A program made the translations under genes and the position numbers. From the NCBI RefSeq assembly GCF_028128765.1, contig NZ_LBJG01000005.1, forward strand, positions 186,001 through 250,000: 64,000 nt of DNA. The letters run 5' to 3'. Origin of the DNA: Bradyrhizobium sp. CCBAU 51627 (lineage in GTDB: Bacteria; Pseudomonadota; Alphaproteobacteria; Rhizobiales; Xanthobacteraceae). The notes under the pieces were generated by a model. It searched no databases. It was not told the DNA's origin and saw only the letters and a program-made list of their open reading frames with translations. This document shows positions 1 through 64,000 of this stretch, piece after piece (positions within the stretch are counted from its first letter, which is position 1; each line of letters begins with the position of its first letter).

Positions 1-70
1 TTGCGCTATCAGCGCTTCCGGCCACAGTTGGACAATTCAGTAAGATATTGAATTTGTTCGACTATTCCGT

Positions 71-144
71 TGGGGAATGGTGTAACGGTAGCACAACAGA
101 CTCTGACTCTGTTTGTCTTGGTTCGAATCCAGGTTCCCCAGCCA
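71..144 (+). tRNA. tRNA-Gln (anticodon CTG)
   Basis: A 74-nt cloverleaf is directly readable. The acceptor arm pairs TGGGGAA with TTCCCCA, followed by a discriminator G and an encoded CCA. The D-arm contains AACGGTAGC and the T-loop has GTTCGAATCC. The anticodon stem ACAGA/TCTGT encloses loop CTCTGAC, giving anticodon CTG, which reads glutamine codon CAG. No integrase or element boundary is seen beside it. Confidence 0.97.
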
Positions 145-311
145 GTTCCAGGCGCTCTCCAGACTACCAGGCATTTCCCGGGCATGATTGCCGCCGTAGG
201 CACTCCGGCGGTTTGACTGGCCGGTCCTCGCGACGGTTTGCCTCATCCATCACGCGTCGGATCGGCATGCCTCAGGTCGTCCTTGGGTCGTTCAGCCCCA
301 GGAGATCCAAA

Positions 312-674
312 ATGCCCTACGTCGATGGTTTCGTGCTCGCCGTGCCGAAAGACAAGATCGAGGCCTACAAGGCCCTGGCGCGAACGGCGTGTGCGGTGTG
401 GATGGAGCATGGCGCGCTCGATTATGTCGAGTGCATCGGCGATGACGTCCCCTATGGCCAGCTCACATCCTTCCCGCGCGCGGTGATGGCCGCGGAAGAC
501 GAGGTCATAGTGTTTTCCTGGATCGTCTACCGCGACCGGGCGAGCCGCGATGCCGTCAACTCTAAGGTGATGGCCGATGCCAGGCTCAAGGGCTCCGACA
601 TGCCGTTCGACGGCAAGCGCATGATCTATGGCGGCTTCACCACTCTGCTGCGGGCAGATGAGATGGCCCGCTGA
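312..674 (+). CDS. DUF1428 family protein
   Basis: A 120-residue protein beginning MPYVDGFVLAVPKDK, typical of the DUF1428 family of small proteins with a dimeric alpha/beta barrel-like fold. The family's function is unknown. The open frame continues upstream through the tRNA, but an AGGAG ribosome-binding site ends about 8 bases before the ATG at 312, so that start is chosen. Characteristic features are an early VDGF strand, a central tract with DDVPYG, and a C-terminal GKRMIYGGF segment, which is strongly conserved in the family. No signal peptide or membrane segment is present, so it is presumably cytosolic. It precedes the glutathione S-transferase gene by 86 bases, and nothing links the two functionally. 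Confidence 0.85.
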   Translation: MPYVDGFVLAVPKDKIEAYKALARTACAVWMEHGALDYVECIGDDVPYGQLTSFPRAVMAAEDEVIVFSWIVYRDRASRDAVNSKVMADARLKGSDMPFDGKRMIYGGFTTLLRADEMAR

Positions 675-760
675 GCACGCTTTGGACGGTGACAGTCCGT
701 CTGCGTGACCGGCTCGCCTCTGCGAGCTGGTACATCCAGTTCAGTCGAGGAACGCAAATT

Positions 761-1402
761 ATGCTCACTGTCTATGGCGAAGGTCGTGGCTTCCGTGTTG
801 TTTGGCTGCTCGAGGAGCTGGGATTGGCTTATCGGCTGCGACAGGTCGATCTGCTCACAGTGGAAAATGACCGCGACTTCCTCGCGATCAACTCCGCCGG
901 ATTCATTCCCGCGCTGCAGGATGGCGACACGATCATGGTCGAGTCGATCGCCATTCTCGAGTACCTGCTCGCGCGCTACGGCTCAGGTTCGCTTAGCGTC
1001 GCCCCGGAGGATCCCGCTTTCGCAGCCTATCTGCAATTCCTCCACTTGGGCGAGGCCGGGCTTGCCGGGCCGATGAACGCCGTCCTGGTGGGCCGCCAAC
1101 TCGCGCCCGAAGCCGAGCGAGGGGCCCGCGTGACCCGCTGGGCGGCCGAGACCTTCCTGAGCCGGTTGGGTTTGGTCCTTCGCCGCCTTGCGGACAGCCC
1201 CTATCTCGCCGGCGGCCGATTCACCGCTGCCGATATCTCGGTGAGCTATGCCCTGCTGCTCGGCCTGCGAACCGGCAACTACGTTCCCGGGCCGACGGAG
1301 CGGGCGTATCTCGTTCGCACGACGGCACGCCCTGCCTATGCGCGAGCGATGGAGAGTTGCCAGGCCACCAAGGCCTGGGCGGCGAGATCACCGGGATTGT
1401 AG
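761..1402 (+). CDS. Glutathione S-transferase family protein
   Basis: 213 residues, normal length for a cytosolic GST. The N-terminal ~80 residues form the thioredoxin-like domain: LTVYGEGRGFRVVWLLEELG at the start, then FIPALQDGD around the cis-proline and VESIAILEYL in the glutathione gamma-glutamyl contact position. The remainder is the all-helical domain and includes the GRFTAADISV motif. It conjugates or otherwise uses glutathione; the substrate is unknown. The frame extends upstream to 689, but CGAGGA lies about 10 bases before ATG 761 and the family alignment begins there. Confidence 0.88.
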   Translation: MLTVYGEGRGFRVVWLLEELGLAYRLRQVDLLTVENDRDFLAINSAGFIPALQDGDTIMVESIAILEYLLARYGSGSLSVAPEDPAFAAYLQFLHLGEAGLAGPMNAVLVGRQLAPEAERGARVTRWAAETFLSRLGLVLRRLADSPYLAGGRFTAADISVSYALLLGLRTGNYVPGPTERAYLVRTTARPAYARAMESCQATKAWAARSPGL

Positions 1403-2219
1403 CGCTCGCAGAGCTGGAGCGGCCAAGCGCTTGGTCCCCAACCCTCCGCGCCAGAACGGGGCGCGAAGCCACAATCCCTGGTGCTGCCGTCGGGCAAAAC
1501 ACCCAAGAACACCGTCAATCCCACCTCGTGAAAATATTCCACTTTACCGAAATTCTGATTTGTCGTATTTATCTGCGCATCCCAGCCCAGCGAAGGGGCG
1601 GTCGTACGTCGTCACGAACGCGGGCTGGGGAGCGGTGGACGCGGGCGGCGTCGTCGCGGATGCGTGTGGCAGGGCGGGGCAGTGGATTGAGCCGAGCCCT
1701 GTGAGCCACGGCAAGCCGCGTCGGACGAACGGCGCCTTGTCCCGCGAAGCCCATCGGGGCGAAGCGGGATTGTTCGCGTACGGCGAAACCGCGTGGTCCT
1801 GGCCGTCGTTGCTACGGCCAAGCCTTCGCGAAGGCCTCATCATGTCAACCGGCGTGGTGCGGTGCATTTCGGAAGGTGACGGAGGCAAAGGGAATTCGTC
1901 TCCGGGGAGAGCGCGCATAAGCCGTCAACCATCGCGCAGGGAAGGCCGAGTTTCGGTTGCCCTGTGGTTCCCCTGTGCATTGCGCGTGCATCATTCTCGC
2001 ATGGGGGTTTTAACGGGTGCCAGCCGGCGCCCGGTCTTCCCTGCGCCCTTCATTGGAGAGGGTGTCAAGAGACGCGCAAAGCTCGGGCAAAACATGCTGC
2101 GAGATCGCGACGCTGCGTCCGACCTTCAAGCATTGTTTCAAATCTCACGAGCGCCCCCATGAGCCCGCGTGTCTTCTGAAATCAGATCTCTCGCACCGTC
2201 GAATGCCGTTTCAGCTGAT
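1403..2219. other. Gene-free stretch with dispersed repeat
   Basis: 817 bases between the GST gene and the converging TetR gene. No ORF here has a good ribosome-binding site or family resemblance. The open frame 1248-2162 starts inside the GST gene and shows low-complexity Arg/Gly/Pro composition. Positions about 1489-2117 are copy 1 of the long dispersed repeat; the rest (2118-2219) holds nothing recognised. Confidence 0.7.
1489..2117 (+). repeat. Long dispersed intergenic repeat, copy 1
   Basis: The same blocks, in the same order and orientation, recur at about 45412-46040. They are CGTCGGGCAAAACACCC, then GTCAATCCCACC with GAAAATATTC and TTTACCGAAATTC, then GGGGAGAGCGCG, CGCAGGGAAGGCCG, GCCGGCGCCCGG followed by TTCCCTGC, and CTCGGGC near the end. 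Between blocks the copies diverge in sequence and length. There are no terminal inverted repeats, target duplications or transposase. Similar intergenic sequences are, to my knowledge, common in Bradyrhizobium genomes, often mis-annotated as hypothetical proteins. Boundaries are approximate. Confidence 0.8.
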
Positions 2220-2906
2220 CTATCGGGGGAACGAATGAGCGACTTCAGCCTGAAGCAGCAACAGCAGGCAGCCCGCAAGACGCGTCTCCATCTCTTTCGA
2301 TCCGAGCGACAGCGGGCCGGGGTCGTTCAGGATCGCATTCACCAGCGTGCCCAGCACGACCTGCAGGCTGAACGCGATCGCGCGGGTCTTGGCGGAGGCA
2401 TGACCCTTGCCCATCGCCGGCAGCAGGAGAGGGGTGGCACGTTCGGTCGTGGTCTTGGCCAGGGCCTTGAACGGCGTCCATTTGTCCGGACGGGTATCGT
2501 CATGCTGGAGGGCCGCGCGCAGCACGCCCTCGTGGTGGCGCATCCAGGCGATGATGCCGCCAACGACGACACGGCAGAGCTTGTCGAGATCCGCGTGGGG
2601 CGATGGACGCGTGATCTCGCCGAGCCGCTGCTCGCCGTCGCGTGTCGCCAGCGCCATCAGCGCGTTGAAGTAGGCCTCCTTGCTTTCGAAGCGGCTGTAG
2701 AAGGCGCCGACGGTGACGCTGACTTCCGCGCAGAGCGCCTCGATCGAAAGCTCGGCAAGGCTGCGCGTGCGCAGCATCTCGGCGCCGGCCCGCAGCAGCG
2801 CCAGCGCCGTCTCACGGCTGCGTTTCTGGCGTGATGGGGCGACGCCCGGCAGGTCGAACCCGCGAGCGCCGGGCTCCTCGGACGATGGTCGCGTTCGGGC
2901 TTGCAT
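2220..2906 (-). CDS. TetR/AcrR family transcriptional regulator
   Basis: 228 residues. The N-terminal helix-turn-helix domain spans about residues 26-75, with ALLRAGAEMLRTRSLAELSIEALCAE reading into VTVGAFYSRFESKEAYFNALM, the typical TetR recognition helix and its extension. The C-terminal part is a helical ligand-binding domain and cannot be assigned a ligand. A long tail rich in charged residues precedes the HTH. The gene is divergent from the arylsulfatase gene at 2995. A 13-bp inverted repeat in the 88-bp intergenic region (2913-2944) begins 7 bases from its ATG, so it very probably represses itself and the sulfatase. Confidence 0.9.
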   Translation of the reverse strand: MQARTRPSSEEPGARGFDLPGVAPSRQKRSRETALALLRAGAEMLRTRSLAELSIEALCAEVSVTVGAFYSRFESKEAYFNALMALATRDGEQRLGEITRPSPHADLDKLCRVVVGGIIAWMRHHEGVLRAALQHDDTRPDKWTPFKALAKTTTERATPLLLPAMGKGHASAKTRAIAFSLQVVLGTLVNAILNDPGPLSLGSKEMETRLAGCLLLLLQAEVAHSFPR

Positions 2907-2912
2907 CCGGCT

Positions 2913-2944
2913 TAAATCATAATCATAATTCTGATTATAATTTA
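2913..2944. promoter_or_regulatory. TetR operator between regulator and sulfatase
   Basis: TAAATCATAATCA, 6-base spacer TAATTC, TGATTATAATTTA: the arms are complementary at 12 of 13 positions. The AT-rich block stands out in a GC-rich background and lies between the two divergent start codons, which is the expected site for a TetR-family repressor. Confidence 0.8.
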
Positions 2945-2994
2945 GGGTACGATGAGCCGCGGGTCAACCGCGACGGCGGGACAGGGAGGATCAC

Positions 2995-5283
2995 ATGAGG
3001 GCAGGTAGCGGCACGCCGTTCCGCGGCACCGTCGGCAAAACGGTTGCGGAGTCAAAACCCTGGTGGCCGGAGGCGGTGAAGCCGCCCGCGGGTGCGCCGA
3101 ACATTCTGATCGTGCTGTTCGACGACGTCGGCTTCTCCGATTTTGGCTGCTACGGGTCTGCGATCAAGACGCCGACCATCGATCGGCTCGCCGCGGAAGG
3201 CTTGCGCTATTCCGGCTTCCACACCACCGCGATGTGTTCGACGACGCGCGCCGCCTTGCTCACCGGGCGCAACCATCATTCGGTCGGCGTCGGGTGCCTC
3301 GCCAATTTCGATTCCGGCTACCCCGGCTATCGCGGCAAGATCGCGCGCGCGGCGGGGACGCTCGCCGAAATGCTGCGGGTGCACGGCTATCGCAATTACA
3401 TGGTCGGCAAATGGCATGTCACGCCGCTGACCGAGAGCGGCGCCACCGGCCCGTTCGACGGCTGGCCGCTCGGGCGCGGCTTCGACCGCTTCTACGGCTT
3501 CCTCGACGCCGAGACCGACCAATATGCGCCCGAGCTCGTGTCTGACAACACGCATATCGATCCTCCGGGTACCTATGCCGGCGGCTATCATCTGACCGAG
3601 GATCTGATCGACCAGGCCATCCGCTTCATCGGCGATCATCATGCCGATCGGCCCGATATTCCCTGGCTGACCTGGGTCGCGCTGGGCGCCTGCCATGCGC
3701 CCCACCAAGCGCCGGCCGACATCATCCGAAGCTACGATGCGGAATTCGCTCACGGCTGGGATGTCGAGCGTGAACGACGGCTGGCGCGTCAGAAGACGAT
3801 GGGGCTGGTGCCGCAGGAGACCCGGATGCCGGCGCGCAACGACGGCGTGAAGGCGTGGGAAGACCATTCGGCCGACGAGCGGCGAGTGTTCACCCGGCTG
3901 CAAGCGGCCTTCGCCGGCATGCTCGACCATTCCGATCGACATCTTGCACGTCTTGTCGCGTTCCTTGAGACGGCTGATATCAGAGACAACACCGTCATCA
4001 TGGTGATGTCCGACAATGGCGCGAGCCAGGAGGGCGGACCGCTCGGCTTCGTCAACGCGATGGGGCCGTTCAACTTCAAGCCGGAGCCGATCGCGGAGAA
4101 GCTCGCTCGCATCGACGACATCGGCGGTCCCGACACCCACAGCAATTTCCCGCACGGCTGGGCCATGGCTTCCAACACGCCGCTGCGCCGCTACAAGCAG
4201 AACACCCATGGCGGCGGCATCCGCGATCCCTTCGTCATCACTTGGCCGAAGCGCATTGCCGCCAAGGGCGAGCTGCGCCACCAATTCGTGCACGCTAGCG
4301 ACCTGACGCCGACGCTGCTGGAATTGATCGGGATCGAGGCTCCCGCGACGATCGCCGGCTGCCCGCAGATGCCGCTCGAAGGCGAGAGCTTCGCGCGCTC
4401 GATCACGGACGCGACCGCGCCCGCAAAGAGCTCGCCGCAATATTTCGAAATGTTCGGCCATCGCGGCCTCTGGCAGGGCGGCTGGAAGGCGGTGGCTTAT
4501 CATCCTCCGGGCACGCCGTTCGAGAACGATAAATGGGAGCTGTTCCATCTCGATCGGGACTTCTCCGAGACCGACGATCTCGCCGCGAAGGAGCCGGAAC
4601 GGCTGGCGCAGATGATCGCGACATGGTGGGACGAAGCCGAGAAGCACAACGTATTGCCGCTCGACGATCGTTTCGGGCCTCGCTTTGCCGAGAACGCCGC
4701 ACGCTTTCACGGTGCGCGCCACCACTTCGTCTTTCATGCCGGCATGGGACACGTGCCGACCGACGTTGCGCCCGACGTGCGCAGCCGCAGCTACACGATC
4801 GAGGCGCATGTCGAGATCGACGAAGCAGGTGCGAGCGGCGTGCTGATTTCGCATGGCGACGCGACGTCGGGCTACAGTCTCTACGTCAGGGACGGTCACC
4901 TCGTGCATGACCTCAACATTGGCGGCAGCCACCACATCGTGCGCTCCGACCGCAAGGTGCCCTCGGACGCACGGCGGCTCGGCGTTCATGTCGAGCGCCT
5001 GATCCGCAAGGAGCCGCCGGCCAAGGGCGCGCGCACCGGCGTCACCGAATACACGCTGCTGATCGACGGCCGGCCGGCCGGCGTGCTCCAGACCCGGCTT
5101 GGCTTCCACACCCTGATCTCGTGGTCTGGCCTCGATATCGGCCGTGATCGCGGCAGCCCTGTGTCGCATTACGAGGCGCCGTTCGAATTCGAGGGCCGGC
5201 TGCTTCGCGTCACCGTCACCATGCACAACGATCAGTCACTCGACGGCGAGGCCGTCGGTAACGCGCAGATGGCGCGGCAGTAA
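2995..5283 (+). CDS. Arylsulfatase (sulfatase family, formylglycine type)
   Basis: 762 residues, hydrolysing sulfate esters; substrate unknown. The sulfatase domain runs from about residue 37 to 540. It has the metal-binding Asp pair in LFDDVGFSDFGCYG, the nucleophile motif CSTTRAALLTGRNHH with Cys81, which is the residue converted to formylglycine, GKWHV, and the second metal site MSDNGASQEGG. The C-terminal ~200 residues look like a beta-sandwich. There is no signal peptide, so it should be cytoplasmic. In the signature CxPxR the usual Pro or Ala is Thr (C-S-T-T-R), which is unusual. The gene is divergent from a TetR regulator with a clear operator between. No maturase or sulfate transporter lies nearby. 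Confidence 0.92.
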   Translation: MRAGSGTPFRGTVGKTVAESKPWWPEAVKPPAGAPNILIVLFDDVGFSDFGCYGSAIKTPTIDRLAAEGLRYSGFHTTAMCSTTRAALLTGRNHHSVGVGCLANFDSGYPGYRGKIARAAGTLAEMLRVHGYRNYMVGKWHVTPLTESGATGPFDGWPLGRGFDRFYGFLDAETDQYAPELVSDNTHIDPPGTYAGGYHLTEDLIDQAIRFIGDHHADRPDIPWLTWVALGACHAPHQAPADIIRSYDAEFAHGWDVERERRLARQKTMGLVPQETRMPARNDGVKAWEDHSADERRVFTRLQAAFAGMLDHSDRHLARLVAFLETADIRDNTVIMVMSDNGASQEGGPLGFVNAMGPFNFKPEPIAEKLARIDDIGGPDTHSNFPHGWAMASNTPLRRYKQNTHGGGIRDPFVITWPKRIAAKGELRHQFVHASDLTPTLLELIGIEAPATIAGCPQMPLEGESFARSITDATAPAKSSPQYFEMFGHRGLWQGGWKAVAYHPPGTPFENDKWELFHLDRDFSETDDLAAKEPERLAQMIATWWDEAEKHNVLPLDDRFGPRFAENAARFHGARHHFVFHAGMGHVPTDVAPDVRSRSYTIEAHVEIDEAGASGVLISHGDATSGYSLYVRDGHLVHDLNIGGSHHIVRSDRKVPSDARRLGVHVERLIRKEPPAKGARTGVTEYTLLIDGRPAGVLQTRLGFHTLISWSGLDIGRDRGSPVSHYEAPFEFEGRLLRVTVTMHNDQSLDGEAVGNAQMARQ

Positions 5284-5302
5284 TCGTGAGGCGCGGGCCT
5301 GT

Positions 5303-5614
5303 CTATGGCTTGGGTGGAGGCGGCTGCAGCGGTGCGACCGCGGGAGGAGCGGAGCCGTCCGTGATGCGTTCGTGCGTCGTGCGAATGCGTTTCACGTCTG
5401 GCATGGGCGACGGCGAGCCGGCAAAGGGCGTCTGCGTAAAGTTGCCGTCCGTCTGCTCGTTGCGGGGCCGCACCCTCGCATCATGGACGGTGGGCTCCGC
5501 GGTCGGTGCAGTCGGTGGCTGCAACTGCGTCTGCGCGCTCGCGGCGGCGCCCATCGTCCCAAACATCGTGACCAGGAGGCCGAGCCGATTAAGACCTGAC
5601 TTCTCGCGCGTCAT
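5303..5614 (-). CDS. Small exported protein of unknown function
   Basis: 103 residues. An N-terminal signal peptide is visible: a basic start MTREKSGLNR, a hydrophobic LGLLVTMFGTMGAAA stretch and a cleavage-type ASA-Q site near residue 28. The mature part is rich in Pro, Thr and charged residues, without Cys, and ends in a proline run (PLQPPPPKP). I do not recognise the family. It is converging with the sulfatase gene, 19 bases away, and precedes nothing on its own strand. The signal peptide favours a real gene, but coding evidence is otherwise limited. Confidence 0.55.
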   Translation of the reverse strand: MTREKSGLNRLGLLVTMFGTMGAAASAQTQLQPPTAPTAEPTVHDARVRPRNEQTDGNFTQTPFAGSPSPMPDVKRIRTTHERITDGSAPPAVAPLQPPPPKP

Positions 5615-5711
5615 GTTTCACTGCCGATATCTGGCCCCCGCCAGCAGCAGAATAGATCAGCTCGCGCGGCTCGGAAAGCCATCCCGCTGCGAGGCATTGG
5701 CACCTGCGGAG

Positions 5712-6275
5712 CTACTTGATCTTGTCGTAGGCCGCCGCGAAATCGCCAAGCGGCATCGGGATCGCGATCGTTTCCTTCGCCATGTTCTGGAACGAGACTT
5801 TCAACTGCCTGCCTGAGCGCAAGGCAGCAAGCAGGTCCGGCGCGATCGGTGTCGAGGCGTAGCAGCCGCGGTTCTCGCAGGTCTGGATCCGGAGATCGAC
5901 CGTCTTGCCCTCGTCGACCTGGAGCTTGGCGCCGACCGGCAAGTTGAGGCCGAGCGGCAGCTGCAGCAGCGCGATCGGCGTGCGGGTGTCGGGCGCGATG
6001 CGGATGTTGATCAGGATGACGGTCTGACCGGTCTTGGTCAGCACCGCGTTCTGCTCCATCGCGCATTCGAGCGGTGCGTCGCGGCTGACGCTGCTGCAGC
6101 GGACGATCCAGCCGGATTGTCCGGGAGCGCCTTCGGCTTGCGGCTGGGTCGGTGCGGGCGCGGGCTGCGCGGCCGGAGGAGCTGCGTTCTTCCTGGCGCC
6201 CTGCTGGGCATAGGCCCCGCCCGTCGACATCAGGGCTACGGCGACAAGAGCGACAAGTCTGGATTGCATGGGCAT
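5712..6275 (-). CDS. Invasion-associated locus B (IalB) family protein
   Basis: 187 residues with a signal peptide (RLVALVAVALMSTGGAYAQQ, cleavage after AYA) followed by a Pro/Ala/Gln linker and the IalB domain from about residue 53. Recognisable family features are GWIVRCSS, CAMEQNAVL, the LPLGLNLPVGAKLQVD block and the CENRGCYAS cysteine pair near residues 130-135. IalB proteins are periplasmic; the founding Bartonella member contributes to erythrocyte invasion, but the family is abundant in non-pathogenic Rhizobiales, where its role is unclear. It lies downstream of the RND pump genes on the same strand, separated by 64 bases, with no evident functional link. Confidence 0.9.
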   Translation of the reverse strand: MPMQSRLVALVAVALMSTGGAYAQQGARKNAAPPAAQPAPAPTQPQAEGAPGQSGWIVRCSSVSRDAPLECAMEQNAVLTKTGQTVILINIRIAPDTRTPIALLQLPLGLNLPVGAKLQVDEGKTVDLRIQTCENRGCYASTPIAPDLLAALRSGRQLKVSFQNMAKETIAIPMPLGDFAAAYDKIK

Positions 6276-6339
6276 TGCGAGACCGCGTTGGCGTGAACCG
6301 AGGATTCCGCTGTAGCGGTGCGGAAGCCGCGGCGCAAGC

Positions 6340-9300
6340 TTACTCGGCGGCTTCCTTGACGGTGCCGCGCGCTTCGTGCGCCTCGTCCGCGGCCGCCTGG
6401 TTCTTGAACAGGTTCGAGAACTTGTCGAGATAGAGATAGACGACCGGGGTCGTGAACAGCGTCAGCGCCTGGCTGACGATCAGGCCGCCAACCATGGCGT
6501 AACCGAGCGGCTGGCGGATCTCGGCGCCGGTGCCATGGCCGAGCATCAGCGGCACGCCGCCGAGCAGGGCCGCCATCGTCGTCATCATGATCGGGCGGAA
6601 GCGGAGCAGCGCGGCCTGGCGGATCGACTCCTCCGGCGTCTTGTGCTCGTCGCGTTCGGCGGCGATGGCGAAGTCGACCATCATGATGCCGTTCTTCTTC
6701 ACGATGCCGATCAGCAGGATAATGCCGATCAGCGCGATCAAGCTGAAATCGAAGCCGGCCGCCATCAGGATCGCGAGCGCACCGACGCCGGCCGAGGGCA
6801 GGGTCGACAGAATCGTGATCGGATGAATGTAGCTCTCGTAGAGGATGCCCAGGATCAGATAGACGACGACCAGTGCCGCGAGGATCAGGAGCGGTACGGT
6901 GCCGAGCGATTGCTGGAACGCCTGCGCGGTGCCCTGGAAGCTCGAATTGAGCGTCGCCGGCGCGCCGAGATCGGCCATCGCCTTCTGCACCGCCTGCGTC
7001 GCCTGGCCGAGCGCGACGCCCTGGGCGAGGTTGAAGCTGATCGTGATCGCCGGGAACTGGCCTTGATGGCTGATCGAGAGCGGGCGAACCGGATCCGTGG
7101 TCCAGGTCGCAAAGGTCGACAGCGGCACCTGGTCGCCGGTCAGCGGCGATTTCAGATAGAGCTTGTTCAGCGAATCCAGGTTGCCTTGCATCTCCGGCAG
7201 GATTTCCAGGATCACCTTATAGGTGTTGAGCTGAGTGAAATACTGCGTCACCTGCCGCTGGCCGAAGGCGTCATAGAGCGTGTCGTCGATCAGCTGCGGC
7301 TGGATGCCATAGCGCGAGGCGGTGTCGCGGTTGATCTTGAGCTGGACAGTGGTGCCCTGGGTCTGCTGGTCGGTCGCGACGTCGCGCAGTTCCGGCAAGG
7401 TCTGCATCTTGGCGAGAATCTTCGGCGCCCACTCGTTGAGCTCAGAGAGATCGGCATCCTGCAGCGTGAACTCGAACTGCGTGCGGGTCGGCCGGCCGCC
7501 GAGCCGGACGTCCTGGGCCGCCTGCATGTAAAGCCGGGCGCCCGGGACCTTCTCGAGCTGGGGACGAAGGCGTCCAATCACCTGCTGCGCCGAAGCGTCG
7601 CGCTGGTTGCGGGGCTTCAACGTAATGAACAGGTTGCCGTTGTTGCCGGCCCTTCCGCTGCCGCCGATCGCCATGGCGACGCTCGCGACGGCAGGATCCG
7701 CCTGTATGATCTTGGCGAGCGCCTCTTGCCGGTCCTTCATGGCCGCGAAAGAGATGTCCTGCGAAGCTTCCGAGGTCGCGGTGATCAGGCCGTTGTCCTG
7801 CTGCGGAAAGAAGCCTTTGGGGATCAAGACGAAGAGGTAGACCGACAGCGCGAGCGTTGCGAAGAAAATGAGGAGCGTCGTGCGCTTCCAGCTCAGGGCG
7901 ATGTCGAGGACATGCTCATAGCCGCGCAGCATCGCGTCAAAGGCGCGTTCGCTCCACTGATAGAAGCGGCCGTGCTGGACCTCGCCATGGGCGCGCAGGA
8001 AGCGCGACGCCATCATCGGGGTGAGCGTCAGCGAGACGATCATTGAGACGAAGATGGTCATCGCCAGCACGACCGCAAACTCGCGGAACAGACGGCCGAT
8101 GATGCCGCCCATCAGCAGCAGCGGGATCAGCACCGCGACCAGCGAGATACTGATCGAGACGATGGTAAAACCGATTTCCTTCGCGCCTCTGAAGGCCGCG
8201 GACATCGGTGCTTCACCTTCCTCGACGTAGCGGGAGATGTTCTCGAGCATGACGATGGCGTCGTCGACCACGAAGCCGACCGCGATCGTCAGCGCCATCA
8301 GGGACAGGTTATCCAGAGTGTAGCCGAACACCCACATCAGCGAGCAGGCACCGAGCAGCGCCAGAGGCACCGTGATCGTCGGAATGACCGTCGCCCAGAA
8401 GCTGCGCAGGAAGATGAAGATGACCATGACCACCAGGAAGATGGTCAGCAGCAGCGTGAACTGGACGTCCTCGACCGCGGCCCGAATGGTCTGGGTTCGG
8501 TCGCTCATCAGCTCGATCTTGATCGCCGGCGGGATCGCCGCCACGAGACGGGGCAGCGTCGCCTTGATCTTGTCCACGGTTTCGATGACGTTCGCGCCGG
8601 GCTGCTTGAACACCACCAGGAAGACGCCGCGTTTGCCATTCGCCCACGCCGCCTGTTTGGCGTCCTCGGGACCGGTGACAGCCTGGCCGACGTCGCGGAT
8701 GCGCAGCGGACCACCGTTGCGATAGGCGATGATGACGTCGTTCCAGTCCTTCGACTGCGTGAGCTGGTCGTTGGCGTAGATCGTATAGGCGCGCTTCGCG
8801 CCGTCGATGTTGCCCTTGGGGCTATCGACCGTCGTGATCCCGATCTGGCTCCGCACATCCTCCAGAGACAGGCCCTTGGCGACCAGTTTGGCGGGGTCGA
8901 TCTGGACCCGGATGGCCGGCTTCTGCTGACCACCGATAATGACCTGTGCGACACCAGAGATCTGGCTGATCTGCTGGGCAAGCTGCGCGTCGACCGCGTC
9001 GCTGACGCTGGTCAGCGGCAGCGTGTCTGAGGTGGCGGACAGAAGCAGGATCGGAGAATCAGCCGGATTGACCTTGCGATAGGTCGGCGGCGAGGGCAGG
9101 TTCTTGGGCAACTGGCCGCTGGCGGCGTTGATCGCGCCCTGTACGTCGTTGGCCGCGCCGTCGATGCTGCGATTGAGATCGAACTGGATGGTGACCGACG
9201 CGGTGCCCAGATAGCTCGTCGAGGTCATCTGGGCGATGCCGGGGATCTGCGCAAATTGCCGCTCCAGCGGCTGCGCCACCGATGAGGCCATGGTCTCGGG

Positions 9301-9474
9301 GCTGCCGCCCGGCAGATTGGCCGTGACCTGGATGGTCGGGAAGTCCACCTGCGGCAGCGGCGCGACCGGCAGCAGGGGGTAGGCGACGAGGCCGACAAAG
9401 AGAACGCCTGCCATCAGCAGCGATGTGCCGATGGGATAACGGATGAAAGGTGCCGAAATCCCGCCTTCGGTCAT
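6340..9474 (-). CDS. RND efflux pump inner-membrane permease (MdtB/AcrB type)
   Basis: 1044 residues, full length for an HAE1-type RND transporter, a proton-driven drug exporter that works as a trimer. There is a first membrane helix at about residues 13-30, then a large periplasmic loop with GGSPETMASSVAQPLERQ and a ganged membrane block. The proton-relay Asp pair is seen in GFVVDDAIVMLENI and the conserved Lys in IGIVKKNGIMMVD. The open frame runs on to 9783, but the ATG at 9474 overlaps the stop of the fusion-protein gene as ATGA. Translation from there begins MTEGGISAPFIRYPIGTSLL, matching the family N-terminus. No outer-membrane factor is in the window. Confidence 0.95.
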   Translation of the reverse strand: MTEGGISAPFIRYPIGTSLLMAGVLFVGLVAYPLLPVAPLPQVDFPTIQVTANLPGGSPETMASSVAQPLERQFAQIPGIAQMTSTSYLGTASVTIQFDLNRSIDGAANDVQGAINAASGQLPKNLPSPPTYRKVNPADSPILLLSATSDTLPLTSVSDAVDAQLAQQISQISGVAQVIIGGQQKPAIRVQIDPAKLVAKGLSLEDVRSQIGITTVDSPKGNIDGAKRAYTIYANDQLTQSKDWNDVIIAYRNGGPLRIRDVGQAVTGPEDAKQAAWANGKRGVFLVVFKQPGANVIETVDKIKATLPRLVAAIPPAIKIELMSDRTQTIRAAVEDVQFTLLLTIFLVVMVIFIFLRSFWATVIPTITVPLALLGACSLMWVFGYTLDNLSLMALTIAVGFVVDDAIVMLENISRYVEEGEAPMSAAFRGAKEIGFTIVSISISLVAVLIPLLLMGGIIGRLFREFAVVLAMTIFVSMIVSLTLTPMMASRFLRAHGEVQHGRFYQWSERAFDAMLRGYEHVLDIALSWKRTTLLIFFATLALSVYLFVLIPKGFFPQQDNGLITATSEASQDISFAAMKDRQEALAKIIQADPAVASVAMAIGGSGRAGNNGNLFITLKPRNQRDASAQQVIGRLRPQLEKVPGARLYMQAAQDVRLGGRPTRTQFEFTLQDADLSELNEWAPKILAKMQTLPELRDVATDQQTQGTTVQLKINRDTASRYGIQPQLIDDTLYDAFGQRQVTQYFTQLNTYKVILEILPEMQGNLDSLNKLYLKSPLTGDQVPLSTFATWTTDPVRPLSISHQGQFPAITISFNLAQGVALGQATQAVQKAMADLGAPATLNSSFQGTAQAFQQSLGTVPLLILAALVVVYLILGILYESYIHPITILSTLPSAGVGALAILMAAGFDFSLIALIGIILLIGIVKKNGIMMVDFAIAAERDEHKTPEESIRQAALLRFRPIMMTTMAALLGGVPLMLGHGTGAEIRQPLGYAMVGGLIVSQALTLFTTPVVYLYLDKFSNLFKNQAAADEAHEARGTVKEAAE

Positions 9475-10646
9475 TCCTGCTGAACCTTGTTCTTCTGAGC
9501 CGGATCTGAACTCGCGACAGTCGTCGAAACGAGACTGCCGGGCTGCACCTTGTATTGGCCGCCGGTGATGACTTGCTGACCGGGGTTCAATCCTTCCTCG
9601 ACAACCGAACGGCCGTCGATGGAATAGCTGACCTTGATCTTGCGCACCTCGGCCTTGCTGTCCTGGCCGACCGTATAGGCGTAGAGGCCGTTGGTCGAAT
9701 GCTGGACCGCATCGTCGGGGACGATGGTTGCATCCTTCAGTGTCCGGACCAGAAGGCGCGTCGACACCGATTGTCCGGGCCACAGCGTATGCTCTCGGTT
9801 GTCGAACACCGCCTTGAGCCTGATCGTCCCGCTGGTCGTATCGACCTGGTTGTTGATGACGGCAAGCTTGCCTTCGGCCAGCGTCTTCTTGCCGTCGGTG
9901 GTGAACGCGATCACCTTCAGTTCGCCCGACTTCTGACCCTCGCTGATATAGGGCAGCTGGTCCTCCGGCGCGGTGAAGATCACCGTGATCGGCTCGACCT
10001 GCGCGATGCTGACGATGCCCGTTTGGTTCGAGGCATTGACGATGTTGCCGATGTCGACCTGGCGCAGGCCGGCAACGCCGGCAATCGGCGATTTGACCTG
10101 CGTGTAGTCGAGCTGGGTCTGGGCGTTGGCGATTGCGGCTTCGTCGGCGGCGATCTGGGCGGTGAGCTGGGCAACGGTGGAGCGCTGCGTGTCCGTCTGC
10201 TGCCGTGTCGCGAATTCACCAAGCTTGGTGTAGCGCTGAAGATCGAGATTGGCGTTGGCCAGATTGGCCTCGTCCTGCGCCTTCTTGGCCTTGGCTTGAT
10301 CGAGGGCGGCCTGGAACGGGCGCGGATCGATCTCGACCAGGAGATCGCCTTGCTTGACCATTTGGCCTTCGGTGAAGGCGATCTTGTCGATCTGGCCATC
10401 CACCCGGGTCCGGACTTGCACGGTGTTGAATCCCTGCACGGTGCCGAGGCCGGTCAAATAGACCGGGAAGTCCGCCTTCTGGACCGGCGAGATGCTGACG
10501 GGCACGGCCGCAACCCGCGGCGCGCTCTTCTGCGCCGCCTGGGTTCTCGCGGCCTCAGAGGCTTGGAATCGGTGCCAGCCGTAATAGCCGCCACCGGCCA
10601 CGGCTGCGATGATGACAATCCATAGGATCGGCCGTGACTTTTTCAT
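9471..10646 (-). CDS. RND efflux periplasmic adaptor (membrane fusion protein, MdtA type)
   Basis: 391 residues. An N-terminal anchor (ILWIVIIAAVAGGGYYGW) is followed by a biotinyl-lipoyl-like half-domain (GLGTVQGFNTVQVRTRVDGQI). A helical hairpin rich in Ala, Lys and Gln comes next, then the second lipoyl half (YTQVKSPIAGVAGLRQVDIG), and beta-barrel and membrane-proximal domains. It links the inner-membrane pump to an outer-membrane channel. Its stop overlaps the permease start by 4 bases, so the two are co-translated. The frame could extend to a TTG at 10679, but ATG 10646 (MKKSRP) gives the normal N-terminus. Confidence 0.93.
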   Translation of the reverse strand: MKKSRPILWIVIIAAVAGGGYYGWHRFQASEAARTQAAQKSAPRVAAVPVSISPVQKADFPVYLTGLGTVQGFNTVQVRTRVDGQIDKIAFTEGQMVKQGDLLVEIDPRPFQAALDQAKAKKAQDEANLANANLDLQRYTKLGEFATRQQTDTQRSTVAQLTAQIAADEAAIANAQTQLDYTQVKSPIAGVAGLRQVDIGNIVNASNQTGIVSIAQVEPITVIFTAPEDQLPYISEGQKSGELKVIAFTTDGKKTLAEGKLAVINNQVDTTSGTIRLKAVFDNREHTLWPGQSVSTRLLVRTLKDATIVPDDAVQHSTNGLYAYTVGQDSKAEVRKIKVSYSIDGRSVVEEGLNPGQQVITGGQYKVQPGSLVSTTVASSDPAQKNKVQQE

Positions 10647-10679
10647 ATGTGAGCGTATCGGCTTGTATGCCCAAAACAA

Positions 10680-11011
10680 CGAATTGTGGGGCTACCAAAG
10701 GGTTCCAGCACGGCTTGTATAATACACGCCAAGTTCCAGTGTAAACAGCACTATCCGTTGAGAATCCTAAACAATTGGAAAGCTTTGCACCCCGTAGGCG
10801 CGCAGATGATGCGGCGGTGTGCAGTGCTGCATTTCCTGGTCAGGCAATGCGCGCGGGCGGCATGGTCGAGTTGCGCGCAAGCGAGCGGCTCGCTGCCGCG
10901 AGGCAGGCGGGTTCGCCTTCGCCAGAACGGTTCTAAACCGCCCAGGCGGCGTTTGCGTTGTCAACAAAATCAGCCTCGTCCATATCGGCGCCGCCACATC
11001 AGGAGTGCGGA
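10680..11011. other. Intergenic stretch between efflux operon and small ORF
   Basis: About 330 bases between divergent genes. It contains the palindrome and promoter-like elements of the efflux operon near 10716-10745 and otherwise a GC-rich tract with no supported gene. Short overlapping ORFs here lack ribosome-binding sites and family resemblance. Confidence 0.5.
10716..10745 (-). promoter_or_regulatory. Candidate promoter/operator of RND efflux operon
   Basis: On the minus strand a TTTACA (10740-10745) lies upstream of the perfect 11-bp palindrome TGTATAATACA (10716-10726), about 70 bases before the adaptor start. The arrangement suits a promoter overlapped by a repressor site. No regulator gene for the pump is adjacent. 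Confidence 0.4.
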
Positions 11012-11251
11012 ATGGACGAGTTGAACGGCAAGCTGATCGCGTGCCAAATTCTGATCACGGGACTGATCGCGCGCGTCGCCAACGAGCAGCGCGATCCCTT
11101 GCGCTTCCTCACCGACTTTCGCGACGAGATCAAAGCCGTCGTCAATGGCGTGAACATCGCCGGCATGGACAATACCGATCGCGTGCGCGCGACAGCGCAG
11201 CGTACCGTCGATGAATTGTTCTCGCTGATGAAGCCGCCGAGCAGCGACTGA
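11012..11251 (+). CDS. Small conserved-looking protein of unknown function
   Basis: 79 residues, starting MDELNGKLIACQILITGLIARVA. AGGAG ends about 6 bases before ATG 11012, supporting this start over the upstream alternative at 10958. It is predicted largely helical and acidic (LRFLTDFRDEIKAVVNGVNIAGMDN), with no signal peptide or membrane helix. I do not recognise a domain. It stands alone between the efflux operon and the siderophore uptake operon, in the same direction as the latter. Confidence 0.7.
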   Translation: MDELNGKLIACQILITGLIARVANEQRDPLRFLTDFRDEIKAVVNGVNIAGMDNTDRVRATAQRTVDELFSLMKPPSSD

Positions 11252-11424
11252 CGGCTGCCCGAGACGATGTGCGAAAGCAAGCGCTGACGTGTCTGACTGC
11301 ATCAATGTGACGCGCGAGTTTGGAATCGTTTCAAACGCGAAACTTAGAATCGCTTTGATCTGGACCGATTCAAGATTGCTATTGTCGTGACTGCGTTGAC
11401 CCTCTTTGCCCCGCTCGATACGAC

Positions 11425-11457
11425 CAATGCGTCGCACTGTCACAATGCGACGCATTG
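11425..11457. promoter_or_regulatory. 11-bp perfect inverted repeat just upstream of receptor gene
   Basis: CAATGCGTCGC, an 11-base spacer, then GCGACGCATTG: the arms are perfectly complementary. It ends 10 bases before the ATG at 11468. It could be a repressor operator or, if transcribed, an RNA hairpin covering the ribosome-binding region. Further upstream, GAATCG occurs at about 11323 and 11347 and inverted (CGATTC) near 11366, which may be further protein sites. Confidence 0.6.
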
Positions 11458-11467
11458 CAGAAACGGA

Positions 11468-14032
11468 ATGGGGCGTAGGATGGGTATGGCGAGGGCTCCG
11501 CGGTCGTTGCGTTCGGCCGCGGCACGGCGAGCATTGAGCAGCAATTTCGATGTTGCGGCCGGCAAGACTGTCTCCACGGTCGCAAGCTTGATTGCGGTTG
11601 CGTCCGTCTCGAGCGGCGCGCAGGCCCAGCAGACAAACTTGCCCCCCGTGAATGTCGACGCGCCGAAGGAACGGCCGCGCTCCACTGTAGCAAAACCGAC
11701 GCCCGACCAGGTCCGCGCCCGCAACGCGCTGCGCCGTGCCGCACAGCAACGGCAGCGGGCTGCGCAGGCGCCAGCGAACGGTCCCGCCGCCGACCGAAAT
11801 CCGTATGCGGATCCCGCCGCGCCCTACAAGGTCGATCACGTCCAGGCCAGTGGCAAATTTCCGGAGAAGCTGGTCGATACGCCAAGATCGGTGACGGTCT
11901 TGTCGAAAGAGGTGCTGGAAGACAAGGGCGCCACGTCTTTGAAGCAGGCGATCCTGAGCACCGCCGGCGTAACGCTCGGTTCGGGCGAGGGCGGCAATGC
12001 CTTTGGTGACCGTTTTTTCATCCGCGGCTTCGATGTGCGCAACGATATTTTCATTGACGGCGTGCGCGACGCCGGCGTCAGCGTCCGCGAGAACTTCTTC
12101 ACCGAGCAGGTCGAGATCCTGCGCGGCCCGGCCTCGTCATTTTCCGGACGTGGCACGGCAGGTGGCGCGATCAACATCGTGACCAAGCAGGCCATGATGG
12201 AGAAGAACTTCTACAATATGGACAGCACGTTTGGCAGCGACCAGACCAAGCGGGTGACTCTCGACGTCAACCAGGTGATCTCGCCGACGTTGGCCATTCG
12301 TGCCGGCGGCCTGTTCCAGGACGCCGACGTTGCGGGGCGAGACCGGGTCAGGGACAACCGCGACGGCGCCTTTGTCGCGACCACCTGGCAGCCAACCGAT
12401 GCGATCAAGGTCACCAGCAACTACATCCACACCGAGCTGACGGGCATTCCCGATTTCGGCGTGCCGTATTATCGGCCGAGCGCGACGAGCACCGCCGGAG
12501 GGCCATTCCCGGATTTCGGCATTAACCGCAACAATTTCTACGGCTTCGTCAATCGCGACTTCTACAGGACCGGGCAGGATATCGGCACGATCAATGCAGA
12601 GCTTCAGCTCACGCCTGATCTGCTGCTCACCAACAAGATCCGGGAATCGCACTCGACGCAGAGCTATATCGGTACATTGCCGGAGTCGCCTCTGATCACC
12701 AGCAACAATCCGGCATTGTGGACGCTGACGGCCAATCCGCAGAGTCGCTACCAGGCCACGGACGTGTTCGCCAACCAGACCGAAGCGACCTTCAAGTTCG
12801 ACGACTATGCCGGCTTCAAGCACACATTGCTCGCAGGCATCGAATACGACAACGAGCGTTCCTCGATCGACAGCTACACGGGCCTCGGCTCCGAAATTAC
12901 CACGGGCCCGTCAAGCTTCACCGGCACAGGATCGCGCTCGGGCGTCAGTATTTTCTCGCCGCAATACACTGATACGCCGTTCGCGATCCCAGGAGGGCTT
13001 ACGGGCAGACCGACCAAGATCGGGATCGACACCGTCAGCGGCTATGTGGTGGACACCGCCAATTATCGTGATCTCGTCATCCTCAACGGCGGCCTCCGTT
13101 ACGACGACTACAGCATCAAGACATCGGGCTATACGACGGCCGGGATGTTTGGCCAACAATCCGCAAATTTCCTGATTCCTGATTTCAATCTCGGCCTTAC
13201 CCTGAAGCCGTTGCCGAATGGCAGCGTCTATGTGGCCTATGCGACCTCCGCCAACCCGGTTGGCTCGGAGTTCGATGGCACCAGCACGGCCTATGGCGGC
13301 ATCAATCCGACCTTGGCCGGCGGCAACACCCAGATATTCGGGCCCGAAAGGAACAAGGCGATCGAGCTCGGCACCAAGTGGGAGTTGTTCGACCGCCACT
13401 TGTTGCTGACGGCCGCCTTGTTCCAGACCACCAAAGAAAACGCGCGCGAGTCGCAGAACATCAGCAACACGACGTTGCCGTCGAATATCCCTGCGGGGTG
13501 CAGCTATCCCGCGGGCACGACTGGCAACATCTCCTGCATCACGGCGGGCGCCGCCTACCGCGTCCGCGGTATCGATCTCGGCGTCGGCGGCAAGATTACC
13601 GACAGATGGAGCGTGTTCGGTGGCCTCGTGCTGATGGAGTCGGCGGTGACGAAGTCACTGGCGCCGCCGGCCAATCGCGCGCTCTATGGGTCGAATGTCG
13701 GCCTCCCGCTCGCCAACATCGCACACCAGTCCTTCAGCCTGCTCTCGAAATACCAGGTCAACGACACGTGGGAGCTGGGCGGGCAGGCGGTGTACCGCTC
13801 GAAGATCTACGGCGGCACCTTGCTCGCGGCCAACCAGGGCACGTCGATTCCGAGCTACTGGCGCTTCGATGCGTTCGCAGAAGCGAAGATCAACAAGAAC
13901 TGGCAGTTGAAGCTGTTCGTCAACAACATCTTCGACAAGCGCTACTACGACGCGCTGTACCAGAGCGCTGCGCCCTTCGTGCTGGAAGCACCGGGCCGCG
14001 CCGCCTATCTGGTTCTGTCCGCGCGCTACTGA
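11468..14032 (+). CDS. TonB-dependent siderophore receptor (Fiu/PiuA-like)
   Basis: About 854 residues from ATG 11468; a GTG at 11387 or ATG 11480 are alternatives. A signal sequence (TVSTVASLIAVASVSSGAQAQ) is followed by a Pro/Arg/Gln-rich linker. The plug domain runs from about residue 120: TPRSVTVLSKEVLEDKGA, FFIRGFDVRNDIFIDGVRD, and VEILRGPASSFSGRGTAGGAIN. A 22-strand barrel then ends in the aromatic C-terminus AYLVLSARY, the outer-membrane insertion signal. It imports ferric siderophores, probably catecholates, because PiuC/YbiX-type genes accompany Fiu/PiuA receptors. It leads an operon with its own dioxygenase and TonB-ExbB-ExbD energiser. A strong inverted repeat lies immediately upstream. 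Confidence 0.93.
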   Translation: MGRRMGMARAPRSLRSAAARRALSSNFDVAAGKTVSTVASLIAVASVSSGAQAQQTNLPPVNVDAPKERPRSTVAKPTPDQVRARNALRRAAQQRQRAAQAPANGPAADRNPYADPAAPYKVDHVQASGKFPEKLVDTPRSVTVLSKEVLEDKGATSLKQAILSTAGVTLGSGEGGNAFGDRFFIRGFDVRNDIFIDGVRDAGVSVRENFFTEQVEILRGPASSFSGRGTAGGAINIVTKQAMMEKNFYNMDSTFGSDQTKRVTLDVNQVISPTLAIRAGGLFQDADVAGRDRVRDNRDGAFVATTWQPTDAIKVTSNYIHTELTGIPDFGVPYYRPSATSTAGGPFPDFGINRNNFYGFVNRDFYRTGQDIGTINAELQLTPDLLLTNKIRESHSTQSYIGTLPESPLITSNNPALWTLTANPQSRYQATDVFANQTEATFKFDDYAGFKHTLLAGIEYDNERSSIDSYTGLGSEITTGPSSFTGTGSRSGVSIFSPQYTDTPFAIPGGLTGRPTKIGIDTVSGYVVDTANYRDLVILNGGLRYDDYSIKTSGYTTAGMFGQQSANFLIPDFNLGLTLKPLPNGSVYVAYATSANPVGSEFDGTSTAYGGINPTLAGGNTQIFGPERNKAIELGTKWELFDRHLLLTAALFQTTKENARESQNISNTTLPSNIPAGCSYPAGTTGNISCITAGAAYRVRGIDLGVGGKITDRWSVFGGLVLMESAVTKSLAPPANRALYGSNVGLPLANIAHQSFSLLSKYQVNDTWELGGQAVYRSKIYGGTLLAANQGTSIPSYWRFDAFAEAKINKNWQLKLFVNNIFDKRYYDALYQSAAPFVLEAPGRAAYLVLSARY

Positions 14033-14052
14033 TGGCGAGATGACGAGGTGCC

Positions 14053-14742
14053 ATGCTGACGTGCATAGAAGGCGTTCTGAGCAAGGATGATGTGGCGGAG
14101 TTCCGCCGCATCATGGACGCGACAGAATGGGAAGACGGTCGTTCCACCGCGGGCGCGCAGTCGGCAATGGTCAAGCGCAACGAGCAGTTGCCGCCGGACA
14201 GCGAGGTCGCACGCAAGCTCGGCATCCGCATCATCTCGGCGCTGACGGCGAACCCGCGATTCTTGTCGGCGGCGATTCCGCTCCAGGTCTTCCCGCCGCT
14301 GTTCAACCGCTACGCCGCAAGCGGCGGCCACCATTTCGGCCTGCATGTCGACAATGCGATCCGCGGCGACCGCCTGACCGGCCTGCGGATCCGTACGGAT
14401 CTGTCGGTCACGCTGTTCCTCAGCGAGCCCGAGGATTACGACGGTGGCGAACTTGTGATCGAGGACACCTACGGCTCGCACGAAGTCAAGTTGCCAGCCG
14501 GGGACTGCGTGCTCTATCCCTCGACCTGCCTGCATCTGGTCACGCCTGTGACAAGGGGGGCGCGGGTTGCGTCTTTCTTCTGGCTCCAGAGCATGATACG
14601 TGACGATCAAGCCCGCAGCATGATCTTCGACCTCGACACCGCCATTCAGGCGCTGGTGGCACGTCTCGGGCGTGACGATCCCGAAACGGTCAAATTGACG
14701 GGTATCTATCACAATCTCATTCGCACCTGGGCCGAAGTATGA
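14053..14742 (+). CDS. piuC: PKHD-type Fe(II)/2-oxoglutarate dioxygenase (PiuC/YbiX family)
   Basis: 229 residues, the usual family length. The non-haem iron ligands are visible as HVD in [11 protein letters not shown] and the distal His in [20 protein letters not shown], whose Arg binds 2-oxoglutarate. The [20 protein letters not shown] block is also characteristic. The substrate is not established; the family co-occurs with catecholate siderophore receptors and is iron-regulated in other bacteria. It starts 20 bases after the receptor gene, and its TGA overlaps the ExbB start as ATGA, so it is in the same operon. Confidence 0.93.
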
Positions 14743-15749
14743 AGACCAGATCTTTCCAAGCAAGCCTCGCCGCCCTCGTGCTGCTCACGGCCACCTGGTT
14801 CGCGGTTCCCGTTTCGGCCCAGACACAAACCCAGCCGGCGCCGGCTTGGCCTGTTGCGGCACCGGCACCCGTGCCGGGCCAGCCGGCTCCCGCCCTCGCC
14901 ACCCAGCCGGCTGCGATTGCAGCGCCTGCACCGACGACTGCGGCCACCGCAGCGGCTGCGCCCGTGGCCACGCCGCCGAGCAGGCCCGCGACCGGGGCTG
15001 CCGTGGCGCCGGTATCCGAGGCGGGCAGCGCTGCCCCGAAGGCCGGCATCGCGCCAGCCATGAAGGAGCTGTCGCCTTGGGTGATGTTCATGTCGGCGGA
15101 CGTCATCGTCAAGGCGGTGATGATCGGCCTCGCCTTCGCCTCGCTCGTGACCTGGACGGTCTTCATCGCGAAATCGATCGAGCTGTCGTTAGCTTCTGCC
15201 AAGCTTCGGTCGGCGCTGAAGAAGATCGCGGAGGTTCGCTCGCTCGCGGAAGCCCAGATGGCGCTCGGCACCAAGGAGGGCATCCTGCCGTCCTTCCTGA
15301 CCGCAGCGCTGCGTGAGGCGCGGATGTCGGCGGGCCTCTCCAGCGACAGCGGCATCAAGGAGCGTGCGGCCTCAAGCTTCGCCGAGATCGTGCGGGCCGA
15401 GCAGCGCCGCATCCGCATCGGCATGGGCTTTCTCGCGACCATCGGCTCGACCTCGCCTTTCGTCGGCCTGTTCGGTACCGTGTGGGGCATCATGAACAGC
15501 TTCATCGGCATCTCGAAGTCGCAGACGACGAACCTTGCCGTCGTCGCCCCAGGCATCGCCGAGGCGCTGCTCGCCACCGCGATTGGTCTCGTCGCCGCCA
15601 TTCCGGCGGTCATCATCTACAACCACTTCTCGCGCGTGACGAAGGGCTATCTCGAGCTCGTCAGCCGCGCCTCGGGAGCTGCGGCGCGGCTGTTGTCGCG
15701 CGATCTCGATCGCAGCCACGGCAGCGCGCATTCGCGCGCGGCGGAGTAA
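14739..15749 (+). CDS. exbB: TonB-system proton channel ExbB
   Basis: 336 residues. A signal peptide ([20 protein letters not shown]) and a long Pro/Ala-rich periplasmic segment to about residue 110 precede the MotA/TolQ/ExbB domain. That domain has a first helix around [21 protein letters not shown] and the conserved block [20 protein letters not shown], then [18 protein letters not shown]. The extended N-terminus is typical of alphaproteobacterial ExbB. With ExbD it forms the proton-driven motor that powers the receptor encoded upstream. It overlaps the dioxygenase gene by 4 bases and ends 3 bases before exbD. Confidence 0.95.
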
Positions 15750-15752
15750 ACC

Positions 15753-16214
15753 ATGGCGGTTTCGCTCACGGACGTCGATGACGACGACGATTTCTCTGAA
15801 ACGCATGACATCAACGTCACGCCGTTCATCGATGTCATCCTGGTGCTGCTGATCATCTTCATGGTCGCAGCCCCGCTGTCGACGGTCGATCTGCCGATTG
15901 ATTTGCCGACATCGAGCGCGACGCCGCAGAAGAAGCCGGACAAGCCGACCTATGTCAGCATCAAGCCCGACTTGACGCTGGCGATCGGCGAAAACGCGGT
16001 CAAGCGGACCGATCTCGTCAGCTCGCTCGACGCCGTCGCCGACATGAGCAAGGATAAGTACGTATTCCTCCGCGCCGACAAGGCGGTGCCTTACGGCGAG
16101 TTGATGGGCGTTATGGAAATCCTGCGGACGGGCGGCTATTCTCGGATCAAGTTGGTGGCGCTCGAAGCACCTCCTGCGGCGGCTGGTCCGGCGCAAGGAG
16201 CAATTCAACCCTGA
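15753..16214 (+). CDS. exbD: TonB-system energiser ExbD
   Basis: 153 residues. A short cytoplasmic acidic start (DVDDDDDFSETHDINVTPFID) leads into the single membrane helix VILVLLIIFMVAAP, which carries the essential Asp in NVTPFIDVILVL. A periplasmic domain follows, including YVFLRADKAVPYGELMGVMEIL. It partners ExbB and TonB in the cytoplasmic membrane. Translation should be coupled with exbB (3-base gap). Confidence 0.95.
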   Translation: MAVSLTDVDDDDDFSETHDINVTPFIDVILVLLIIFMVAAPLSTVDLPIDLPTSSATPQKKPDKPTYVSIKPDLTLAIGENAVKRTDLVSSLDAVADMSKDKYVFLRADKAVPYGELMGVMEILRTGGYSRIKLVALEAPPAAAGPAQGAIQP

Positions 16215-16224
16215 CGGCAGCGCG

Positions 16225-17013
16225 ATGTCCGACCCTATAATCGACGCGAAACCATCCCGACGGCTCTGGATCCTGGCCGCGATTGCCGCAATCGGCTTGC
16301 ATCTTGGCGGAGCTGCGCTCGCGCTCGCCAACCTGCGCACCGATGATGGTGATGACGGCCTTGGCGCCAACGGGGCGGAATACGCCGTCGAAATGACCTC
16401 GCCCAAGCTGCCGGAAACGGATCTGCCGCCCGGTCCCGACAGCGAGGCCTCGCAGTACCAGCCGCAGCAGATGCAGCAGCAGGCCGAGGTGAAAGAGACC
16501 GACCTGCCGAAGGAAACACCCCGGGAAGCCGAAGACCCCGATCGCCTCGTCACCGAGAACGACTCCAAGAAGCCGGTCGAGGACACCACGAAGGTCGCCA
16601 AGGTCGAAACCCAGGCGGTGGAGGAAACGCCGAATGCGCAGGAATCGGCGCGTCAGGCGTTGGACGAGAACGCGCGGGAGGACGAGAAGGCGGCGGCTCC
16701 TCACCAGGGCATCGGCAAGGACATTCGCAAGTTGACGGCCGAATGGGGCAAGCGGATCAGCGCCTATTTCGAGCTGCACAAGCGCTATCCCAAGGACAAG
16801 AGCAAGACGACGACGGTCAAGCTCAGCCTGGTCCTGAATCGCCGCGGCAATGTCGTTTCCGTCGACGTGGCTCAGTCCTCGGGCGATCCTGCCTTCGACA
16901 ATGAGGCGATCTCGATGGTGCGCCGCTCGGATCCCGTGCCGGCCCCTCCGGCCGAGCTCAAAGACGATCAGTTCGCGTTCAGCCTGCCGGTGAATTTCAA
17001 GAAGCCAAAATAA
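16225..17013 (+). CDS. tonB: TonB-like energy transducer
   Basis: 262 residues. A cytoplasmic start and membrane anchor (LWILAAIAAIGLHLGGAALALANL) are followed by a long acidic, Pro/Glu/Lys-rich periplasmic spacer to about residue 165. The C-terminal TonB domain from about 175 has YFELHKRYPKDK and VKLSLVLNRRGNVVSVDVAQSSGDPAFDNEAISMV, then the VPAPP element. It physically couples ExbBD to the receptor. Last gene of the operon, 10 bases after exbD, and convergent with the gene at 17026. Confidence 0.93.
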   Translation: MSDPIIDAKPSRRLWILAAIAAIGLHLGGAALALANLRTDDGDDGLGANGAEYAVEMTSPKLPETDLPPGPDSEASQYQPQQMQQQAEVKETDLPKETPREAEDPDRLVTENDSKKPVEDTTKVAKVETQAVEETPNAQESARQALDENAREDEKAAAPHQGIGKDIRKLTAEWGKRISAYFELHKRYPKDKSKTTTVKLSLVLNRRGNVVSVDVAQSSGDPAFDNEAISMVRRSDPVPAPPAELKDDQFAFSLPVNFKKPK

Positions 17014-17025
17014 CCGGCCGGGTCG

Positions 17026-17466
17026 TCAACCCCAGTAGAATTTGATTCCGACGTAGACCACGACCAGACAGGCGAAGATCAGGGCCACCGGCAGGGGACG
17101 TTTCTGCGGTCCGCCAAACATCGTCGCCCCGAACATGGCGGTCTTCTTTGGCTTGGGTGCCGGGCGGCGGAACGCGGTAACATTGTCCGTCTTCGGTTCG
17201 GCCGGCCGGCTGCGGACGTCGGGTGGGTTCCCGGCACCGCCCATCTCCAGATAGTAGGACTTGTAAACCTCGGCGATGGTGGCCTCGGAGGCCTCCCCCT
17301 CGCTCATCCGCTCCAACAGCTTCTTGTAGCCATCGAGGAAGCCTTGCGCGTCCGGAGGCAGCGCCGACAACCCATTCAGCTTGGCCATCATCTTCCAGGT
17401 GGCGAAATCGGCGCGGGCACGGGTGTCGGCGCGTCGCGCGATCAGCATATCGGCAGCTTTGACCAA
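17026..17466 (-). CDS. Membrane-anchored protein of unknown function
   Basis: 146 residues. The N-terminal half is helical and charged (MLIARRADTRARADFATWKMMAKLNGL, then KLLERMSEGEASEATIAEVYKSYYLEMGG). A basic Pro/Lys linker leads to one C-terminal membrane helix (LPVALIFACLVVVYVGIKFYW). I do not recognise a named domain; it looks like a tail-anchored protein with its soluble part in the cytoplasm. It is convergent with tonB, 12 bases away, and lies downstream of the site-2 protease gene on the same strand with a 70-base gap, so those two might be co-transcribed. Confidence 0.8.
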   Translation of the reverse strand: MVKAADMLIARRADTRARADFATWKMMAKLNGLSALPPDAQGFLDGYKKLLERMSEGEASEATIAEVYKSYYLEMGGAGNPPDVRSRPAEPKTDNVTAFRRPAPKPKKTAMFGATMFGGPQKRPLPVALIFACLVVVYVGIKFYWG

Positions 17467-17536
17467 GTTGGCCTCTAGCCCTTCGGCATTGTCTTCAAGT
17501 GCAGGATCCTAAAGTGCAGGATGTCGGGACGTTCAA

Positions 17537-18217
17537 CTACGCATTGCCGGTCACCAAGAGAACAGCTTGAATCACATAACCGGTCAACGTCCGTAGTATT
17601 GCTGAAATAACATCAAGATTTAGACCGAACTGGGAACCCGCCAGCGGCAGCAGGATCAACAGAGAAATCAGGATCAGCATGCCGAACGGCTCGAGCCGCG
17701 ATAGCGGCAGGGCGAGCGACCGTGGCAACAGCCCGACCGCGACCCGCCCGCCGTCGAGCGGCGGGATTGGCATCATGTTGAAGACGGCCAGCACGGCATT
17801 GATCAGCAGCGCATTCTTGAGATTGTCAAAGATCCATTGCGCCGAACCGGCGGGCGCCCACGGCAAAGCGTGGAGGGCGAGGCCCGCGACGAGCGCCAGC
17901 AGGATGTTCGTGATCGGACCGGCCAGGGCGACCCAGACCATGTCGAGCTTCGGGTGGTTGAGATTGCGAAAATTCACCGGCACCGGCTTGGCATAACCGA
18001 ACAGGAACGGCGAGTGCGCAAACAGCAGCATCGCCGGCAGGATCAGGGTGCCGAACGGGTCGATATGGCGGAGCGGGTTGAAGCTGACGCGGCCAAGCTG
18101 CCAGGCGGTGTTGTCGCCGAGCCGGTGCGCGACGAAGCCATGAGCGGCTTCGTGAAAGGTGATGGCGAGCACCAGCGGCAGCACCCACACCGAGAGGTCA
18201 TAAAAGGAAATGTTCAC
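17537..18217 (-). CDS. Site-2 protease family membrane metalloprotease (M50)
   Basis: 226 residues, the compact M50B form without PDZ or CBS domains. The zinc motif HExxH is in ITFHEAAHGFVAHRLGD in the first helix. NPLRHIDPFGT, characteristic of this subgroup, follows. The second metal region is FNMMPIPPLDGGRV, whose Asp is the third zinc ligand. About five to six hydrophobic segments are present. The target protein is unknown. The upstream neighbour on the same strand is the LysR gene, 67 bases away. Confidence 0.93.
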   Translation of the reverse strand: MNISFYDLSVWVLPLVLAITFHEAAHGFVAHRLGDNTAWQLGRVSFNPLRHIDPFGTLILPAMLLFAHSPFLFGYAKPVPVNFRNLNHPKLDMVWVALAGPITNILLALVAGLALHALPWAPAGSAQWIFDNLKNALLINAVLAVFNMMPIPPLDGGRVAVGLLPRSLALPLSRLEPFGMLILISLLILLPLAGSQFGLNLDVISAILRTLTGYVIQAVLLVTGNA

Positions 18218-18284
18218 GTCGCATCCCGCCCGGTTTGCCTATCGCCTTGCAGACGACCAACCGGCGGTGCAGCAACGCTTCAGC

Positions 18285-19151
18285 TCAACATAGGGTGCTT
18301 GGTTCCGAAATGCCACGCTGCAAATGATCGGCGAACAGCGCCGCGGGACGTGACAGGCCGCGCGCGCGGTGCAGGCGGATGTCAGCCATGGGCAGCGGCG
18401 GCAGACCGTCGCATGATCCGAGCTGGCGCAGGCGGGGCGGCAGGGTTCCTGCCTTGACCACGGTGACAGCGAGGCCCTGTGCCGCGATCGATCCCACTCC
18501 CGCCAGCGTCCGGCCGACAAAGGCCAGCCGCCACGACCGGCCGGCGCGATCCAGCGCGTCAGCGGCCCATTGCCGAAACAGGCAGCCGGGCGGATAGAGC
18601 GCGACGGGCAGGGGATCGTCGTTAGCCGCGCCGTAAGATACAGCCGCTGCCCAGACGGCCTGCTCCTGCCGCAACAGTTCGCCGTCGCCGCGTCCCTGCG
18701 GATGCATGGCGATCACGAGGTCATAGGCCTCGCCGAGCCGAGCCGGCATGGTCGCGGTCAGCCCGGTCTCGATCTCGACCCGAACCGCCGGATGATCTTT
18801 GGCGAAGCTCGCGAGCAAGGGCGGAACGATGAGGGTGCCGTAATCGTCCATAACGCCGAGGCGGACGACGGCCTCCGGCTTGCGTCCGCGCAACGCGCCG
18901 ACGGCTTCGGCATGGAGAGCAAGGATACGCTGCGCATAGGCGCACAGTTCGTCACCCGCCGCGGTCGGCACGACGCCGGTTCGATTGCGCTGAAACAGTG
19001 TTGTGCCAAGCCGCTGTTCGAGGCGTCGGACCTGCACGCTCACCGCCGACTGGGTCCGGTTGAGCTGATCGGCCGCGCGCGTGAACGAACGATGCTCGGC
19101 GACGGCGAGAAAAGCCTTGAGCAGATCGGGATCGAGGTCGGGCGCGGTCAT
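18285..19151 (-). CDS. LysR family transcriptional regulator
   Basis: 288 residues. The N-terminal winged HTH is at about residues 9-66: LLKAFLAVAEHRSFTRAADQLNRTQSAVSVQVRRLEQRLGTTLF. A co-inducer-binding domain follows, from about residue 95. It is divergent from the EamA exporter gene at 19242 across a 90-base region, the common arrangement for a LysR regulator and its target. A 9-bp palindrome GGAAATTCC (19176-19184) lies between them. The effector is unknown. Confidence 0.92.
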   Translation of the reverse strand: MTAPDLDPDLLKAFLAVAEHRSFTRAADQLNRTQSAVSVQVRRLEQRLGTTLFQRNRTGVVPTAAGDELCAYAQRILALHAEAVGALRGRKPEAVVRLGVMDDYGTLIVPPLLASFAKDHPAVRVEIETGLTATMPARLGEAYDLVIAMHPQGRGDGELLRQEQAVWAAAVSYGAANDDPLPVALYPPGCLFRQWAADALDRAGRSWRLAFVGRTLAGVGSIAAQGLAVTVVKAGTLPPRLRQLGSCDGLPPLPMADIRLHRARGLSRPAALFADHLQRGISEPSTLC

Positions 19152-19241
19152 GACCGAACGTTATCCCAGCATGACGGAAATTCCATTCCCAGTTTCCGCA
19201 CGGCCCGTATGCTGTCCGTCACGCATTCGAGGGGAGGGATC

Positions 19242-20153
19242 GTGGGTGAGATTCTTGGTGTTCTGGCCGCGGTGCTGTCGAGCGCGCTGGGCGGCAGTTC
19301 GATCGGCGCGACGCGCTATCTCGTGACGAGCATCGATCCACTCGCGATCGGCTCGTTCCGGTTCGGCGTCGGTTTCCTGCTGCTGCTGCCGCTCACATGG
19401 CTGCGAGGGGACCGCTGGCCGGTGCGCGGCGACTGGGCGGCCGTGATCGGGCTCGGCATCCTGTTCTTCGCGCTGTTTCCGATCCTGTTCAACGCATCGC
19501 TGATCTTCACGACGGCCGCGCGCGGCGCGCTTGCGCTGTCGACGCTGCCGCTGCTGACGCTGGTGATTGGCGCTGCGCTCGGCAGCGAAGCGCTGACCTG
19601 GCGCAAATCGATCGGTGTCGTGGTGGCGACATCAGGCGTTGCCGTGGCGCTGCTCACCGACCTCAGCTCAGCGCCGTCTGGTGCCTGGCGCGGCGATCTC
19701 CTGATGATGGCGGCTGCGCTGTGCATGGCGCTGTACGGCATCTGGTCGAAGCCGCTGATCCGGCGCTCAAGTCCCATCGCCTTCACGACGATGAGCATGG
19801 CGGCGGGCGCTGCCTGCCTCATCCTGCTCTCGTGCTTCCGCGGCAGCTTTGCGCCCGTCGCAGGCTTCGGCGCGCCGCAATGGCTGGCCGCGCTCTATCT
19901 CGGCGCCTTCGGGGCGGCGCTGACCTTTTATCTCTGGGCCTTCGCACTGGAGCGAACGACGCCGACGCGCGTGGCGATCTCGGTGACGGTCAATCCGATC
20001 ACGGCATCGCTGGTCGGCGCGTGGTTATTGCACGAGCCGCTGCGCTGGAATCTAGGGGTGGGCATCGTCGCGGTGTTTGCAGGCATTTGGCTGGCCACGA
20101 CGACTGGACTGCATGTTCGGGCTACCAGGATCCCGGCTTCGAGCCGGCCATGA
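19242..20153 (+). CDS. EamA/DMT family transporter
   Basis: 303 residues with about ten membrane helices in two EamA repeats, the normal size for drug/metabolite exporters. The second repeat contains FGAALTFYLWAFALERTTPTRVAISVTVNPITAS, a typical family signature. The frame is open far upstream, but GGGGAGGGA sits about 4 bases before GTG 19242 and translation from there begins MGEILGVLAAVLSS, directly at the first helix. The substrate is unknown; it is probably controlled by the divergent LysR regulator. Convergent with the next gene (2-base gap). Confidence 0.9.
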   Translation: MGEILGVLAAVLSSALGGSSIGATRYLVTSIDPLAIGSFRFGVGFLLLLPLTWLRGDRWPVRGDWAAVIGLGILFFALFPILFNASLIFTTAARGALALSTLPLLTLVIGAALGSEALTWRKSIGVVVATSGVAVALLTDLSSAPSGAWRGDLLMMAAALCMALYGIWSKPLIRRSSPIAFTTMSMAAGAACLILLSCFRGSFAPVAGFGAPQWLAALYLGAFGAALTFYLWAFALERTTPTRVAISVTVNPITASLVGAWLLHEPLRWNLGVGIVAVFAGIWLATTTGLHVRATRIPASSRP

Positions 20154-20155
20154 CC

Positions 20156-20548
20156 TCACGCCGGGATCGTTGTCTCGTATTGCGTCAGGCCGTCGTCGAG
20201 CTTCACCCAGGCGAGCTTTTCCGAGACCCAGATGTGCTCGGTCGGCGCGAAGGAGTTGCGGTCATCGAAGGTCGCGAGCGCCACGCCCGCGAGCGTGCCG
20301 TTGCGCCGCCAGGCGAACAGCCGCGTGCCGCAGGTCTTGCAGAACACGCGGTCGATGTTGTCGGACGACGCGTAGCGCCCGGTGTCGCCCGCGACGGTCA
20401 GCGCCTTCTGATCGAACTGGGCGCGGGCGAAGTAGGGCGAGCCCATTGCCTTCTGGCAGATGCGGCAATGACAGATGCGCACATTCAGCGGCTCGCCCTC
20501 CGCCTTGAACCGCACCGCGCCGCACAGGCATCCACCTTCCCGGATCAT
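20156..20548 (-). CDS. GFA family protein (glutathione-dependent formaldehyde-activating enzyme fold)
   Basis: 130 residues. The zinc-binding cysteines are visible: GGCLCGAVRF near the start, CHCRICQKAMGSPYFA, and CKTCGTRLF. The GFA/DUF636 fold binds zinc and in one characterised member accelerates S-hydroxymethylglutathione formation; most members have unknown function. ATG 20548 (MIREGGCLC) is chosen over 20626 because the family begins there. It follows the SDR gene at 20556 by 7 bases, so it is likely the last gene of the minus-strand arm of the LacI-controlled locus, though its role in sugar catabolism is unclear. Confidence 0.88.
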   Translation of the reverse strand: MIREGGCLCGAVRFKAEGEPLNVRICHCRICQKAMGSPYFARAQFDQKALTVAGDTGRYASSDNIDRVFCKTCGTRLFAWRRNGTLAGVALATFDDRNSFAPTEHIWVSEKLAWVKLDDGLTQYETTIPA

Positions 20549-20555
20549 GTCTGTC

Positions 20556-21302
20556 TCAATAGGTTGCGCGTCCGCCGGAGATGTCGAAAACGGCGCCTGT
20601 CGAGAACGCGCAGTCTTCGGATGCAAGCCAGGCTACCATCGCGGCCAGCTCTTCCACCAGCACGAACCGCGCCTTGGGGATTTTCGACAGCATGAAGTCG
20701 ATGTGCTGTTGCGTCATCTGGTCGAAGATCGCGGTTTTCGCCGCTGCCGGAGTCACCGCATTCACGAGAATGTCGTGGGCAGCGAGCTCCTTGCCGAGCG
20801 ACTTCGTCAGCGCGATCAGGCCGGCCTTGGAGGCGGAATAGTGCGCGGCGTTCGGATTGCCTTCCTTGCCGGCGATCGAGGCGATGTTGACGATGCGCCC
20901 GTATTTCTGTTGGAGCATCACCGGCACGATCGCCTTGCAGACGATGAAGGGGCCGTCGAGGTTGATGCGCAGCACCTTGCGCCATTCCCCGAGATCGGTT
21001 TCCCAGACCGGCTTGTTGACGCCGGCAATGCCGGCATTGTTGACGAGGATGTCGATCTTGCCGAACGCGGCCAGGGTCGCATCGCGCGCCTCTTCGACGC
21101 CGGCGCTGTCGGTGACGTCGACCTTGAAGACTTTGGTGTTGTCGCCGATCTCCTTTGCGGTCTTCTCGGCCAGCGCGGCATCGAAATCCCAGATCGCCAC
21201 CTTGGCGCCGGAGGCGACGAAGCGCTCGGCAATGGCACGGCCAAAGCCCTGCGCGCCGCCGGTGACGACAGCGACGCGGCCGTTGAGATCGATCTGGTTC
21301 AT
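20556..21302 (-). CDS. SDR family NAD(P)-dependent dehydrogenase (sugar-type)
   Basis: 248 residues, classical SDR. The cofactor motif is TGGAQGFGRAIAERF (residues ~14-28), followed by NNAGIAG and the catalytic Ser-Tyr-Lys with HYSASKAGLIALTKSLGKEL. An Asp after the second strand (IWDFDAAL) favours NAD(H). The annotated frame continues to 21413, but ATG 21302 (MNQIDLNGRVAVVTGG) is the family start. It lies 16 bases after the next SDR gene in the minus-strand arm and is inferred to oxidise a sugar, or a keto-acid intermediate, in the locus. Confidence 0.9.
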   Translation of the reverse strand: MNQIDLNGRVAVVTGGAQGFGRAIAERFVASGAKVAIWDFDAALAEKTAKEIGDNTKVFKVDVTDSAGVEEARDATLAAFGKIDILVNNAGIAGVNKPVWETDLGEWRKVLRINLDGPFIVCKAIVPVMLQQKYGRIVNIASIAGKEGNPNAAHYSASKAGLIALTKSLGKELAAHDILVNAVTPAAAKTAIFDQMTQQHIDFMLSKIPKARFVLVEELAAMVAWLASEDCAFSTGAVFDISGGRATY

Positions 21303-21318
21303 GCTGGGGCCTTTGGCG

Positions 21319-22050
21319 TCAGAGCATGTAGCCGCCATCGACGACAAGGTCGACGCCGGTGGTGAAGGCGCTCTCGTCGCTGCCGAGATAGACCGCCATG
21401 GCCGCGATCTCATCCGCGGTGCCGAGCCGGCCCATCTTCTGGCGGGAGATGAACATCTCCTTGCCTTGCGGTCCCTGCGCGGCGGCGCGGTCGAGCATCG
21501 AGGGGGTCTCGACGGTGCCGGGGCAGATCGAGTTGCAGCGGATGCCCTTGGTGATGAAGTCGAGCGCTACGGCGCGGCTCAGCAGCGACACCGCCGCCTT
21601 GGAAGAGCTGTAGACGTAGCGGTTGGCCGGCGGCCGCAGTGCCGCGCAGGACGAGATGTTGACGATGCTGCCGCCGCCGCCCGCGATCATGTCGGGCAGG
21701 AAGGCCTTGATGGTCCGGTGCATCGACTTGACGTTGAGGTCGAACGAGAAATCGAAATCCTCTTCCGAGCACTCCAGGATGGTGCCGTGATGCACGAAGC
21801 CGGCCGCGTTGAGCAGGATGTCGATCCTGCCGACGCGCTTGGCAAAGGCGTTGACGTCGGCGGTGTTGCGGACGTCGAGCTTTGCGACTTCGGCAATGCC
21901 TTCCTTGGTCAGGCCCGCGATGCCGGCCTCGTTGATGTCGGTGGCGATGACGGTCGCGCCTTCGCGCGCGAATGCGATGGCGCATGCGCGCCCGATGCCC
22001 GCCGCTGCCGCCGTGATGACGGCGCGCTTGCCCTTGAGGCGGTCTGCCAT
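21319..22050 (-). CDS. SDR family oxidoreductase (2-keto-3-deoxy-L-fuconate dehydrogenase-like)
   Basis: 243 residues. The cofactor site is ITAAAAGIGRACAIAFA, with Asp in ATDINEAG indicating NAD. Then come LLNAAGFVHHGTILECSEEDFDFSFDLNVKSMHRTI and the catalytic YVYSSSKAAVSLL. The overall pattern resembles the 2-keto-3-deoxy-L-fuconate 4-dehydrogenase / BDH2-type subgroup; this is family resemblance from memory, not a search. In such pathways the enzyme oxidises a 2-keto-3-deoxy acid. It sits between the other SDR and the dehydratase and is probably in the same transcript, although an 82-base palindromic repeat separates it from the dehydratase gene. Confidence 0.88.
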   Translation of the reverse strand: MADRLKGKRAVITAAAAGIGRACAIAFAREGATVIATDINEAGIAGLTKEGIAEVAKLDVRNTADVNAFAKRVGRIDILLNAAGFVHHGTILECSEEDFDFSFDLNVKSMHRTIKAFLPDMIAGGGGSIVNISSCAALRPPANRYVYSSSKAAVSLLSRAVALDFITKGIRCNSICPGTVETPSMLDRAAAQGPQGKEMFISRQKMGRLGTADEIAAMAVYLGSDESAFTTGVDLVVDGGYML

Positions 22051-22090
22051 GTTGTTCTTCTCCTCACCTGAAACTGTATATCGGACGCCT

Positions 22091-22172
22091 CATTGCGAGG
22101 AGCGAAGCGCCGGAGCAATCCGGGACTCTCTCCGCGGAGATATCTCTGGATTGCTTCGCTTCGCTCGCAATG
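22091..22172. repeat. Palindromic intergenic repeat (CATTGCGAG...CTCGCAATG type)
   Basis: The left arm begins CATTGCGAGGAGCGAAGCG and reaches GCAATCC. The right arm is GGATTGCTTCGCTTCGCTCG followed by CAATG, an imperfect inverted repeat that would form a long hairpin. A related element is at 53673-53786. It sits between the dehydratase and SDR genes. Such elements are common between Bradyrhizobium genes. Confidence 0.8.
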
Positions 22173-22184
22173 ACGCTGTGACGG

Positions 22185-24014
22185 CTAGTGATTGTCCCGC
22201 GGCACGCCGAACGCGGAAGCGACGTTCTGGTAGCGCGTGGCGAGCTCTATGCATCCGCCGGTCGATTGCTGGCCGACGGTGTTGCGATAGATCTCCTGCC
22301 AGGGCGTCTGGTTCGGCGGATGCTTGAAGCCGCCGGCGGCCTTGAGCGCGGCGTGGCGCTTCTTGAGTTCCTCGTCCGAGATGAGGATGTTGGCGCTGCC
22401 CTGGTTGAGGTCGATGCGCACCCTGTCGCCGGTCTTCAGGATCGCGAGCCCGCCGTTGGCGGCAGCTTCCGGCGAGGCGTTCAGGATCGACGGCGAGCCC
22501 GAAGTGCCGGACTGACGGCCGTCGCCGATGCAGGGCAGGGACAGGATACCGCGCTTGATCAGGGCGGCGGGCGGCTGCATGTTCACGACCTCGGCGCCGC
22601 CGGGGTAGCCGATCGGCCCGGTGCCGCGGATGAACAGCACGCAATGCTCGTCGATCTCGAGCGAGGCATCGTCGATCCGCGCGTGATAGTCCTCCGGACC
22701 CTCGAACACGATGGCGCGGCCCTCGAAGGCGTTCAGGTCCTTCGGATTGCTCAAATAGCGGTCGCGGAATTCCTTCGAGATCACGCTGGTCTTCATGATC
22801 GCGGAATCGAACAGATTGCCCCTCAGCACCAGGAAGCCGGCATCCTTCACCAGCGGCTTGTCGTAAGCCCAGATCACGTCGTTGTCGGGCGTGGGTGCAT
22901 TCTTGCAATTCTCGCCGATGCCCTTGCCGTTCACGGTGACTGCGTCCTCATGGATGCGCTTGTGTTTCATCAACTCGCGTACCACGGCCGGCACGCCGCC
23001 GGCGCGGTGGAATTCCTCGCCGAGATAGAAGCCTGCCGGCTGCATGTTGACCAGAAGCGGCACGTCGTGGCCGAATTTTTGCCAATCGTCGATGGACAGC
23101 TCCACGCCGATATGGCGGGCGAGAGCATTGATGTGAATCGGCGCGTTGGTCGAGCCGCCGATCGCCGAGTTGATCACGATGCAGTTCTCGAACGCCTTGC
23201 GGGTCAGGATGTCCGACGGCTTGAGGTCCTCCCAGACCATCTCGACGATGCGTTTTCCCGTCTCATAGGAGATCTGGCCGCGTTCGCGGTAGGGCGCGGG
23301 GATGGCCGCGCAGCCCGGCAGCGAAAAGCCGAGGGCTTCGGCGAGCCCGTTCATGGTCGAGGCCGTGCCCATGGTGTTGCAATGGCCGACCGAGGGCGCC
23401 GAAGACGCCACGATCTCCATGAATTCTTCATAGTCGATCTCGCCGGCGGCGAGCCGCTCGCGCGACTTCCACACGATGGTGCCGGAGCCCGTGCGCTCGC
23501 CGTTGTGCCAGCCGTTGAGCATCGGGCCGCCCGACAGCACGATCGCGGGCAGATTGACGGTCGCGGCCGCCATCATGCAGGCCGGCGTGGTCTTGTCGCA
23601 GCCGGTGGTCAGCACCACGCCGTCGAGCGGATAGCCGTAGAGCACCTCGACGAGGCCGAGATAAGCCAGGTTGCGGTCCAGTGCCGCGGTCGGGCGCTTG
23701 CCGGTCTCCTGAATGGGGTGGGTGGGGAATTCCATCGCAATGCCGCCGGCCTCGCGGATGCCCTCGCGGACGCGGTGGGCCAGTTCGAGGTGATGGCGGT
23801 TGCAGGGGGAGAGGTCGTTGCCGGTCTGGGCGATGCCGATGATCGGTTTGCCGGACTGTAGTTCGGCGCGGGTGAGGCCGAAATTCAGATAGCGCTCCAT
23901 ATAGAGCGCGGTCATGCCCGGATTATGCGGGTTGTTGAACCAGTCCTGCGAGCGAAGGTGGCGGCGGGGGCCGTTGCCGGCGGGCGCATGCCCGTTGGTT
24001 GGTGTTTTTGTCAT
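22185..24014 (-). CDS. IlvD/Edd family sugar-acid dehydratase
   Basis: 609 residues. It has the family's Fe-S cluster cysteines in [16 protein letters not shown] and [20 protein letters not shown], and the C-terminal catalytic-serine segment [40 protein letters not shown] is also typical. Length and sequence fit the aldonate branch (arabinonate, xylonate, galactonate or fuconate dehydratases), which yields a 2-keto-3-deoxy acid, rather than the branched-chain IlvD. AAGGAG lies 8 bases before ATG 24014, so that start is preferred to the TTG at 24029. A LacI-type operator is located about 140 bases upstream. First gene of the minus-strand catabolic arm. Confidence 0.9.
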
Positions 24015-24141
24015 TGGTTTCTCCTTCAATGCAAACGCACGGGCCGACGTCGGGAATGTCGATCGGTGCGCTGCCCGGCAGCGCGAGCAGGTAACAACAG
24101 CCCGCCTGCTGGCGAACGTTTCCTCACAATTGCGATACTAC

Positions 24142-25239
24142 TCATGGGTCGTTGGTAACGCTATCATTTTGTGCGACCGACGACCATTGGTCCGTGCGCG
24201 GGCCGGCTGCGGGCCGGGGTGTTTGTGAGCTCTGTCGCTCGATCACGGTGAAGCCGAGATCGAGCACGGGCTGTTCCGGGCGCCTCCCTTCGATCGCCTC
24301 GATCAGCATCGTCGCAGCCGTGCTGCCCATCTCGTAGCGGTTGGTCCGTACGCTCGTCAGTGTCGGCACTGAGGAAGCCATGAATTCGAGGTCGTTAAAG
24401 CCGACGATCGCGATCTGCTCGGGGACGGCGATTTCCCGGCGCCGGCACTCGAAGAGAACGCCGAGCGCGAGGTCGTCATTGGCGCAGAACACTGCGTCGA
24501 TGTCGCTCTCGCGCGCGATCAGATCGGCGAACAGCGCGCCGCCGAGCGTCACCGAGGTCGGGGTCGCCGTGGTGACGATCAATCTTGGGTCGTAAAGGCC
24601 CGCCTCCTTCATGGCCGCGACATAGCCGTCGAGCCGGCGCTGCACCCGCGGGTCCATGCGTGCGCCGACGAAGCCGATCCTGCGACGCCCTTGGTCGAAC
24701 AGATGCGCAATCGCCGCGCGGGCCGCATCATAATGGGAAAAGCCGATCATCATATCGACCGGCTTGGGCCCAATCTCCATGATCTGGACGATCGGGCAGT
24801 CGGCCGCCTCCAGCATCGCGCGCGATTCCGCGGTCTGGTCGATCCCCGTGACGATCAGTCCAGCGGGCTTCTGCGCCAGAAACAGGCGGAGCAGCTTCTC
24901 TTCCTGGAGAATACTGTAGCGGGTGTTGGACAGCTGGATCGAGTAGCGGCTGCCTTCGGAGGCGTCATAAATGCCCCGCAGCACGTCGGAGAACACGTTG
25001 TTGGTCAGTGACGGAATCAAGACACCAATGACCTCGGTGCGCTGCGAGGCGAGCGCGCGTGCCGCAAGGTTGGGCACATAGCCGAGCTCCCGGGCCGCGC
25101 TTTCGACCCGCGTCCGCTTGGCAACCGACAGTGCCTCGGGATTGCGGAAGAAGCGGGACGCCGTAATCGGGCTGACGCCGGCGAGCTCGGCAACTTCTGC
25201 CAGCCGAATCTTGCCAGACTTGGTGCGCTTTCGTCCCAT
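24142..25239 (-). CDS. LacI family transcriptional regulator
   Basis: 365 residues. HTH at about residues 12-58 (IRLAEVAELAGVSPITASRFFRNPEALS, then the hinge-helix region GYVPNLAARALASQ). The sugar-binding periplasmic-protein-like domain includes VIGVLIPSLTNNVFSDVLRGI, RRIGFVGARMDPRVQRRLDGY, DIDAVFCANDDLALGVLFECR and AIVGFNDLEF. It resembles the gluconate-repressor (GntR, LacI-type) branch. Operators of matching sequence flank it: 25282-25295 in the divergent promoter region and 24153-24166 inside its own last codons, upstream of the dehydratase. It is therefore the likely repressor of both arms, induced by a pathway sugar or acid. Confidence 0.93.
   Translation of the reverse strand: MGRKRTKSGKIRLAEVAELAGVSPITASRFFRNPEALSVAKRTRVESAARELGYVPNLAARALASQRTEVIGVLIPSLTNNVFSDVLRGIYDASEGSRYSIQLSNTRYSILQEEKLLRLFLAQKPAGLIVTGIDQTAESRAMLEAADCPIVQIMEIGPKPVDMMIGFSHYDAARAAIAHLFDQGRRRIGFVGARMDPRVQRRLDGYVAAMKEAGLYDPRLIVTTATPTSVTLGGALFADLIARESDIDAVFCANDDLALGVLFECRRREIAVPEQIAIVGFNDLEFMASSVPTLTSVRTNRYEMGSTAATMLIEAIEGRRPEQPVLDLGFTVIERQSSQTPRPAAGPRTDQWSSVAQNDSVTNDP
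24153..24166. promoter_or_regulatory. LacI-type operator O1, upstream of the dehydratase gene
   Basis: TGGTAACGCTATCA, a pseudo-palindrome with the central CG typical of LacI operators. It matches the reverse complement of O2 (25282-25295) at 12 of 14 positions. It overlaps the last codons of the lacI gene and precedes the dehydratase start by about 140 bases on the minus strand. Confidence 0.75.
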
Positions 25240-25281
25240 TTGTTGCTATTAACACAGTCACCCGCGCAAACAAAGGAACGT

Positions 25282-25295
25282 TGACAGCGCTACCA
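25282..25295. promoter_or_regulatory. LacI-type operator O2, between lacI and the ABC operon
   Basis: TGACAGCGCTACCA, reading TGGTAGCGCTGTCA on the other strand. It lies in the 204-base divergent region, 43 bases from the lacI start and about 150 bases before the ABC ATPase gene, and is placed to control both directions. Confidence 0.75.
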
Positions 25296-25443
25296 GCAAA
25301 GACTAACCAAAGACCAAATTGCCAAACCCGCACAAACTGCCGACAATGTTGCCCGTTAAGGGGGCTTCGGGTCGGCGAAGTTCAGAAAAACAAGACGGTG
25401 GCGGCGCGACAGTTGCGCCGTCTAAGTCGGAGGAGGGAGCTAG

Positions 25444-26505
<1,062 letters not shown>

Positions 26506-26559
26506 CGGCGCTTCGGGACTCAAAGACTGCCAAACACAAATATAAAATTCAGGGAGAGA

Positions 26560-27876
26560 ATGATGAGCGATTTCGACAGGCGCAGTGTGCTTAAAGCCGG
26601 CTTGGGCGGCGCGGCTTTGCTCGCCGGCCCGGGGATTGTCCCCGTCCGGGCGGCGACTTGGACCAACACGCCGGAGCCCAACGCCTCCATCCGCGTGCTG
26701 CGCTGGAAGCAGTTCATCCAGGCCGAGTTCGACAAGTTCGCCGAGCAGACAAAGAAGTTCTCCGAGAAGACCGGCGTCAAGGTGAAGCTCGAGGCCGAGA
26801 GCTGGGAAGACATCCGTCCGAAGGCGGCGGTCGCGGCCAATGTCGGCGCCGGCCCCGATCTCATCATCGGCACGCTCGATGACCCCCACAAATTCCCGGA
26901 GAAGCTGATCGACGTCACCGACATCGCCCAATATCTCGGGGCCCAATATGGCGGCTGGTATCCGGTCGCCGAAAAGTACGGCAAGAAGGGCAATGGCTGG
27001 ATCGCGATTCCGCAAGGCGCGACCGGCGGCTGCATGAACTATCGCACTAGCCACATGAAGGCCGCGGGATTCGAGCAATTCCCGAAGGACACCGCCGGCT
27101 TCCTCAAGCTCTGCCAGGCGTTGAAGAAGAACAACACCCCGGCCGGCTTCGCGCTCGGTCATGCCACCGGCGATGCCAACGGCTGGTGTCAATGGGCGCT
27201 GTGGGCGTTCGGCGGCAAGGTCGTCAACGAGAAGAACGAGGTGGTGCTCGATTCCCCCGAGACGGTCGCGGCCCTCGAATACGTCAAGCAGCTCTATGCG
27301 ACGTTCATTCCGGGCGTGCTGTCATGGAACGATTCGAATAACAACAAGGCCTTCCTCAACGGCGAAATCAGTCTCACCCTGAACGGCATCTCGATCTGGA
27401 CGGTAGGTAAGAACTCTCCTGATCCCAAGCAGCAGGAGATCGCCAAGGACATGGACCATGCGCCCATGCCGATCGGCCCCGTGGGCAAGCCGACCGAGCA
27501 GCAGAACGTCCTGGTCTACTACGGCTACAAGCACTCGAAGTATCCGAAGGCGGTCAAGGAATACATCAAGTTCATGATGGACAAGGAGAACTACGACGCC
27601 TGGGAGGTCGCCTCCAACGGCTACGTCTCGCCGCCGCTCCCGGCCTACAACGACAACCCGGTCTGGACCTCCGATCCCAAGATCACGCCGTACCGCGACT
27701 GCCTCAAGCGCTGCCTGGACAATGGTTATGCCGGCGATCTCGGCTACGCCTCGGCAGCGGTCATGGGCGACTTCGTCGTGGTCGACATGTTCGCCGAAGC
27801 CGCCTCCGGCTCGGCCACGCCGCAGGAAGCTGCCAAGCGCGCCGCCGAGCGCGCCAAGCGCTACTACCAGGTCTGA
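26560..27876 (+). CDS. ABC sugar transporter substrate-binding protein (CUT1), Tat signal
   Basis: 438 residues, family 1 extracellular solute-binding protein. The N-terminus DRRSVLKAGLGGAALLAGPG, with a cleavage-type VRAA near residue 30, matches a twin-arginine signal, so it is predicted to be exported folded to the periplasm. No lipobox is seen. The binding domain has the usual segments, for example WKQFIQAEFDKFAEQTKKF and VKLEAESWEDIRPK, and a conserved hydrophobic LTLNGISIW. The ligand cannot be deduced from sequence alone; its association with a KDPG-type pathway suggests a hexose, a hexonate or an oligosaccharide. A UUCG-capped hairpin follows the stop codon. Confidence 0.93.
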   Translation: MMSDFDRRSVLKAGLGGAALLAGPGIVPVRAATWTNTPEPNASIRVLRWKQFIQAEFDKFAEQTKKFSEKTGVKVKLEAESWEDIRPKAAVAANVGAGPDLIIGTLDDPHKFPEKLIDVTDIAQYLGAQYGGWYPVAEKYGKKGNGWIAIPQGATGGCMNYRTSHMKAAGFEQFPKDTAGFLKLCQALKKNNTPAGFALGHATGDANGWCQWALWAFGGKVVNEKNEVVLDSPETVAALEYVKQLYATFIPGVLSWNDSNNNKAFLNGEISLTLNGISIWTVGKNSPDPKQQEIAKDMDHAPMPIGPVGKPTEQQNVLVYYGYKHSKYPKAVKEYIKFMMDKENYDAWEVASNGYVSPPLPAYNDNPVWTSDPKITPYRDCLKRCLDNGYAGDLGYASAAVMGDFVVVDMFAEAASGSATPQEAAKRAAERAKRYYQV

Positions 27877-27887
27877 TCCGCTAGCGC

Positions 27888-27915
27888 GGCGGCGTCCAGT
27901 TCGCTGGGCGCCGCC
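27888..27915 (+). terminator. Stable UUCG hairpin between binding-protein and permease genes
   Basis: GGCGGCGTCCAG, loop TTCG, CTGGGCGCCGCC: a 12-pair stem (one G-U) with an ultrastable UUCG tetraloop. There is no T-run, so it is more likely a 3'-end stabiliser or attenuator that raises binding-protein mRNA above permease mRNA than a full terminator. Confidence 0.75.
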
Positions 27916-27941
27916 GTCGTCGTTCTGTGAGGGAGTCCGAC

Positions 27942-28889
27942 ATGGCCGTTATTGCCGAGCCCGTCGCGGCGCAGGTCAAGCGCAGCAGCCTGTGGAGCAG
28001 GGCGTTCGAAAGCCGAAATTTTCTCGGCGCCATGTTCATGGTGCCGGCGATCGCCATCCTGATCCTGTTTCTGGCTTACCCGCTGGCGCTCGGCTTCTGG
28101 CTCGGCATGACGGATACCAAGATCGGCGGCGTCGGCCGCTTCATCGGCTTCCAGAACTTCGTCTCGCTGTCCAAGGACTCGGTGTTCTGGCTGTCGGTGT
28201 TCAACACCCTTTTCTACACGGTGTTCGCCAGCATCGTGAAGTTTGCGATCGGACTCTACCTGGCCCTGCTGCTCAACGAGCGGCTGCCGTTCAAGTCGAT
28301 GATGCGCGCCATCGTGCTGTTGCCTTTCGTGGTGCCGACCGTGCTGTCGGCGATCGCCTTCTGGTGGATCTATGACAGCCAGTTCTCGATCATCTCCTGG
28401 GTGCTGATCAAAGCGGGCCTCTTGACTAACTACATCGATTTCCTCGGCGATCCCTGGAATGCGCGCTGGTCGGTCGTTATCGCCAATATCTGGCGCGGCG
28501 TGCCCTTTGTCGCCATTACGCTGCTCGCGGGATTGCAGACCATCTCGCCGTCGCTTTACGAGGCCGCAAATCTCGACGGTGCCACCAACATGCAGCGCTT
28601 CCGCCACATCACGCTGCCGATGTTGTCGCCGATCATCGCGGTAGTGATGACGTTCTCGGTGCTGATGACGTTCACCGACTTCCAGCTGATCTACACCATC
28701 ACGCGCGGCGGGCCGATCAACGCGACGCACCTTATGGCGACGCTGTCTTTCCAGCGTGCCATCACCGGCGGCAATCTCGGCGAGGGCGCGGCGATCTCGA
28801 ATGCGATGATCCCGTTCCTGGTTGCTGCGATCCTGCTCAGCTTCTTCGGGCTTCAGCGCTCGCGCTGGCAGCAGGGCGGGAGGGACTGA
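27942..28889 (+). CDS. ABC sugar transporter permease 1 (CUT1, MalF-like)
   Basis: 315 residues with six or so membrane helices, starting FLGAMFMVPAIAILILFLAYPLALGFWLGM. The cytoplasmic EAA loop that docks on the ATPase is LYEAANLDGATNMQRFRHITLP. GAGGGA precedes ATG 27942 by about 7 bases, so the GTG at 27927 is not preferred. Ends 2 bases before the second permease gene. Confidence 0.93.
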   Translation: MAVIAEPVAAQVKRSSLWSRAFESRNFLGAMFMVPAIAILILFLAYPLALGFWLGMTDTKIGGVGRFIGFQNFVSLSKDSVFWLSVFNTLFYTVFASIVKFAIGLYLALLLNERLPFKSMMRAIVLLPFVVPTVLSAIAFWWIYDSQFSIISWVLIKAGLLTNYIDFLGDPWNARWSVVIANIWRGVPFVAITLLAGLQTISPSLYEAANLDGATNMQRFRHITLPMLSPIIAVVMTFSVLMTFTDFQLIYTITRGGPINATHLMATLSFQRAITGGNLGEGAAISNAMIPFLVAAILLSFFGLQRSRWQQGGRD

Positions 28890-28891
28890 CC

Positions 28892-29767
28892 ATGACCACC
28901 GTAGAAGACCAAAGCGTCGGAATGGACTATCTGGAAAGCTTCCCGCGGAAGTTTCTCCGGGTCTATCTCCCACTCGGCCTGATCATCTTCTTCCTGCTGT
29001 TTCCGTTCTACTGGATGGCGGTGACGACGTTCAAACCCGACGCGGAGATGTACGACTACGAGAAATACAATCCGTTCCTGATCGCGCATCCGACGCTGGA
29101 GCACATCAAGAAGCTGTTCTTTGAAACAGACTATCCCCTGTGGATGTGGAACACCGTCATCGTCTCGGTGTCCTCGACCTTCATCTCGCTGTTCGCCAGT
29201 GTCTGCGCGGCCTACGCGATCGAGCGTCTGCGCTACAAGGGCTCGCGCTATGTCGGCCTTGCGATCTTCCTCGGCTATCTCGTGCCACCCTCGATCCTGT
29301 TCATTCCTCTGGCGGCGATCGTGTTCCAGCTCGGCCTGTTCGACGGCAACCTGGCGCTGATCCTGACCTATCCGACCTTCCTGATCCCGTTCTGCACCTG
29401 GCTGCTGATGGGTTATTTCCGCACCATTCCCTATGAACTGGAGGAATGCGCGCTGATCGACGGGGCGACGCGGCTCCAGATCCTGGTCAAGATCACGTTG
29501 CCGCTGTCGCTCCCGGGAGTGATCTCGGCTGGCATCTTCGCCTTTACCCTGTCCTGGAACGAATTCATCTACGCGCTGACCTTCATCTCCTCGTCGGAGA
29601 ACAAGACGATTCCGGTCGGCGCCATCACCGAACTCGTCAACGGCGACGTCTATCATTGGGGCGCGCTGATGGCGGCGGCCCTGACCGGCTCGGTCCCCGT
29701 AGTTATCCTTTATTCCTTCTTCGTAGAGTACTATGTGTCGGCGATGACCGGCGCCGTGAAGGAGTGA
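28892..29767 (+). CDS. ABC sugar transporter permease 2 (CUT1, MalG-like)
   Basis: 291 residues. The first helix is LPLGLIIFFLLFPFYWMAVTTF, followed by the MalG-type FKPDAEMYDY periplasmic segment. The EAA loop is LEECALIDGATRLQILVKITLPLSLPG. SWNEFIYALTF and the C-terminal FFVEYYVSAMTGAVKE are typical of the second permease. It forms the heterodimeric channel with the preceding gene product. Confidence 0.94.
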   Translation: MTTVEDQSVGMDYLESFPRKFLRVYLPLGLIIFFLLFPFYWMAVTTFKPDAEMYDYEKYNPFLIAHPTLEHIKKLFFETDYPLWMWNTVIVSVSSTFISLFASVCAAYAIERLRYKGSRYVGLAIFLGYLVPPSILFIPLAAIVFQLGLFDGNLALILTYPTFLIPFCTWLLMGYFRTIPYELEECALIDGATRLQILVKITLPLSLPGVISAGIFAFTLSWNEFIYALTFISSSENKTIPVGAITELVNGDVYHWGALMAAALTGSVPVVILYSFFVEYYVSAMTGAVKE

Positions 29768-29843
29768 CCAGCGGGGCCTGCCTGAGAACGCGCCAACACG
29801 TTTCAAGAGCGGCGCGTTCCGGCCAACAAGAAGGAGTAGGCTC

Positions 29844-30830
29844 TTGCACATTTTGGTTCTGGGCGCGGCCGGCATGGTCGGCCGCAAATTGTGTGAACGG
29901 CTGTTGCGCGACGGCCGGCTCGGCAAGAGCGAGATCACCAAGCTGACCATGCATGACGTGGTCGAGCCCAAGAAGCCGGAGAAGGCCGGTTTCGCCGTCG
30001 AGACGGTCGCGGGCGATTTCGCCGTGCCGGGCGCGGCCGAAAAGCTGATTGCCGGTCGCCCCGACGTGATCTTCCATCTCGCAGCGATCGTCTCGGGCGA
30101 AGCCGAGCTCGATTTCGACAAGGGCTACCGCATCAATCTCGACGGCACGCGGATGCTGCTCGATGCCATCAGGCTCGTCGGCGGCGGCTACAAGCCGCGC
30201 GTGGTGTTCACGTCCTCGATCGCGGTGTTCGGGGCGCCGTTCCCGGACGCGATCGGCGACGAGTTCTTCCACACCCCGCTTTTGAGCTACGGCACCCAGA
30301 AGGCGATCGGCGAGCTGCTGCTCGCGGACTATTCGCGCCGCGGCTTCCTTGACGGCATCGGCATCCGCCTGCCGACGATCTGTATCCGTCCTGGACTGCC
30401 CAACAAGGCAGCATCGGGCTTCTTTTCCAACATCCTGCGCGAGCCCCTCGCCGGCAAGGAGGCGGTCCTGCCGGTTTCCGAGGACGTCCGCCACTGGCAC
30501 GCAACGCCGCGCTCGGCCGTCGGCTTTCTGCTGCACGCCGGCACCATGGACCTTGCCACGGTCGGCCCGCGCCGTAACCTGACGATGCCGGGCCTCTCGG
30601 CGACGGTCGGCGAGCAGATCGCCGCCCTGAAGCGCGTTGCGGGCGAGAAGGTCGCGGCCCGCATCAAGCGCGAGCCCGATCCCTTCATCGTCGGAATCGT
30701 CGGCGGCTGGCCGCGCAATTTCGAGGCGAAGCGGGCGCGCGAGCTCGGCTTCACCACCGAAGAGAAATCCTTCGACGATATCATCCGCATTCACATCGAA
30801 GACGAACTCGGCGGCAATTTCGTCGCCTGA
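29844..30830 (+). CDS. NAD-dependent dehydrogenase, DenD (D-erythronate dehydrogenase) family
   Basis: 328 residues, extended SDR / NAD-epimerase fold. The cofactor motif is VLGAAGMVGRKLCERLL; then come DVIFHLAAIVSGEAELDFDKGYRINLDGT and the catalytic LLSYGTQKAIGELLLADYS (Tyr-x-x-x-Lys). This pattern fits the DenD family, which oxidises four-carbon or related sugar acids at C2 or C3; the substrate here may differ. The start is TTG 29844, supported by AAGGAG 8 bases upstream. It follows the permease gene by 76 bases and precedes the kinase by 8, placing it in the catabolic arm. Confidence 0.87.
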   Translation: MHILVLGAAGMVGRKLCERLLRDGRLGKSEITKLTMHDVVEPKKPEKAGFAVETVAGDFAVPGAAEKLIAGRPDVIFHLAAIVSGEAELDFDKGYRINLDGTRMLLDAIRLVGGGYKPRVVFTSSIAVFGAPFPDAIGDEFFHTPLLSYGTQKAIGELLLADYSRRGFLDGIGIRLPTICIRPGLPNKAASGFFSNILREPLAGKEAVLPVSEDVRHWHATPRSAVGFLLHAGTMDLATVGPRRNLTMPGLSATVGEQIAALKRVAGEKVAARIKREPDPFIVGIVGGWPRNFEAKRARELGFTTEEKSFDDIIRIHIEDELGGNFVA

Positions 30831-30838
30831 GTTGTCAG

Positions 30839-31825
30839 ATGAACAGCGTGGATATGACGATGGCGAGCGTGGCTTGCATCGGCGAATGCATGGTCGAGCT
30901 TCGGCAGGCCCAAGGGGGGCAGGCCGGGCAAGGCGGTGGCCTGTACTCGCGTGGCTTCGGCGGCGACACCCTCAACACGGCCGTGTACCTGGCGCGGCTC
31001 GAGGTCAAGGTCGACTATCTCACCGCGCTCGGCGATGACGCCCTGAGCGAGGAGATGGTCGCCGCCTGGAGTGCCGAGGGGGTCGGTACGCGGCGCGTGG
31101 TGCGGCTGCCGGGCAAGCTGCCCGGCCTCTACATGATCCAGACGGATGCCAAGGGTGAGCGCCAGTTCTTCCACTGGCGCGACAGTGCGGCGGCGCGGCA
31201 GCTGATGAGCCTGCCGGAGACGGACGAGCTGCTCAACTCGCTGATGAGCTACGACATCGTCTATCTCTCCGCGATCACGCTCTCGATCTACGATGCGCCC
31301 GGGCGGGAGCGGCTGTTCGCGGCGATCAAGCGCGCGCGTCTGCTCGGCACCCGTTTCGTGTTCGACACCAATTTCCGCGCGCGCGGCTGGCCGGATCGCG
31401 ATGTCGCCCGCGAGGTGTTCGCGGCGGCCTTTGCGGCTGCCGACATCGTGCTGACCTCGACCGAGGATCTGCTCGCGCTCTATCCCGGCGAAAGCCACGA
31501 GCAATTGATGGAGCGCATTCCGACGCCCGAGCTGGTGTTCCGGCTCGCCGAGCCGGTCAGCCTGCTGCGCTTCCCCGGCGGTACCGGCGAGGTCCGCGCC
31601 GAACCAATGAGCAAGCCGGTCGTTGACACCACAGCGGCCGGCGACAGCTTCGCCGCGGCCTATATCGCGGCCCGGCTCGGCGGTTCCGATCCGGTCGAGG
31701 CCGCCCAGGCTGGGCACCGCCTCGCGAGCCTCGTGATCTGCTATCCTGGCGCGATCATTCCGGGCTATGCCATGCCGCCGAAGAAGCGGCACCGGCCGGC
31801 GATCACGCGCCAGGCGACCAAGTAA
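30839..31825 (+). CDS. kdgK: Sugar-acid kinase, PfkB family (2-keto-3-deoxygluconate kinase-like)
   Basis: 328 residues of the ribokinase/PfkB fold. It has an N-terminal MASVACIGECMVELR strand-turn, the GFGGDTLNTAVYLARL substrate loop, RFVFDTNFRARGW, and the anion-hole/catalytic motif VDTTAAGDSFAAAYIAARLG, whose Asp is the base. The TTAAGDS form is the KDG-kinase variant of GAGD. Predicted reaction: ATP-dependent phosphorylation of a 2-keto-3-deoxy hexonate at C6, feeding the aldolase encoded next, 28 bases downstream. Confidence 0.9.
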   Translation: MNSVDMTMASVACIGECMVELRQAQGGQAGQGGGLYSRGFGGDTLNTAVYLARLEVKVDYLTALGDDALSEEMVAAWSAEGVGTRRVVRLPGKLPGLYMIQTDAKGERQFFHWRDSAAARQLMSLPETDELLNSLMSYDIVYLSAITLSIYDAPGRERLFAAIKRARLLGTRFVFDTNFRARGWPDRDVAREVFAAAFAAADIVLTSTEDLLALYPGESHEQLMERIPTPELVFRLAEPVSLLRFPGGTGEVRAEPMSKPVVDTTAAGDSFAAAYIAARLGGSDPVEAAQAGHRLASLVICYPGAIIPGYAMPPKKRHRPAITRQATK

Positions 31826-31853
31826 GATCGAGATCGAAGGTTAGATCGAAAAG

Positions 31854-32504
31854 ATGACCACTGCTGCCCAACAGAACCACCTCGTCGCGCTGTTCAAGGC
31901 CGCGACCGTCATTCCCGTCCTCACCATCGAGCGGATCCAGGATGCCGTGCCGCTGGCGCGGGCGCTGGTGGCGGGCGGCGTCCGCACGCTGGAGGTGACT
32001 CTGCGCACCCCCGTTGCGATCGAGGCGGCGCGGGCGATGATGGCCGAAGTCCCCGAAGCTGTCATCGGCATCGGTACGATCCTCAACCCTGCCGACTTCA
32101 CCCGTGTCGAGAAGCTCGGCGTTGCCTTTGGTATCAGCCCGGGCCTGACCCCGGATTTGCTCAAAGCCGCCGCTGACAGCTCGCTGCCGTTTGCCCCGGG
32201 CATTGCCACCGCGTCCGAGCTGATGATGGCGCTGTCCTACGGCTTCGACGTCGCAAAGTTCTTCCCGGCCGAGCAGGCCGGCGGCATCAAGGGGCTGCGC
32301 TCGCTCGGTGGGCCGTTCCCGAACGTGCGGTTCTGCCCGACCGGCGGGGTGGGCGAAGCCAATGCGGCGACCTGGCTTGCCGAGCCCAACGTGGTGGCGG
32401 TCGGCGGCTCCTGGCTATGCCCGACGGCGGAGATCAGGGCCGGGAACTGGGCCGGCATAACTGCCATTTGCCAGCGCACCCTCCAGGCCCTTAAACCTGC
32501 GTGA
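31854..32504 (+). CDS. eda: 2-keto-3-deoxy-6-phosphogluconate (KDPG) / 4-hydroxy-2-oxoglutarate aldolase
   Basis: 216 residues, normal length. The Schiff-base lysine is Lys135 in GFDVAKFFPAEQAGG and the general-acid Glu47 is in RTLEVTLRTPVAIEA. GIGTILNPADFTRVEKLG and the phosphate-binding CPTGGVGEANA are also present. It splits KDPG into pyruvate and glyceraldehyde-3-phosphate. As last gene of the locus it completes a kinase-aldolase ending, arguing that the upstream dehydratase makes a six-carbon 2-keto-3-deoxy acid. Confidence 0.94.
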   Translation: MTTAAQQNHLVALFKAATVIPVLTIERIQDAVPLARALVAGGVRTLEVTLRTPVAIEAARAMMAEVPEAVIGIGTILNPADFTRVEKLGVAFGISPGLTPDLLKAAADSSLPFAPGIATASELMMALSYGFDVAKFFPAEQAGGIKGLRSLGGPFPNVRFCPTGGVGEANAATWLAEPNVVAVGGSWLCPTAEIRAGNWAGITAICQRTLQALKPA

Positions 32505-32564
32505 AGTCTTGCCATCCCTGGGCTAAGACTTAGCTCAGGCAAGAGACCCCGAGGGAGAAAGACC

Positions 32565-33734
32565 ATGACCGCCAGCATCGTCGGATGGGCGCACACGCCA
32601 TTCGGCAAGTTCGACACCGAAACCGTCGAGAGCCTCGTCACCCGCGTCGCCAATGAGGCGATGGCTGACGCCGGCATTTCGGCCTCCGACGTCGATGAGA
32701 TCGTGCTCGGTCATTTCAATGCCGGCTTCTCGGCGCAGGATTTTACCGCCTCCCTGGTGCTCCAGGCCGACCCGAAGCTGCGCTTCAAGCCGGCGACCCG
32801 GGTCGAGAACGCTTGCGCGACCGGCTCGGCCGCCGTGCACCAGGGTCTGCGGGCGATCGCCGCAGGGGCAGCCAAGATCGTGCTGGTCGTCGGCGTCGAG
32901 CAGATGACCCGCACGCCCGGACCTGAGATCGGCAAGAACCTGCTCAAGGCGTCCTATCTGCCGGAGGACGGCGACACGGTCGGCGGCTTCGCCGGCGTGT
33001 TCGGCAAGATCGCCAGCTCCTACTTCCAGAAATACGGCGATCAGTCCGATGCGCTGGCGCTGATTGCGGCCAAGAACCACAAGAACGGCGTCGCCAATCC
33101 CTTCGCCCAGATGCGCAAGGATTTCGGTTTCGACTTCTGCCGCGCCGAGAGCGAGAAGAATCCGTATGTCGCAGGTCCCCTGAAACGCACCGATTGCTCG
33201 CTCGTCTCCGACGGCGCAGCCGCCCTGGTGCTCGCCGATGCCGAGACCGCCAAGGGCATGAGCAAGTCGATCGGCTTCCGCGCCACTGCGCACGCCCAGG
33301 ACTTTTTGCCGATGAGCAAGCGCGACATCCTCCAGTTCGAGGGCTGCACGGTCGCCTGGCAGCGCGCGCTGGAAAAGGCCGGCGTGACACTCAACGATCT
33401 CTCCTTCGTCGAGACCCATGACTGCTTCACCGTCGCCGAGTTGATCGAGTACGAAGCCATGGGCTTGACGCCGAAGGGGCAGGGCGCCCGCGCCATCAAG
33501 GAAGGCTGGACGCTCAAGGATGGCAAGCTGCCGGTGAATCCGTCCGGCGGGTTGAAGGCCAAGGGCCATCCGATCGGCGCCACCGGCGTCTCCATGCACG
33601 TGATGACCGCGATGCAGCTCGCCGGACAGGCGCCCGAGGGCATGCAGCTCAAGAACGCAAAACTCGGCGGCATCTTCAACATGGGCGGCGCAGCGGTCGC
33701 CAACTACGTCTCCGTGCTGGAGCCGCTGAAATAG
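32565..33734 (+). CDS. Thiolase family protein (acetyl-CoA acetyltransferase / SCP2-type)
   Basis: 389 residues. All catalytic elements are present: nucleophile Cys84 in VENACATGSAAVHQG, His in ETHDCFTVAELIEYE, and NPSGGLKAKGHPIGATGVSMH near the C-terminus. It is an SCP2/acetyl-CoA-acetyltransferase-like thiolase, exchanging acyl groups with CoA; chain-length preference is unknown. A terminator-like hairpin follows directly, so it closes its transcript. It may be read from the upstream sugar locus, 60 bases away, or from its own promoter. Confidence 0.92.
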   Translation: MTASIVGWAHTPFGKFDTETVESLVTRVANEAMADAGISASDVDEIVLGHFNAGFSAQDFTASLVLQADPKLRFKPATRVENACATGSAAVHQGLRAIAAGAAKIVLVVGVEQMTRTPGPEIGKNLLKASYLPEDGDTVGGFAGVFGKIASSYFQKYGDQSDALALIAAKNHKNGVANPFAQMRKDFGFDFCRAESEKNPYVAGPLKRTDCSLVSDGAAALVLADAETAKGMSKSIGFRATAHAQDFLPMSKRDILQFEGCTVAWQRALEKAGVTLNDLSFVETHDCFTVAELIEYEAMGLTPKGQGARAIKEGWTLKDGKLPVNPSGGLKAKGHPIGATGVSMHVMTAMQLAGQAPEGMQLKNAKLGGIFNMGGAAVANYVSVLEPLK

Positions 33735-33743
33735 GTCTTGTGG

Positions 33744-33782
33744 GGTGGGCAAAGCGCGCTTGCGCCGTGCCCACCTTTTTCT
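33744..33782 (+). terminator. Hairpin terminator after thiolase gene
   Basis: GGTGGGC near 33744 pairs with GCCCACC ending 33775, with internal GCGC pairing, and is followed by a run of five T's (33776-33780). This GTGGGCA...TGCCCAC hairpin type is also a common short repeat in Bradyrhizobium. Confidence 0.75.
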
Positions 33783-33851
33783 TGCGCTAGATCATGGTGG
33801 GCCGGTTCCGGCTCGCCTTAATGCTCCTGATTGATTTGCAGGGAATGCATC

Positions 33852-34058
33852 ATGAGCACTGACTACGAAGACTCACTGTCGCTGGAGGCCCTCAATGACC
33901 GCATCGCGATCCTCGAGGACAATATCCGCCAGCTCATCGAGCAGGCCGCTGCCGCGTCCGGCGAGCAGAACGAGTCGCGCATCGCCGACCGCATTAACCA
34001 GCAGAACGACGAACTCGACCGTCTCATGAAGATCCGCGAATCCCGCCAGAAGAAATAG
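33852..34058 (+). CDS. Small coiled-coil protein of unknown function
   Basis: 68 residues starting MSTDYEDSLSLEALNDRIAILEDNI. It is almost entirely helical, with heptad-like spacing (LNDRIAILEDNIRQLIEQAAAA, then RIADRINQQNDELDRLMKIRESRQKK), suggesting a coiled-coil dimer. AGGGAA precedes ATG 33852 by about 7 bases; the frame's upstream ATG at 33831 is less good. There is no Cys or signal peptide. It lies between the terminator of the thiolase and the CoA-transferase gene, 122 bases upstream of the latter. Confidence 0.75.
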   Translation: MSTDYEDSLSLEALNDRIAILEDNIRQLIEQAAAASGEQNESRIADRINQQNDELDRLMKIRESRQKK

Positions 34059-34180
34059 CGGCCGCAACGGCCCGCGCATACGGCCATACGCCGGCCGCCC
34101 TTGCGCGTCCGGCGTCGCTGCCCTTAGCTGACCGGAATCGCGGAGCCGTATCCTGAGCCCGCGCAATCGGGAGCGAACGG

Positions 34181-35380
34181 ATGGGGCCGCTGAAGGGCAT
34201 CAAGGTCGTCGACATGACCACCGTGCTGATGGGGCCCTATGCGACCCAGATGCTCGGCGACTACGGTGCCGAAGTCATCAAGGTGGAATCCCTCGACGGC
34301 GACGTCACTCGCCTGATCGGTCCGATGCGGCACGCCGGCATGGGCCCGGTGTTCCTCAATACCAACCGCAGCAAGCGCTCGATCTGCCTCGATTTGAAGA
34401 AGCCGGCGGGACGCGAAGCCGTGCTGCGGCTGCTGAAGGACGCCGACGTTCTCGTCTACAACGTCCGCCCGCAGGCGATGGCGCGGCTTCAGCTCGGCTA
34501 CGATGTCGTCTCCGCGATCAACCCGCGCCTCGTCTATGCCGGCGTGTTCGGCTTCGGACAGGACGGCCCCTACGCGGCAAAACCCGCCTATGACGATTTG
34601 ATTCAGGGCGCCACCGCGTTGCCTGCGCTGATGGCGCAGACTGGTGACGGCGTGCCGCGTTACGTGCCAAATGCGCTGGTCGACCGCATCGTCGGCCTCA
34701 CCGCCGTCGGCGCGATCTGCGCCAGCCTCGTGCATCGCGATCGCACCGGGCGCGGCCAGCGTGTCGATATCCCGATGTTCGAGACCATGGCCGGCTTCGT
34801 CATGGGCGACCACATGGGCGGGCTCACCTTCGAGCCCCCGCTCGACAAGGGGGGCTATGCTCGCCACCTCTCGCGCGACCGCAGGCCTTACAAGACCTCG
34901 GACGGCTATCTCAGCGTCATCGTCTACAATGACAAGCAATGGCAGAATTTCTTCAGGGCGACGGGACGCGACGACCTGCGCGTCGATCCCAAATTCGCAA
35001 CCTTCGCCGGCCGCGCTGCCAATATCGACGTCGTCTATGCCGAGCTCGCCCGCATTTTCGAGACGCGCACGACCGCCGAGTGGATCGACTTGCTGACCAA
35101 GGCCGACGTGCCTGTCATGCCGATGCACGATCTTGCCTCGATCCTGCACGACGAGCATCTGGAGGCGACCGGCTTCTTCCCGGTCGTGAACCATCCGACC
35201 GAAGGGCCGATCCGCAGCATGAAGGTCACGGCGACCTGGTCGGACACCGAGGCCGAGCCGGTGCGCCTGGCGCCGCGGCTCAACGAGCACGGCGCGGAGA
35301 TATTGCGCGAGATCGGCTACGCTCCTGACGAGATCGCCGCCATGGTCCGCGACGGCGTCACGCGCTCGGCGCCGGAGTAG
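34181..35380 (+). CDS. Class III CoA transferase (CaiB/BaiF family)
   Basis: 399 residues, typical length. Family features: LKGIKVVDMTTVLMGPYATQMLGDYGAEVIKVES at the start, NRSKRSICLDLKKPAGREAVLRLL, YDDLIQGATAL with the catalytic aspartate (the YDD pair), and GRGQRVDIPMFETM. It moves CoA between carboxylic acids through an aspartyl-CoA anhydride mechanism; donor and acceptor are unknown. It lies 10 bases before a thiolase-fold gene that itself overlaps a DUF35 gene, so the three are one unit, probably activating a carboxylic acid and then processing its CoA ester. Confidence 0.93.
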   Translation: MGPLKGIKVVDMTTVLMGPYATQMLGDYGAEVIKVESLDGDVTRLIGPMRHAGMGPVFLNTNRSKRSICLDLKKPAGREAVLRLLKDADVLVYNVRPQAMARLQLGYDVVSAINPRLVYAGVFGFGQDGPYAAKPAYDDLIQGATALPALMAQTGDGVPRYVPNALVDRIVGLTAVGAICASLVHRDRTGRGQRVDIPMFETMAGFVMGDHMGGLTFEPPLDKGGYARHLSRDRRPYKTSDGYLSVIVYNDKQWQNFFRATGRDDLRVDPKFATFAGRAANIDVVYAELARIFETRTTAEWIDLLTKADVPVMPMHDLASILHDEHLEATGFFPVVNHPTEGPIRSMKVTATWSDTEAEPVRLAPRLNEHGAEILREIGYAPDEIAAMVRDGVTRSAPE

Positions 35381-35390
35381 GGGGAACGCC

Positions 35391-36527
35391 ATGAGCTTCA
35401 TCACCGGCGTCGGCCTCACGTCCTTCGGCAAGCACGAGGGCTCATCCTCGCTTGACCTGATGAGCAAGGCTGCCCAACTCGCGCTCGACGATGCCGGGCT
35501 GAAGCGCGCCGAGATCGACGGCATCCTCTGCGGCTATTCCACCGTCTCGCCCCACATTATGCTGGCGACGGTATTCGCCGAGCATTTCGGCATCCGCCCG
35601 TCCTATGCCCACGCCGTGCAGGTCGGCGGTGCTACCGGACTCGCAATGACCATGCTCGCCCATCATCTCGTCGAAGCGAGTATCTGCCGCAACGTGCTCG
35701 TCGTTGCCGGCGAGAACCGCCTGACCGGCCAAAGCCGCGACGCCTCGATCCAGGCGCTGGCGCAGGTCGGTCATCCCGACTACGAGGTGCCGCTCGGGCC
35801 CACGATCCCTGCCTATTATGGCCTCGTTGCCACCAGATACATGCACGAATACGGCGTGACCGAGCAGGACCTCGCCGAATTCGCGGTGCTGATGCGCGCG
35901 CACGCCTGCACCCATCCCGGCGCGCAATTCCACGATCCGATCACGGTGGCCGACGTCATGGCCTCGAAGCCCGTGGCGATGCCACTCAAGCTGCTGGATT
36001 GCTGCCCGGTGTCCGACGGCGGCGCGGCTTGCGTCATCAGCCCCGAGCGGACTGATGACGCGGGCGTGCGTATTCGCGGCTGTGCCCAGGCGCATACCCA
36101 TCAGCACGTCACGGCGGCGCCAAGCTTAAACGAACTCGGCGCCGAAATTGCGATAGCCCGCGCCAAGGAGGCTGCGGGGCTTGCGATCTCCGACGTGCGC
36201 TACGCCGCGATCTACGACAGTTTTACCATCACGCTCGCGATGCTGCTGGAAGACCTCGGCCTTGCCGGCCGTGGCGAAGCGGCGGCACGGGTGCGTGCGG
36301 GTCATTTCAGCCGCGACGGTGCGATGCCGCTGAACACCCATGGCGGCCTGCTCAGCTACGGCCATTGCGGCGTTGGCGGCGCCATGGCGCATCTGGTCGA
36401 GGCGCATTTGCAGATGACGGGACGGGCGGCTACCCGTCAGGTGCGTGACGCCTCGATTGCGCTGCTGCACGGCGACGGCGGCGTGCTGTCGTCCCATGTC
36501 AGCATGTTTCTGGAGAGGGTGCGATGA
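35391..36527 (+). CDS. Thiolase-fold protein lacking the nucleophilic cysteine (possible CoA-linked aldolase)
   Basis: 378 residues with thiolase domain architecture, but key residues differ from true thiolases. Where thiolases have Cys (CATG), this protein has Gly80 in AVQVGGATGLAM. Where thiolases have HDCF, it has Tyr275 in IYDSFTITLAMLLEDLG. The C-terminal motif is NTHGGLLSYGHCGVGGAM, with His retained and Cys in place of Pro. Cys-less thiolase-fold proteins paired with DUF35 proteins include Ltp2-type retro-aldolases of steroid side-chain degradation. Its stop overlaps the DUF35 start as ATGA, strongly suggesting a complex. Most databases would call it thiolase or acetyl-CoA acetyltransferase. 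Confidence 0.88.
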   Translation: MSFITGVGLTSFGKHEGSSSLDLMSKAAQLALDDAGLKRAEIDGILCGYSTVSPHIMLATVFAEHFGIRPSYAHAVQVGGATGLAMTMLAHHLVEASICRNVLVVAGENRLTGQSRDASIQALAQVGHPDYEVPLGPTIPAYYGLVATRYMHEYGVTEQDLAEFAVLMRAHACTHPGAQFHDPITVADVMASKPVAMPLKLLDCCPVSDGGAACVISPERTDDAGVRIRGCAQAHTHQHVTAAPSLNELGAEIAIARAKEAAGLAISDVRYAAIYDSFTITLAMLLEDLGLAGRGEAAARVRAGHFSRDGAMPLNTHGGLLSYGHCGVGGAMAHLVEAHLQMTGRAATRQVRDASIALLHGDGGVLSSHVSMFLERVR

Positions 36528-36883
36528 GCGGACGAATCGCTGATTGGGCCAAGGGTGAGCAGGCGATCGTCTTTCAGACCTGCTCCGCATGCGGCCACGT
36601 CCAGTATTTCCATCGCGCCTTCTGCGCCGCCTGTGGAGCCGGAGGTCCGCGCGAGGCGCGCGCCAGCGGCAAGGGCACGGTCTACGCAACCTCTCTGGTC
36701 TGCCGCGCCGCCACCCCGGAGACGCGCGCGCACGTGCCCTACAACATCCTGCTGGTCGATTGCGCCGAAGGTTTTCGCATGATGGCCCATGGCGAGAACG
36801 ACCTGGCCATCGGCGATCCGGTGATCGCGAGCTTCAGGCCGTTTGCCGGGAAGCTCGTGCCGTTCTTCACCAAGGAGACGTAA
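36524..36883 (+). CDS. DUF35 / OB-fold zinc-ribbon protein (thiolase partner)
   Basis: 119 residues. An N-terminal rubredoxin-like zinc ribbon with two Cys pairs (CSACGHVQYF and FCAACGAGG) is followed by an OB-fold domain (GKGTVYATSLV, PYNILLVDCAEGFRMMAH, IGDPVIASFRPF). Such proteins bind thiolase-fold enzymes and shape their CoA tunnel. It overlaps the preceding gene by 4 bases. An inverted repeat at 36889-36977 follows and may terminate transcription. Confidence 0.92.
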   Translation: MSGRIADWAKGEQAIVFQTCSACGHVQYFHRAFCAACGAGGPREARASGKGTVYATSLVCRAATPETRAHVPYNILLVDCAEGFRMMAHGENDLAIGDPVIASFRPFAGKLVPFFTKET

Positions 36884-36888
36884 CGGGA

Positions 36889-36977
36889 TTTCGCCATTCG
36901 GGGGCGGTCATGGGACCGAGCCTGGAACGGGTATTCTGGGCCTGGCCTGTGCGAGGGCCACCCCGGAATGGCGAAAA
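36889..36977. repeat. Imperfect inverted repeat (TTTCGCCATTC...GAATGGCGAAA)
   Basis: Arms TTTCGCCATTCGGGG and CCCCGGAATGGCGAAA flank a GC-rich centre. It lies between the DUF35 gene and a convergent miniprotein gene, and could serve as a transcription end in both directions. It looks like one of the genus's short intergenic repeats. Confidence 0.65.
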
Positions 36978-36991
36978 CTCAAAAACTCGAG

Positions 36992-37093
36992 CTAACGCGC
37001 GTAGAACAGGATGCTGGCGATGACGAGCATCGCCATCACCGCCAGCATGTGCGCGAGCGCTTCCGAGGCCGCCACCTTGGTGGCTTCCTTCAT
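36992..37093 (-). CDS. 33-residue membrane miniprotein
   Basis: Not a previously listed long ORF: ATG 37093 to TAG 36992. It begins MKEATKVAASEALAH and continues with the hydrophobic helix MLAVMAMLVIASILFYAR. AGGGAGA ends about 7 bases before the ATG, a strong ribosome-binding site. The basic/polar N-terminus and single helix suggest a small inner-membrane protein or modulator. It is convergent with the DUF35 gene; about 270 bases of apparently non-coding DNA lie upstream on its strand. Confidence 0.6.
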   Translation of the reverse strand: MKEATKVAASEALAHMLAVMAMLVIASILFYAR

Positions 37094-37366
37094 GCCGTTT
37101 TCTCCCTAGACTTGGGCGTGACTCATCGTTGCGTGGTGAGCGCAAAGACGGCCAATTGTTTTTACTCGGAACACCCCACTTCGAGTATTCACCGCAATTA
37201 AGTCCCCATGCGGCGAATATCGACTGTGTCAGGGTCGATCAGCAATGCGGCGGCAATTTGACTCGATGATGTTGCTCCTGCGTCGGCCCGCAATTAGAGT
37301 TTGAGGGAACTTGGCGCGACATCGACAATAAGCATCAAAAGCCTCAGGAAAAACTCAAGGCAAATC

Positions 37367-37894
37367 ATGGCCCGTATCGACTATAGCGACCCGTCCAAGG
37401 CGTCCGACCGCACCCGCGAAATCCTCGACAAGAACCGCAACGCCAACATCTTCCGCATGATGGCGCATTCGCCGAGCTATTTTGAGCAGTACTGCCGGCT
37501 CGGCGGCGCGATCCGCCACAAGGGCGAGCTCGATCCTGTCGTGCGCGAGCTTGCGATCACGCGCACCGGCATTCTGTGCGAGGCGCCCTACGAAATCATC
37601 GCGCACAGGCGCATCGGTAAGAATGTCGGCGTCACCGACGCGCAGAACGAGGCGCTGGAAAACTGGCAGGCCGCGACCTGCTTCGACGAGATCCAGCGCG
37701 CTGCGCTGGCTTTCACCGACGAGATCGTCAAGCTGACGAAGCCGACCGATGGGACCTTCAAGGCGATCGCCGCCAAGCTGACGCCCGCGGCACTCGTCGA
37801 GCTCCAGCTCTCGGTCGGATTTTACATCATGACGTCAAAGTTTCTGGAGACATTCGAGATCGATCTTCAGCCCGTCACCGAAGTGGTGGGCTGA
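37367..37894 (+). CDS. Carboxymuconolactone decarboxylase (CMD) family protein
   Basis: 175 residues. The CMD core is at about residues 40-120: ELAITRTGILCEAPYEIIAHRRIGKNVGV, with the usual Glu and His of the proton-relay region. The second Cys of the AhpD-type CxxC is absent (C-E-A-P-Y), so a disulfide peroxidase role is unlikely. ATG 37367 (MARIDYSDPS) is favoured by AAGG upstream and by family alignment. The substrate is unknown. It stands alone, 28 bases before the MazG-like gene. Confidence 0.85.
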   Translation: MARIDYSDPSKASDRTREILDKNRNANIFRMMAHSPSYFEQYCRLGGAIRHKGELDPVVRELAITRTGILCEAPYEIIAHRRIGKNVGVTDAQNEALENWQAATCFDEIQRAALAFTDEIVKLTKPTDGTFKAIAAKLTPAALVELQLSVGFYIMTSKFLETFEIDLQPVTEVVG

Positions 37895-37922
37895 TCCAAA
37901 GCCTGGCTAGCGAGGGATGGTC

Positions 37923-38225
37923 ATGACGATCGATGAATATGCGGCCTGGGCAGCTACAATCGCGAAAGTCGATGAGCATCCCTCGAACGAACGTCTGTCC
38001 TATCTCGGGCTTGGCCTTGCCGGTGAAGCCGGCGAGGTCGCCGAGCACATCAAGAAGCTGCTGCGCGACGACTGGCTCGACAAGGCTGGTCTCGTCGAGG
38101 AGCTCGGCGATGTCATCTACTACTGGGCCTGCCTGTGCGCCGCCACCGGCCAACAGCCGTCCGAATTGCTCAAGGCGAGCGCCGCCAAGATCAAACGGCG
38201 GATCAGCGAGGCGGCAAGCCGGTAG
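37923..38225 (+). CDS. MazG-like nucleotide pyrophosphohydrolase
   Basis: 100 residues (ATG 37917 is also possible). It shows the all-alpha NTP-pyrophosphatase motif: GLAGEAGEVAEHIKKLLRDD followed by LVEELGDVIYYWACL, supplying the EExxE-like and ExxD magnesium ligands. Single-domain proteins like this hydrolyse non-canonical or specific dNTPs to monophosphates; the actual substrate is not predictable. GAGGG precedes 37923. Convergent with the glutaminase gene (7-base gap). Confidence 0.88.
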   Translation: MTIDEYAAWAATIAKVDEHPSNERLSYLGLGLAGEAGEVAEHIKKLLRDDWLDKAGLVEELGDVIYYWACLCAATGQQPSELLKASAAKIKRRISEAASR

Positions 38226-38232
38226 GCACGGT

Positions 38233-40080
38233 TCACATCGACGTCAAGATATCAACCTTGGTATTGGCGACGATCAGGCGATCGGCCAATAGCTGCGCCA
38301 GATTGCGCATCATGCGCTCGCTCGCCCGCGGGTGCTGCTTGCGGAAGCGCTCGAAATCTTTCAGCGGAACTTCGAAAGCGGTCGCCGCCATGTCCGCGAA
38401 CACGTCGGCGGAGCGGGTGGTCTCGATCAGGGCCATCTCGCCGAACGCCATGCCAGCGGTGAGCGTCGCGAGCCGCACGCCGTCGGGCAGGGTGACATGC
38501 ACTGCGCCGCTGCGCAGAAAGAACAGGGTATCGGCGGGATCGCCCGTCGTGATGATCTTTGCGCCGGACTGATAGGTCCTGATCGTGCAGATCGAGGCGA
38601 GATCCGTCAGCTCTTCGGCGCTAAGGCCGTCGAGCAGCGGCTGCTCGCGCAGGTCGGTGGTCTCGTGGAAGTCGATTGAGCCGCCATAGCGGTAGACGAT
38701 CTGGTCTTCCGCCCATTCGATCGCAGTGTCGAGCAGGTAGAAGTCGCGGACGTTCTTCAGCTCCGCGGTCCACTCCCGCAGGCTGTCCCATTCCCTGGAG
38801 GCGCGGCGGACGCCTGACAGTACCACGGTCACGTCAAGCGCGGCGAGCTCCTCGAAGGCTTCGGCGATGAGCCGGGCGCCGGCGCGCGTGGTTGACGTGA
38901 CGCGGTGCAGGTCGAACACGACGATTTGCGGGCGTGATCGTCCCGCAAGCCGGCGCGAGACGTAGTCGACGGCCGACAACGACAGCACGCCGACCAGCTC
39001 GATGACCCGAACCGCCTGCTCGTGCGCGGCAAGGATGTCCCGCTCCTGCTGGCGTCGGACGCGGCGTGACGGGCTCTTGCCGATGTCGTAATCGGCAATC
39101 ACGGCGTTGCGGGCGTCGTCGCTGCGGTTGAGCATGTGCAGATCGTAATGCGACGACAATGCCTCGCAGACCTTGATGCCGCGCACGCTGTTGCCGTGCT
39201 TGTCCAGCTTCGGCGAATAGCTGCCGAGCCCGAGACGGGCGGGCAGCGCGGCCAAAATGCCGCCGCCGACGCCGCTTTTGGCGGGGATGCCGATGCGGTA
39301 GATCCATTCGCCGGCATAGTCGTACATGCCCGATGAGGTCATCACCGACAGCGTGCGCGAGATCGCGTAAGGCGTCAGCACCTGCTCGCCGGTGACAGGA
39401 TTAATGCCACGATTGGCGAGTGTCGCAGCCATCACCGCGATGTCGCGCGCGGTGACCAGCACCGCGCATTGTCGGAAGTAGACGTCGAGCACGCCTGCGA
39501 CATTGTCGGAGATCACCGCATTGGTCTTGAGCAGATAGCCGATGGCGCGGTTGCGATCGCCAGTCTGGCTTTCCGAGGCGTAGACGGCTTCATCGACCGC
39601 GAGATCGCGCCCCGCGAATCGGCCGAGCGCGAGCCGGATCTGCTCGAAGGCCTCCGCGCCCTTGCTGTCGTAGATCAGGCCGGTGCAGGCGATCGCGCCG
39701 GCATTGACCATCGGATTGAACGGATGGTTTTCGGCATTCAGCCGGATCGAGTTGAAGGGATCGCCCGACGGCTCGACGCCGATCGTGCTCTCGACCTTGC
39801 TCGCACCGAGCAGGTCGAGCGCCAGTGCGAACACGAACGGCTTCGACATCGACTGGATGGTGAAGGGCACCCTGGAGTCGCCGACCTCGTAGACATGGCC
39901 GTCGAGCGTCGCGAGGCTGATGCCGAAACAGGCAGGGTCGGCCTTGCTCAGCTCGGGAATGTAGTCGGCGACCGCGCCTGACGTCTCTGCGGAGAATTCG
40001 TTGAGGCAAGTATCGAGAAACCGCAGCAGCGGCGGCTTCGAGCGGGTCCAGGCAGAGGCAGGCGACGGTTGCGCTATCAT
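38233..40080 (-). CDS. glsA: Glutaminase A with C-terminal STAS and cyclic-nucleotide-binding domains
   Basis: About 615 residues, twice the size of plain glutaminase. The beta-lactamase-like glutaminase domain covers residues ~20-320, with the Ser-x-x-Lys site in FTIQSMSKPFVFALAL, NPMVNAGAIACTGL and the GIPAKSGVGGGILAALP lid. A STAS domain follows (RPQIVVFDLHRVTSTTRAGARLI). Last is a cNMP-binding domain (GAKIITTGDPADTLFFLRSGAVHV and GMAFGEMALIETTRSADVFAD, the phosphate-binding cassette). It converts glutamine to glutamate and ammonia, apparently under signalling control. AAGGAA precedes ATG 40080; ATG 40107 is the alternative. Confidence 0.93.
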   Translation of the reverse strand: MIAQPSPASAWTRSKPPLLRFLDTCLNEFSAETSGAVADYIPELSKADPACFGISLATLDGHVYEVGDSRVPFTIQSMSKPFVFALALDLLGASKVESTIGVEPSGDPFNSIRLNAENHPFNPMVNAGAIACTGLIYDSKGAEAFEQIRLALGRFAGRDLAVDEAVYASESQTGDRNRAIGYLLKTNAVISDNVAGVLDVYFRQCAVLVTARDIAVMAATLANRGINPVTGEQVLTPYAISRTLSVMTSSGMYDYAGEWIYRIGIPAKSGVGGGILAALPARLGLGSYSPKLDKHGNSVRGIKVCEALSSHYDLHMLNRSDDARNAVIADYDIGKSPSRRVRRQQERDILAAHEQAVRVIELVGVLSLSAVDYVSRRLAGRSRPQIVVFDLHRVTSTTRAGARLIAEAFEELAALDVTVVLSGVRRASREWDSLREWTAELKNVRDFYLLDTAIEWAEDQIVYRYGGSIDFHETTDLREQPLLDGLSAEELTDLASICTIRTYQSGAKIITTGDPADTLFFLRSGAVHVTLPDGVRLATLTAGMAFGEMALIETTRSADVFADMAATAFEVPLKDFERFRKQHPRASERMMRNLAQLLADRLIVANTKVDILTSM

Positions 40081-40218
40081 CGCTTCCTTGTGCAACGCAA
40101 TCAGCATCTGCGCAAGCCGTCCGGCTTCGTGGGAACGCCCGAACGCAAGACGCTGCGCGCCCTCCTGATGTCATCTGTTTCAGATTGTCGCGGCCGAGAA
40201 GCCATTGATGGCGCGTGC

Positions 40219-40440
40219 TCAGTTCGCGACGATCGCGATCGCTTGTCCCTCGGCGACGAGGTCGTCGATCTTCACGAGCAGTGATTTCAGCGTGCCTGAT
40301 GCGGGCGAGGCCACCGGTATCTCCATCTTCATGGCTTCAACGACCACAACGTCGTCGCCATCCGCGAGTGTTCCTCCAACTTGCACGGGAGTTGCGCAGA
40401 CCCGACCGGTGACCTCCGGGACGATCTTAATTTCTGGCAT
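40219..40440 (-). CDS. Biotin carboxyl carrier protein (acyl-CoA carboxylase biotin subunit)
   Basis: 73 residues, a free-standing biotinyl domain. The biotinylated lysine is in VVVVEAMKMEIPVASPASG. Start ATG 40440 (MPEIKIVPEV) is chosen because the biotinyl fold begins there. It should carry the carboxyl group to the carboxyltransferase encoded at 41440, on the far side of the divergent IclR gene. No biotin carboxylase gene is in the window. Confidence 0.93.
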   Translation of the reverse strand: MPEIKIVPEVTGRVCATPVQVGGTLADGDDVVVVEAMKMEIPVASPASGTLKSLLVKIDDLVAEGQAIAIVAN

Positions 40441-40495
40441 GCCATCGCCTTTTTGTTGTCGTCGCAAAATGCCTGAGGTAGCGTCACCTGCAAGT

Positions 40496-40508
40496 GGAAT
40501 TTAATTCC
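40496..40508. promoter_or_regulatory. IclR-type operator
   Basis: GGAATTTAATTCC, a perfect 13-bp palindrome around a central T, 28 bases before the IclR ATG and 56 bases from the biotin-carrier start. It resembles the IclR-family box TGGAAATNATTTCCA known from E. coli, and sits in the divergent promoter region. Confidence 0.7.
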
Positions 40509-40535
40509 GCAGAGCGAAACAAAGCGGTAGGGATC

Positions 40536-41510
40536 ATGGGACGACGTTCAGAGCGGTTAAGTAGGCAAGGTGCGCTCGCTGGCGATGCCGGTGAGGGTGA
40601 TGTGATCCAGGTGGTGTCTCGCGCGTTCGACGTGTTGCGATGCTTCGAGGGCCACGAGGCGCGGCTCGGCAACCTCGAGATTTCAAATCGCTGCGGCCTG
40701 CCGCGCTCGACGGTGTCGCGGCTCACGCACACGCTGACGCGCATGGGGCAGCTGGTCTATCTGCCGCGCGATCAGAAATATCGGATCGGCCCGAGCGCGG
40801 TGGCAATGAGCGCCTCGATGATGAAGGGCGCGCAGCTCCGCAGCATGATCCGCCAGCGGCTCCAGGAAGTCGCCGAGCAGCTGCCCGGCACGGTCGGCTT
40901 CGTCGTGCCCGATCGCTTCCATCTCGTCTATCTCCAATTCGCGCGCTCGGCCGCTGCGCTCGGCCTGCACGAGGGCACCGGCAGCCGCATCTCGATGGCC
41001 TCGACCGCGGCGGGCGCGGCCTATACCGCGGCGTTGTCGCCGGAAGTCGGTGATGCCTTCATTGCGGAGATGGAGCGCGAAGCGCCTGAGGCCGCAAGAA
41101 TCCTCAAGCCTCGTATCGAGGCCAACAGGCAGTCGCTGCGCGAGCGCGGCTATGTCGTGGCCTGCGGTCTCTGGAGTCCGCATATCAACGGCCTCGCGGT
41201 GCCGATCTGGGCGCCGCAATACCAGACCTTCGTGGTGATCACCATCGGTCTCTTGTCGGCGATGTATGACGAGCAGCGTCTGCATGACGAAGTGGCGCCG
41301 CTGATGCTCGAACTCGGCCGCTCGCTCGGCAGCCTGGTGGAAGGCGCCGAAGCCGACGTCTTCAACAACCGCATCTCGCGCAAACCGGTCGCAATATCAG
41401 TGCACAACAATAACAAGCCGATCCATTCGGAGGGAGTGAATGAACTGGAAGCCGGAACTCGACGAGCTCGCCCGGCGCGAAGCCTTCGCGCGGGAGATGG
41501 GCGGCGTTGA
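40536..41510 (+). CDS. IclR family transcriptional regulator
   Basis: 324 residues. The winged HTH is at about residues 27-85 (VVSRAFDVLRCFEGHEARLGNLEISNRCGLPRSTVSRLTHTL), followed by the IclR effector domain (GTGSRISMASTAAGAAYTAAL, GLWSPHINGLAVPIW). ATG 40536 has TAGGGA just upstream; GTG 40494 would overlap the operator palindrome. The last ~35 residues extend past the usual IclR end and run 71 bases into the carboxyltransferase gene, implying translational coupling. It probably controls the carboxylase subunits on both sides in response to an acyl or carboxylic ligand. Confidence 0.92.
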   Translation: MGRRSERLSRQGALAGDAGEGDVIQVVSRAFDVLRCFEGHEARLGNLEISNRCGLPRSTVSRLTHTLTRMGQLVYLPRDQKYRIGPSAVAMSASMMKGAQLRSMIRQRLQEVAEQLPGTVGFVVPDRFHLVYLQFARSAAALGLHEGTGSRISMASTAAGAAYTAALSPEVGDAFIAEMEREAPEAARILKPRIEANRQSLRERGYVVACGLWSPHINGLAVPIWAPQYQTFVVITIGLLSAMYDEQRLHDEVAPLMLELGRSLGSLVEGAEADVFNNRISRKPVAISVHNNNKPIHSEGVNELEAGTRRARPARSLRAGDGRR

Positions 41511-42999
41511 CAAGGTCAAGCGACAGCATGACCAGGGCCGGCTGACTGTTCGGGAACGCATCGACGGACTGATCGACAAGGGGACCTTCCACGAGATCGG
41601 TGCCGTCTCTGGCATCGGTGAGTACGATTCCAGCGGTGAATTGCAGAAGGTGACGCCGGCGAACTGCGTGTTCGGCCGCGCGCGCGTCGACGGCCGCACC
41701 GTGGTCGTGGTCGGCGACGACTTCACGGTGCGCGGCGGCTCCGCGGATGCCTCGATCTCGGCCAAGCCCTTGATGGCGGAGGAGATGGCGCACGACTTTC
41801 GTCTGCCCATCATCCGCATCATCGAGGGCTCCGGTGGCGGCGGCTCGGTCAAGACCATCGAGACCAAGGGCGCGGCGAATCTGCCCGGCGGAATCGGCGG
41901 CACCCGCTGGTACCGCTTCACGACAGAGAATCTGTCGCGCGTGCCGGTGGTGGCGCTCGGGCTCGGCTCGGTCGCGGGGCTTGGTGCCGCGCGTCTCGCC
42001 GCCAGCCACTACTCCATCATGACCAGGAAGTCCGCGATGTTCGTCGCAGGACCGCCCGTGGTGAAGGCGCTGGGCCAGGATCTCTCGAAGGAGGAACTCG
42101 GCGGCGCGGAGATCCAGACCCGCGCCGGCGCGATCGATCATGCCGTCGAGACGGAAGAGGAGGCGTTTGCCTGCGCGCGGCGGTTCCTCTCTTATCTGCC
42201 GTCTTCGGTTTACGAGGTGCCGCCGACCTTGCCTTGCACCGACAGTCCCGAACGCAGCGACGAGGCGCTGATCAATTCGGTGCCGCGCAACCGCAAGCAG
42301 GTCTACAAGATCCGGCCCATCATCGACTCCGTCGTCGACAAGGGCTCGTTCTTCGAGGTCGCAAGGAATTTTGGCAAGCCCATCATCGTTGGCCTGGCGC
42401 GACTGGAGGGCAGGGCGGTGATGCTGCTCGCCAGCGACAGTTTTCACTATGGTGGCTCCTGGACTGCGGATGCTTGCCAGAAAGTGGTTCGCTGGGTCGA
42501 CTTCGCGGAAACCTTCCATCTGCCGATCGTCTATCTCATGGATTGCCCGGGCTTCATGATCGGCCTCGACGCGGAGAGGGCAGCGACAATCCGCCACGGC
42601 GTCCGCGCCATGGCCGCCGTCAACCAGACCACGGTGCCCTGGTGCACGGTGATCCTGCGCAACGCCTTCGGTGTTGCTGGCGTCGTGCATCAACCGGCCG
42701 ACCGTTTCTCGATCCGCTACGCTTGGCCGTCGGCCTATTGGGGCTCGCTGCCGCTGGAAGGCGGCATCGAGGCCGCCTACCGCGCCGACATCGACGCGGC
42801 CGAGGACAAGGCGGCCAAGCTGAAGGAGATCGAGGCGCGTCTCAACCAGCTGCGCTCACCGTTCCGCTCGGCCGAAAAATTCTGGGTCGAGGAGATCATC
42901 GATCCCAGAAAGACGCGCTCCCTGCTGTGCGAGTTTGCAAGGCTGGCCGAGCCGCTGCGCAAAGCCGGGCCGCCGGAGAACATGACGATCCGGCCGTAA
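41440..42999 (+). CDS. Acyl-CoA carboxylase carboxyltransferase subunit
   Basis: 519 residues, the propionyl/methylcrotonyl/geranyl-CoA carboxylase beta type. N-terminal crotonase-like half: REAFAREMGGVDKVKRQHDQGRLTVRERIDGLIDKGTFHEIG. Then comes GSGGGGSVKTIETKGAANLPG and the C-terminal half with FLPIVYLMDCPGFMIGLDAE-type sequence and RNAFGVAGVVHQPADRFSIRYAWPSAYWGSLPLEGG. It transfers carboxyl from biotin to an acyl-CoA; the acceptor is not obvious. GGAGGGAG precedes the ATG. It pairs with the biotin carrier across the IclR gene. Confidence 0.93.
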   Translation: MNWKPELDELARREAFAREMGGVDKVKRQHDQGRLTVRERIDGLIDKGTFHEIGAVSGIGEYDSSGELQKVTPANCVFGRARVDGRTVVVVGDDFTVRGGSADASISAKPLMAEEMAHDFRLPIIRIIEGSGGGGSVKTIETKGAANLPGGIGGTRWYRFTTENLSRVPVVALGLGSVAGLGAARLAASHYSIMTRKSAMFVAGPPVVKALGQDLSKEELGGAEIQTRAGAIDHAVETEEEAFACARRFLSYLPSSVYEVPPTLPCTDSPERSDEALINSVPRNRKQVYKIRPIIDSVVDKGSFFEVARNFGKPIIVGLARLEGRAVMLLASDSFHYGGSWTADACQKVVRWVDFAETFHLPIVYLMDCPGFMIGLDAERAATIRHGVRAMAAVNQTTVPWCTVILRNAFGVAGVVHQPADRFSIRYAWPSAYWGSLPLEGGIEAAYRADIDAAEDKAAKLKEIEARLNQLRSPFRSAEKFWVEEIIDPRKTRSLLCEFARLAEPLRKAGPPENMTIRP

Positions 43000-43211
43000 C
43001 GTCCGGCCGTCATTGCCCGCGGAGCGCCGCCATTCAGCGTCTCACCGTGGACACGTCTGGATTGCGTTGTCGCAATGCGGGCGAGCGAGAACACAATCCG
43101 AAGCAACGACGCCCAAATCCAGCCATTTTTCGCCGCGCTTCAGGCCCATTTCGGTCAAACCGATATCGGTAGCTCGTCGCCGGGGCAGGGTCCTCCAACC
43201 GGAGTCCTGCA

Positions 43212-43751
43212 ATGATCAAGCCAGTAATTTCTGCGTGTTTCCTTATTGCCATTAGTTCAGTTGCCACCGAAGCGCGACCCTATCGCAATCTTCAAGCGCC
43301 TGAGTGCAACGTCACCATGCCCTGCGACTTCTCGTATTCGCAAACGCAACGCGAGCGAGCTCCCAGGCATTCCCTGCAAGCCTATCGCGCAACGCAAATG
43401 AGGGTGGCCGACGCGGGGTACACTGCCACGACAATCAGCGTGTCCGGTGGTGATCGCATCATTGGCGGCCGTCCGGCCGGTTGTCCGTCGTCGTTCTGTG
43501 GCTGCGGCGCGGCGATACGCGTGTTCGGTCATGTCGTGCCGGAATTGAATCTCGCATCCAACTGGCTGCGCTTTCCGCGCACGGCGCCGGCGCCGGGAAT
43601 GGTCGCAGCGCGCCACGGGCACGTCTTCGTGCTGGAGCAGCCGCTCGGCGGCGACATGTGGATGGCGTACGATGCCAATTCGGGTGGCCACGCGACGCGC
43701 ATGCACGCGCGTTCGCTGCGGGGTTACACCGTCGTCAATCCGCGCGGCTGA
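43212..43751 (+). CDS. Exported Cys/His-containing protein of unknown function
   Basis: 179 residues with a signal peptide (MIKPVISACFLIAISSVATEA-R). The mature part has a C-x10-C-like pair early (PECNVTMPCDFSYSQ), a compact RPAGCPSSFCGCGAAIRVFG cluster, then ASNWLRFP, GMVAARHGHVFVLEQ and a C-terminal GGHATRMHARSLRGYTVVNP. The Cys followed by two conserved-looking His regions recalls cysteine-peptidase-like folds (CHAP or NlpC/P60), but I cannot assign it. GGAGTCCTGCA precedes the ATG. The gene is isolated, convergent with the FAD-linked dehydrogenase. Confidence 0.75.
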   Translation: MIKPVISACFLIAISSVATEARPYRNLQAPECNVTMPCDFSYSQTQRERAPRHSLQAYRATQMRVADAGYTATTISVSGGDRIIGGRPAGCPSSFCGCGAAIRVFGHVVPELNLASNWLRFPRTAPAPGMVAARHGHVFVLEQPLGGDMWMAYDANSGGHATRMHARSLRGYTVVNPRG

Positions 43752-43759
43752 CAAAGAGG

Positions 43760-43786
43760 GCGGGTGTCCGGCATCATCACACCCGC
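43760..43786. terminator. Convergent hairpin between exported protein and FAD dehydrogenase genes
   Basis: GCGGGTGT, 11-base loop, ACACCCGC: a perfect 8-bp stem starting 8 bases after the plus-strand stop and covering the last codons of the minus-strand gene. No T-run is present, so bidirectional termination is only a possibility. Confidence 0.4.
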
Positions 43787-45252
43787 AGCACCTTGCCGGG
43801 GTTCATGATATTCTGCGGATCGAGCGCGCGCTTGATGGTACGCATGATGTCGAGCTCGGTCTTCGAGCGGTAATGGCTGAGCTCGTCGAGCTTGTCGATA
43901 CCGATGCCGTGCTCGGCCGAGATCGAGCCGCCCATGGAGGTGACGAGATCGTTCACGGCCCGCGTGATCGCGGCCGTGTATTGGTTCAGCGTCTGCTGAT
44001 CCATGCCGATGGGCCCCATGAACGAGAAATGCAGATTGCCATCGCCGATATGCCCGAGTGGATAGGGGCGGATGCTCGGGAGAATCTGCAGCACGGCCTT
44101 GAGCCCCTTGTCGATGAAGTCTGGAATTCTGGAGATCGCCACCGATACGTCGTAGCTGATCCCCGGTCCCTCCGCCCGCGACGCCTCGGCGACGGCTTCG
44201 CGGATGCGCCACATGTTGCGCGATTGATGCCCGGCATGCGCGATCGCCGCGTCGAGCATGCGGCCGGCCTCGAGTTGGTCGGCGAGAAATTGCTCCAGCT
44301 TCTCGGCCATGCCTTCAGCGCCATCCCGGCGCGTCCGCGCTGACGACCATTCCAGCAGCAGGAACCATGGCGTGTCCGCCTTGAGCGGGTCTTGGACGCC
44401 GGGAATGTGGCGCATCACCATGTCGATGGCGGCGCGGCTCATCAGCTCGCAGGAGCCGACATTGTCCTCGGACGCCGCATGCGCTTCGGACAGGATCTCC
44501 AGCGCCGCGCGCGGATCGCGCACTGCCAGCCAGGCGGTGCTGATGTCTTTCGGCGCCGGCCACAGCTTGAGGACCGCCTTGGTGATGATGCCGAGCGTGC
44601 CTTCGGCGCCCATGAAGAGGTGCTTGAGGTCGTAGCCGGTGTTGTCCTTCTTTAACGCGCGCAGTCCGTCCCAGACGTCGCCGTTGGGCAGGACGACTTC
44701 TAATCCGAGGACGAGATTGCGGGCATTGCCATAGCGCAGCACCTGCACGCCACCGGCATTGGTCGAGAGGTTGCCGCCGATCATGCAGGAGCCCTGGGCG
44801 CCAAGGCTGAGCGGCAGAAATCTATCATGCGCCGCCGCGGTCTCCTGAAGCGTTTGCAGCACGCAACCCGCCTCGACGGTCATCGCGTAGCCGACGGGAT
44901 CGACGTCCAGCACGCGGTTCATCCGCCCCAGCGACAGCACGATACCGGTGTGCGCGGGCCAGGGCGTGGCACCGCCCATCAGTCCCGTGTTGCCGCCCTG
45001 AGGCACGATCGCGACGCCATGCTGATGGCAGAGCTGCACGACTTTCGAGACTTCTTCGGCGCTGCCAGGACGAACGACAGCGCCGGCGCCGCCGACCAGC
45101 AGGCCGCGCCAGTCCGTCACGAACGGCTGCATGCCGTGATCGTCCTCGATCAGACCTTTCTCGCTTACGATCGCACGCAATGCGTCGCGCACCTGCGCGG
45201 TCAACGGAATAGTCGGAATGCTGGGGACGGGCGACGGGAAGGCAGTCGGCAT
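43777..45252 (-). CDS. FAD-binding oxidoreductase (D-2-hydroxyglutarate/D-lactate dehydrogenase type)
   Basis: 491 residues. VAO/PCMH-type FAD domain: PQGGNTGLMGGATPWP (FAD pyrophosphate loop), AGCVLQTLQETAAAHDR, LGAQGSCMIGGNLSTNAGGV and YDLKHLFMGAEGTLGIIT. The C-terminal substrate domain has HIGDGNLHFSFMGP (metal-ligand histidines) and SAEHGIGIDKLDE. These are the GlcD/D2HGDH family hallmarks: oxidation of a D-2-hydroxyacid with electrons passed to a carrier. ATG 45252 has AGAGGA upstream; the longer frame to 45315 lacks support. It has no FeS partner gene nearby and stands alone. Confidence 0.92.
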   Translation of the reverse strand: MPTAFPSPVPSIPTIPLTAQVRDALRAIVSEKGLIEDDHGMQPFVTDWRGLLVGGAGAVVRPGSAEEVSKVVQLCHQHGVAIVPQGGNTGLMGGATPWPAHTGIVLSLGRMNRVLDVDPVGYAMTVEAGCVLQTLQETAAAHDRFLPLSLGAQGSCMIGGNLSTNAGGVQVLRYGNARNLVLGLEVVLPNGDVWDGLRALKKDNTGYDLKHLFMGAEGTLGIITKAVLKLWPAPKDISTAWLAVRDPRAALEILSEAHAASEDNVGSCELMSRAAIDMVMRHIPGVQDPLKADTPWFLLLEWSSARTRRDGAEGMAEKLEQFLADQLEAGRMLDAAIAHAGHQSRNMWRIREAVAEASRAEGPGISYDVSVAISRIPDFIDKGLKAVLQILPSIRPYPLGHIGDGNLHFSFMGPIGMDQQTLNQYTAAITRAVNDLVTSMGGSISAEHGIGIDKLDELSHYRSKTELDIMRTIKRALDPQNIMNPGKVLRV

Positions 45253-46125
45253 CTTGTTTCCTCTGGCGCATCTTGGTGTGCACTGCGCGCGCGAAGCGCT
45301 CGAGGCATTGTCCACGTTTGGCCCGAGAAGTCTAACGGGATTATCGGCAAGCCCGGGTTCGCATCCCGGATATCGATCCAGCTCGGGTCCGAAGCCGGGC
45401 CATCACATCGAGGCGTCGGGCAAAACACCCCTGTCAATCCCACCGCGCGAAAATATTCTTGTTTACCGAAATTCGGATATAGCGCATATTGTGCTCATCC
45501 CGCCCGCCACAGAGGCGTTTCGCGATCGTCACGAGACGGGGCAGGGAGGCGGTGGCCGCGACGGCGTCGGCGCGCATTCCAGGCTGCAGGGCGGGGATAC
45601 CCCGTGAGCAGCATGAGCGCGGCACGACACGGCGCTGACAGCGTCCTCGTTCGGCCCCGATGGTGAGCGCACGCCAGCCATCGGAGTAAGGAGCGGGGAT
45701 GTGCGCGGACGGCAAAATCGTGTGGTCCTGACGCCCGAAGTCTGGCGTCAAGTCTTGTGGTGATGTGAACCGTCCAACCGGATGCACGCATCAGTCATCT
45801 GCAAGGCGACGGGGGCAATAGTGCATCGCTCCCCGGGGAGAGCGCGACATAAGCCGTAAAGCCATTGCGCAGGGAAGGCCGGGCGTTCCGGCATCACCTG
45901 TAGTCCAACCCGTGCGCGTTGTTTTTGCACACGGGACCGCGGGTGCCTGCCGGCGCCCGGCCTTCCCTGCACCCCTTTGTTCAGGAGGGTGCGAACGGGA
46001 GCGCAAAACTCGGGCGAAATCAGCCGCGAGAGCGCGAAGGCATGCCTTCAGCCATGCATGCGAATGCGAAAGGCGTGGTCACGGCGATGCAGCTTGCTCC
46101 GTCAGTGCGCGCCAAGCGATGGCTC
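45253..46125. other. Gene-free stretch with second repeat copy
   Basis: 873 bases upstream of the FAD dehydrogenase and downstream of the MFS gene. Apart from the dispersed repeat (about 45412-46040) and the promoter region of the dehydrogenase, no gene is supported. The very long plus-strand ORF that starts here (45919-48777) is antisense shadow to two genuine genes. Confidence 0.7.
45412..46040 (+). repeat. Long dispersed intergenic repeat, copy 2
   Basis: Same ordered blocks and orientation as at 1489-2117: GCGTCGGGCAAAACACCC, GTCAATCCCACCGCGCGAAA followed by ATATTC and TTTACCGAAATTC, CGGGGAGAGCGCG, CGCAGGGAAGGCCG, GCCGGCGCCCGG followed by TTCCCTGC, and CAAAACTCGGGCGAAAT. The middle differs considerably from copy 1, while the ends and the CCGGGGAGAGCG core match well. 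Boundaries are approximate. Confidence 0.8.
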
Positions 46126-47421
46126 CTAGGCCATCGCCGGCTTTGCTTGCGGCTTCGGTTGCCGCGACAGGGCCAGCACGATGAGCGAGGCGAACACGCA
46201 GAGCGCGCCGGCGACGAAGAAGGCAGGCAGGTAGCTTTGCAGCAACGTCCGCGACAGGCCTGCCCCGAACGCGGCGGTACCGGCGCCGAGTTGATGGCCG
46301 GCAAAGATCCAGCCGAACACCAGATTGGCGCGCTCGGGTCCGAACTTCTGCGCGGTGAGGCGCACTGTCGGCGGCACCGTGGCGATCCAGTCGAGCCCGT
46401 AGAACATCGCGAAGATCGACAGGCCATAGAAGGAGAAATCGCTGAACGGCAGGAAGATCAGCGAGAGCCCGCGCAGGCCGTAGTACCAGAACAGCAGGAA
46501 CCGATTGTCATAACGGTCCGACAGCCAGCCCGACATGATGGTGCCGAAGAAATCGAAGATCCCCATCGCCGCCAGCAGGCTTGCAGCCTGCACCTGAGGA
46601 ATGCCGAAATCGAGGCACATCGGAATCAGGTGCACCTGCACGAGGCCGTTGGTCGAGGCGCCGCAGACGAAGAAGGTCGCAAACAGGATCCAGAACGCGC
46701 TGGACTTCGAGGCGTCGCGCAGCGTGCCGAGCGCAACCGCGGTGATCGAGCCATGGCTCACGGGCGGTGTGGGCAGGGGCTCGGTGCCTTCGTCGCCGAA
46801 GGGGCGCAGCCCCACATCGCTCGGTCGATCGCGCATGATAAGCATGACCGCTGTTGCGGAGACTCCGAGCATGATGCAGACGAAGCCGAGCGCAAGGCGC
46901 CAGCCGAAGCGTTCCGTCAGGCTCGCCAGCAGCGGCAGGAACACGAGCTGGCCGGTGGCGACGCTCGCGGTCATGATGCCGATGACGAGGCCGCGCCGCG
47001 CCGCGAACCACCGCGTCGCAATGGTGGCGCCCAGCACCAGCGCGGTCATGCCGGTGCCGATACCGATCACCACGCCCCAGAGCGCCACGAGCTGCCAGAC
47101 CTGCGTCATGCCGAGCGAGAGCACGAGGGCGGAGACGACGATGAGCTGCGCGGTCAGCGTGACGTTGCGCAGGCCATAGCGGTTGAGAAGGGCGGCTGCG
47201 AACGGCGCCATCAGCCCGAACAGGATGAACCGGATCGAGAGCGCGGAGGAGATTTCGGCCGTGCTCCAGCCAAACTCCTTCTGGAGCGGAACGATGAACA
47301 CGCCGGGCGCGCCGACCGTGCCGGCGCTGATCAGCGCGGCAAAGAAGGTCACGCCGACCATGACCCAGCCATAGTGGACATTGCGGCGGCCGAGCACAGC
47401 CGAGAGCCAGTTCGAGATCAT
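46126..47421 (-). CDS. MFS transporter (monocarboxylate/oxalate-formate antiporter-like)
   Basis: 431 residues, twelve predicted membrane helices. It begins RRNVHYGWVMVGVTFFAALISAG, the YGW start typical of the MCT/OFA-like MFS branch. PLQKEFGWSTAEISSALSI and GLRNVTLTAQL follow, and a cytoplasmic loop with RDRPSDVGLRPFGDEG separates the halves. The substrate is probably an organic anion, by family only. GAGGGG lies directly before ATG 47421. It is downstream of the thiolase gene on the same strand, separated by a strong hairpin. Confidence 0.9.
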   Translation of the reverse strand: MISNWLSAVLGRRNVHYGWVMVGVTFFAALISAGTVGAPGVFIVPLQKEFGWSTAEISSALSIRFILFGLMAPFAAALLNRYGLRNVTLTAQLIVVSALVLSLGMTQVWQLVALWGVVIGIGTGMTALVLGATIATRWFAARRGLVIGIMTASVATGQLVFLPLLASLTERFGWRLALGFVCIMLGVSATAVMLIMRDRPSDVGLRPFGDEGTEPLPTPPVSHGSITAVALGTLRDASKSSAFWILFATFFVCGASTNGLVQVHLIPMCLDFGIPQVQAASLLAAMGIFDFFGTIMSGWLSDRYDNRFLLFWYYGLRGLSLIFLPFSDFSFYGLSIFAMFYGLDWIATVPPTVRLTAQKFGPERANLVFGWIFAGHQLGAGTAAFGAGLSRTLLQSYLPAFFVAGALCVFASLIVLALSRQPKPQAKPAMA

Positions 47422-47487
47422 TGCCCCTCAATCAGGTTGGCGGGCTCCGGGAGGTCCCGCGTCATCGTTGCAATCTGGCACGGAAGC

Positions 47488-47520
47488 GGGAAGTCTGAAA
47501 TGACAGACTTCCCTCGTTTT
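47488..47520. terminator. Perfect hairpin between thiolase and MFS genes
   Basis: GGGAAGTCTG, 6-base loop, CAGACTTCCC, then TCGTTTT on the plus strand. The stem is perfect (10 bp). The T-run is on the plus strand, whereas both flanking genes are on the minus strand, where the T-run would precede the stem. So it is either an imperfect terminator for the thiolase gene or an antisense stop. Confidence 0.5.
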
Positions 47521-47535
47521 AGGACGTTGCGGCGG

Positions 47536-48732
47536 CTAGCGCGCGCGGCGTTCGACCGCGATCGCGGTGGCCTCGCCGCCGCCGATGCAGAGCGCCGCGA
47601 CGCCGCGCTTGAGGTTGTTGGCCTCGAGCGCGTGCAGCAGCGTCACGATCAGCCGCGCGCCGGTGGCGCCGATGGGATGACCGAGCGCGCAGGCACCGCC
47701 ATTGATGTTGAGCTTGTCGCGGGGAATGCCGAGATCGCGCTGCGCCGCCATCGCCACCACCGCGAATGCCTCGTTGATCTCGAACAGATCGACATCGGAG
47801 GCAGCCCAGCCGACTTTGTCGAGCAGCTTGCGGATCGCCGGGATCGGCGCCGTGGTGAACCATTGCGGCTCCTGACTGTGAGTGGCGTGGCCCTTGATCT
47901 CGGCGATGGCAGGCAGGCCGTTGCGGTTCGCGAGCGAACGCTTTGTCAGCACCAGCGCGGCGGCGCCGTCGGCGTTGGCCGAGGAGGCGGCCGGCGTGAT
48001 GGTGCCGTTGGCGCGGAACGCCGGCTTCAGTCCTGGAATCTTTGCCGGATCGACCTTCAGCGGATGCTCGTCGTTGGCGATGACGCGCGAGCCGGCCTTC
48101 TCGGTCAGCGTGATCGGCGCGATCTCGGCCTTGAATGCGCCGCCGTCGACCGCCTTGCGCGCGCGGCTCAGGGTCTCCATCGCATAGGCATCCTGATCCT
48201 TGCGGGTGAACTGATAGGCTTCCGCGGTTGCTTCGCCGAAATCGCCCATGGAACGCCCGGTCTCGTAGGCGTCTTCGAGGCCGTCCATCATCATGTGGTC
48301 GATGATGCGGTCATGGCCGGCGCGATAACCGCCGCGTGCCTTCGCGAGCAGGTAAGGCGCATTGCTCATGCTCTCCATGCCGCCGGAGACGACGATCTCG
48401 GCGGAGCCGGCGCGAATGATATCGTGCGCCAGCATGGTCGCCTTCATGCCGGAGCCGCAGACCTTGTTGACGGTGGTGGCGCCGGTGGCATCGGGCAGGC
48501 CGGCGCTACGTGCCGCCTGACGCGCCGGCGCCTGGCCTTGTCCTGCCGGCAGCACGCAACCCATGAACACCTCGTCGACCTTCTCGGGAGCAAGCCCGGC
48601 GCGTTCCAGCGCCGCATTGATCACGTGCGATCCGAGCTTGTGTGCGGCAAACGGCGACAACTCGCCCATGAAGCGACCGAGCGGGGTCCGGGCAGCGGAG
48701 ACGATGACGACGGGATCGGCGGCTTCGGCCAT
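47536..48732 (-). CDS. Acetyl-CoA C-acetyltransferase (thiolase II)
   Basis: 398 residues, canonical biosynthetic/degradative thiolase: Cys nucleophile in TTVNKVCGSGMKATMLAHD, NEAFAVVAMAA, GGACALGHPIGATGARL and the second Cys in ALCIGGGEATA. It condenses or cleaves acetoacetyl-CoA. Candidates include PHB synthesis or ketone-body and amino acid catabolism. The promoter region carries an ATGAT-N4-ATCAT operator (48758-48775) shared with the enoyl-CoA hydratase/thioesterase divergent region, so it is likely controlled by the TetR regulator at 50517. Confidence 0.95.
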   Translation of the reverse strand: MAEAADPVVIVSAARTPLGRFMGELSPFAAHKLGSHVINAALERAGLAPEKVDEVFMGCVLPAGQGQAPARQAARSAGLPDATGATTVNKVCGSGMKATMLAHDIIRAGSAEIVVSGGMESMSNAPYLLAKARGGYRAGHDRIIDHMMMDGLEDAYETGRSMGDFGEATAEAYQFTRKDQDAYAMETLSRARKAVDGGAFKAEIAPITLTEKAGSRVIANDEHPLKVDPAKIPGLKPAFRANGTITPAASSANADGAAALVLTKRSLANRNGLPAIAEIKGHATHSQEPQWFTTAPIPAIRKLLDKVGWAASDVDLFEINEAFAVVAMAAQRDLGIPRDKLNINGGACALGHPIGATGARLIVTLLHALEANNLKRGVAALCIGGGEATAIAVERRAR

Positions 48733-48757
48733 GACGAAACTCCCTGTGGGATGAGTG

Positions 48758-48775
48758 AGATGATAATCATCATAT
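48758..48775. promoter_or_regulatory. ATGAT-N4-ATCAT operator upstream of thiolase
   Basis: AGATGATAATCATCATAT, 26 bases before the thiolase start. It has the same core and spacing as 49887-49904 (13 of 18 positions identical). A perfect CATCATATGATG palindrome overlaps it at 48768-48779. Confidence 0.65.
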
Positions 48776-48875
48776 GATGCGCCGCAAAAAATGCAACCGC
48801 GCCCGGCATGAGAAAATGTCGTGATCAGGATGAGAAATGGTTATTCAATTGGAGGAGGAAGTGCCTACAGCGCGC

Positions 48876-48978
48876 TGTCATCACCCGCGAAAGCGGGTGA
48901 TCCAGTATTCCAGAGGCGGCGCGGCTGGATCCGAGAAGCCGCGGCGTACTGGATGCCCCGCCTTCGCGGGGCATGACA
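48876..48978. repeat. Palindromic intergenic repeat (TGTCAT...ATGACA)
   Basis: TGTCATCACCCGCGAAAGCG and GCTTCCTG-independent outer arm GCCTTCGCGGGGCATGACA, with internal hairpins around TCCAGTA/TACTGGA. This is the 'TCATcCCCGCGAAGGCGGGgATCCAGTA' type of intergenic element familiar from Bradyrhizobium. It lies just downstream of the enoyl-CoA hydratase gene. Confidence 0.75.
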
Positions 48979-48995
48979 CCGTAGTTGGGACGCCC

Positions 48996-49766
48996 CTACC
49001 GCTTCCTGTTCACGAAGGCCTGCATCAGCCGCGTCGGCTCGTCCGTCAGGAACGACTCGCCGAACACCTTGACGCTGAGGTTTACCGATTCCGTCAACGG
49101 CAGCTCCTCCCATTGCCGCAGCAGCGCCTTTTGCGAGCGCAACGCCTCGGGGCCGCATTCGAGCAGCGCCGTCACGAGGTGCTCGATCGCGGCATCCAGG
49201 CTGCCAGCCGGTGCGACCTTGTCGACCAGGCCCCAGGCCAGCGCCGTCGGCGCGTCGATGTTCTCCGCCGTCATCACCAGCCAGCGCGCGCGAGCCCAGC
49301 CGATCAGGCGCGGCAGCAGCGCAGCGTGAATCACCGAGGGAATGCCGACGCGGACCTCGGGCATGCCGAAATGCGCATCATGTGCGGCGACGCGGAAGTC
49401 GCAGGCCGCCGCGACCTCGAGCCCGCCGCCGAGGCACCAGCCGGGCATGCGCGCAATCAGAGGGGCAGGGAATTGGCGCACGGCTTCGCAGAGATCGCGC
49501 AGGCGGCTGATGAAGGCCTCGGCAGACTTTTGGTCAAGCTTGGCCATCTCCTTGATGTCGGCGCCCCCGATCATGCTCTTCTCGCTCTGGCCGCGCAGCA
49601 CCACGACGCGGATGCTCCGGTCGGCGGCGAGCTGTCGCAGGCCGTCGCGTATCGCCTCGGTCACGGGCGAGCCCAGAATATTCAGCGGGCCGGCATTGCA
49701 GATCGCGACATGGACGACGCCGCGCGCATCGCGCGTGACGCCACAGTGGTTGTTGAGCATTTCCAT
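48996..49766 (-). CDS. Enoyl-CoA hydratase/isomerase family protein
   Basis: 256 residues, crotonase fold. The oxyanion-hole and catalytic region is PGWCLGGGLEVAAACDFRVA, with Glu in GLEVAAACD, followed by FGMPEVRVGIPSVIHAALLPRLIGWARA supplying the second Glu. IGGADIKEMAKLD is the acyl-CoA-binding GADI element. ATG 49766 (MEMLNNHCGV) is taken, since the longer frame to 49847 has no family match. Divergent from the thioesterase gene across an operator-bearing 151-base region. Confidence 0.9.
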   Translation of the reverse strand: MEMLNNHCGVTRDARGVVHVAICNAGPLNILGSPVTEAIRDGLRQLAADRSIRVVVLRGQSEKSMIGGADIKEMAKLDQKSAEAFISRLRDLCEAVRQFPAPLIARMPGWCLGGGLEVAAACDFRVAAHDAHFGMPEVRVGIPSVIHAALLPRLIGWARARWLVMTAENIDAPTALAWGLVDKVAPAGSLDAAIEHLVTALLECGPEALRSQKALLRQWEELPLTESVNLSVKVFGESFLTDEPTRLMQAFVNRKR

Positions 49767-49886
49767 CGGGCATCTCAAAGATTTCGTGGACGGGCGCGAG
49801 ACGCGCCGGTCGGCATCACTTCCGGGCCGAAATGCCTCCCTTGTCAAGCGGGCGGGTGGAGTTGCCAGCGCGAAGTCCGCAGCATA

Positions 49887-49904
49887 GTATGATTAACATC
49901 ATAC
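49887..49904. promoter_or_regulatory. Perfect 7-4-7 operator upstream of thioesterase
   Basis: GTATGAT, TAAC, ATCATAC: a perfect inverted repeat ending 13 bases before the thioesterase ATG. It matches the element before the thiolase gene in core sequence and spacing, indicating a common regulator. Confidence 0.75.
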
Positions 49905-49917
49905 AAAGGGATGGCAG

Positions 49918-50457
49918 ATGACGGAAGCCGATCAACTCGACCTGTTTGCACCGGCGCAGAGGCGCGCGCGCGTGGTGGAGTGGCAGGCGCCCGTGCCCGT
50001 TGCGAAAATGGCAATGGGGTTGTCAGGCATGGACGCCATGCTTGGCATCCGCGATGGCCGGCTGCCGCCGCCGCCCTTCGCCAAGCTGATCGGATTCGTC
50101 ATGGCGGTCGTCGAGCCCGGCCGGATCGTCATGGAACTGGAGCCGCGCGAGGATCTCGAAAACACCATCGGCCTCCTGCATGGTGCGACTGCCGCCGCGC
50201 TCCTCGACACCGCCATGGGCTGCGCGATTTCGACGCGGCTGGACGGCGGGAAGTCGTCGGTGACGCTCGACCTGAAGATGACCTTCCTGCGTCCGCTCTC
50301 GGTCCGATCGGGGCTGATCTCGGCGGAAGGCAAGGTGATCAAGCTCGGGCGCCAGACCAGCTACACCGAAGGCTTCGTTCGCGACGGTAAGGGGGCACTC
50401 GCGGTTCATGCAACTGCAACCTTTTCCATGATCGGCAGCGACTTTACCGGGAATTAA
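49918..50457 (+). CDS. PaaI family thioesterase (hotdog fold)
   Basis: 179 residues. The hotdog-fold signature GLLHGATAAALLDTAMGCAI includes the catalytic region of PaaI-type thioesterases, followed by VTLDLKMTFLRPL and GRQTSYTEGFV strands. It hydrolyses acyl- or aryl-CoA thioesters. AAAGGGATGGCAG precedes the ATG. It is 59 bases upstream of the TetR gene in the same direction, and probably co-regulated with, or co-transcribed with it. Confidence 0.9.
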   Translation: MTEADQLDLFAPAQRRARVVEWQAPVPVAKMAMGLSGMDAMLGIRDGRLPPPPFAKLIGFVMAVVEPGRIVMELEPREDLENTIGLLHGATAAALLDTAMGCAISTRLDGGKSSVTLDLKMTFLRPLSVRSGLISAEGKVIKLGRQTSYTEGFVRDGKGALAVHATATFSMIGSDFTGN

Positions 50458-50516
50458 TGCGCCGCGGCGGCGCCATCCGTGTTATGAGATGATTTCTGAC
50501 ATCCAATGAGATCAGC

Positions 50517-51137
50517 ATGCGCTATTCCCCGGAACACAAGCAGGAAACCCACGACCGGATCGTGAGGAAGGCGTCCGTGCGGCTGCGCGAAAAGGGTGCC
50601 CATGGCATCGGTGTCGCGGACCTCATGAAGGAGGCGGGACTGACCCATGGTGGCTTCTATGCGCATTTTGACTCGCGCGAGGCGCTGGTAATCGAGGCCT
50701 TTGCCTACGCCATGGACCGCTCGATGGAACACTGGCGCAAGCAGTCCGATCAGGTCGCGCCCGAGAAGCAGTTCGCACAGATCGTGGAGACCTACCTGTC
50801 GGCGCTGCATCGCGACAATCCCGGCCATGGCTGCTCGATCCCCGCGCTCGGCGCCGAGATCGCCCGCGAGAGCCCGAAGACGCGAAAAGCCTTCGCCGGA
50901 AAGCTCGACGAGATGATCGAGATGCTGACCGATTTCATCCCGAACATGCCCCGCAAGGCCGCGCGCAAGCAGGCGATCGCCACGCTGGCAATTATGGCCG
51001 GCACCATGCTGCTCGCGCGTATCGCCGGCTCCAGCGAGCTGTCGGACGAGGTGCTGAAGGCGGGCAGGGACAGCGCATTGGAGCCGGCGAAACGCCAGCC
51101 GAAGGTTGCGGCGGCGAAGAAGGCAAAGCAGAGCTAG
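50517..51137 (+). CDS. TetR/AcrR family transcriptional regulator
   Basis: 206 residues. HTH at about residues 8-55: HDRIVRKASVRLREKGAHGIGVADLMKEAGLTHGGFYAHFDSREALVIEAF. The subfamily with HGGFYAHF recognition helix and a conserved CSIPALGAEIAR in the ligand domain is usual for small TetR repressors. The C-terminus is Lys/Ala-rich. It is the best candidate to bind the ATGAT-N4-ATCAT sites. A degraded match (AGATGATTTCTGACATCC, 50488-50505) lies before its own gene. Confidence 0.92.
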   Translation: MRYSPEHKQETHDRIVRKASVRLREKGAHGIGVADLMKEAGLTHGGFYAHFDSREALVIEAFAYAMDRSMEHWRKQSDQVAPEKQFAQIVETYLSALHRDNPGHGCSIPALGAEIARESPKTRKAFAGKLDEMIEMLTDFIPNMPRKAARKQAIATLAIMAGTMLLARIAGSSELSDEVLKAGRDSALEPAKRQPKVAAAKKAKQS

Positions 51138-51148
51138 GCGAGGAGGCG

Positions 51149-52057
51149 TTACCGCCCCGCAAACAGAGCCCGCTCGCGCTCCACGATCTCGCCGATGTAA
51201 TCCGCCACCGCCCGGATCCGCGCGAGGTCCTTGCTGTCGGCATGCATCAGCATCCAGAACGTCCGCGTGATCGAAATCTCCGCGGGCAGCACCGCGACCA
51301 GCTGCGGATAATCGCTCGCCATGAAATGCGGCAGCACCGCGATGCCGAAGCCGGAGAGCGTCGCGTTGAGTTGCGCGATCAGATTGGCACTGCGGAAGCG
51401 GGCAGAAATGCGCGGCGAGACCTGCGGCAAATAGTCGAGCTCCGGCGTGAACAGCAATTCCTCGATGTAGCCGACGAAACGGTGCTGCAGCAGGTCCTGC
51501 CGCGAGGCGATCACAGGAAATCGGTCGAGATAGGCCGGTGCGGCATAGAGCCCCAGCCGATAATCGAGCAGTTTGCGACCGACGATGCGGCCTTCCTTCG
51601 GCATGGTCAGGCTAATGGCGATGTCGGCCTCGCGCTTGGAGAGACTGAACAGGCGTGCGGTAGCCACAAGTTGCAGGTCGAGATCGGGATACCGGTCCGC
51701 GAAGGGCGTCAGCCGCGGCGCCAGGAAAGCGGTGCCGAATCCATCGGGCGCGCCGATCCGCACCGTGCCGGTCAGCCGCGCCACCGAGCCGCCGACCTGC
51801 TCCTGGTTGGCGACGATGGTGGATTCCATCGCCTCCGCGCTGTCGGCGACGCGCTGGCCGGCCTCGGTGAGGAGATAGCCGGTCTTGCGCCGGTCAAACA
51901 GCTTGGCCGAGAGATGCTTCTCCAGCCGGTCGACGCGGCGGATTACGGTGGCATGATCGACGCCGAGCTGCTTTGCCGCGGCCGACACCGAGCCGCCCCT
52001 TACGATGGCCAGCACGAAGCGGAAGTCGTCCCAGTCGATAGCGCCTTGATCCAGCAT
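51149..52057 (-). CDS. LysR family transcriptional regulator
   Basis: 302 residues. HTH at about residues 7-65: WDDFRFVLAIVRGGSVSAAAKQLGVDHATVIRRVDRLEKHLSAKLFDRR. The substrate domain follows from residue 90. ATG 52057 (MLDQGAIDW) is preferred to the extended frame at 52156. It is divergent from mmsA (102 bases apart) with a GCAC-N7-GTGC element between them, so it probably governs the valine/isobutyrate operon. Confidence 0.92.
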   Translation of the reverse strand: MLDQGAIDWDDFRFVLAIVRGGSVSAAAKQLGVDHATVIRRVDRLEKHLSAKLFDRRKTGYLLTEAGQRVADSAEAMESTIVANQEQVGGSVARLTGTVRIGAPDGFGTAFLAPRLTPFADRYPDLDLQLVATARLFSLSKREADIAISLTMPKEGRIVGRKLLDYRLGLYAAPAYLDRFPVIASRQDLLQHRFVGYIEELLFTPELDYLPQVSPRISARFRSANLIAQLNATLSGFGIAVLPHFMASDYPQLVAVLPAEISITRTFWMLMHADSKDLARIRAVADYIGEIVERERALFAGR

Positions 52058-52061
52058 TTTC

Positions 52062-52076
52062 GCACATCTATGGTGC
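52062..52076. promoter_or_regulatory. Candidate LysR site between lysR and mmsA
   Basis: GCAC, 7 bases, GTGC, flanked by TTC and AA to give an interrupted dyad of the T-N11-A class. It is located 5 bases from the LysR start codon. Short arms keep confidence low. Confidence 0.35.
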
Positions 52077-52159
52077 AATATCTCGGACTTGAATCCCAAT
52101 AAATGCAGGTCGATAGGATTTGTCAAAGCGTTCCAGCTCGCCCTCAAGGAGATCATTCC

Positions 52160-53656
<1,497 letters not shown>

Positions 53657-53672
53657 GGCTGTAGCCCAGCCC

Positions 53673-53786
53673 GTCATCGCGAGCGCAGCGAAGCAATCCA
53701 GACTGTCACTGCGGAAAGATCCTGGATTGCTTCGTCGCTTCAGTGCAAAATTGCTCCGCAGTTTTGTCATGAGCTCCTCGCAATGG
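53673..53786. repeat. Palindromic intergenic repeat with internal insertion
   Basis: Arms TCATCGCGAGCGCAGCGAAG with CAATCCAG and CTGGATTGCTTCGTCGCTTC form the same CATTGCGAG-type hairpin as at 22091-22172. The right arm is interrupted by about 30 bases with its own small dyad (GCAAAATTGC and GCAGTTTTG) before CTCCTCGCAATGG. It lies inside the operon between mmsA and the acyl-CoA dehydrogenase gene. Confidence 0.75.
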
Positions 53787-53807
53787 CGAGAACAGTGAGC
53801 AGCCGGC

Positions 53808-54953
53808 ATGCAGTTCGCTCTGAATGAGGATCAGGTCGCGGTTCGCGACATGGCGTTGGCGTTTGCGGCGGAGAAGATCGCGCCGCACGCGCTGCGCTGG
53901 GACGAGGAGAAGCACTTCCCCGTCGAGGTGATGCGCGAGGCAGCAAGCCTCGGGATGGGTGGCATCTACATCCGCGACGATGTCGGGGGCTCCGCGATGT
54001 CGCGGTTCGACGCAGCTCTGATTTTCGAGGCGCTGGCGACGGGTTGTCCGACCGTCTCGGCCTTCATCTCCATCCACAACATGGCAAGCTGGATGATTGA
54101 TGCCTTCGGCAGCGACACCCAGCGCCATCAATGGCTGCCGAAGCTCTGTTCGATGGAGCTGATCGCGAGTTATTGCCTCACCGAGCCCGGCGCCGGCTCC
54201 GATGCTGCTGCGCTGCGAACCCGCGCCGTGCGCGACGGCGATCACTACATCCTCAACGGTCAGAAGCAGTTCATCTCAGGCGCCGGCGGCACTGATCTCC
54301 TGGTCGTGATGGTCCGCACCGGCGGCGATGGCTCCGGCGGCATCTCGACCCTCGTCATCGACGGCAAGACGCCGGGCGTCTCCTTCGGTGCCAATGAGCG
54401 CAAGATGGGCTGGAATGCGCAGCCAACCCGCGCTGTGATGTTCGAGAACGCCCGCGTGCCGGTTGCCAACAGGCTGAGCGAAGAGGGCGTTGGCTTCAAG
54501 ATCGCGATGGCTGGCCTCGATGGCGGCCGCCTCAACATCACCGCGTGCTCGGTCGGCGGCGCGCAGACCGCGCTCGACAAGGCGCGCGCCTACATGAAGG
54601 AGCGGAAGGCGTTTGGAAAGCGTCTCGATGAATTCCAGGCGCTGCAATTCCGTCTTGCCGACATGGCGATCGAGCTCGAGGCCGCGCGCACGTTCCTGTG
54701 GCGCGCCGCCGCCGCGCTCGACCGCAAGGACCCCGACGCGACCATGCTGTGCGCGATGGCAAAGCGCTTCGGCACCGATGTCGGGTTCGAGGTCGCGAAC
54801 CATGCGCTGCAGCTTCACGGCGGCTACGGATACCTCAGCGAATACGGCATCGAGAAGATCGTGCGGGACTTGCGCGTGCACCAGATCCTCGAAGGGACCA
54901 ATGAAATCATGCGGCTCATCGTCGCGCGCAAGTTGATCGAGGGCGCGAGATGA
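53808..54953 (+). CDS. Isobutyryl-CoA dehydrogenase-type acyl-CoA dehydrogenase
   Basis: 381 residues, acyl-CoA dehydrogenase fold. MQFALNEDQVAVRDMALAFA start, LIASYCLTEPGAGSDAAALRT (FAD/substrate loop), and YMKERKAFGKRLDEFQALQFRLADM. The catalytic-glutamate region is QILEGTNEIMRLIVARKLIEG. It oxidises isobutyryl-CoA to methacrylyl-CoA in the valine pathway; assignment to that substrate rests on its position between mmsA and the HIBYL-CoA hydrolase. Its stop overlaps the next start by 4 bases. Confidence 0.92.
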   Translation: MQFALNEDQVAVRDMALAFAAEKIAPHALRWDEEKHFPVEVMREAASLGMGGIYIRDDVGGSAMSRFDAALIFEALATGCPTVSAFISIHNMASWMIDAFGSDTQRHQWLPKLCSMELIASYCLTEPGAGSDAAALRTRAVRDGDHYILNGQKQFISGAGGTDLLVVMVRTGGDGSGGISTLVIDGKTPGVSFGANERKMGWNAQPTRAVMFENARVPVANRLSEEGVGFKIAMAGLDGGRLNITACSVGGAQTALDKARAYMKERKAFGKRLDEFQALQFRLADMAIELEAARTFLWRAAAALDRKDPDATMLCAMAKRFGTDVGFEVANHALQLHGGYGYLSEYGIEKIVRDLRVHQILEGTNEIMRLIVARKLIEGAR

Positions 54954-56017
54954 GTGGAGCGGAAGAGGGCGATCTCATCGCTCGCGTCGAGGGTTCGGCC
55001 GGGGTGATCAGGCTGAATCGTCCCAAGGCGATCAATGCCGTGACGCTGGAGATGTTTCGCGACATCGACAAGGCGCTCGACCGCTTCGAGACTGATCCCG
55101 CCGTAGCCGTGATCTTGCTGGAAGGCTCCGGCGAGCGCGGCTTGTGCGCCGGCGGTGACATTCGCACGCTCTGGGAAAGCTCCAAGGTCAATGGCGATCT
55201 CGGCAAGATCCTGTGGCGCGAGGAGTACATCCTCAACGCCCGGATAAAGAAGTTTCCAAAGCCCTATGTCGCTTTCATGGACGGCATCGTGATGGGCGGC
55301 GGCGTCGGCTTGTCCGCGCATGCGAGCCATCGTGTCGTCACGGATCGTACCAAGCTCGCGATGCCGGAAGTCGGCCTCGGCTTCTTCCCCGATGTCGGCG
55401 GCACCTATCTGCTGTCCCATTCGCCGGGCGAAATCGGCACTTATTTCGGGCTCACCGGCCAGACCATGAACGGGCCGGACGCGATCCACGCGAAGTTCGC
55501 GGATGCGGTGGTGCTGGCCGTCAAATGGCCGGAACTGCGTGAGGCACTGACCAAGGTCCGTGAGGGCGTGACTGCGGGGGAGGTCACCAAACTGATCAAC
55601 GGTTTTGCGAGCGACGGAATTGCAGGACCGGTCGCAGCAAGAGAGCCTGTGATCGACGCTCTGTTCGGCTTCGATCGCATGGATGACATCTTCGCTGCGC
55701 TCAAGCGCGATGGCTCCGAGTTCGCGCTGGCCACGCTGAAGACGCTCAACGAAAAATCCCCGCGCGGCATGGTGGTGACGCTGAAGCTCTTGCGGCTCGC
55801 GCGCGCATCTTCGAGCCTGGAAGAATGCCTGGTACGGGAATATCGGGCCGCGCTGGAAGTGTTCCGGAGCGACGACTTCCGCGAAGGCGTGCGCGCGGCC
55901 GTGATCGACAAGGACCGCAATCCGACCTGGTCGCCGCCGCGGATCGAGGATGTGACGCCTCAAATGCTGGCGCCGTATTTCGCCGAGATCGGCGCCGACG
56001 AGCTCAAGTTCAACTGA
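54950..56017 (+). CDS. 3-Hydroxyisobutyryl-CoA hydrolase (crotonase fold)
   Basis: 355 residues. The N-terminal crotonase domain has GVIRLNRPKAINAVTLEM, LCAGGDIRTLWESSK, FMDGIVMGGGVGLSAHASHR and AMPEVGLGFFPDVGGTYLLS. The long C-terminal half (SLEECLVREYRAALEVFRSDDFREGVRAAVIDKDRNPTW) distinguishes the hydrolase from hydratases. It releases 3-hydroxyisobutyrate from its CoA ester, preventing methacrylyl-CoA build-up. Overlaps the dehydrogenase gene by 4 bases and precedes mmsB by 26. Confidence 0.94.
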   Translation: MSGAEEGDLIARVEGSAGVIRLNRPKAINAVTLEMFRDIDKALDRFETDPAVAVILLEGSGERGLCAGGDIRTLWESSKVNGDLGKILWREEYILNARIKKFPKPYVAFMDGIVMGGGVGLSAHASHRVVTDRTKLAMPEVGLGFFPDVGGTYLLSHSPGEIGTYFGLTGQTMNGPDAIHAKFADAVVLAVKWPELREALTKVREGVTAGEVTKLINGFASDGIAGPVAAREPVIDALFGFDRMDDIFAALKRDGSEFALATLKTLNEKSPRGMVVTLKLLRLARASSSLEECLVREYRAALEVFRSDDFREGVRAAVIDKDRNPTWSPPRIEDVTPQMLAPYFAEIGADELKFN

Positions 56018-56043
56018 CCAACGCGACAAGGGGAGAAACGACA

Positions 56044-56934
56044 ATGGCCACGATCGCATTCATCGGTCTCGGCAACATGGGCGGCCCGATGGCGGCCAAC
56101 CTCGTCAAGGCCGGCCACGAGGTGGTGGCATTCGATCTCGTCGAGGCTTCCCGCAATCAGGCCAAGGCCGACGGCGCCGGCATCGCGGACAGCGCCGCGG
56201 GCGCTGCGAAGGGCGCCGAGGTCGTTGTCACCATGCTCCCGGCCGGCAAGCACGTGCTCGGCGTGTGGAATGAAGTCCTTCCCGCCATGACCAAAGGCGC
56301 GCTGATCATCGACAGCTCCACCATCGATGTCGAGAGTGCGCGGCAGGCCCACGCGCTCGCGGCCAAGCACGGCGTGCTCTCGGTTGACGCGCCGGTCTCC
56401 GGCGGGACCGGCGGCGCCAAGGGTGCCACGCTCACCTTCATGTGCGGCGGCGAGGCGAACGCATTCGCGGCGGCCAAGCCGGTGCTGGAAAACATGGGCA
56501 AGAAGATCGTGCATTGCGGCGGCGCCGGCGCCGGGCAGGCGGCCAAGATCTGCAACAACATGATCCTCGGCATTTCCATGATCGCCGTAAGCGAAGCCTT
56601 CGCGCTTGGCGAGAAGCTTGGCCTCTCGCACCAGGCGCTCTTTGATGTCGCCTCGACCTCATCGGGCCAATGCTGGTCGCTCACGACCTATTGCCCGGTT
56701 CCGGGCCCGGTGCCGACCTCGCCGGCCAACAACGACTACAAGCCGGGCTTTGCCTCGGCGCTGATGGTGAAAGACCTGACCCTGGCGCAGGATGCCGCCA
56801 AGGCCGCCGGCGCGGCGACGCCGCTGGGCAAGCATGCGCAGGAGATCTATCAGTCTTTCGACGCAGCCGGCCAGGGCGGGGTGGATTTTTCCGGAATTAT
56901 CAAGCACGTTAGGGGGCTAGCCGGGAAAGCTTAA
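56044..56934 (+). CDS. mmsB: 3-Hydroxyisobutyrate dehydrogenase
   Basis: 296 residues. The Rossmann motif FIGLGNMGGPMAANLVKAGH, the substrate motif VDAPVSGGTGGAKGATLTFM and the catalytic lysine in GAGQAAKICNNMILGISM are all present. It oxidises 3-hydroxyisobutyrate with NAD to methylmalonate semialdehyde, the MmsA substrate. AAGGGGAGAAACGACA precedes the ATG. Its TAA overlaps the synthetase ATG (TAATG). Confidence 0.95.
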   Translation: MATIAFIGLGNMGGPMAANLVKAGHEVVAFDLVEASRNQAKADGAGIADSAAGAAKGAEVVVTMLPAGKHVLGVWNEVLPAMTKGALIIDSSTIDVESARQAHALAAKHGVLSVDAPVSGGTGGAKGATLTFMCGGEANAFAAAKPVLENMGKKIVHCGGAGAGQAAKICNNMILGISMIAVSEAFALGEKLGLSHQALFDVASTSSGQCWSLTTYCPVPGPVPTSPANNDYKPGFASALMVKDLTLAQDAAKAAGAATPLGKHAQEIYQSFDAAGQGGVDFSGIIKHVRGLAGKA

Positions 56935-58652
56935 TGACGACATTTCAGGACGCGCGCGCGTTTCTTCTCGCTCACCGCACCGATTACGAGACAGCGGTCA
57001 GGGATTTCCGCTGGCCGGATCCAGTCCCCTTCAACTGGGCGCTCGACTGGTTCGACGCGGGGCTGGCGACGAATGCGGAGAGCAAGGACCGGCCCGCGCT
57101 CTGGATTGTCGATGCGGCCCAGGACAAGCAAACCAAATTGTCCTTCGCTGCGCTCTCAAAGCGCTCCAATCAGGTCGCGAACTTTCTCCGTGCGCAGGGC
57201 CTGAAGCGCGGCGATCATCTGCTGCTGCTGCTCGGCAATGTGGTACCGCTGTGGGAGACGATGCTCGCGGCAATCAAGCTCGGTGTTGTCGTGATTCCCG
57301 CGACCACGCTGCTTACCGCCGACGAGCTGCGCGATCGGCTCGATCGCGGCAAGGCGAGGGCGGTCGTTGCCGCGCAGGATCAGGTCGCGAAATTCGCAAG
57401 CCTTGGTATCGAGAATATCGTCCGCGTCGTTGTCGGCGAACCGTCCGACGGCTGGTTGTCCTATGATGAGGCGGCGAAGACCCCGGAAAGCTTCACGCCC
57501 GACGGTCCGACCAAGGCCGACGACCCGATGCTGCTCTATTTCACCTCGGGCACCACGGCAAAGCCAAAGCTGGTACGGCACAGCCAGCGCAGCTACCCGG
57601 TTGGCCATCTCTCGACCATGTACTGGATCGGGCTGAAGCCCGGAGACGTCCATCTCAATATTTCCTCGCCCGGCTGGGCCAAGCACGCCTGGAGTTGTTT
57701 CTTCGCGCCGTGGAATGCGGGTGCCACCGTGTTCGTGGTCAATCAGCCGCGCTTCGATGCCAAGGGTCTGCTCGCCACCATCGGACGCTGCGGTGTCACG
57801 ACGTTATGTGCGCCGCCGACGGTGTGGCGCTTGTTCATTCAGGAGAACCTGGCTTCATTCAAAGTTGCCTTGCGCGAAGTCTGCGGCGCCGGCGAGCCGC
57901 TCAACCCGGAAGTGATCGACCAGGTGCAGGCCGCTTGGGGTCTCACCATCCGCGACGGTTACGGCCAGACCGAGACCACCGCGCTTGCCGGCAATTCGCC
58001 GGAGCAAAAGATCAAGGTCGGCTCGATGGGCCGACCGCTGCCGGGCTATCGCGTGCAGGTCAGCGATGCCGACGGCCATCCGGCGAAGGAAGGCGAAATC
58101 GCGCTGCTGCTGGGCGCCGATCGTCCCGCCGGCCTGATGCAGGGCTATCAGGGTGAGGATGGCAAGCTGTCCGGCGCGGAAGGCGAGCTTTATCGCAGCG
58201 GTGACGTCGTGTTCGAAGACGAGGACGGCTATCTCACCTTCGTCGGCCGCTCCGACGACGTGTTCAAGTCATCAGACTACCGCATCAGCCCGTTCGAGCT
58301 GGAGAGCGTGCTGCTCGAGCATGAGCTGGTCGCGGAAGCCGCCGTGGTGCCGAGCCCCGATCCCATCAGGCTTGCGATCCCCAAGGCGTTCGTGCTGCTG
58401 ACGTCGGGCGCGGAGCGCACGCGGGAGACGGCGCTCTCCATCTTCAAGCACCTGCACGGGCGGCTGGCGCCGTTCAAGCGGATCCGCCGGCTCGAAATCG
58501 TCACCGAATTGCCGAAGACGATCTCTGGCAAAATCCGCCGTGTGCAGCTACGACGGCTCGAACGCGACGATGATCGCAACGATCCGCTGCGCGGCCGGGA
58601 ATTCCGTGAGGAGGATTTTCCGGAACTGCCGAAAACACGGAGTGAGACTTAA
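56934..58652 (+). CDS. Acyl-CoA synthetase (AMP-binding, medium-chain type)
   Basis: 572 residues. It carries the AMP-binding core LLYFTSGTTAKPKLVRHSQ (P-loop), ISSPGWAKHAWSCFFAPWNAG, GYGQTETTALAGNSP and YRSGDVVFEDEDGYLTFVGRSDDVFKSSDYRISP, then the C-terminal catalytic lysine region LPKTISGKIRR. It activates a carboxylic acid to its CoA ester; isobutyrate or a related short or medium chain acid is plausible from operon position. It starts on the TAATG overlap. Confidence 0.94.
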   Translation: MTTFQDARAFLLAHRTDYETAVRDFRWPDPVPFNWALDWFDAGLATNAESKDRPALWIVDAAQDKQTKLSFAALSKRSNQVANFLRAQGLKRGDHLLLLLGNVVPLWETMLAAIKLGVVVIPATTLLTADELRDRLDRGKARAVVAAQDQVAKFASLGIENIVRVVVGEPSDGWLSYDEAAKTPESFTPDGPTKADDPMLLYFTSGTTAKPKLVRHSQRSYPVGHLSTMYWIGLKPGDVHLNISSPGWAKHAWSCFFAPWNAGATVFVVNQPRFDAKGLLATIGRCGVTTLCAPPTVWRLFIQENLASFKVALREVCGAGEPLNPEVIDQVQAAWGLTIRDGYGQTETTALAGNSPEQKIKVGSMGRPLPGYRVQVSDADGHPAKEGEIALLLGADRPAGLMQGYQGEDGKLSGAEGELYRSGDVVFEDEDGYLTFVGRSDDVFKSSDYRISPFELESVLLEHELVAEAAVVPSPDPIRLAIPKAFVLLTSGAERTRETALSIFKHLHGRLAPFKRIRRLEIVTELPKTISGKIRRVQLRRLERDDDRNDPLRGREFREEDFPELPKTRSET

Positions 58653-59129
58653 GTGAACCAAATCTGGAAGAAGCCGCCGATCACGCTGGAGGCCTATCAG
58701 GCCCTGGTCGGCAAGGAGATCGGCGTGTCGTCCTGGCATCTGATCGACCAGCCCCGTATCGACGCCTTCGCAGACGTGACCGAGGATCATCAGTTCATCC
58801 ATGTCGACCCCGAACGGGCCAAGGAGATCGCGTTCGGCACCACCATCGCACACGGTTTCCTGACCATGTCGGTGTTGTCGGTGATGTCCTACGAAGTGAT
58901 GCCGGCGATTGCGGGCACCACGATGGGCGTGAATTACGGCTTCGACAAGCTGCGCTTCATTTCGCCGGTCCGCTCGGGCAGGCGCGTCCGCGGGCGTTTC
59001 GTGCTGGCCGAAGCCAAGCTGCGAAAGGCAGGCGAATTGCAGTCTCGCACCAACGTGACGGTGGAGATCGAAGGCGAGGACAAGCCCGCGCTGGTCGCGG
59101 ACTGGCTCGGACTGATCTATATCGCTTGA
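58653..59129 (+). CDS. MaoC family (R)-enoyl-CoA hydratase
   Basis: 158 residues, single hotdog domain with the MaoC/hydratase-2 motif DVTEDHQFIHVDPERAKEI (Asp and His catalytic pair) and TTIAHGFLTMSVLSVM. It hydrates 2-enoyl-CoA to (R)-3-hydroxyacyl-CoA. Start GTG 58653 directly follows the synthetase TAA, giving zero spacing and translational coupling. A long inverted repeat (59206-59342) follows. Confidence 0.92.
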   Translation: MNQIWKKPPITLEAYQALVGKEIGVSSWHLIDQPRIDAFADVTEDHQFIHVDPERAKEIAFGTTIAHGFLTMSVLSVMSYEVMPAIAGTTMGVNYGFDKLRFISPVRSGRRVRGRFVLAEAKLRKAGELQSRTNVTVEIEGEDKPALVADWLGLIYIA

Positions 59130-59205
59130 CCTGAGACGTCGTTGCCGGGCTTGACCCGGCGACCCATCGCTGCTCAAAAGCTGCCAAATCTCTCCCGGAG
59201 CGCTC

Positions 59206-59342
59206 TTACCCTCTCCCCCTGTGGGAGAGGGTGGCTTCGCGGAACGCGAAGCCGGGTGAGGGGTATCTCTCCACGAGCTCCGCTGCCGAGAGATACCCCT
59301 CATCCGGCGTTTGCGCGCCACCTTCTCCCACAAGGGGAGAAG
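59206..59342. repeat. Long inverted repeat inside the operon
   Basis: The left arm starts at ACCCTCTCCCCCTGTGGGAG and includes GGTGGC and GGTGAGGGGTATCTCTC. The right arm reads GAGAGATACCCCTCATCC and ends CCACCTTCTCCCACAAGGGG. The arms pair over most of their length around a short centre. This widespread Bradyrhizobium/Rhizobiales intergenic type sits between the MaoC and SDR genes. Confidence 0.8.
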
Positions 59343-59361
59343 GAAGAAAGGAAACGCACTC

Positions 59362-60279
59362 ATGGCAATCAGGTTCGACGGACGCGTCGCCATCGTCACC
59401 GGCGCGGGCAATGGTCTCGGAAAGGCGCATGCGCTGGGCCTGGCCAGCCGCGGCGCGAAGGTTGTCGTGAACGATTTTGGCGGCGCGCGTGACGGCACCG
59501 GCGCCTCGCTGTCGCCCGCTGAAGCCGTGGTCGAGGAGATCCGCAAAGCCGGTGGCACCGCGATGGCCGATGGCGCCGACGTGTCGAATTTCGAACAGGT
59601 CACTGCCATGGTCGAGCGTGCCACCAAGGATTGGGGCAGTGTCGACATCATGTGTGCCAACGCTGGCATCCTGCGCGACAAGTCGTTCGGCAAGATGGAG
59701 GCGGCCGATTTCCAGAAGGTGCTCGACGTGCATCTCGTCGGCACGTTCTATTGCTGTAAAGCGGTCTGGGCCGGCATGCGCGATCGCAATTACGGCCGCA
59801 TCGTGCTGACGACCTCGTCTTCCGGCCTCTACGGCAATTTCGGTCAGGCCAATTACGGCGCGGCCAAATCGGGCATGGTCGGCCTGATGAACGTGCTCGC
59901 GGAAGAGGGGCGCAAGAACAACATCCGCGTCAACATCATCTCGCCGACGGCTGCGACCCGTATGACGGAAGAACTCTTGCCGCCGCAGGCGCTGCAGCTG
60001 ATGAAGCCGAATGCGATCACGCCGGCGGTCGAGTACATGCTGAGCGAGGACGCGCCGACCCGCACCATCATGGGCGCCGGTGCCGGCTCCTTCGCCGTGA
60101 TCAAGATATTGGAGAGCGAAGGCATCAACCTGCCGGAATCCGAATGGACCCCGGACGCGATTGCCGCGCATTTCGCCGAGATCAGCGACATGTCAAAGGC
60201 GAAGGCGCTCACCGGCGCGTTCGAGCAGACGCAGAAATACGTCGCGCAGGCTGCGGCACGGGCGGGGATTAAACTCTGA
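59362..60279 (+). CDS. SDR family (3R)-hydroxyacyl-CoA dehydrogenase-like protein
   Basis: 305 residues, resembling the SDR half of peroxisomal multifunctional enzyme 2. Motifs: VAIVTGAGNGLGKAHALGLA, VVVNDFGGARDGTG, CANAGILRDKSFGKM and the catalytic GQANYGAAKSGMVGL. ATG 59362 (MAIRFDGRVA) has AAAGGAAA upstream. With the MaoC hydratase just before, it would form an (R)-specific beta-oxidation pair. Its TGA overlaps the probable CTG start of the next gene. Confidence 0.92.
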   Translation: MAIRFDGRVAIVTGAGNGLGKAHALGLASRGAKVVVNDFGGARDGTGASLSPAEAVVEEIRKAGGTAMADGADVSNFEQVTAMVERATKDWGSVDIMCANAGILRDKSFGKMEAADFQKVLDVHLVGTFYCCKAVWAGMRDRNYGRIVLTTSSSGLYGNFGQANYGAAKSGMVGLMNVLAEEGRKNNIRVNIISPTAATRMTEELLPPQALQLMKPNAITPAVEYMLSEDAPTRTIMGAGAGSFAVIKILESEGINLPESEWTPDAIAAHFAEISDMSKAKALTGAFEQTQKYVAQAAARAGIKL

Positions 60280-61496
60280 CTGACGTCGCCGTCATCGGGG
60301 CCGGTCCCGCCGGGCTGATGGCGGCGGAGGTGCTGGCATCGGGCGGTGCCCACGTCACAATCTATGACGCTATGCCGTCGGCAGGCCGCAAATTCCTGAT
60401 GGCCGGCCGCGGCGGGCTCAATCTCACCCACAGCGAGCCGCTGGCGGATTTCCTCACTCGCTACCGCGAAGCGGCGCCGCGCTTACGCCGCGCGGTCGAG
60501 GCGTTTCCGCCAGATGCGCTGCGCGACTGGAGTGCAGCGCTGGGGCAACCAACCTTCATCGGCAGCAGCGGCAGGGTGTTTCCAAAGACGTTCAAGGCCT
60601 CGCCCTTGCTGCGCGCCTGGCTGCGACGCCTCGACGCATCAGGCGTGCAATTCGCGTTGCGCCATCGGTGGACCGGCTGGGACGAGACCGGCCGCCTGCA
60701 ATTTCAAACACCCGATGGCCCGCGAGCCATCGCTGCCAACGCAACCGTGCTGGCACTCGGTGGTGCGAGCTGGCCCCGGCTCGGCTCGGATGGCGCGTGG
60801 GTTGATTTGCTAGCCGCGAAAGGCATTGCCATCTCAAAGCTCCGGCCGGCGAATTCCGGCTTCACGGTTGCGTGGTCGGAGGTGTTTCGCGACCGTTTCG
60901 AAGGCCAGCCTCTCAAGGGCGTCGCGTTGACGGTTGCTGCGCACACCGTGCGCGGCGAAGCCATGATCACCCGCAGCGGCATCGAGGGCGGTGCGATCTA
61001 CGCGCTGTCAGCGGAGCTGCGCGAGGCGGTGTTGGGTCTGGGGCAGGCGACGTTGACGATCGCATTGCGGCCTGACCTCGACACAGATGGGCTGACGACA
61101 CGGTTGTCCGGCACGCGCGGCAAGCAATCGCTGGCGAATTTCCTGCGCAAGGCGGCGCAATTGTCGCCCGTCGGCATCGGCTTGATGCAGGAGACGGCCA
61201 TCGCATCCGGCCGGCCGCTGGCATCGTTCTCGCCGGCGGAGCTGGCGGATCTGGTGAATGCGGTTCCGGTTCAGCTCACCGGCATCGCGCCGATCGAGCG
61301 GGCCATTTCGACCGCGGGCGGGATCGGGTTCGAGGAGCTCGACGAGCACTTCATGCTGCGCAAACTGCCCGGCGTGTTCGCGGCCGGCGAGATGCTGGAC
61401 TGGGAAGCCCCGACCGGCGGCTATCTCCTCCAGGCCTCGTTCGCAACGGGGGCTGCTGCGGGCGAGGGCGTGCTGCGTTGGCTGGGGTCGTTCTGA
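60276..61496 (+). CDS. FAD-dependent oxidoreductase (HI0933/aminoacetone oxidase-like family), probable CTG start
   Basis: 406 residues from CTG 60276. The first ATG, at 60318, would delete most of the FAD-binding dinucleotide motif. From 60276 the translation is (M)TDVAVIGAGPAGLMAAEV, a perfect Rossmann start with the Gly-rich loop. The codon before the frame's open start is a stop (TAA 60270-60272), and no ATG, GTG or TTG lies between. Other family features: GRKFLMAGRGGLNLTHSEPL, LALGGASWPRLGSDG, ANSGFTVAW, and C-terminal GVFAAGEMLDWEAPTGGYLLQ. The CTG overlaps the SDR stop (CTGA). The reaction is unknown. Confidence 0.87.
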   Translation: MTDVAVIGAGPAGLMAAEVLASGGAHVTIYDAMPSAGRKFLMAGRGGLNLTHSEPLADFLTRYREAAPRLRRAVEAFPPDALRDWSAALGQPTFIGSSGRVFPKTFKASPLLRAWLRRLDASGVQFALRHRWTGWDETGRLQFQTPDGPRAIAANATVLALGGASWPRLGSDGAWVDLLAAKGIAISKLRPANSGFTVAWSEVFRDRFEGQPLKGVALTVAAHTVRGEAMITRSGIEGGAIYALSAELREAVLGLGQATLTIALRPDLDTDGLTTRLSGTRGKQSLANFLRKAAQLSPVGIGLMQETAIASGRPLASFSPAELADLVNAVPVQLTGIAPIERAISTAGGIGFEELDEHFMLRKLPGVFAAGEMLDWEAPTGGYLLQASFATGAAAGEGVLRWLGSF

Positions 61497-62714
61497 TCAT
61501 GACGTGCCGGTCCTGGTCAGAACGTCGGTGAGGAGGCCGAGCATACCGAAACCCGCCGCGACTGCGCAGACTGCGGTCCAGCCGGCATAGCTCCAGGCCA
61601 GCGAGGCCCCCGCGCAGCCGACGCCTCCGCCGACGAAGAACAGCGCGACGAACAGGCCGTTGATGCGGCCGCGGGCTTCGGGCCGCAGCAGATTGATGGC
61701 GCGGCGCCCGAGCGTCTGGTCGGCGGTGATGCCGACATCGAGCAGGATGGTGCCGAGGCACAACACCAGCAGCGCAGCGATGCGGGACTCCATCACGCCC
61801 GCGCAGGCGCAAAGGGCGAGTGAGCCGATGATGCACAGGTGAGCGGCGAAGAACATCGGCCGGGCCCAGCCCCTGTCGCCCCAACGGCCGGCGAGCGGCG
61901 TCGCCGCGGCGCCCGCAACGCCGATCAGCGCGAAGGCTGCGATGCCCTTGGCGTCGAGCATAAAGGGTGCATCCGGCAGGCGCAGCGCGACCGCGGACCA
62001 GAATGCCGTGAAAGACGCCATGACCAGGGATGCGGTCCAGGCGCGCACGCGCAGCACAGGCTCTTCCCGCAGCAGCCTTGGGAACGAGCGGAGCAAGTCG
62101 ATGTAGCCGACGCGGGCCGCTGGCTGCAGCGTCGGCAGATAGCGACCGAGTGCGGCGGCAAGCAACGCCATGAGCACCGCCGAGGCGAAATAATAGGCGC
62201 GCCAGCTCCAGAGATCGGCCATCAGGCTCGCCGCGGGCCGCGACAACAGGATGCCGATCATCAATCCGCTCATGACTTCGCCGATGGCCTGGCCGCGACG
62301 TTCCTGCGCCACGATGGATGCGACCAGTGGAACTGTCATCTGGATGGCCGCGCAGGACGCTCCGAGAACGAACGTGGCGAGCAACAGGAGCGAAGGCGAG
62401 GGCGCGAACGCCGTCGCGAGAGCTGCGAGGATCGCGCAGCCGAGTGTGCGCAGGATCAGGCGCCGGTTCTCGACGAGGTCGACGAGTGGCACCAGCAACA
62501 ACAGGCCCAGCGCATAGCCGAGCAGGGTCAACGTGCTGACGAGGCCAGCCTGGAAGGCGGTCATGGCCAGCGACCGGCCGATCAGGCCGACCAGGATCTG
62601 CGGCGCGAATAAATTGGTGACGACGATGCCTGTGGTGACGGCGCCGAGCCGGATCAGGGATCGCTCGGCGAGTTGCTTTGGAGAGGCGAGCTTGGAGGTT
62701 TCGGAGATGGTCAT
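61497..62714 (-). CDS. MFS transporter
   Basis: 405 residues, about twelve helices. It has LVPLVDLVENRRLILR, the MFS loop 2-3 signature variant, RRGQAIGEVMSGLMIGILLSRPAASLMADLWSWR (helix 5 motif), and GRRAINLLRPEARGRINGLFVALFFVGG. It resembles the short-chain MFS group often annotated as arabinose-efflux-like; the substrate is unknown. ATG 62714 (MTISETSKLA) follows GAGGT; the upstream frame to 62777 would cross the operator. Convergent with the FAD gene and divergent from a LysR gene, which is the likely regulator. Confidence 0.9.
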   Translation of the reverse strand: MTISETSKLASPKQLAERSLIRLGAVTTGIVVTNLFAPQILVGLIGRSLAMTAFQAGLVSTLTLLGYALGLLLLVPLVDLVENRRLILRTLGCAILAALATAFAPSPSLLLLATFVLGASCAAIQMTVPLVASIVAQERRGQAIGEVMSGLMIGILLSRPAASLMADLWSWRAYYFASAVLMALLAAALGRYLPTLQPAARVGYIDLLRSFPRLLREEPVLRVRAWTASLVMASFTAFWSAVALRLPDAPFMLDAKGIAAFALIGVAGAAATPLAGRWGDRGWARPMFFAAHLCIIGSLALCACAGVMESRIAALLVLCLGTILLDVGITADQTLGRRAINLLRPEARGRINGLFVALFFVGGGVGCAGASLAWSYAGWTAVCAVAAGFGMLGLLTDVLTRTGTS

Positions 62715-62756
62715 GGGACCTCGCGGATGAGATGCGTGATCCCCTTTAAGCGACGC

Positions 62757-62767
62757 GCATAATATGC
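62757..62767. promoter_or_regulatory. Palindrome in the MFS/LysR divergent promoter
   Basis: GCATAATATGC, a perfect 11-bp palindrome, with a second half-site AATATGCG about 15 bases downstream (near 62792). It lies in the 93-base region between the two start codons, where the LysR protein would bind. Confidence 0.5.
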
Positions 62768-62807
62768 AACAATTCAATTTAGCCTATAAAGAATATGCGA
62801 GTTTCTC

Positions 62808-63710
62808 ATGAACACCCATGACCTCGTCGCTTTCGTCGCGGTAGTCGAGACCGGCTCGATCGTGGCGGCGTCGACGCGTCTCAACCTCACCCAGCCTGGC
62901 GTGACGCGCCGCATCCAGAATCTGGAGGAGATGCTGGGCACGCAGTTGTTGGATCGCCTGTCGAAGCCGCTGAAACCGACGGCCGCGGGACACGAGGCCT
63001 ATGAGCAGGGCCGCCGTCTGCTGAGATTGCTTGACGATCTCAAGGCCGGCGTTGCCAATGACGGAGTCGTTCGCGGCGAGTTCAGACTTGGTCTCACGCC
63101 GTTTCTGTCCGAGGCCGGGCTCAGCGCGCCGCTCGATGCTGTGCGTGCCGAATTTCCCGCGCTGAGCGTGCGCATCGTCTCGGGCTGGTCGCCCAACCAG
63201 GTCGAGCGGGTCAGCCGCAATGAGCTGGATGCCGCCGCAATCTGCCTGCCCGACGGGGCCGCGCCGCCCGCTGATCTGGTCGCTGACGATCTCGGTTCGC
63301 AGCCCGTGGTGTTCGTCGTCGCGCGCGACACGAAGATCGCTCGCACCGTCGATCTCGAGCGCCTGTCGCAGCTCTCATGGGTCATCAACCAGGACGGCTG
63401 CGGATTTCGCGATACGCTCAAGCGCCGCTTCGATGCCGAGCATCTGCCGTTCACGGTCGCGGTGGAGGCGCTCGACAGCGAGCTTCGCCTGTCGCTCGTG
63501 GCACGCGGCCTCGGAGTCGGGCTGGTGACGCCGCTCGCATTGAAGCGCAGCGCGTTTCGCGATTCGCTCAAGCCGGTCGCTGCGCGGGACTTCAATCCCG
63601 CCGTGCGCGCATGGTTGGTGCATCGCCCGCCAGCCGGGCGACTGGCCCGCCCGATCAACCTGTTCCGCGAACGCCTGGATCGGGAGCTCCAGGCTCTCAT
63701 TCGCGTCTAG
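62808..63710 (+). CDS. LysR family transcriptional regulator
   Basis: 300 residues. HTH at residues ~2-60: DLVAFVAVVETGSIVAASTRLNLTQPGVTRRIQNLEEMLGTQLLDR. The ligand-binding domain follows, with LSLVARGLGVGLVTPLAL near the end. The QPGVTRRIQ recognition segment is standard. It is probably an activator or repressor of the divergent MFS gene. Its last codon overlaps the 3' end of the convergent aldolase gene by 4 bases. Confidence 0.92.
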   Translation: MNTHDLVAFVAVVETGSIVAASTRLNLTQPGVTRRIQNLEEMLGTQLLDRLSKPLKPTAAGHEAYEQGRRLLRLLDDLKAGVANDGVVRGEFRLGLTPFLSEAGLSAPLDAVRAEFPALSVRIVSGWSPNQVERVSRNELDAAAICLPDGAAPPADLVADDLGSQPVVFVVARDTKIARTVDLERLSQLSWVINQDGCGFRDTLKRRFDAEHLPFTVAVEALDSELRLSLVARGLGVGLVTPLALKRSAFRDSLKPVAARDFNPAVRAWLVHRPPAGRLARPINLFRERLDRELQALIRV

Positions 63711-64000
63711 CGCAGCTTGCCGCGCGCTGCCACCGGCAGCGTGCCGATGATCTCTTCGCCGCGGACCATCAGGACCTCGTCCATCATGTTGACGACGACG
63801 CAGACATGGTTGGGCACGATCCGCACGACGTCGCCGACGTTCGGCCGCGTGTTGCTGCGGGAGAGATCGAGGAAGCCGTGCTCCTCGGCGAATTTCGCAA
63901 TCTTGGCTTCGGGATGCTCCAGGATCAGGCCGTGGCCGTCGAGGCCGCCGGTATCTGATGTCAGCGTCTTCGAGCCGGCATCGAGAATGCCGCGCTCGGG
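63707..64000 (-). CDS. D-threonine aldolase / DSD1 family PLP enzyme (C-terminal part, truncated by window edge)
   Basis: The last 97 codons read (P)ERGILDAGSKTLTSDTGGLD and onward to VVRIVPNHVCVVVNMMDEVL, then VRGEEIIGTLPVAARGKLR and TAG 63707. The pair PNHVC (His and Cys as metal ligands) and LDAGSKTLTSD are characteristic of the alanine racemase-like D-threonine aldolase / D-threo-3-hydroxyaspartate dehydratase family, PLP- and divalent-metal-dependent. The PLP-lysine half lies beyond position 64000. Confidence 0.9.
   Translation of the reverse strand, partial: PERGILDAGSKTLTSDTGGLDGHGLILEHPEAKIAKFAEEHGFLDLSRSNTRPNVGDVVRIVPNHVCVVVNMMDEVLMVRGEEIIGTLPVAARGKLR

What the first reader, a model, noticed from the sequence alone, without database searches (positions are those of the whole stretch)
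20556..32504. LacI-controlled sugar or sugar-acid locus with a KDPG-type ending and unknown substrate
Seen: two SDR dehydrogenases, an IlvD/Edd dehydratase, a LacI regulator, a complete CUT1 ABC importer, a DenD-like dehydrogenase, a KDG-type kinase and a KDPG aldolase, arranged as two divergent arms around the regulator. Inference: an imported sugar is oxidised, dehydrated to a 2-keto-3-deoxy acid, phosphorylated and cleaved (semi-phosphorylative Entner-Doudoroff). The combination of a DenD-family enzyme with this dehydratase, kinase and aldolase is not a standard pathway I can name, so the substrate and the DenD step are open.
Basis: partly seen in the sequence, partly recalled or inferred. 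Interest (0 to 1): 0.62.

Follow-up and report, generated by a model that had tools for sequence, protein, structure and literature searches.

The report
Sugar-acid operon with mirror-image dehydrogenases
A gene cluster conserved in Bradyrhizobium soil bacteria appears to break down a sugar acid by two routes that share one intermediate, and it carries two enzymes that probably attack opposite mirror-image forms of that intermediate; the sugar itself is still unknown.

Summary
The pathway needs revision. The two "SDR dehydrogenases" are probably not aldose dehydrogenases: SDR2 carries the complete R-T-R-R signature of L-2-keto-3-deoxyfuconate 4-dehydrogenase (C4-S selective), and SDR1 is 64% identical to 6D9Y, the published model for the opposite-handed L-2-keto-3-deoxyrhamnonate 4-dehydrogenase, with both proposed carboxylate ligands. 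Both would act after the dehydratase, on C4 of a 2-keto-3-deoxy-aldonate. In a number of relatives such SDRs sit beside the LRA6-type hydrolase that finishes that oxidative route; here a relative of that hydrolase is encoded elsewhere in the genome. The locus thus looks like a branch point: dehydratase, then either KDG kinase plus KDPG aldolase (apparently the genome's only one) or oxidation at C4. Two Bradyrhizobium drafts (99% and 95% complete) keep transporter, DenD, dehydratase and both SDRs with no KDPG aldolase over cut-off. DHT, SDR2, SDR1 and DenD co-localise across the order far above a crude chance estimate. The LacI protein is GntR-like, with one operator present in 8 of 8 LacI+ and 0 of 7 LacI- loci. 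DenD's reaction and the imported substrate remain open. C4 epimerisation by the SDR pair is not excluded.

The parts
20556..21302 (-). SDR1: short-chain dehydrogenase, putative 2-keto-3-deoxy-aldonate 4-dehydrogenase of the L-KDR (4R) type
   Evidence: 64.0% identical to 6D9Y and 60.7% to 9JVE; both proposed ligand residues K and R present
21319..22050 (-). SDR2: short-chain dehydrogenase, putative 2-keto-3-deoxy-aldonate 4-dehydrogenase of the L-KDF/BDH2 (4S) type
   Evidence: 54.2% identical to 2AG5, 52.1% to 8XWK; R144-T179-R188-R203 = type-1 pattern
22185..24014 (-). DHT: IlvD/Edd-family sugar-acid dehydratase
   Evidence: NF009560 1088.8 bits over cut-off 684; closest solved relative 7M3K 'galactonate dehydratase' 1026 bits, then 5OYN 866 bits
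24142..25239 (-). LacI-family regulator, GntR-like
   Evidence: NF052440 (P. aeruginosa GntR) 436.9 bits over cut-off 400
25282..25295 (.). putative operator TGACAGCGCTACCA in the divergent promoter region
   Evidence: only TGNNAGCGCTNNCA in the 64-kb window; present in 8 of 8 LacI+ loci and 0 of 7 LacI- loci
25444..26505 (+). ABC importer ATPase (MsmK/UgpC type)
   Evidence: NF008653 517.7 bits over cut-off 432
26560..27876 (+). CUT1 solute-binding protein
   Evidence: PF13416/PF01547; model with mean pLDDT 87 resembles oligosaccharide-binding SBPs
27942..28889 (+). ABC permease 1
   Evidence: PF00528
28892..29767 (+). ABC permease 2
   Evidence: PF00528
29844..30830 (+). DenD-family NAD-dependent dehydrogenase, substrate open
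   Evidence: NF043036 368.7 bits over cut-off 325; 2HRZ 500 bits
30839..31825 (+). PfkB-family 2-keto-3-deoxygluconate-type kinase
   Evidence: NF052444 300 bits, below cut-off 400; PF00294; solved relatives YdjH (8IWL, top) and ketodeoxygluconokinases 3LHX, 4E69
31854..32504 (+). Eda: KDPG aldolase, apparently the only close KDPG-type aldolase gene of this genome
   Evidence: NF004325 257.8 over 241, TIGR01182 238.1 over 156; genome search PF01081 gives 2 hits, the other being DgoA-like by my reading

Best explanation
The locus is a GntR/LacI-type regulon for a galacto-/gluco-type sugar or sugar acid that branches at the 2-keto-3-deoxy-aldonate. The CUT1 importer brings in the substrate; the aldonate is dehydrated by the IlvD/Edd enzyme (inferred). 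The product can then leave in two ways: (a) phosphorylation by the KDG-type kinase and cleavage by what seems the genome's only KDPG-type aldolase (semi-phosphorylative Entner-Doudoroff ending), or (b) NAD+-dependent oxidation at C4, SDR1 taking the 4R and SDR2 the 4S epimers, to a common 2,4-diketo-3-deoxy acid that an LRA6-type hydrolase encoded elsewhere (G000:C82) splits into pyruvate and a hydroxy acid. Shown here: gene content, diagnostic residues, co-localisation, operator. Inferred: every reaction, and the stereochemical split. The DenD step is undecided; I rank oxidation of a short hydroxy acid (released by route b, or a tetronate) above oxidation of the incoming aldose.
For: SDR2 carries the R-T-R-R pattern that defines type-1 L-KDF 4-dehydrogenases (PMC11199699, passages), as do 36 of 39 further rows aligned (all 36 score 190 bits or more; the 3 without it are distant SDRs at 112 or less; L092 and L145 are the same gene). 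SDR1 matches 6D9Y, which that paper calls a putative L-KDR 4-dehydrogenase of opposite C4 selectivity with Lys209 and Arg247; both residues are in SDR1 and 26 of 35 further rows, one copy is cut off before the Arg, and the other 8 are distant SDRs at 149 bits or less. Of 18 further SDR1 relatives in named contigs 15 have K and R, 3 have R and R. In the order-wide sample LRA6-type genes lie within 3 kb of SDR2 in 14 of 66, and of SDR1 in 6 of 65, non-Bradyrhizobium genomes holding both (about 0.1 expected each). Named precedents: Nitratireductor luteus DHT-DenD-HIBADH-like-(regulator-like frame)-SDR1-LRA6 beside an importer of the window's type; Ruegeria sp. HKCCA6707 LRA6-SDR1-SDR2-like contiguous; Roseibium LRA6 beside SDR2. 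This genome's LRA6 relative has 8GSR, L-2,4-diketo-3-deoxyrhamnonate hydrolase, as best solved match (332 bits, next 209), and an 88-98% identical copy is in the 5 other Bradyrhizobium of the order sample. G244 (99% complete) and G247 (95%) keep DHT, SDR1, SDR2, importer and DenD with no PF01081 match over cut-off. Within 5 kb, non-Bradyrhizobium only: DenD-SDR2 22 of 63, DenD-DHT 17 of 80, DHT-SDR2 17 of 58, SDR2-SDR1 10 of 53, DHT-KDGK 6 of 13.
Against: No LRA6 relative was found in the 64-kb window or in the 14 other Bradyrhizobium stretches, and LRA6 relatives are common anyway (155 of 199 genomes), so its presence in trans is weak support. G038 has SDR2 and SDR1 adjacent but no LRA6 match at E 1e-85, which suits the epimerase rival better. 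The SDR2-like protein of Ruegeria has R-V-R-R, not R-T-R-R, and is only 40% identical. SDR1 also passes NCBIfam subfamily cut-offs named glucose 1-dehydrogenase (232.8 over 215) and FabG (224.7 over 222). SDR2 has Tyr where the characterised enzyme has Trp252. The genome also has DgoK-DgoA-like genes, so a 4R (galacto) intermediate has another outlet. DenD-KDGK within 5 kb is 0 of 12 outside Bradyrhizobium, and SDR2-KDGK 0 of 7, SDR1-KDGK 0 of 13. KDGK and LRA6 were not searched genome-wide in G244 and G247. The co-localisation expectations assume uniform 4.5-Mb genomes and ignore shared ancestry.
Confidence: 0.48

Rival explanations
1. SDR1 and SDR2 work in opposite directions as a redox C4-epimerase: the dehydratase makes a 4R acid such as D-2-keto-3-deoxygalactonate, one SDR oxidises it to the 2,4-diketo acid, the other reduces that to 4S D-2-keto-3-deoxygluconate, and KDG kinase plus Eda finish. 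No hydrolase is needed.
For: Both stereo-types are adjacent with a 16-bp gap here (coordinates) and as a pair without a detected LRA6 or DHT in the stretch in three other genomes (L139, L140, L141, 15-20 kb each), one of which, G038, has no LRA6 match at E 1e-85 at all; KDGK and Eda are in the same locus, and no LRA6 relative was found in the window or 14 other Bradyrhizobium stretches; closest solved dehydratase is annotated galactonate dehydratase; L-KDFDH accepts D-2-keto-3-deoxygluconate, though 105-fold less well than L-KDF (PMC11199699).
Against: SDR1, an SDR2-like gene and LRA6 are one contiguous set in Ruegeria, where a common oxidised product would simply be hydrolysed; G244 and G247 keep both SDRs without Eda; DgoK-DgoA-like genes exist in the genome; no report of such an epimerisation was seen among the 10 of 70 papers listed, of which I saw only the listing in that call.
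Confidence: 0.24
2. One reading: an SDR oxidises the imported aldose, then dehydratase, kinase and aldolase; the second SDR and DenD are accessory.
For: SDR1 exceeds an NCBIfam subfamily cut-off called glucose 1-dehydrogenase; the SBP model resembles neutral oligosaccharide binders; apart from DenD no other candidate aldose dehydrogenase is in the locus.
Against: Diagnostic residues and context of both SDRs fit 4-dehydrogenases; that NCBIfam model is a broad SDR subfamily; no lactonase was recognised among the 11 genes.
Confidence: 0.15
3. DenD is the aldose 1-dehydrogenase of the pathway, like uronate dehydrogenase of the same superfamily, and the rest runs as in the best explanation.
For: If the SDRs act later, DenD is the only other dehydrogenase in the locus; it is next to a dehydratase gene in Caballeronia and one gene away from one in Sinorhizobium and Thioclava.
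Against: DenD passes the D-erythronate dehydrogenase equivalog cut-off, and DenD proteins from tetronate-type loci are interspersed with those from dehydratase-linked loci in the tree, with the same near-invariant core.
Confidence: 0.13

Closest known systems
Non-phosphorylating Route III of L-fucose, L-rhamnose and pentoses (Xanthomonas, Sphingomonas, Herbaspirillum; PMC6336799, PMC11199699)
   Same: Sugar-acid dehydratase plus C4-dehydrogenases of both the KDF and the KDR type, with diagnostic residues kept; an LRA6-type hydrolase relative present in the genome.
   Different: Hydrolase not in the locus; KDG-type kinase and KDPG aldolase are in it instead; DenD in the operon.
Semi-phosphorylative Entner-Doudoroff pathway (dehydratase, KDG kinase, KDPG aldolase)
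   Same: All three functions encoded in one regulon (kinase at family level only).
   Different: Two C4-dehydrogenases and DenD are extra; some Bradyrhizobium lack the kinase-aldolase end in the locus.
D-erythronate/L-threonate catabolism (DenD, LtnD, OtnI, OtnK, OtnC)
   Same: DenD passes the family cut-off; LtnD-, OtnI- and OtnK-like genes lie on C83 of the same genome.
   Different: No tetronate isomerase, kinase or decarboxylase among the 11 genes; DenD is coupled to a dehydratase and a KDF-type SDR.
DenD-HIBADH-dehydratase module on Sinorhizobium meliloti plasmids (with TRAP, FAH, FAD oxidoreductase)
   Same: DenD and dehydratase one gene apart on one strand, 72-73% and 63-64% identical.
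   Different: TRAP instead of ABC import, FAH-family protein instead of kinase and aldolase, no SDR1 or SDR2 found in the stretch.
GntR of Pseudomonas aeruginosa (PMC5902321)
   Same: Same NCBIfam equivalog; operator core TAGCGCT is shared.
   Different: Controls gluconate uptake there; the outer half of its published operator is not matched here.

Membership tests
L-2-keto-3-deoxyfuconate 4-dehydrogenase, type 1 (SDR2) | R-T-R-R residues at 148, 183, 192, 214 of the H. huttiense enzyme | tested here: met
   R144, T179, R188, R203 in SDR2; also in 36 of 39 further aligned rows, the 3 exceptions being distant SDRs; the Ruegeria SDR2-like protein has R-V-R-R
L-2-keto-3-deoxyfuconate 4-dehydrogenase, type 1 (SDR2) | Asp for NAD+ preference at position 41 | tested here: met
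   D38-I39 in SDR2
L-2-keto-3-deoxyfuconate 4-dehydrogenase, type 1 (SDR2) | hydrophobic residue at Trp252, most commonly W, M, F or L | tested here: inconclusive
   Tyr in the window and near relatives, Trp or Phe in others
L-2-keto-3-deoxyfuconate 4-dehydrogenase, type 1 (SDR2) | oxidation of a 4(S)-OH 2-keto-3-deoxy acid | not testable with these tools
   needs enzyme assay
L-2-keto-3-deoxyrhamnonate 4-dehydrogenase (SDR1) | Lys209 and Arg247 of 6D9Y (proposed carboxylate ligands) | tested here: met
   K206 and R244 of the query used (without the initial Met); in named contigs 15 of 18 relatives have K and R, 3 have R and R
L-2-keto-3-deoxyrhamnonate 4-dehydrogenase (SDR1) | oxidation of a 4(R)-OH 2-keto-3-deoxy acid | not testable with these tools
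   needs enzyme assay; 6D9Y itself is only a putative member
Route III pathway | 2,4-diketo-3-deoxy acid hydrolase clustered with the dehydrogenase | tested here: not met
   none in the window or 14 other Bradyrhizobium stretches; relative at G000:C82:224773, unlinked
Semi-phosphorylative Entner-Doudoroff pathway | KDG kinase | tested here: inconclusive
   300 bits against cut-off 400
Semi-phosphorylative Entner-Doudoroff pathway | KDPG aldolase | tested here: met
   over cut-offs of NF004325 and TIGR01182
D-erythronate dehydrogenase DenD | NF043036 equivalog score | tested here: met
   368.7 over 325
D-erythronate catabolic cluster | tetronate isomerase, kinase and decarboxylase beside DenD | tested here: not met
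   none among the 11 genes of the locus; OtnI- and OtnK-like genes on C83
LacI-family GntR (gluconate regulator) | NF052440 equivalog score | tested here: met
   436.9 over 400
LacI-family GntR (gluconate regulator) | release by gluconate or 6-phosphogluconate | not testable with these tools
   effectors known for the Pseudomonas protein only (PMC5902321)

The most novel reading that the evidence does not exclude
The adjacent, stereo-opposite 4-dehydrogenases SDR1 and SDR2 form a redox C4-epimerase for 2-keto-3-deoxyhexonates, converting D-2-keto-3-deoxygalactonate through the 2,4-diketo acid into D-2-keto-3-deoxygluconate, so that galacto-configured sugars enter the ordinary Entner-Doudoroff pathway through KDG kinase and Eda without a dedicated KDPGal aldolase.
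Probability: 0.22. Interest if true: 0.65.

Novelty: new variant of a known kind. Interest (0 to 1): 0.42.

Why it matters
It would join two known sugar-acid routes, oxidative C4 cleavage and semi-phosphorylative Entner-Doudoroff, at one intermediate and under one regulator in a genus of agricultural nitrogen fixers. It also corrects an easy annotation error: SDRs beside an IlvD/Edd dehydratase may act after it rather than before it. The SDR1-SDR2 pair gives a small, directly testable system for stereo-opposite enzymes sharing one achiral centre, and the DenD-SDR2-dehydratase association calls for a substrate for DenD other than, or in addition to, free D-erythronate.

Tried and rejected
Rejected as sole reading: ordinary linear semi-phosphorylative pathway with SDRs as aldose dehydrogenases (see rivals). 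Rejected: standard De Ley-Doudoroff cluster, because kinase and aldolase are of the KDG/Eda and not the DgoK/DgoA kind, and DgoK-DgoA-like genes sit elsewhere. Rejected: L-arabinonate dehydratase label for DHT (534 bits, below cut-off 882). Considered and left open: sulfoquinovose pathway; not tested further, since no glycosidase or sulfolactaldehyde enzyme was recognised among the 11 genes.

Led nowhere or little: the DenD tree did not separate tetronate-linked from dehydratase-linked proteins; the SBP model only says oligosaccharide-type CUT1 fold; no paper holding galactonate dehydratase, KDPG aldolase and Bradyrhizobium was found; the searches gave nothing I used; I went on to only PMC5996035, PMC11199699 and PMC6336799. 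PMC6336799: parts 1-4 of 6 read. PMC11199699: one section and passages. PMC5996035 and PMC5902321: passages. Other papers: listing only.

Limits of counts: the co-localisation survey drew 199 genomes of the order at fixed E-value limits; the six Bradyrhizobium were dropped before counting; distances are between listed match coordinates; the table was cut off at low scores (133 of 155 genomes entered). The 20-kb stretches were chosen because they hold DenD, DHT or SDR hits, so neighbour counts there are not a random sample. Of 80 loci, I analysed the first 18 (49% identity or more, L166-L183). Of 15 FAH-family hits in this genome I read 8 frames and compared one with solved structures; the other 14 were not so compared. 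Gene names in those stretches are my reading of sequence similarity; the names OtnI, OtnC, OtnK, LtnD, HIBADH, PdxA2, DgoK, DgoA, ApnL, GNAT, Edd and Zwf for them come from no database call and are recalled.

Because Ruegeria's SDR2-like protein is not strictly type 1 and G038 lacks an LRA6 match, I moved the best explanation from 0.50 to 0.48, the epimerase rival from 0.22 to 0.24 and the novel case from 0.20 to 0.22.

Full report
What is there. The eleven genes are confirmed at the stated places and strands. The genome is 8.27 Mb and of Bradyrhizobium type: the nearest named match, Bradyrhizobium sp. CCBAU 43298, has MsmK (part), LacI, DHT, SDR2 and SDR1 at 93-99% in the same order. DenD occurs in 144 of 146 sampled genomes of the genus. 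Of 14 further Bradyrhizobium stretches fetched, 7 hold all eleven genes in the same order; in the other 7 tblastn found no LacI; of those, L082, L083, L086 and L088 also show no KDGK and Eda, and L088 keeps only DHT and DenD.

The two SDRs. The best solved relatives of SDR2 are human BDH2 (2AG5, 54.2%) and the Herbaspirillum L-2-keto-3-deoxyfuconate 4-dehydrogenase (8XWK/8Y11, 52.1%) (the same script gives 55.2% for 2AG5 against 8XWK, where the paper states 54%). The paper on that enzyme (PMC11199699, one section and passages) defines its type 1 by three arginines and a threonine, the arginines holding the substrate as a furanosyl hemiketal, with preference for 4(S)-OH acids, including weakly D-2-keto-3-deoxygluconate. 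All four residues are in SDR2 and in 36 of 39 further aligned rows; the three without them are distant SDRs at 112 bits or less, the 36 score 190 or more (two of the 36 are the same gene). For SDR1 the best solved relative is 6D9Y (64.0%), which the same paper proposes as an L-2-keto-3-deoxyrhamnonate 4-dehydrogenase, the enzyme of opposite C4 selectivity, 51 and 54% identical to two characterised ones and with Lys209 and Arg247 as basic residues in the pocket. SDR1 has both, as do 26 of 35 further rows; one copy is truncated before the Arg, and eight distant SDRs at 149 bits or less do not match. In 18 relatives from named contigs, 15 have K and R and 3 have R and R. These are residue-level tests, not activity tests. 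Against them, SDR1 also exceeds the cut-offs of two broad NCBIfam SDR subfamilies, glucose 1-dehydrogenase and FabG.

Context in relatives. In 199 genomes of the order, with the six Bradyrhizobium left out, pairs lie within 5 kb as follows: DenD-SDR2 22 of 63 genomes holding both, DenD-DHT 17 of 80, DHT-SDR2 17 of 58, SDR2-SDR1 10 of 53, DenD-SDR1 7 of 68, DHT-SDR1 3 of 64, DHT-KDGK 6 of 13, DenD-KDGK 0 of 12, SDR2-KDGK 0 of 7, SDR1-KDGK 0 of 13, each with a crude uniform expectation of about 0.2 or less. The expectation ignores shared ancestry. LRA6-type hydrolases lie within 3 kb of SDR2 in 14 of 66 genomes and of SDR1 in 6 of 65. In Nitratireductor luteus DHT, DenD, an HIBADH-like gene, a regulator-like frame, SDR1 and LRA6 lie beside an importer of the window's type; in Ruegeria sp. 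HKCCA6707 LRA6, SDR1 and an SDR2-like gene are contiguous, though that SDR2-like protein is 40% identical and has R-V-R-R; in Roseibium LRA6 adjoins an SDR2 with R-T-R-R. On the other side, three genomes have SDR2 next to SDR1 with no LRA6 or DHT detected in the stretch (L139-L141), and one of them, G038, has no LRA6 match at E 1e-85 anywhere. DenD is next to a dehydratase in Caballeronia and one gene away from one in Sinorhizobium meliloti and Thioclava, and is also found in loci with DUF1537-, OtnC- or OtnI-like genes. In a tree of 52 DenD proteins these contexts are interspersed and the core is shared, so I do not infer a new DenD activity from sequence.

What the genome offers elsewhere. 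PF01081 finds two genes: the window's Eda and a DgoA-like gene next to a DgoK-like gene on C79. Zwf- and Edd-like genes are on C84 without an eda among the frames read around them. Hence the window's Eda probably also serves the ordinary Entner-Doudoroff pathway. Of 15 FAH-family hits, the one at C82:224773 has 8GSR, L-2,4-diketo-3-deoxyrhamnonate hydrolase, as top solved match (332 bits, next 209); I chose it by reading 8 of the 15 frames and did not compare the others. LtnD-, OtnI- and OtnK-like genes lie on C83.

A natural experiment. Among 14 Bradyrhizobium tested, 11 have PF01081 over cut-off. G247 and G237 (both 95% complete) have no match and G244 (99%) only one below cut-off. G244 and G247 nevertheless keep importer, DHT, SDR1, SDR2 and DenD (L086, L083). 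The upstream module therefore seems to work without the KDPG ending. KDGK and LRA6 were not searched genome-wide in those strains.

Regulation. The LacI protein passes the P. aeruginosa GntR equivalog cut-off. The divergent region holds the only TGNNAGCGCTNNCA of the 64-kb window, at 25282-25295; it is present in 8 of 8 loci with LacI and 0 of 7 without. The P. aeruginosa operator is AC-N-AAG-N-TAGCGCT and its effectors are gluconate and 6-phosphogluconate (PMC5902321, passages); only the core is shared here. This makes an aldonate or its phosphate a plausible inducer, no more.

Mechanism and rivals. I favour a branch point at the 2-keto-3-deoxy-aldonate, with kinase-aldolase and C4-oxidation exits (0.48). 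The epimerase reading (0.24; 0.22 in its strong form for D-KDGal) explains why both SDRs share the regulon with the kinase and no hydrolase is in the locus, and fits G038, but not why LRA6 joins such a pair in Ruegeria nor why Eda-less strains keep it. That D-2-keto-3-deoxygalactonate is 4R is my knowledge of the nomenclature; that D-2-keto-3-deoxygluconate is 4S is stated in PMC11199699.

A side finding. SBP, TM1 and TM2 of L078 and L081 are 94-99% identical to the window's, while the 11 other stretches that hold them have SBPs 44-46% and permeases 65-72% identical. Against L079 the DNA identity is about 80-94% across most of both flanks and falls to 46-80% between about 26,500 and 29,800. 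Trees of SBP, TM1 and TM2 put these three strains apart from the other Bradyrhizobium, whereas the MsmK tree does not. The importer core seems to have been exchanged as a cassette inside the operon.

Novelty. The components are known families; the combination is what seems new. In the listings of my library searches I saw no title or abstract start on this cluster; of the papers listed there I looked only into passages of PMC5996035 and parts of PMC11199699 and PMC6336799, and the library lacks most subscription journals. I file it as a new variant of a known kind.

Noticed in passing
26500-29800: Solute-binding protein and both permeases seem to have been exchanged as a cassette: closely related strains carry a 45%-identical SBP between flanks of about 80-94% DNA identity.
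   Followed up: partly
22091-22172: A palindromic repeat lies between the dehydratase and SDR2 genes; its seed is in the window and L078 but was not found in L079-L081, and recurs in 3 of 13 other sampled stretches of this genome.
   Followed up: partly
31854-32504: This eda appears to be the only KDPG-type aldolase gene of the genome, so the operon may also supply the ordinary Entner-Doudoroff pathway.
   Followed up: partly
L086 and L083 (genomes G244 and G247): Bradyrhizobium genomes of 99% and 95% completeness in which no KDPG aldolase passes the family cut-off although most of the locus is kept.
   Followed up: partly
L044:1534-11773, also L043 and L101: A conserved TRAP, FAH, FadR, FAD-oxidoreductase, DenD, (HIBADH-like), dehydratase module on S. 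meliloti plasmids and relatives; substrate not known to me.
   Followed up: no
L164:7631-10722 (own genome, about 1.3-4.4 kb before the window start): A DHDPS-like gene, a DUF1537 kinase gene and a PdxA2-like gene in a row, of the kind seen in D-threonate pathways.
   Followed up: no
L093, L103, L105, L108, L114, L151: A GNAT-like gene lies close to SDR2 in several versions of the locus from other families of the order, which is odd for a sugar pathway.
   Followed up: no
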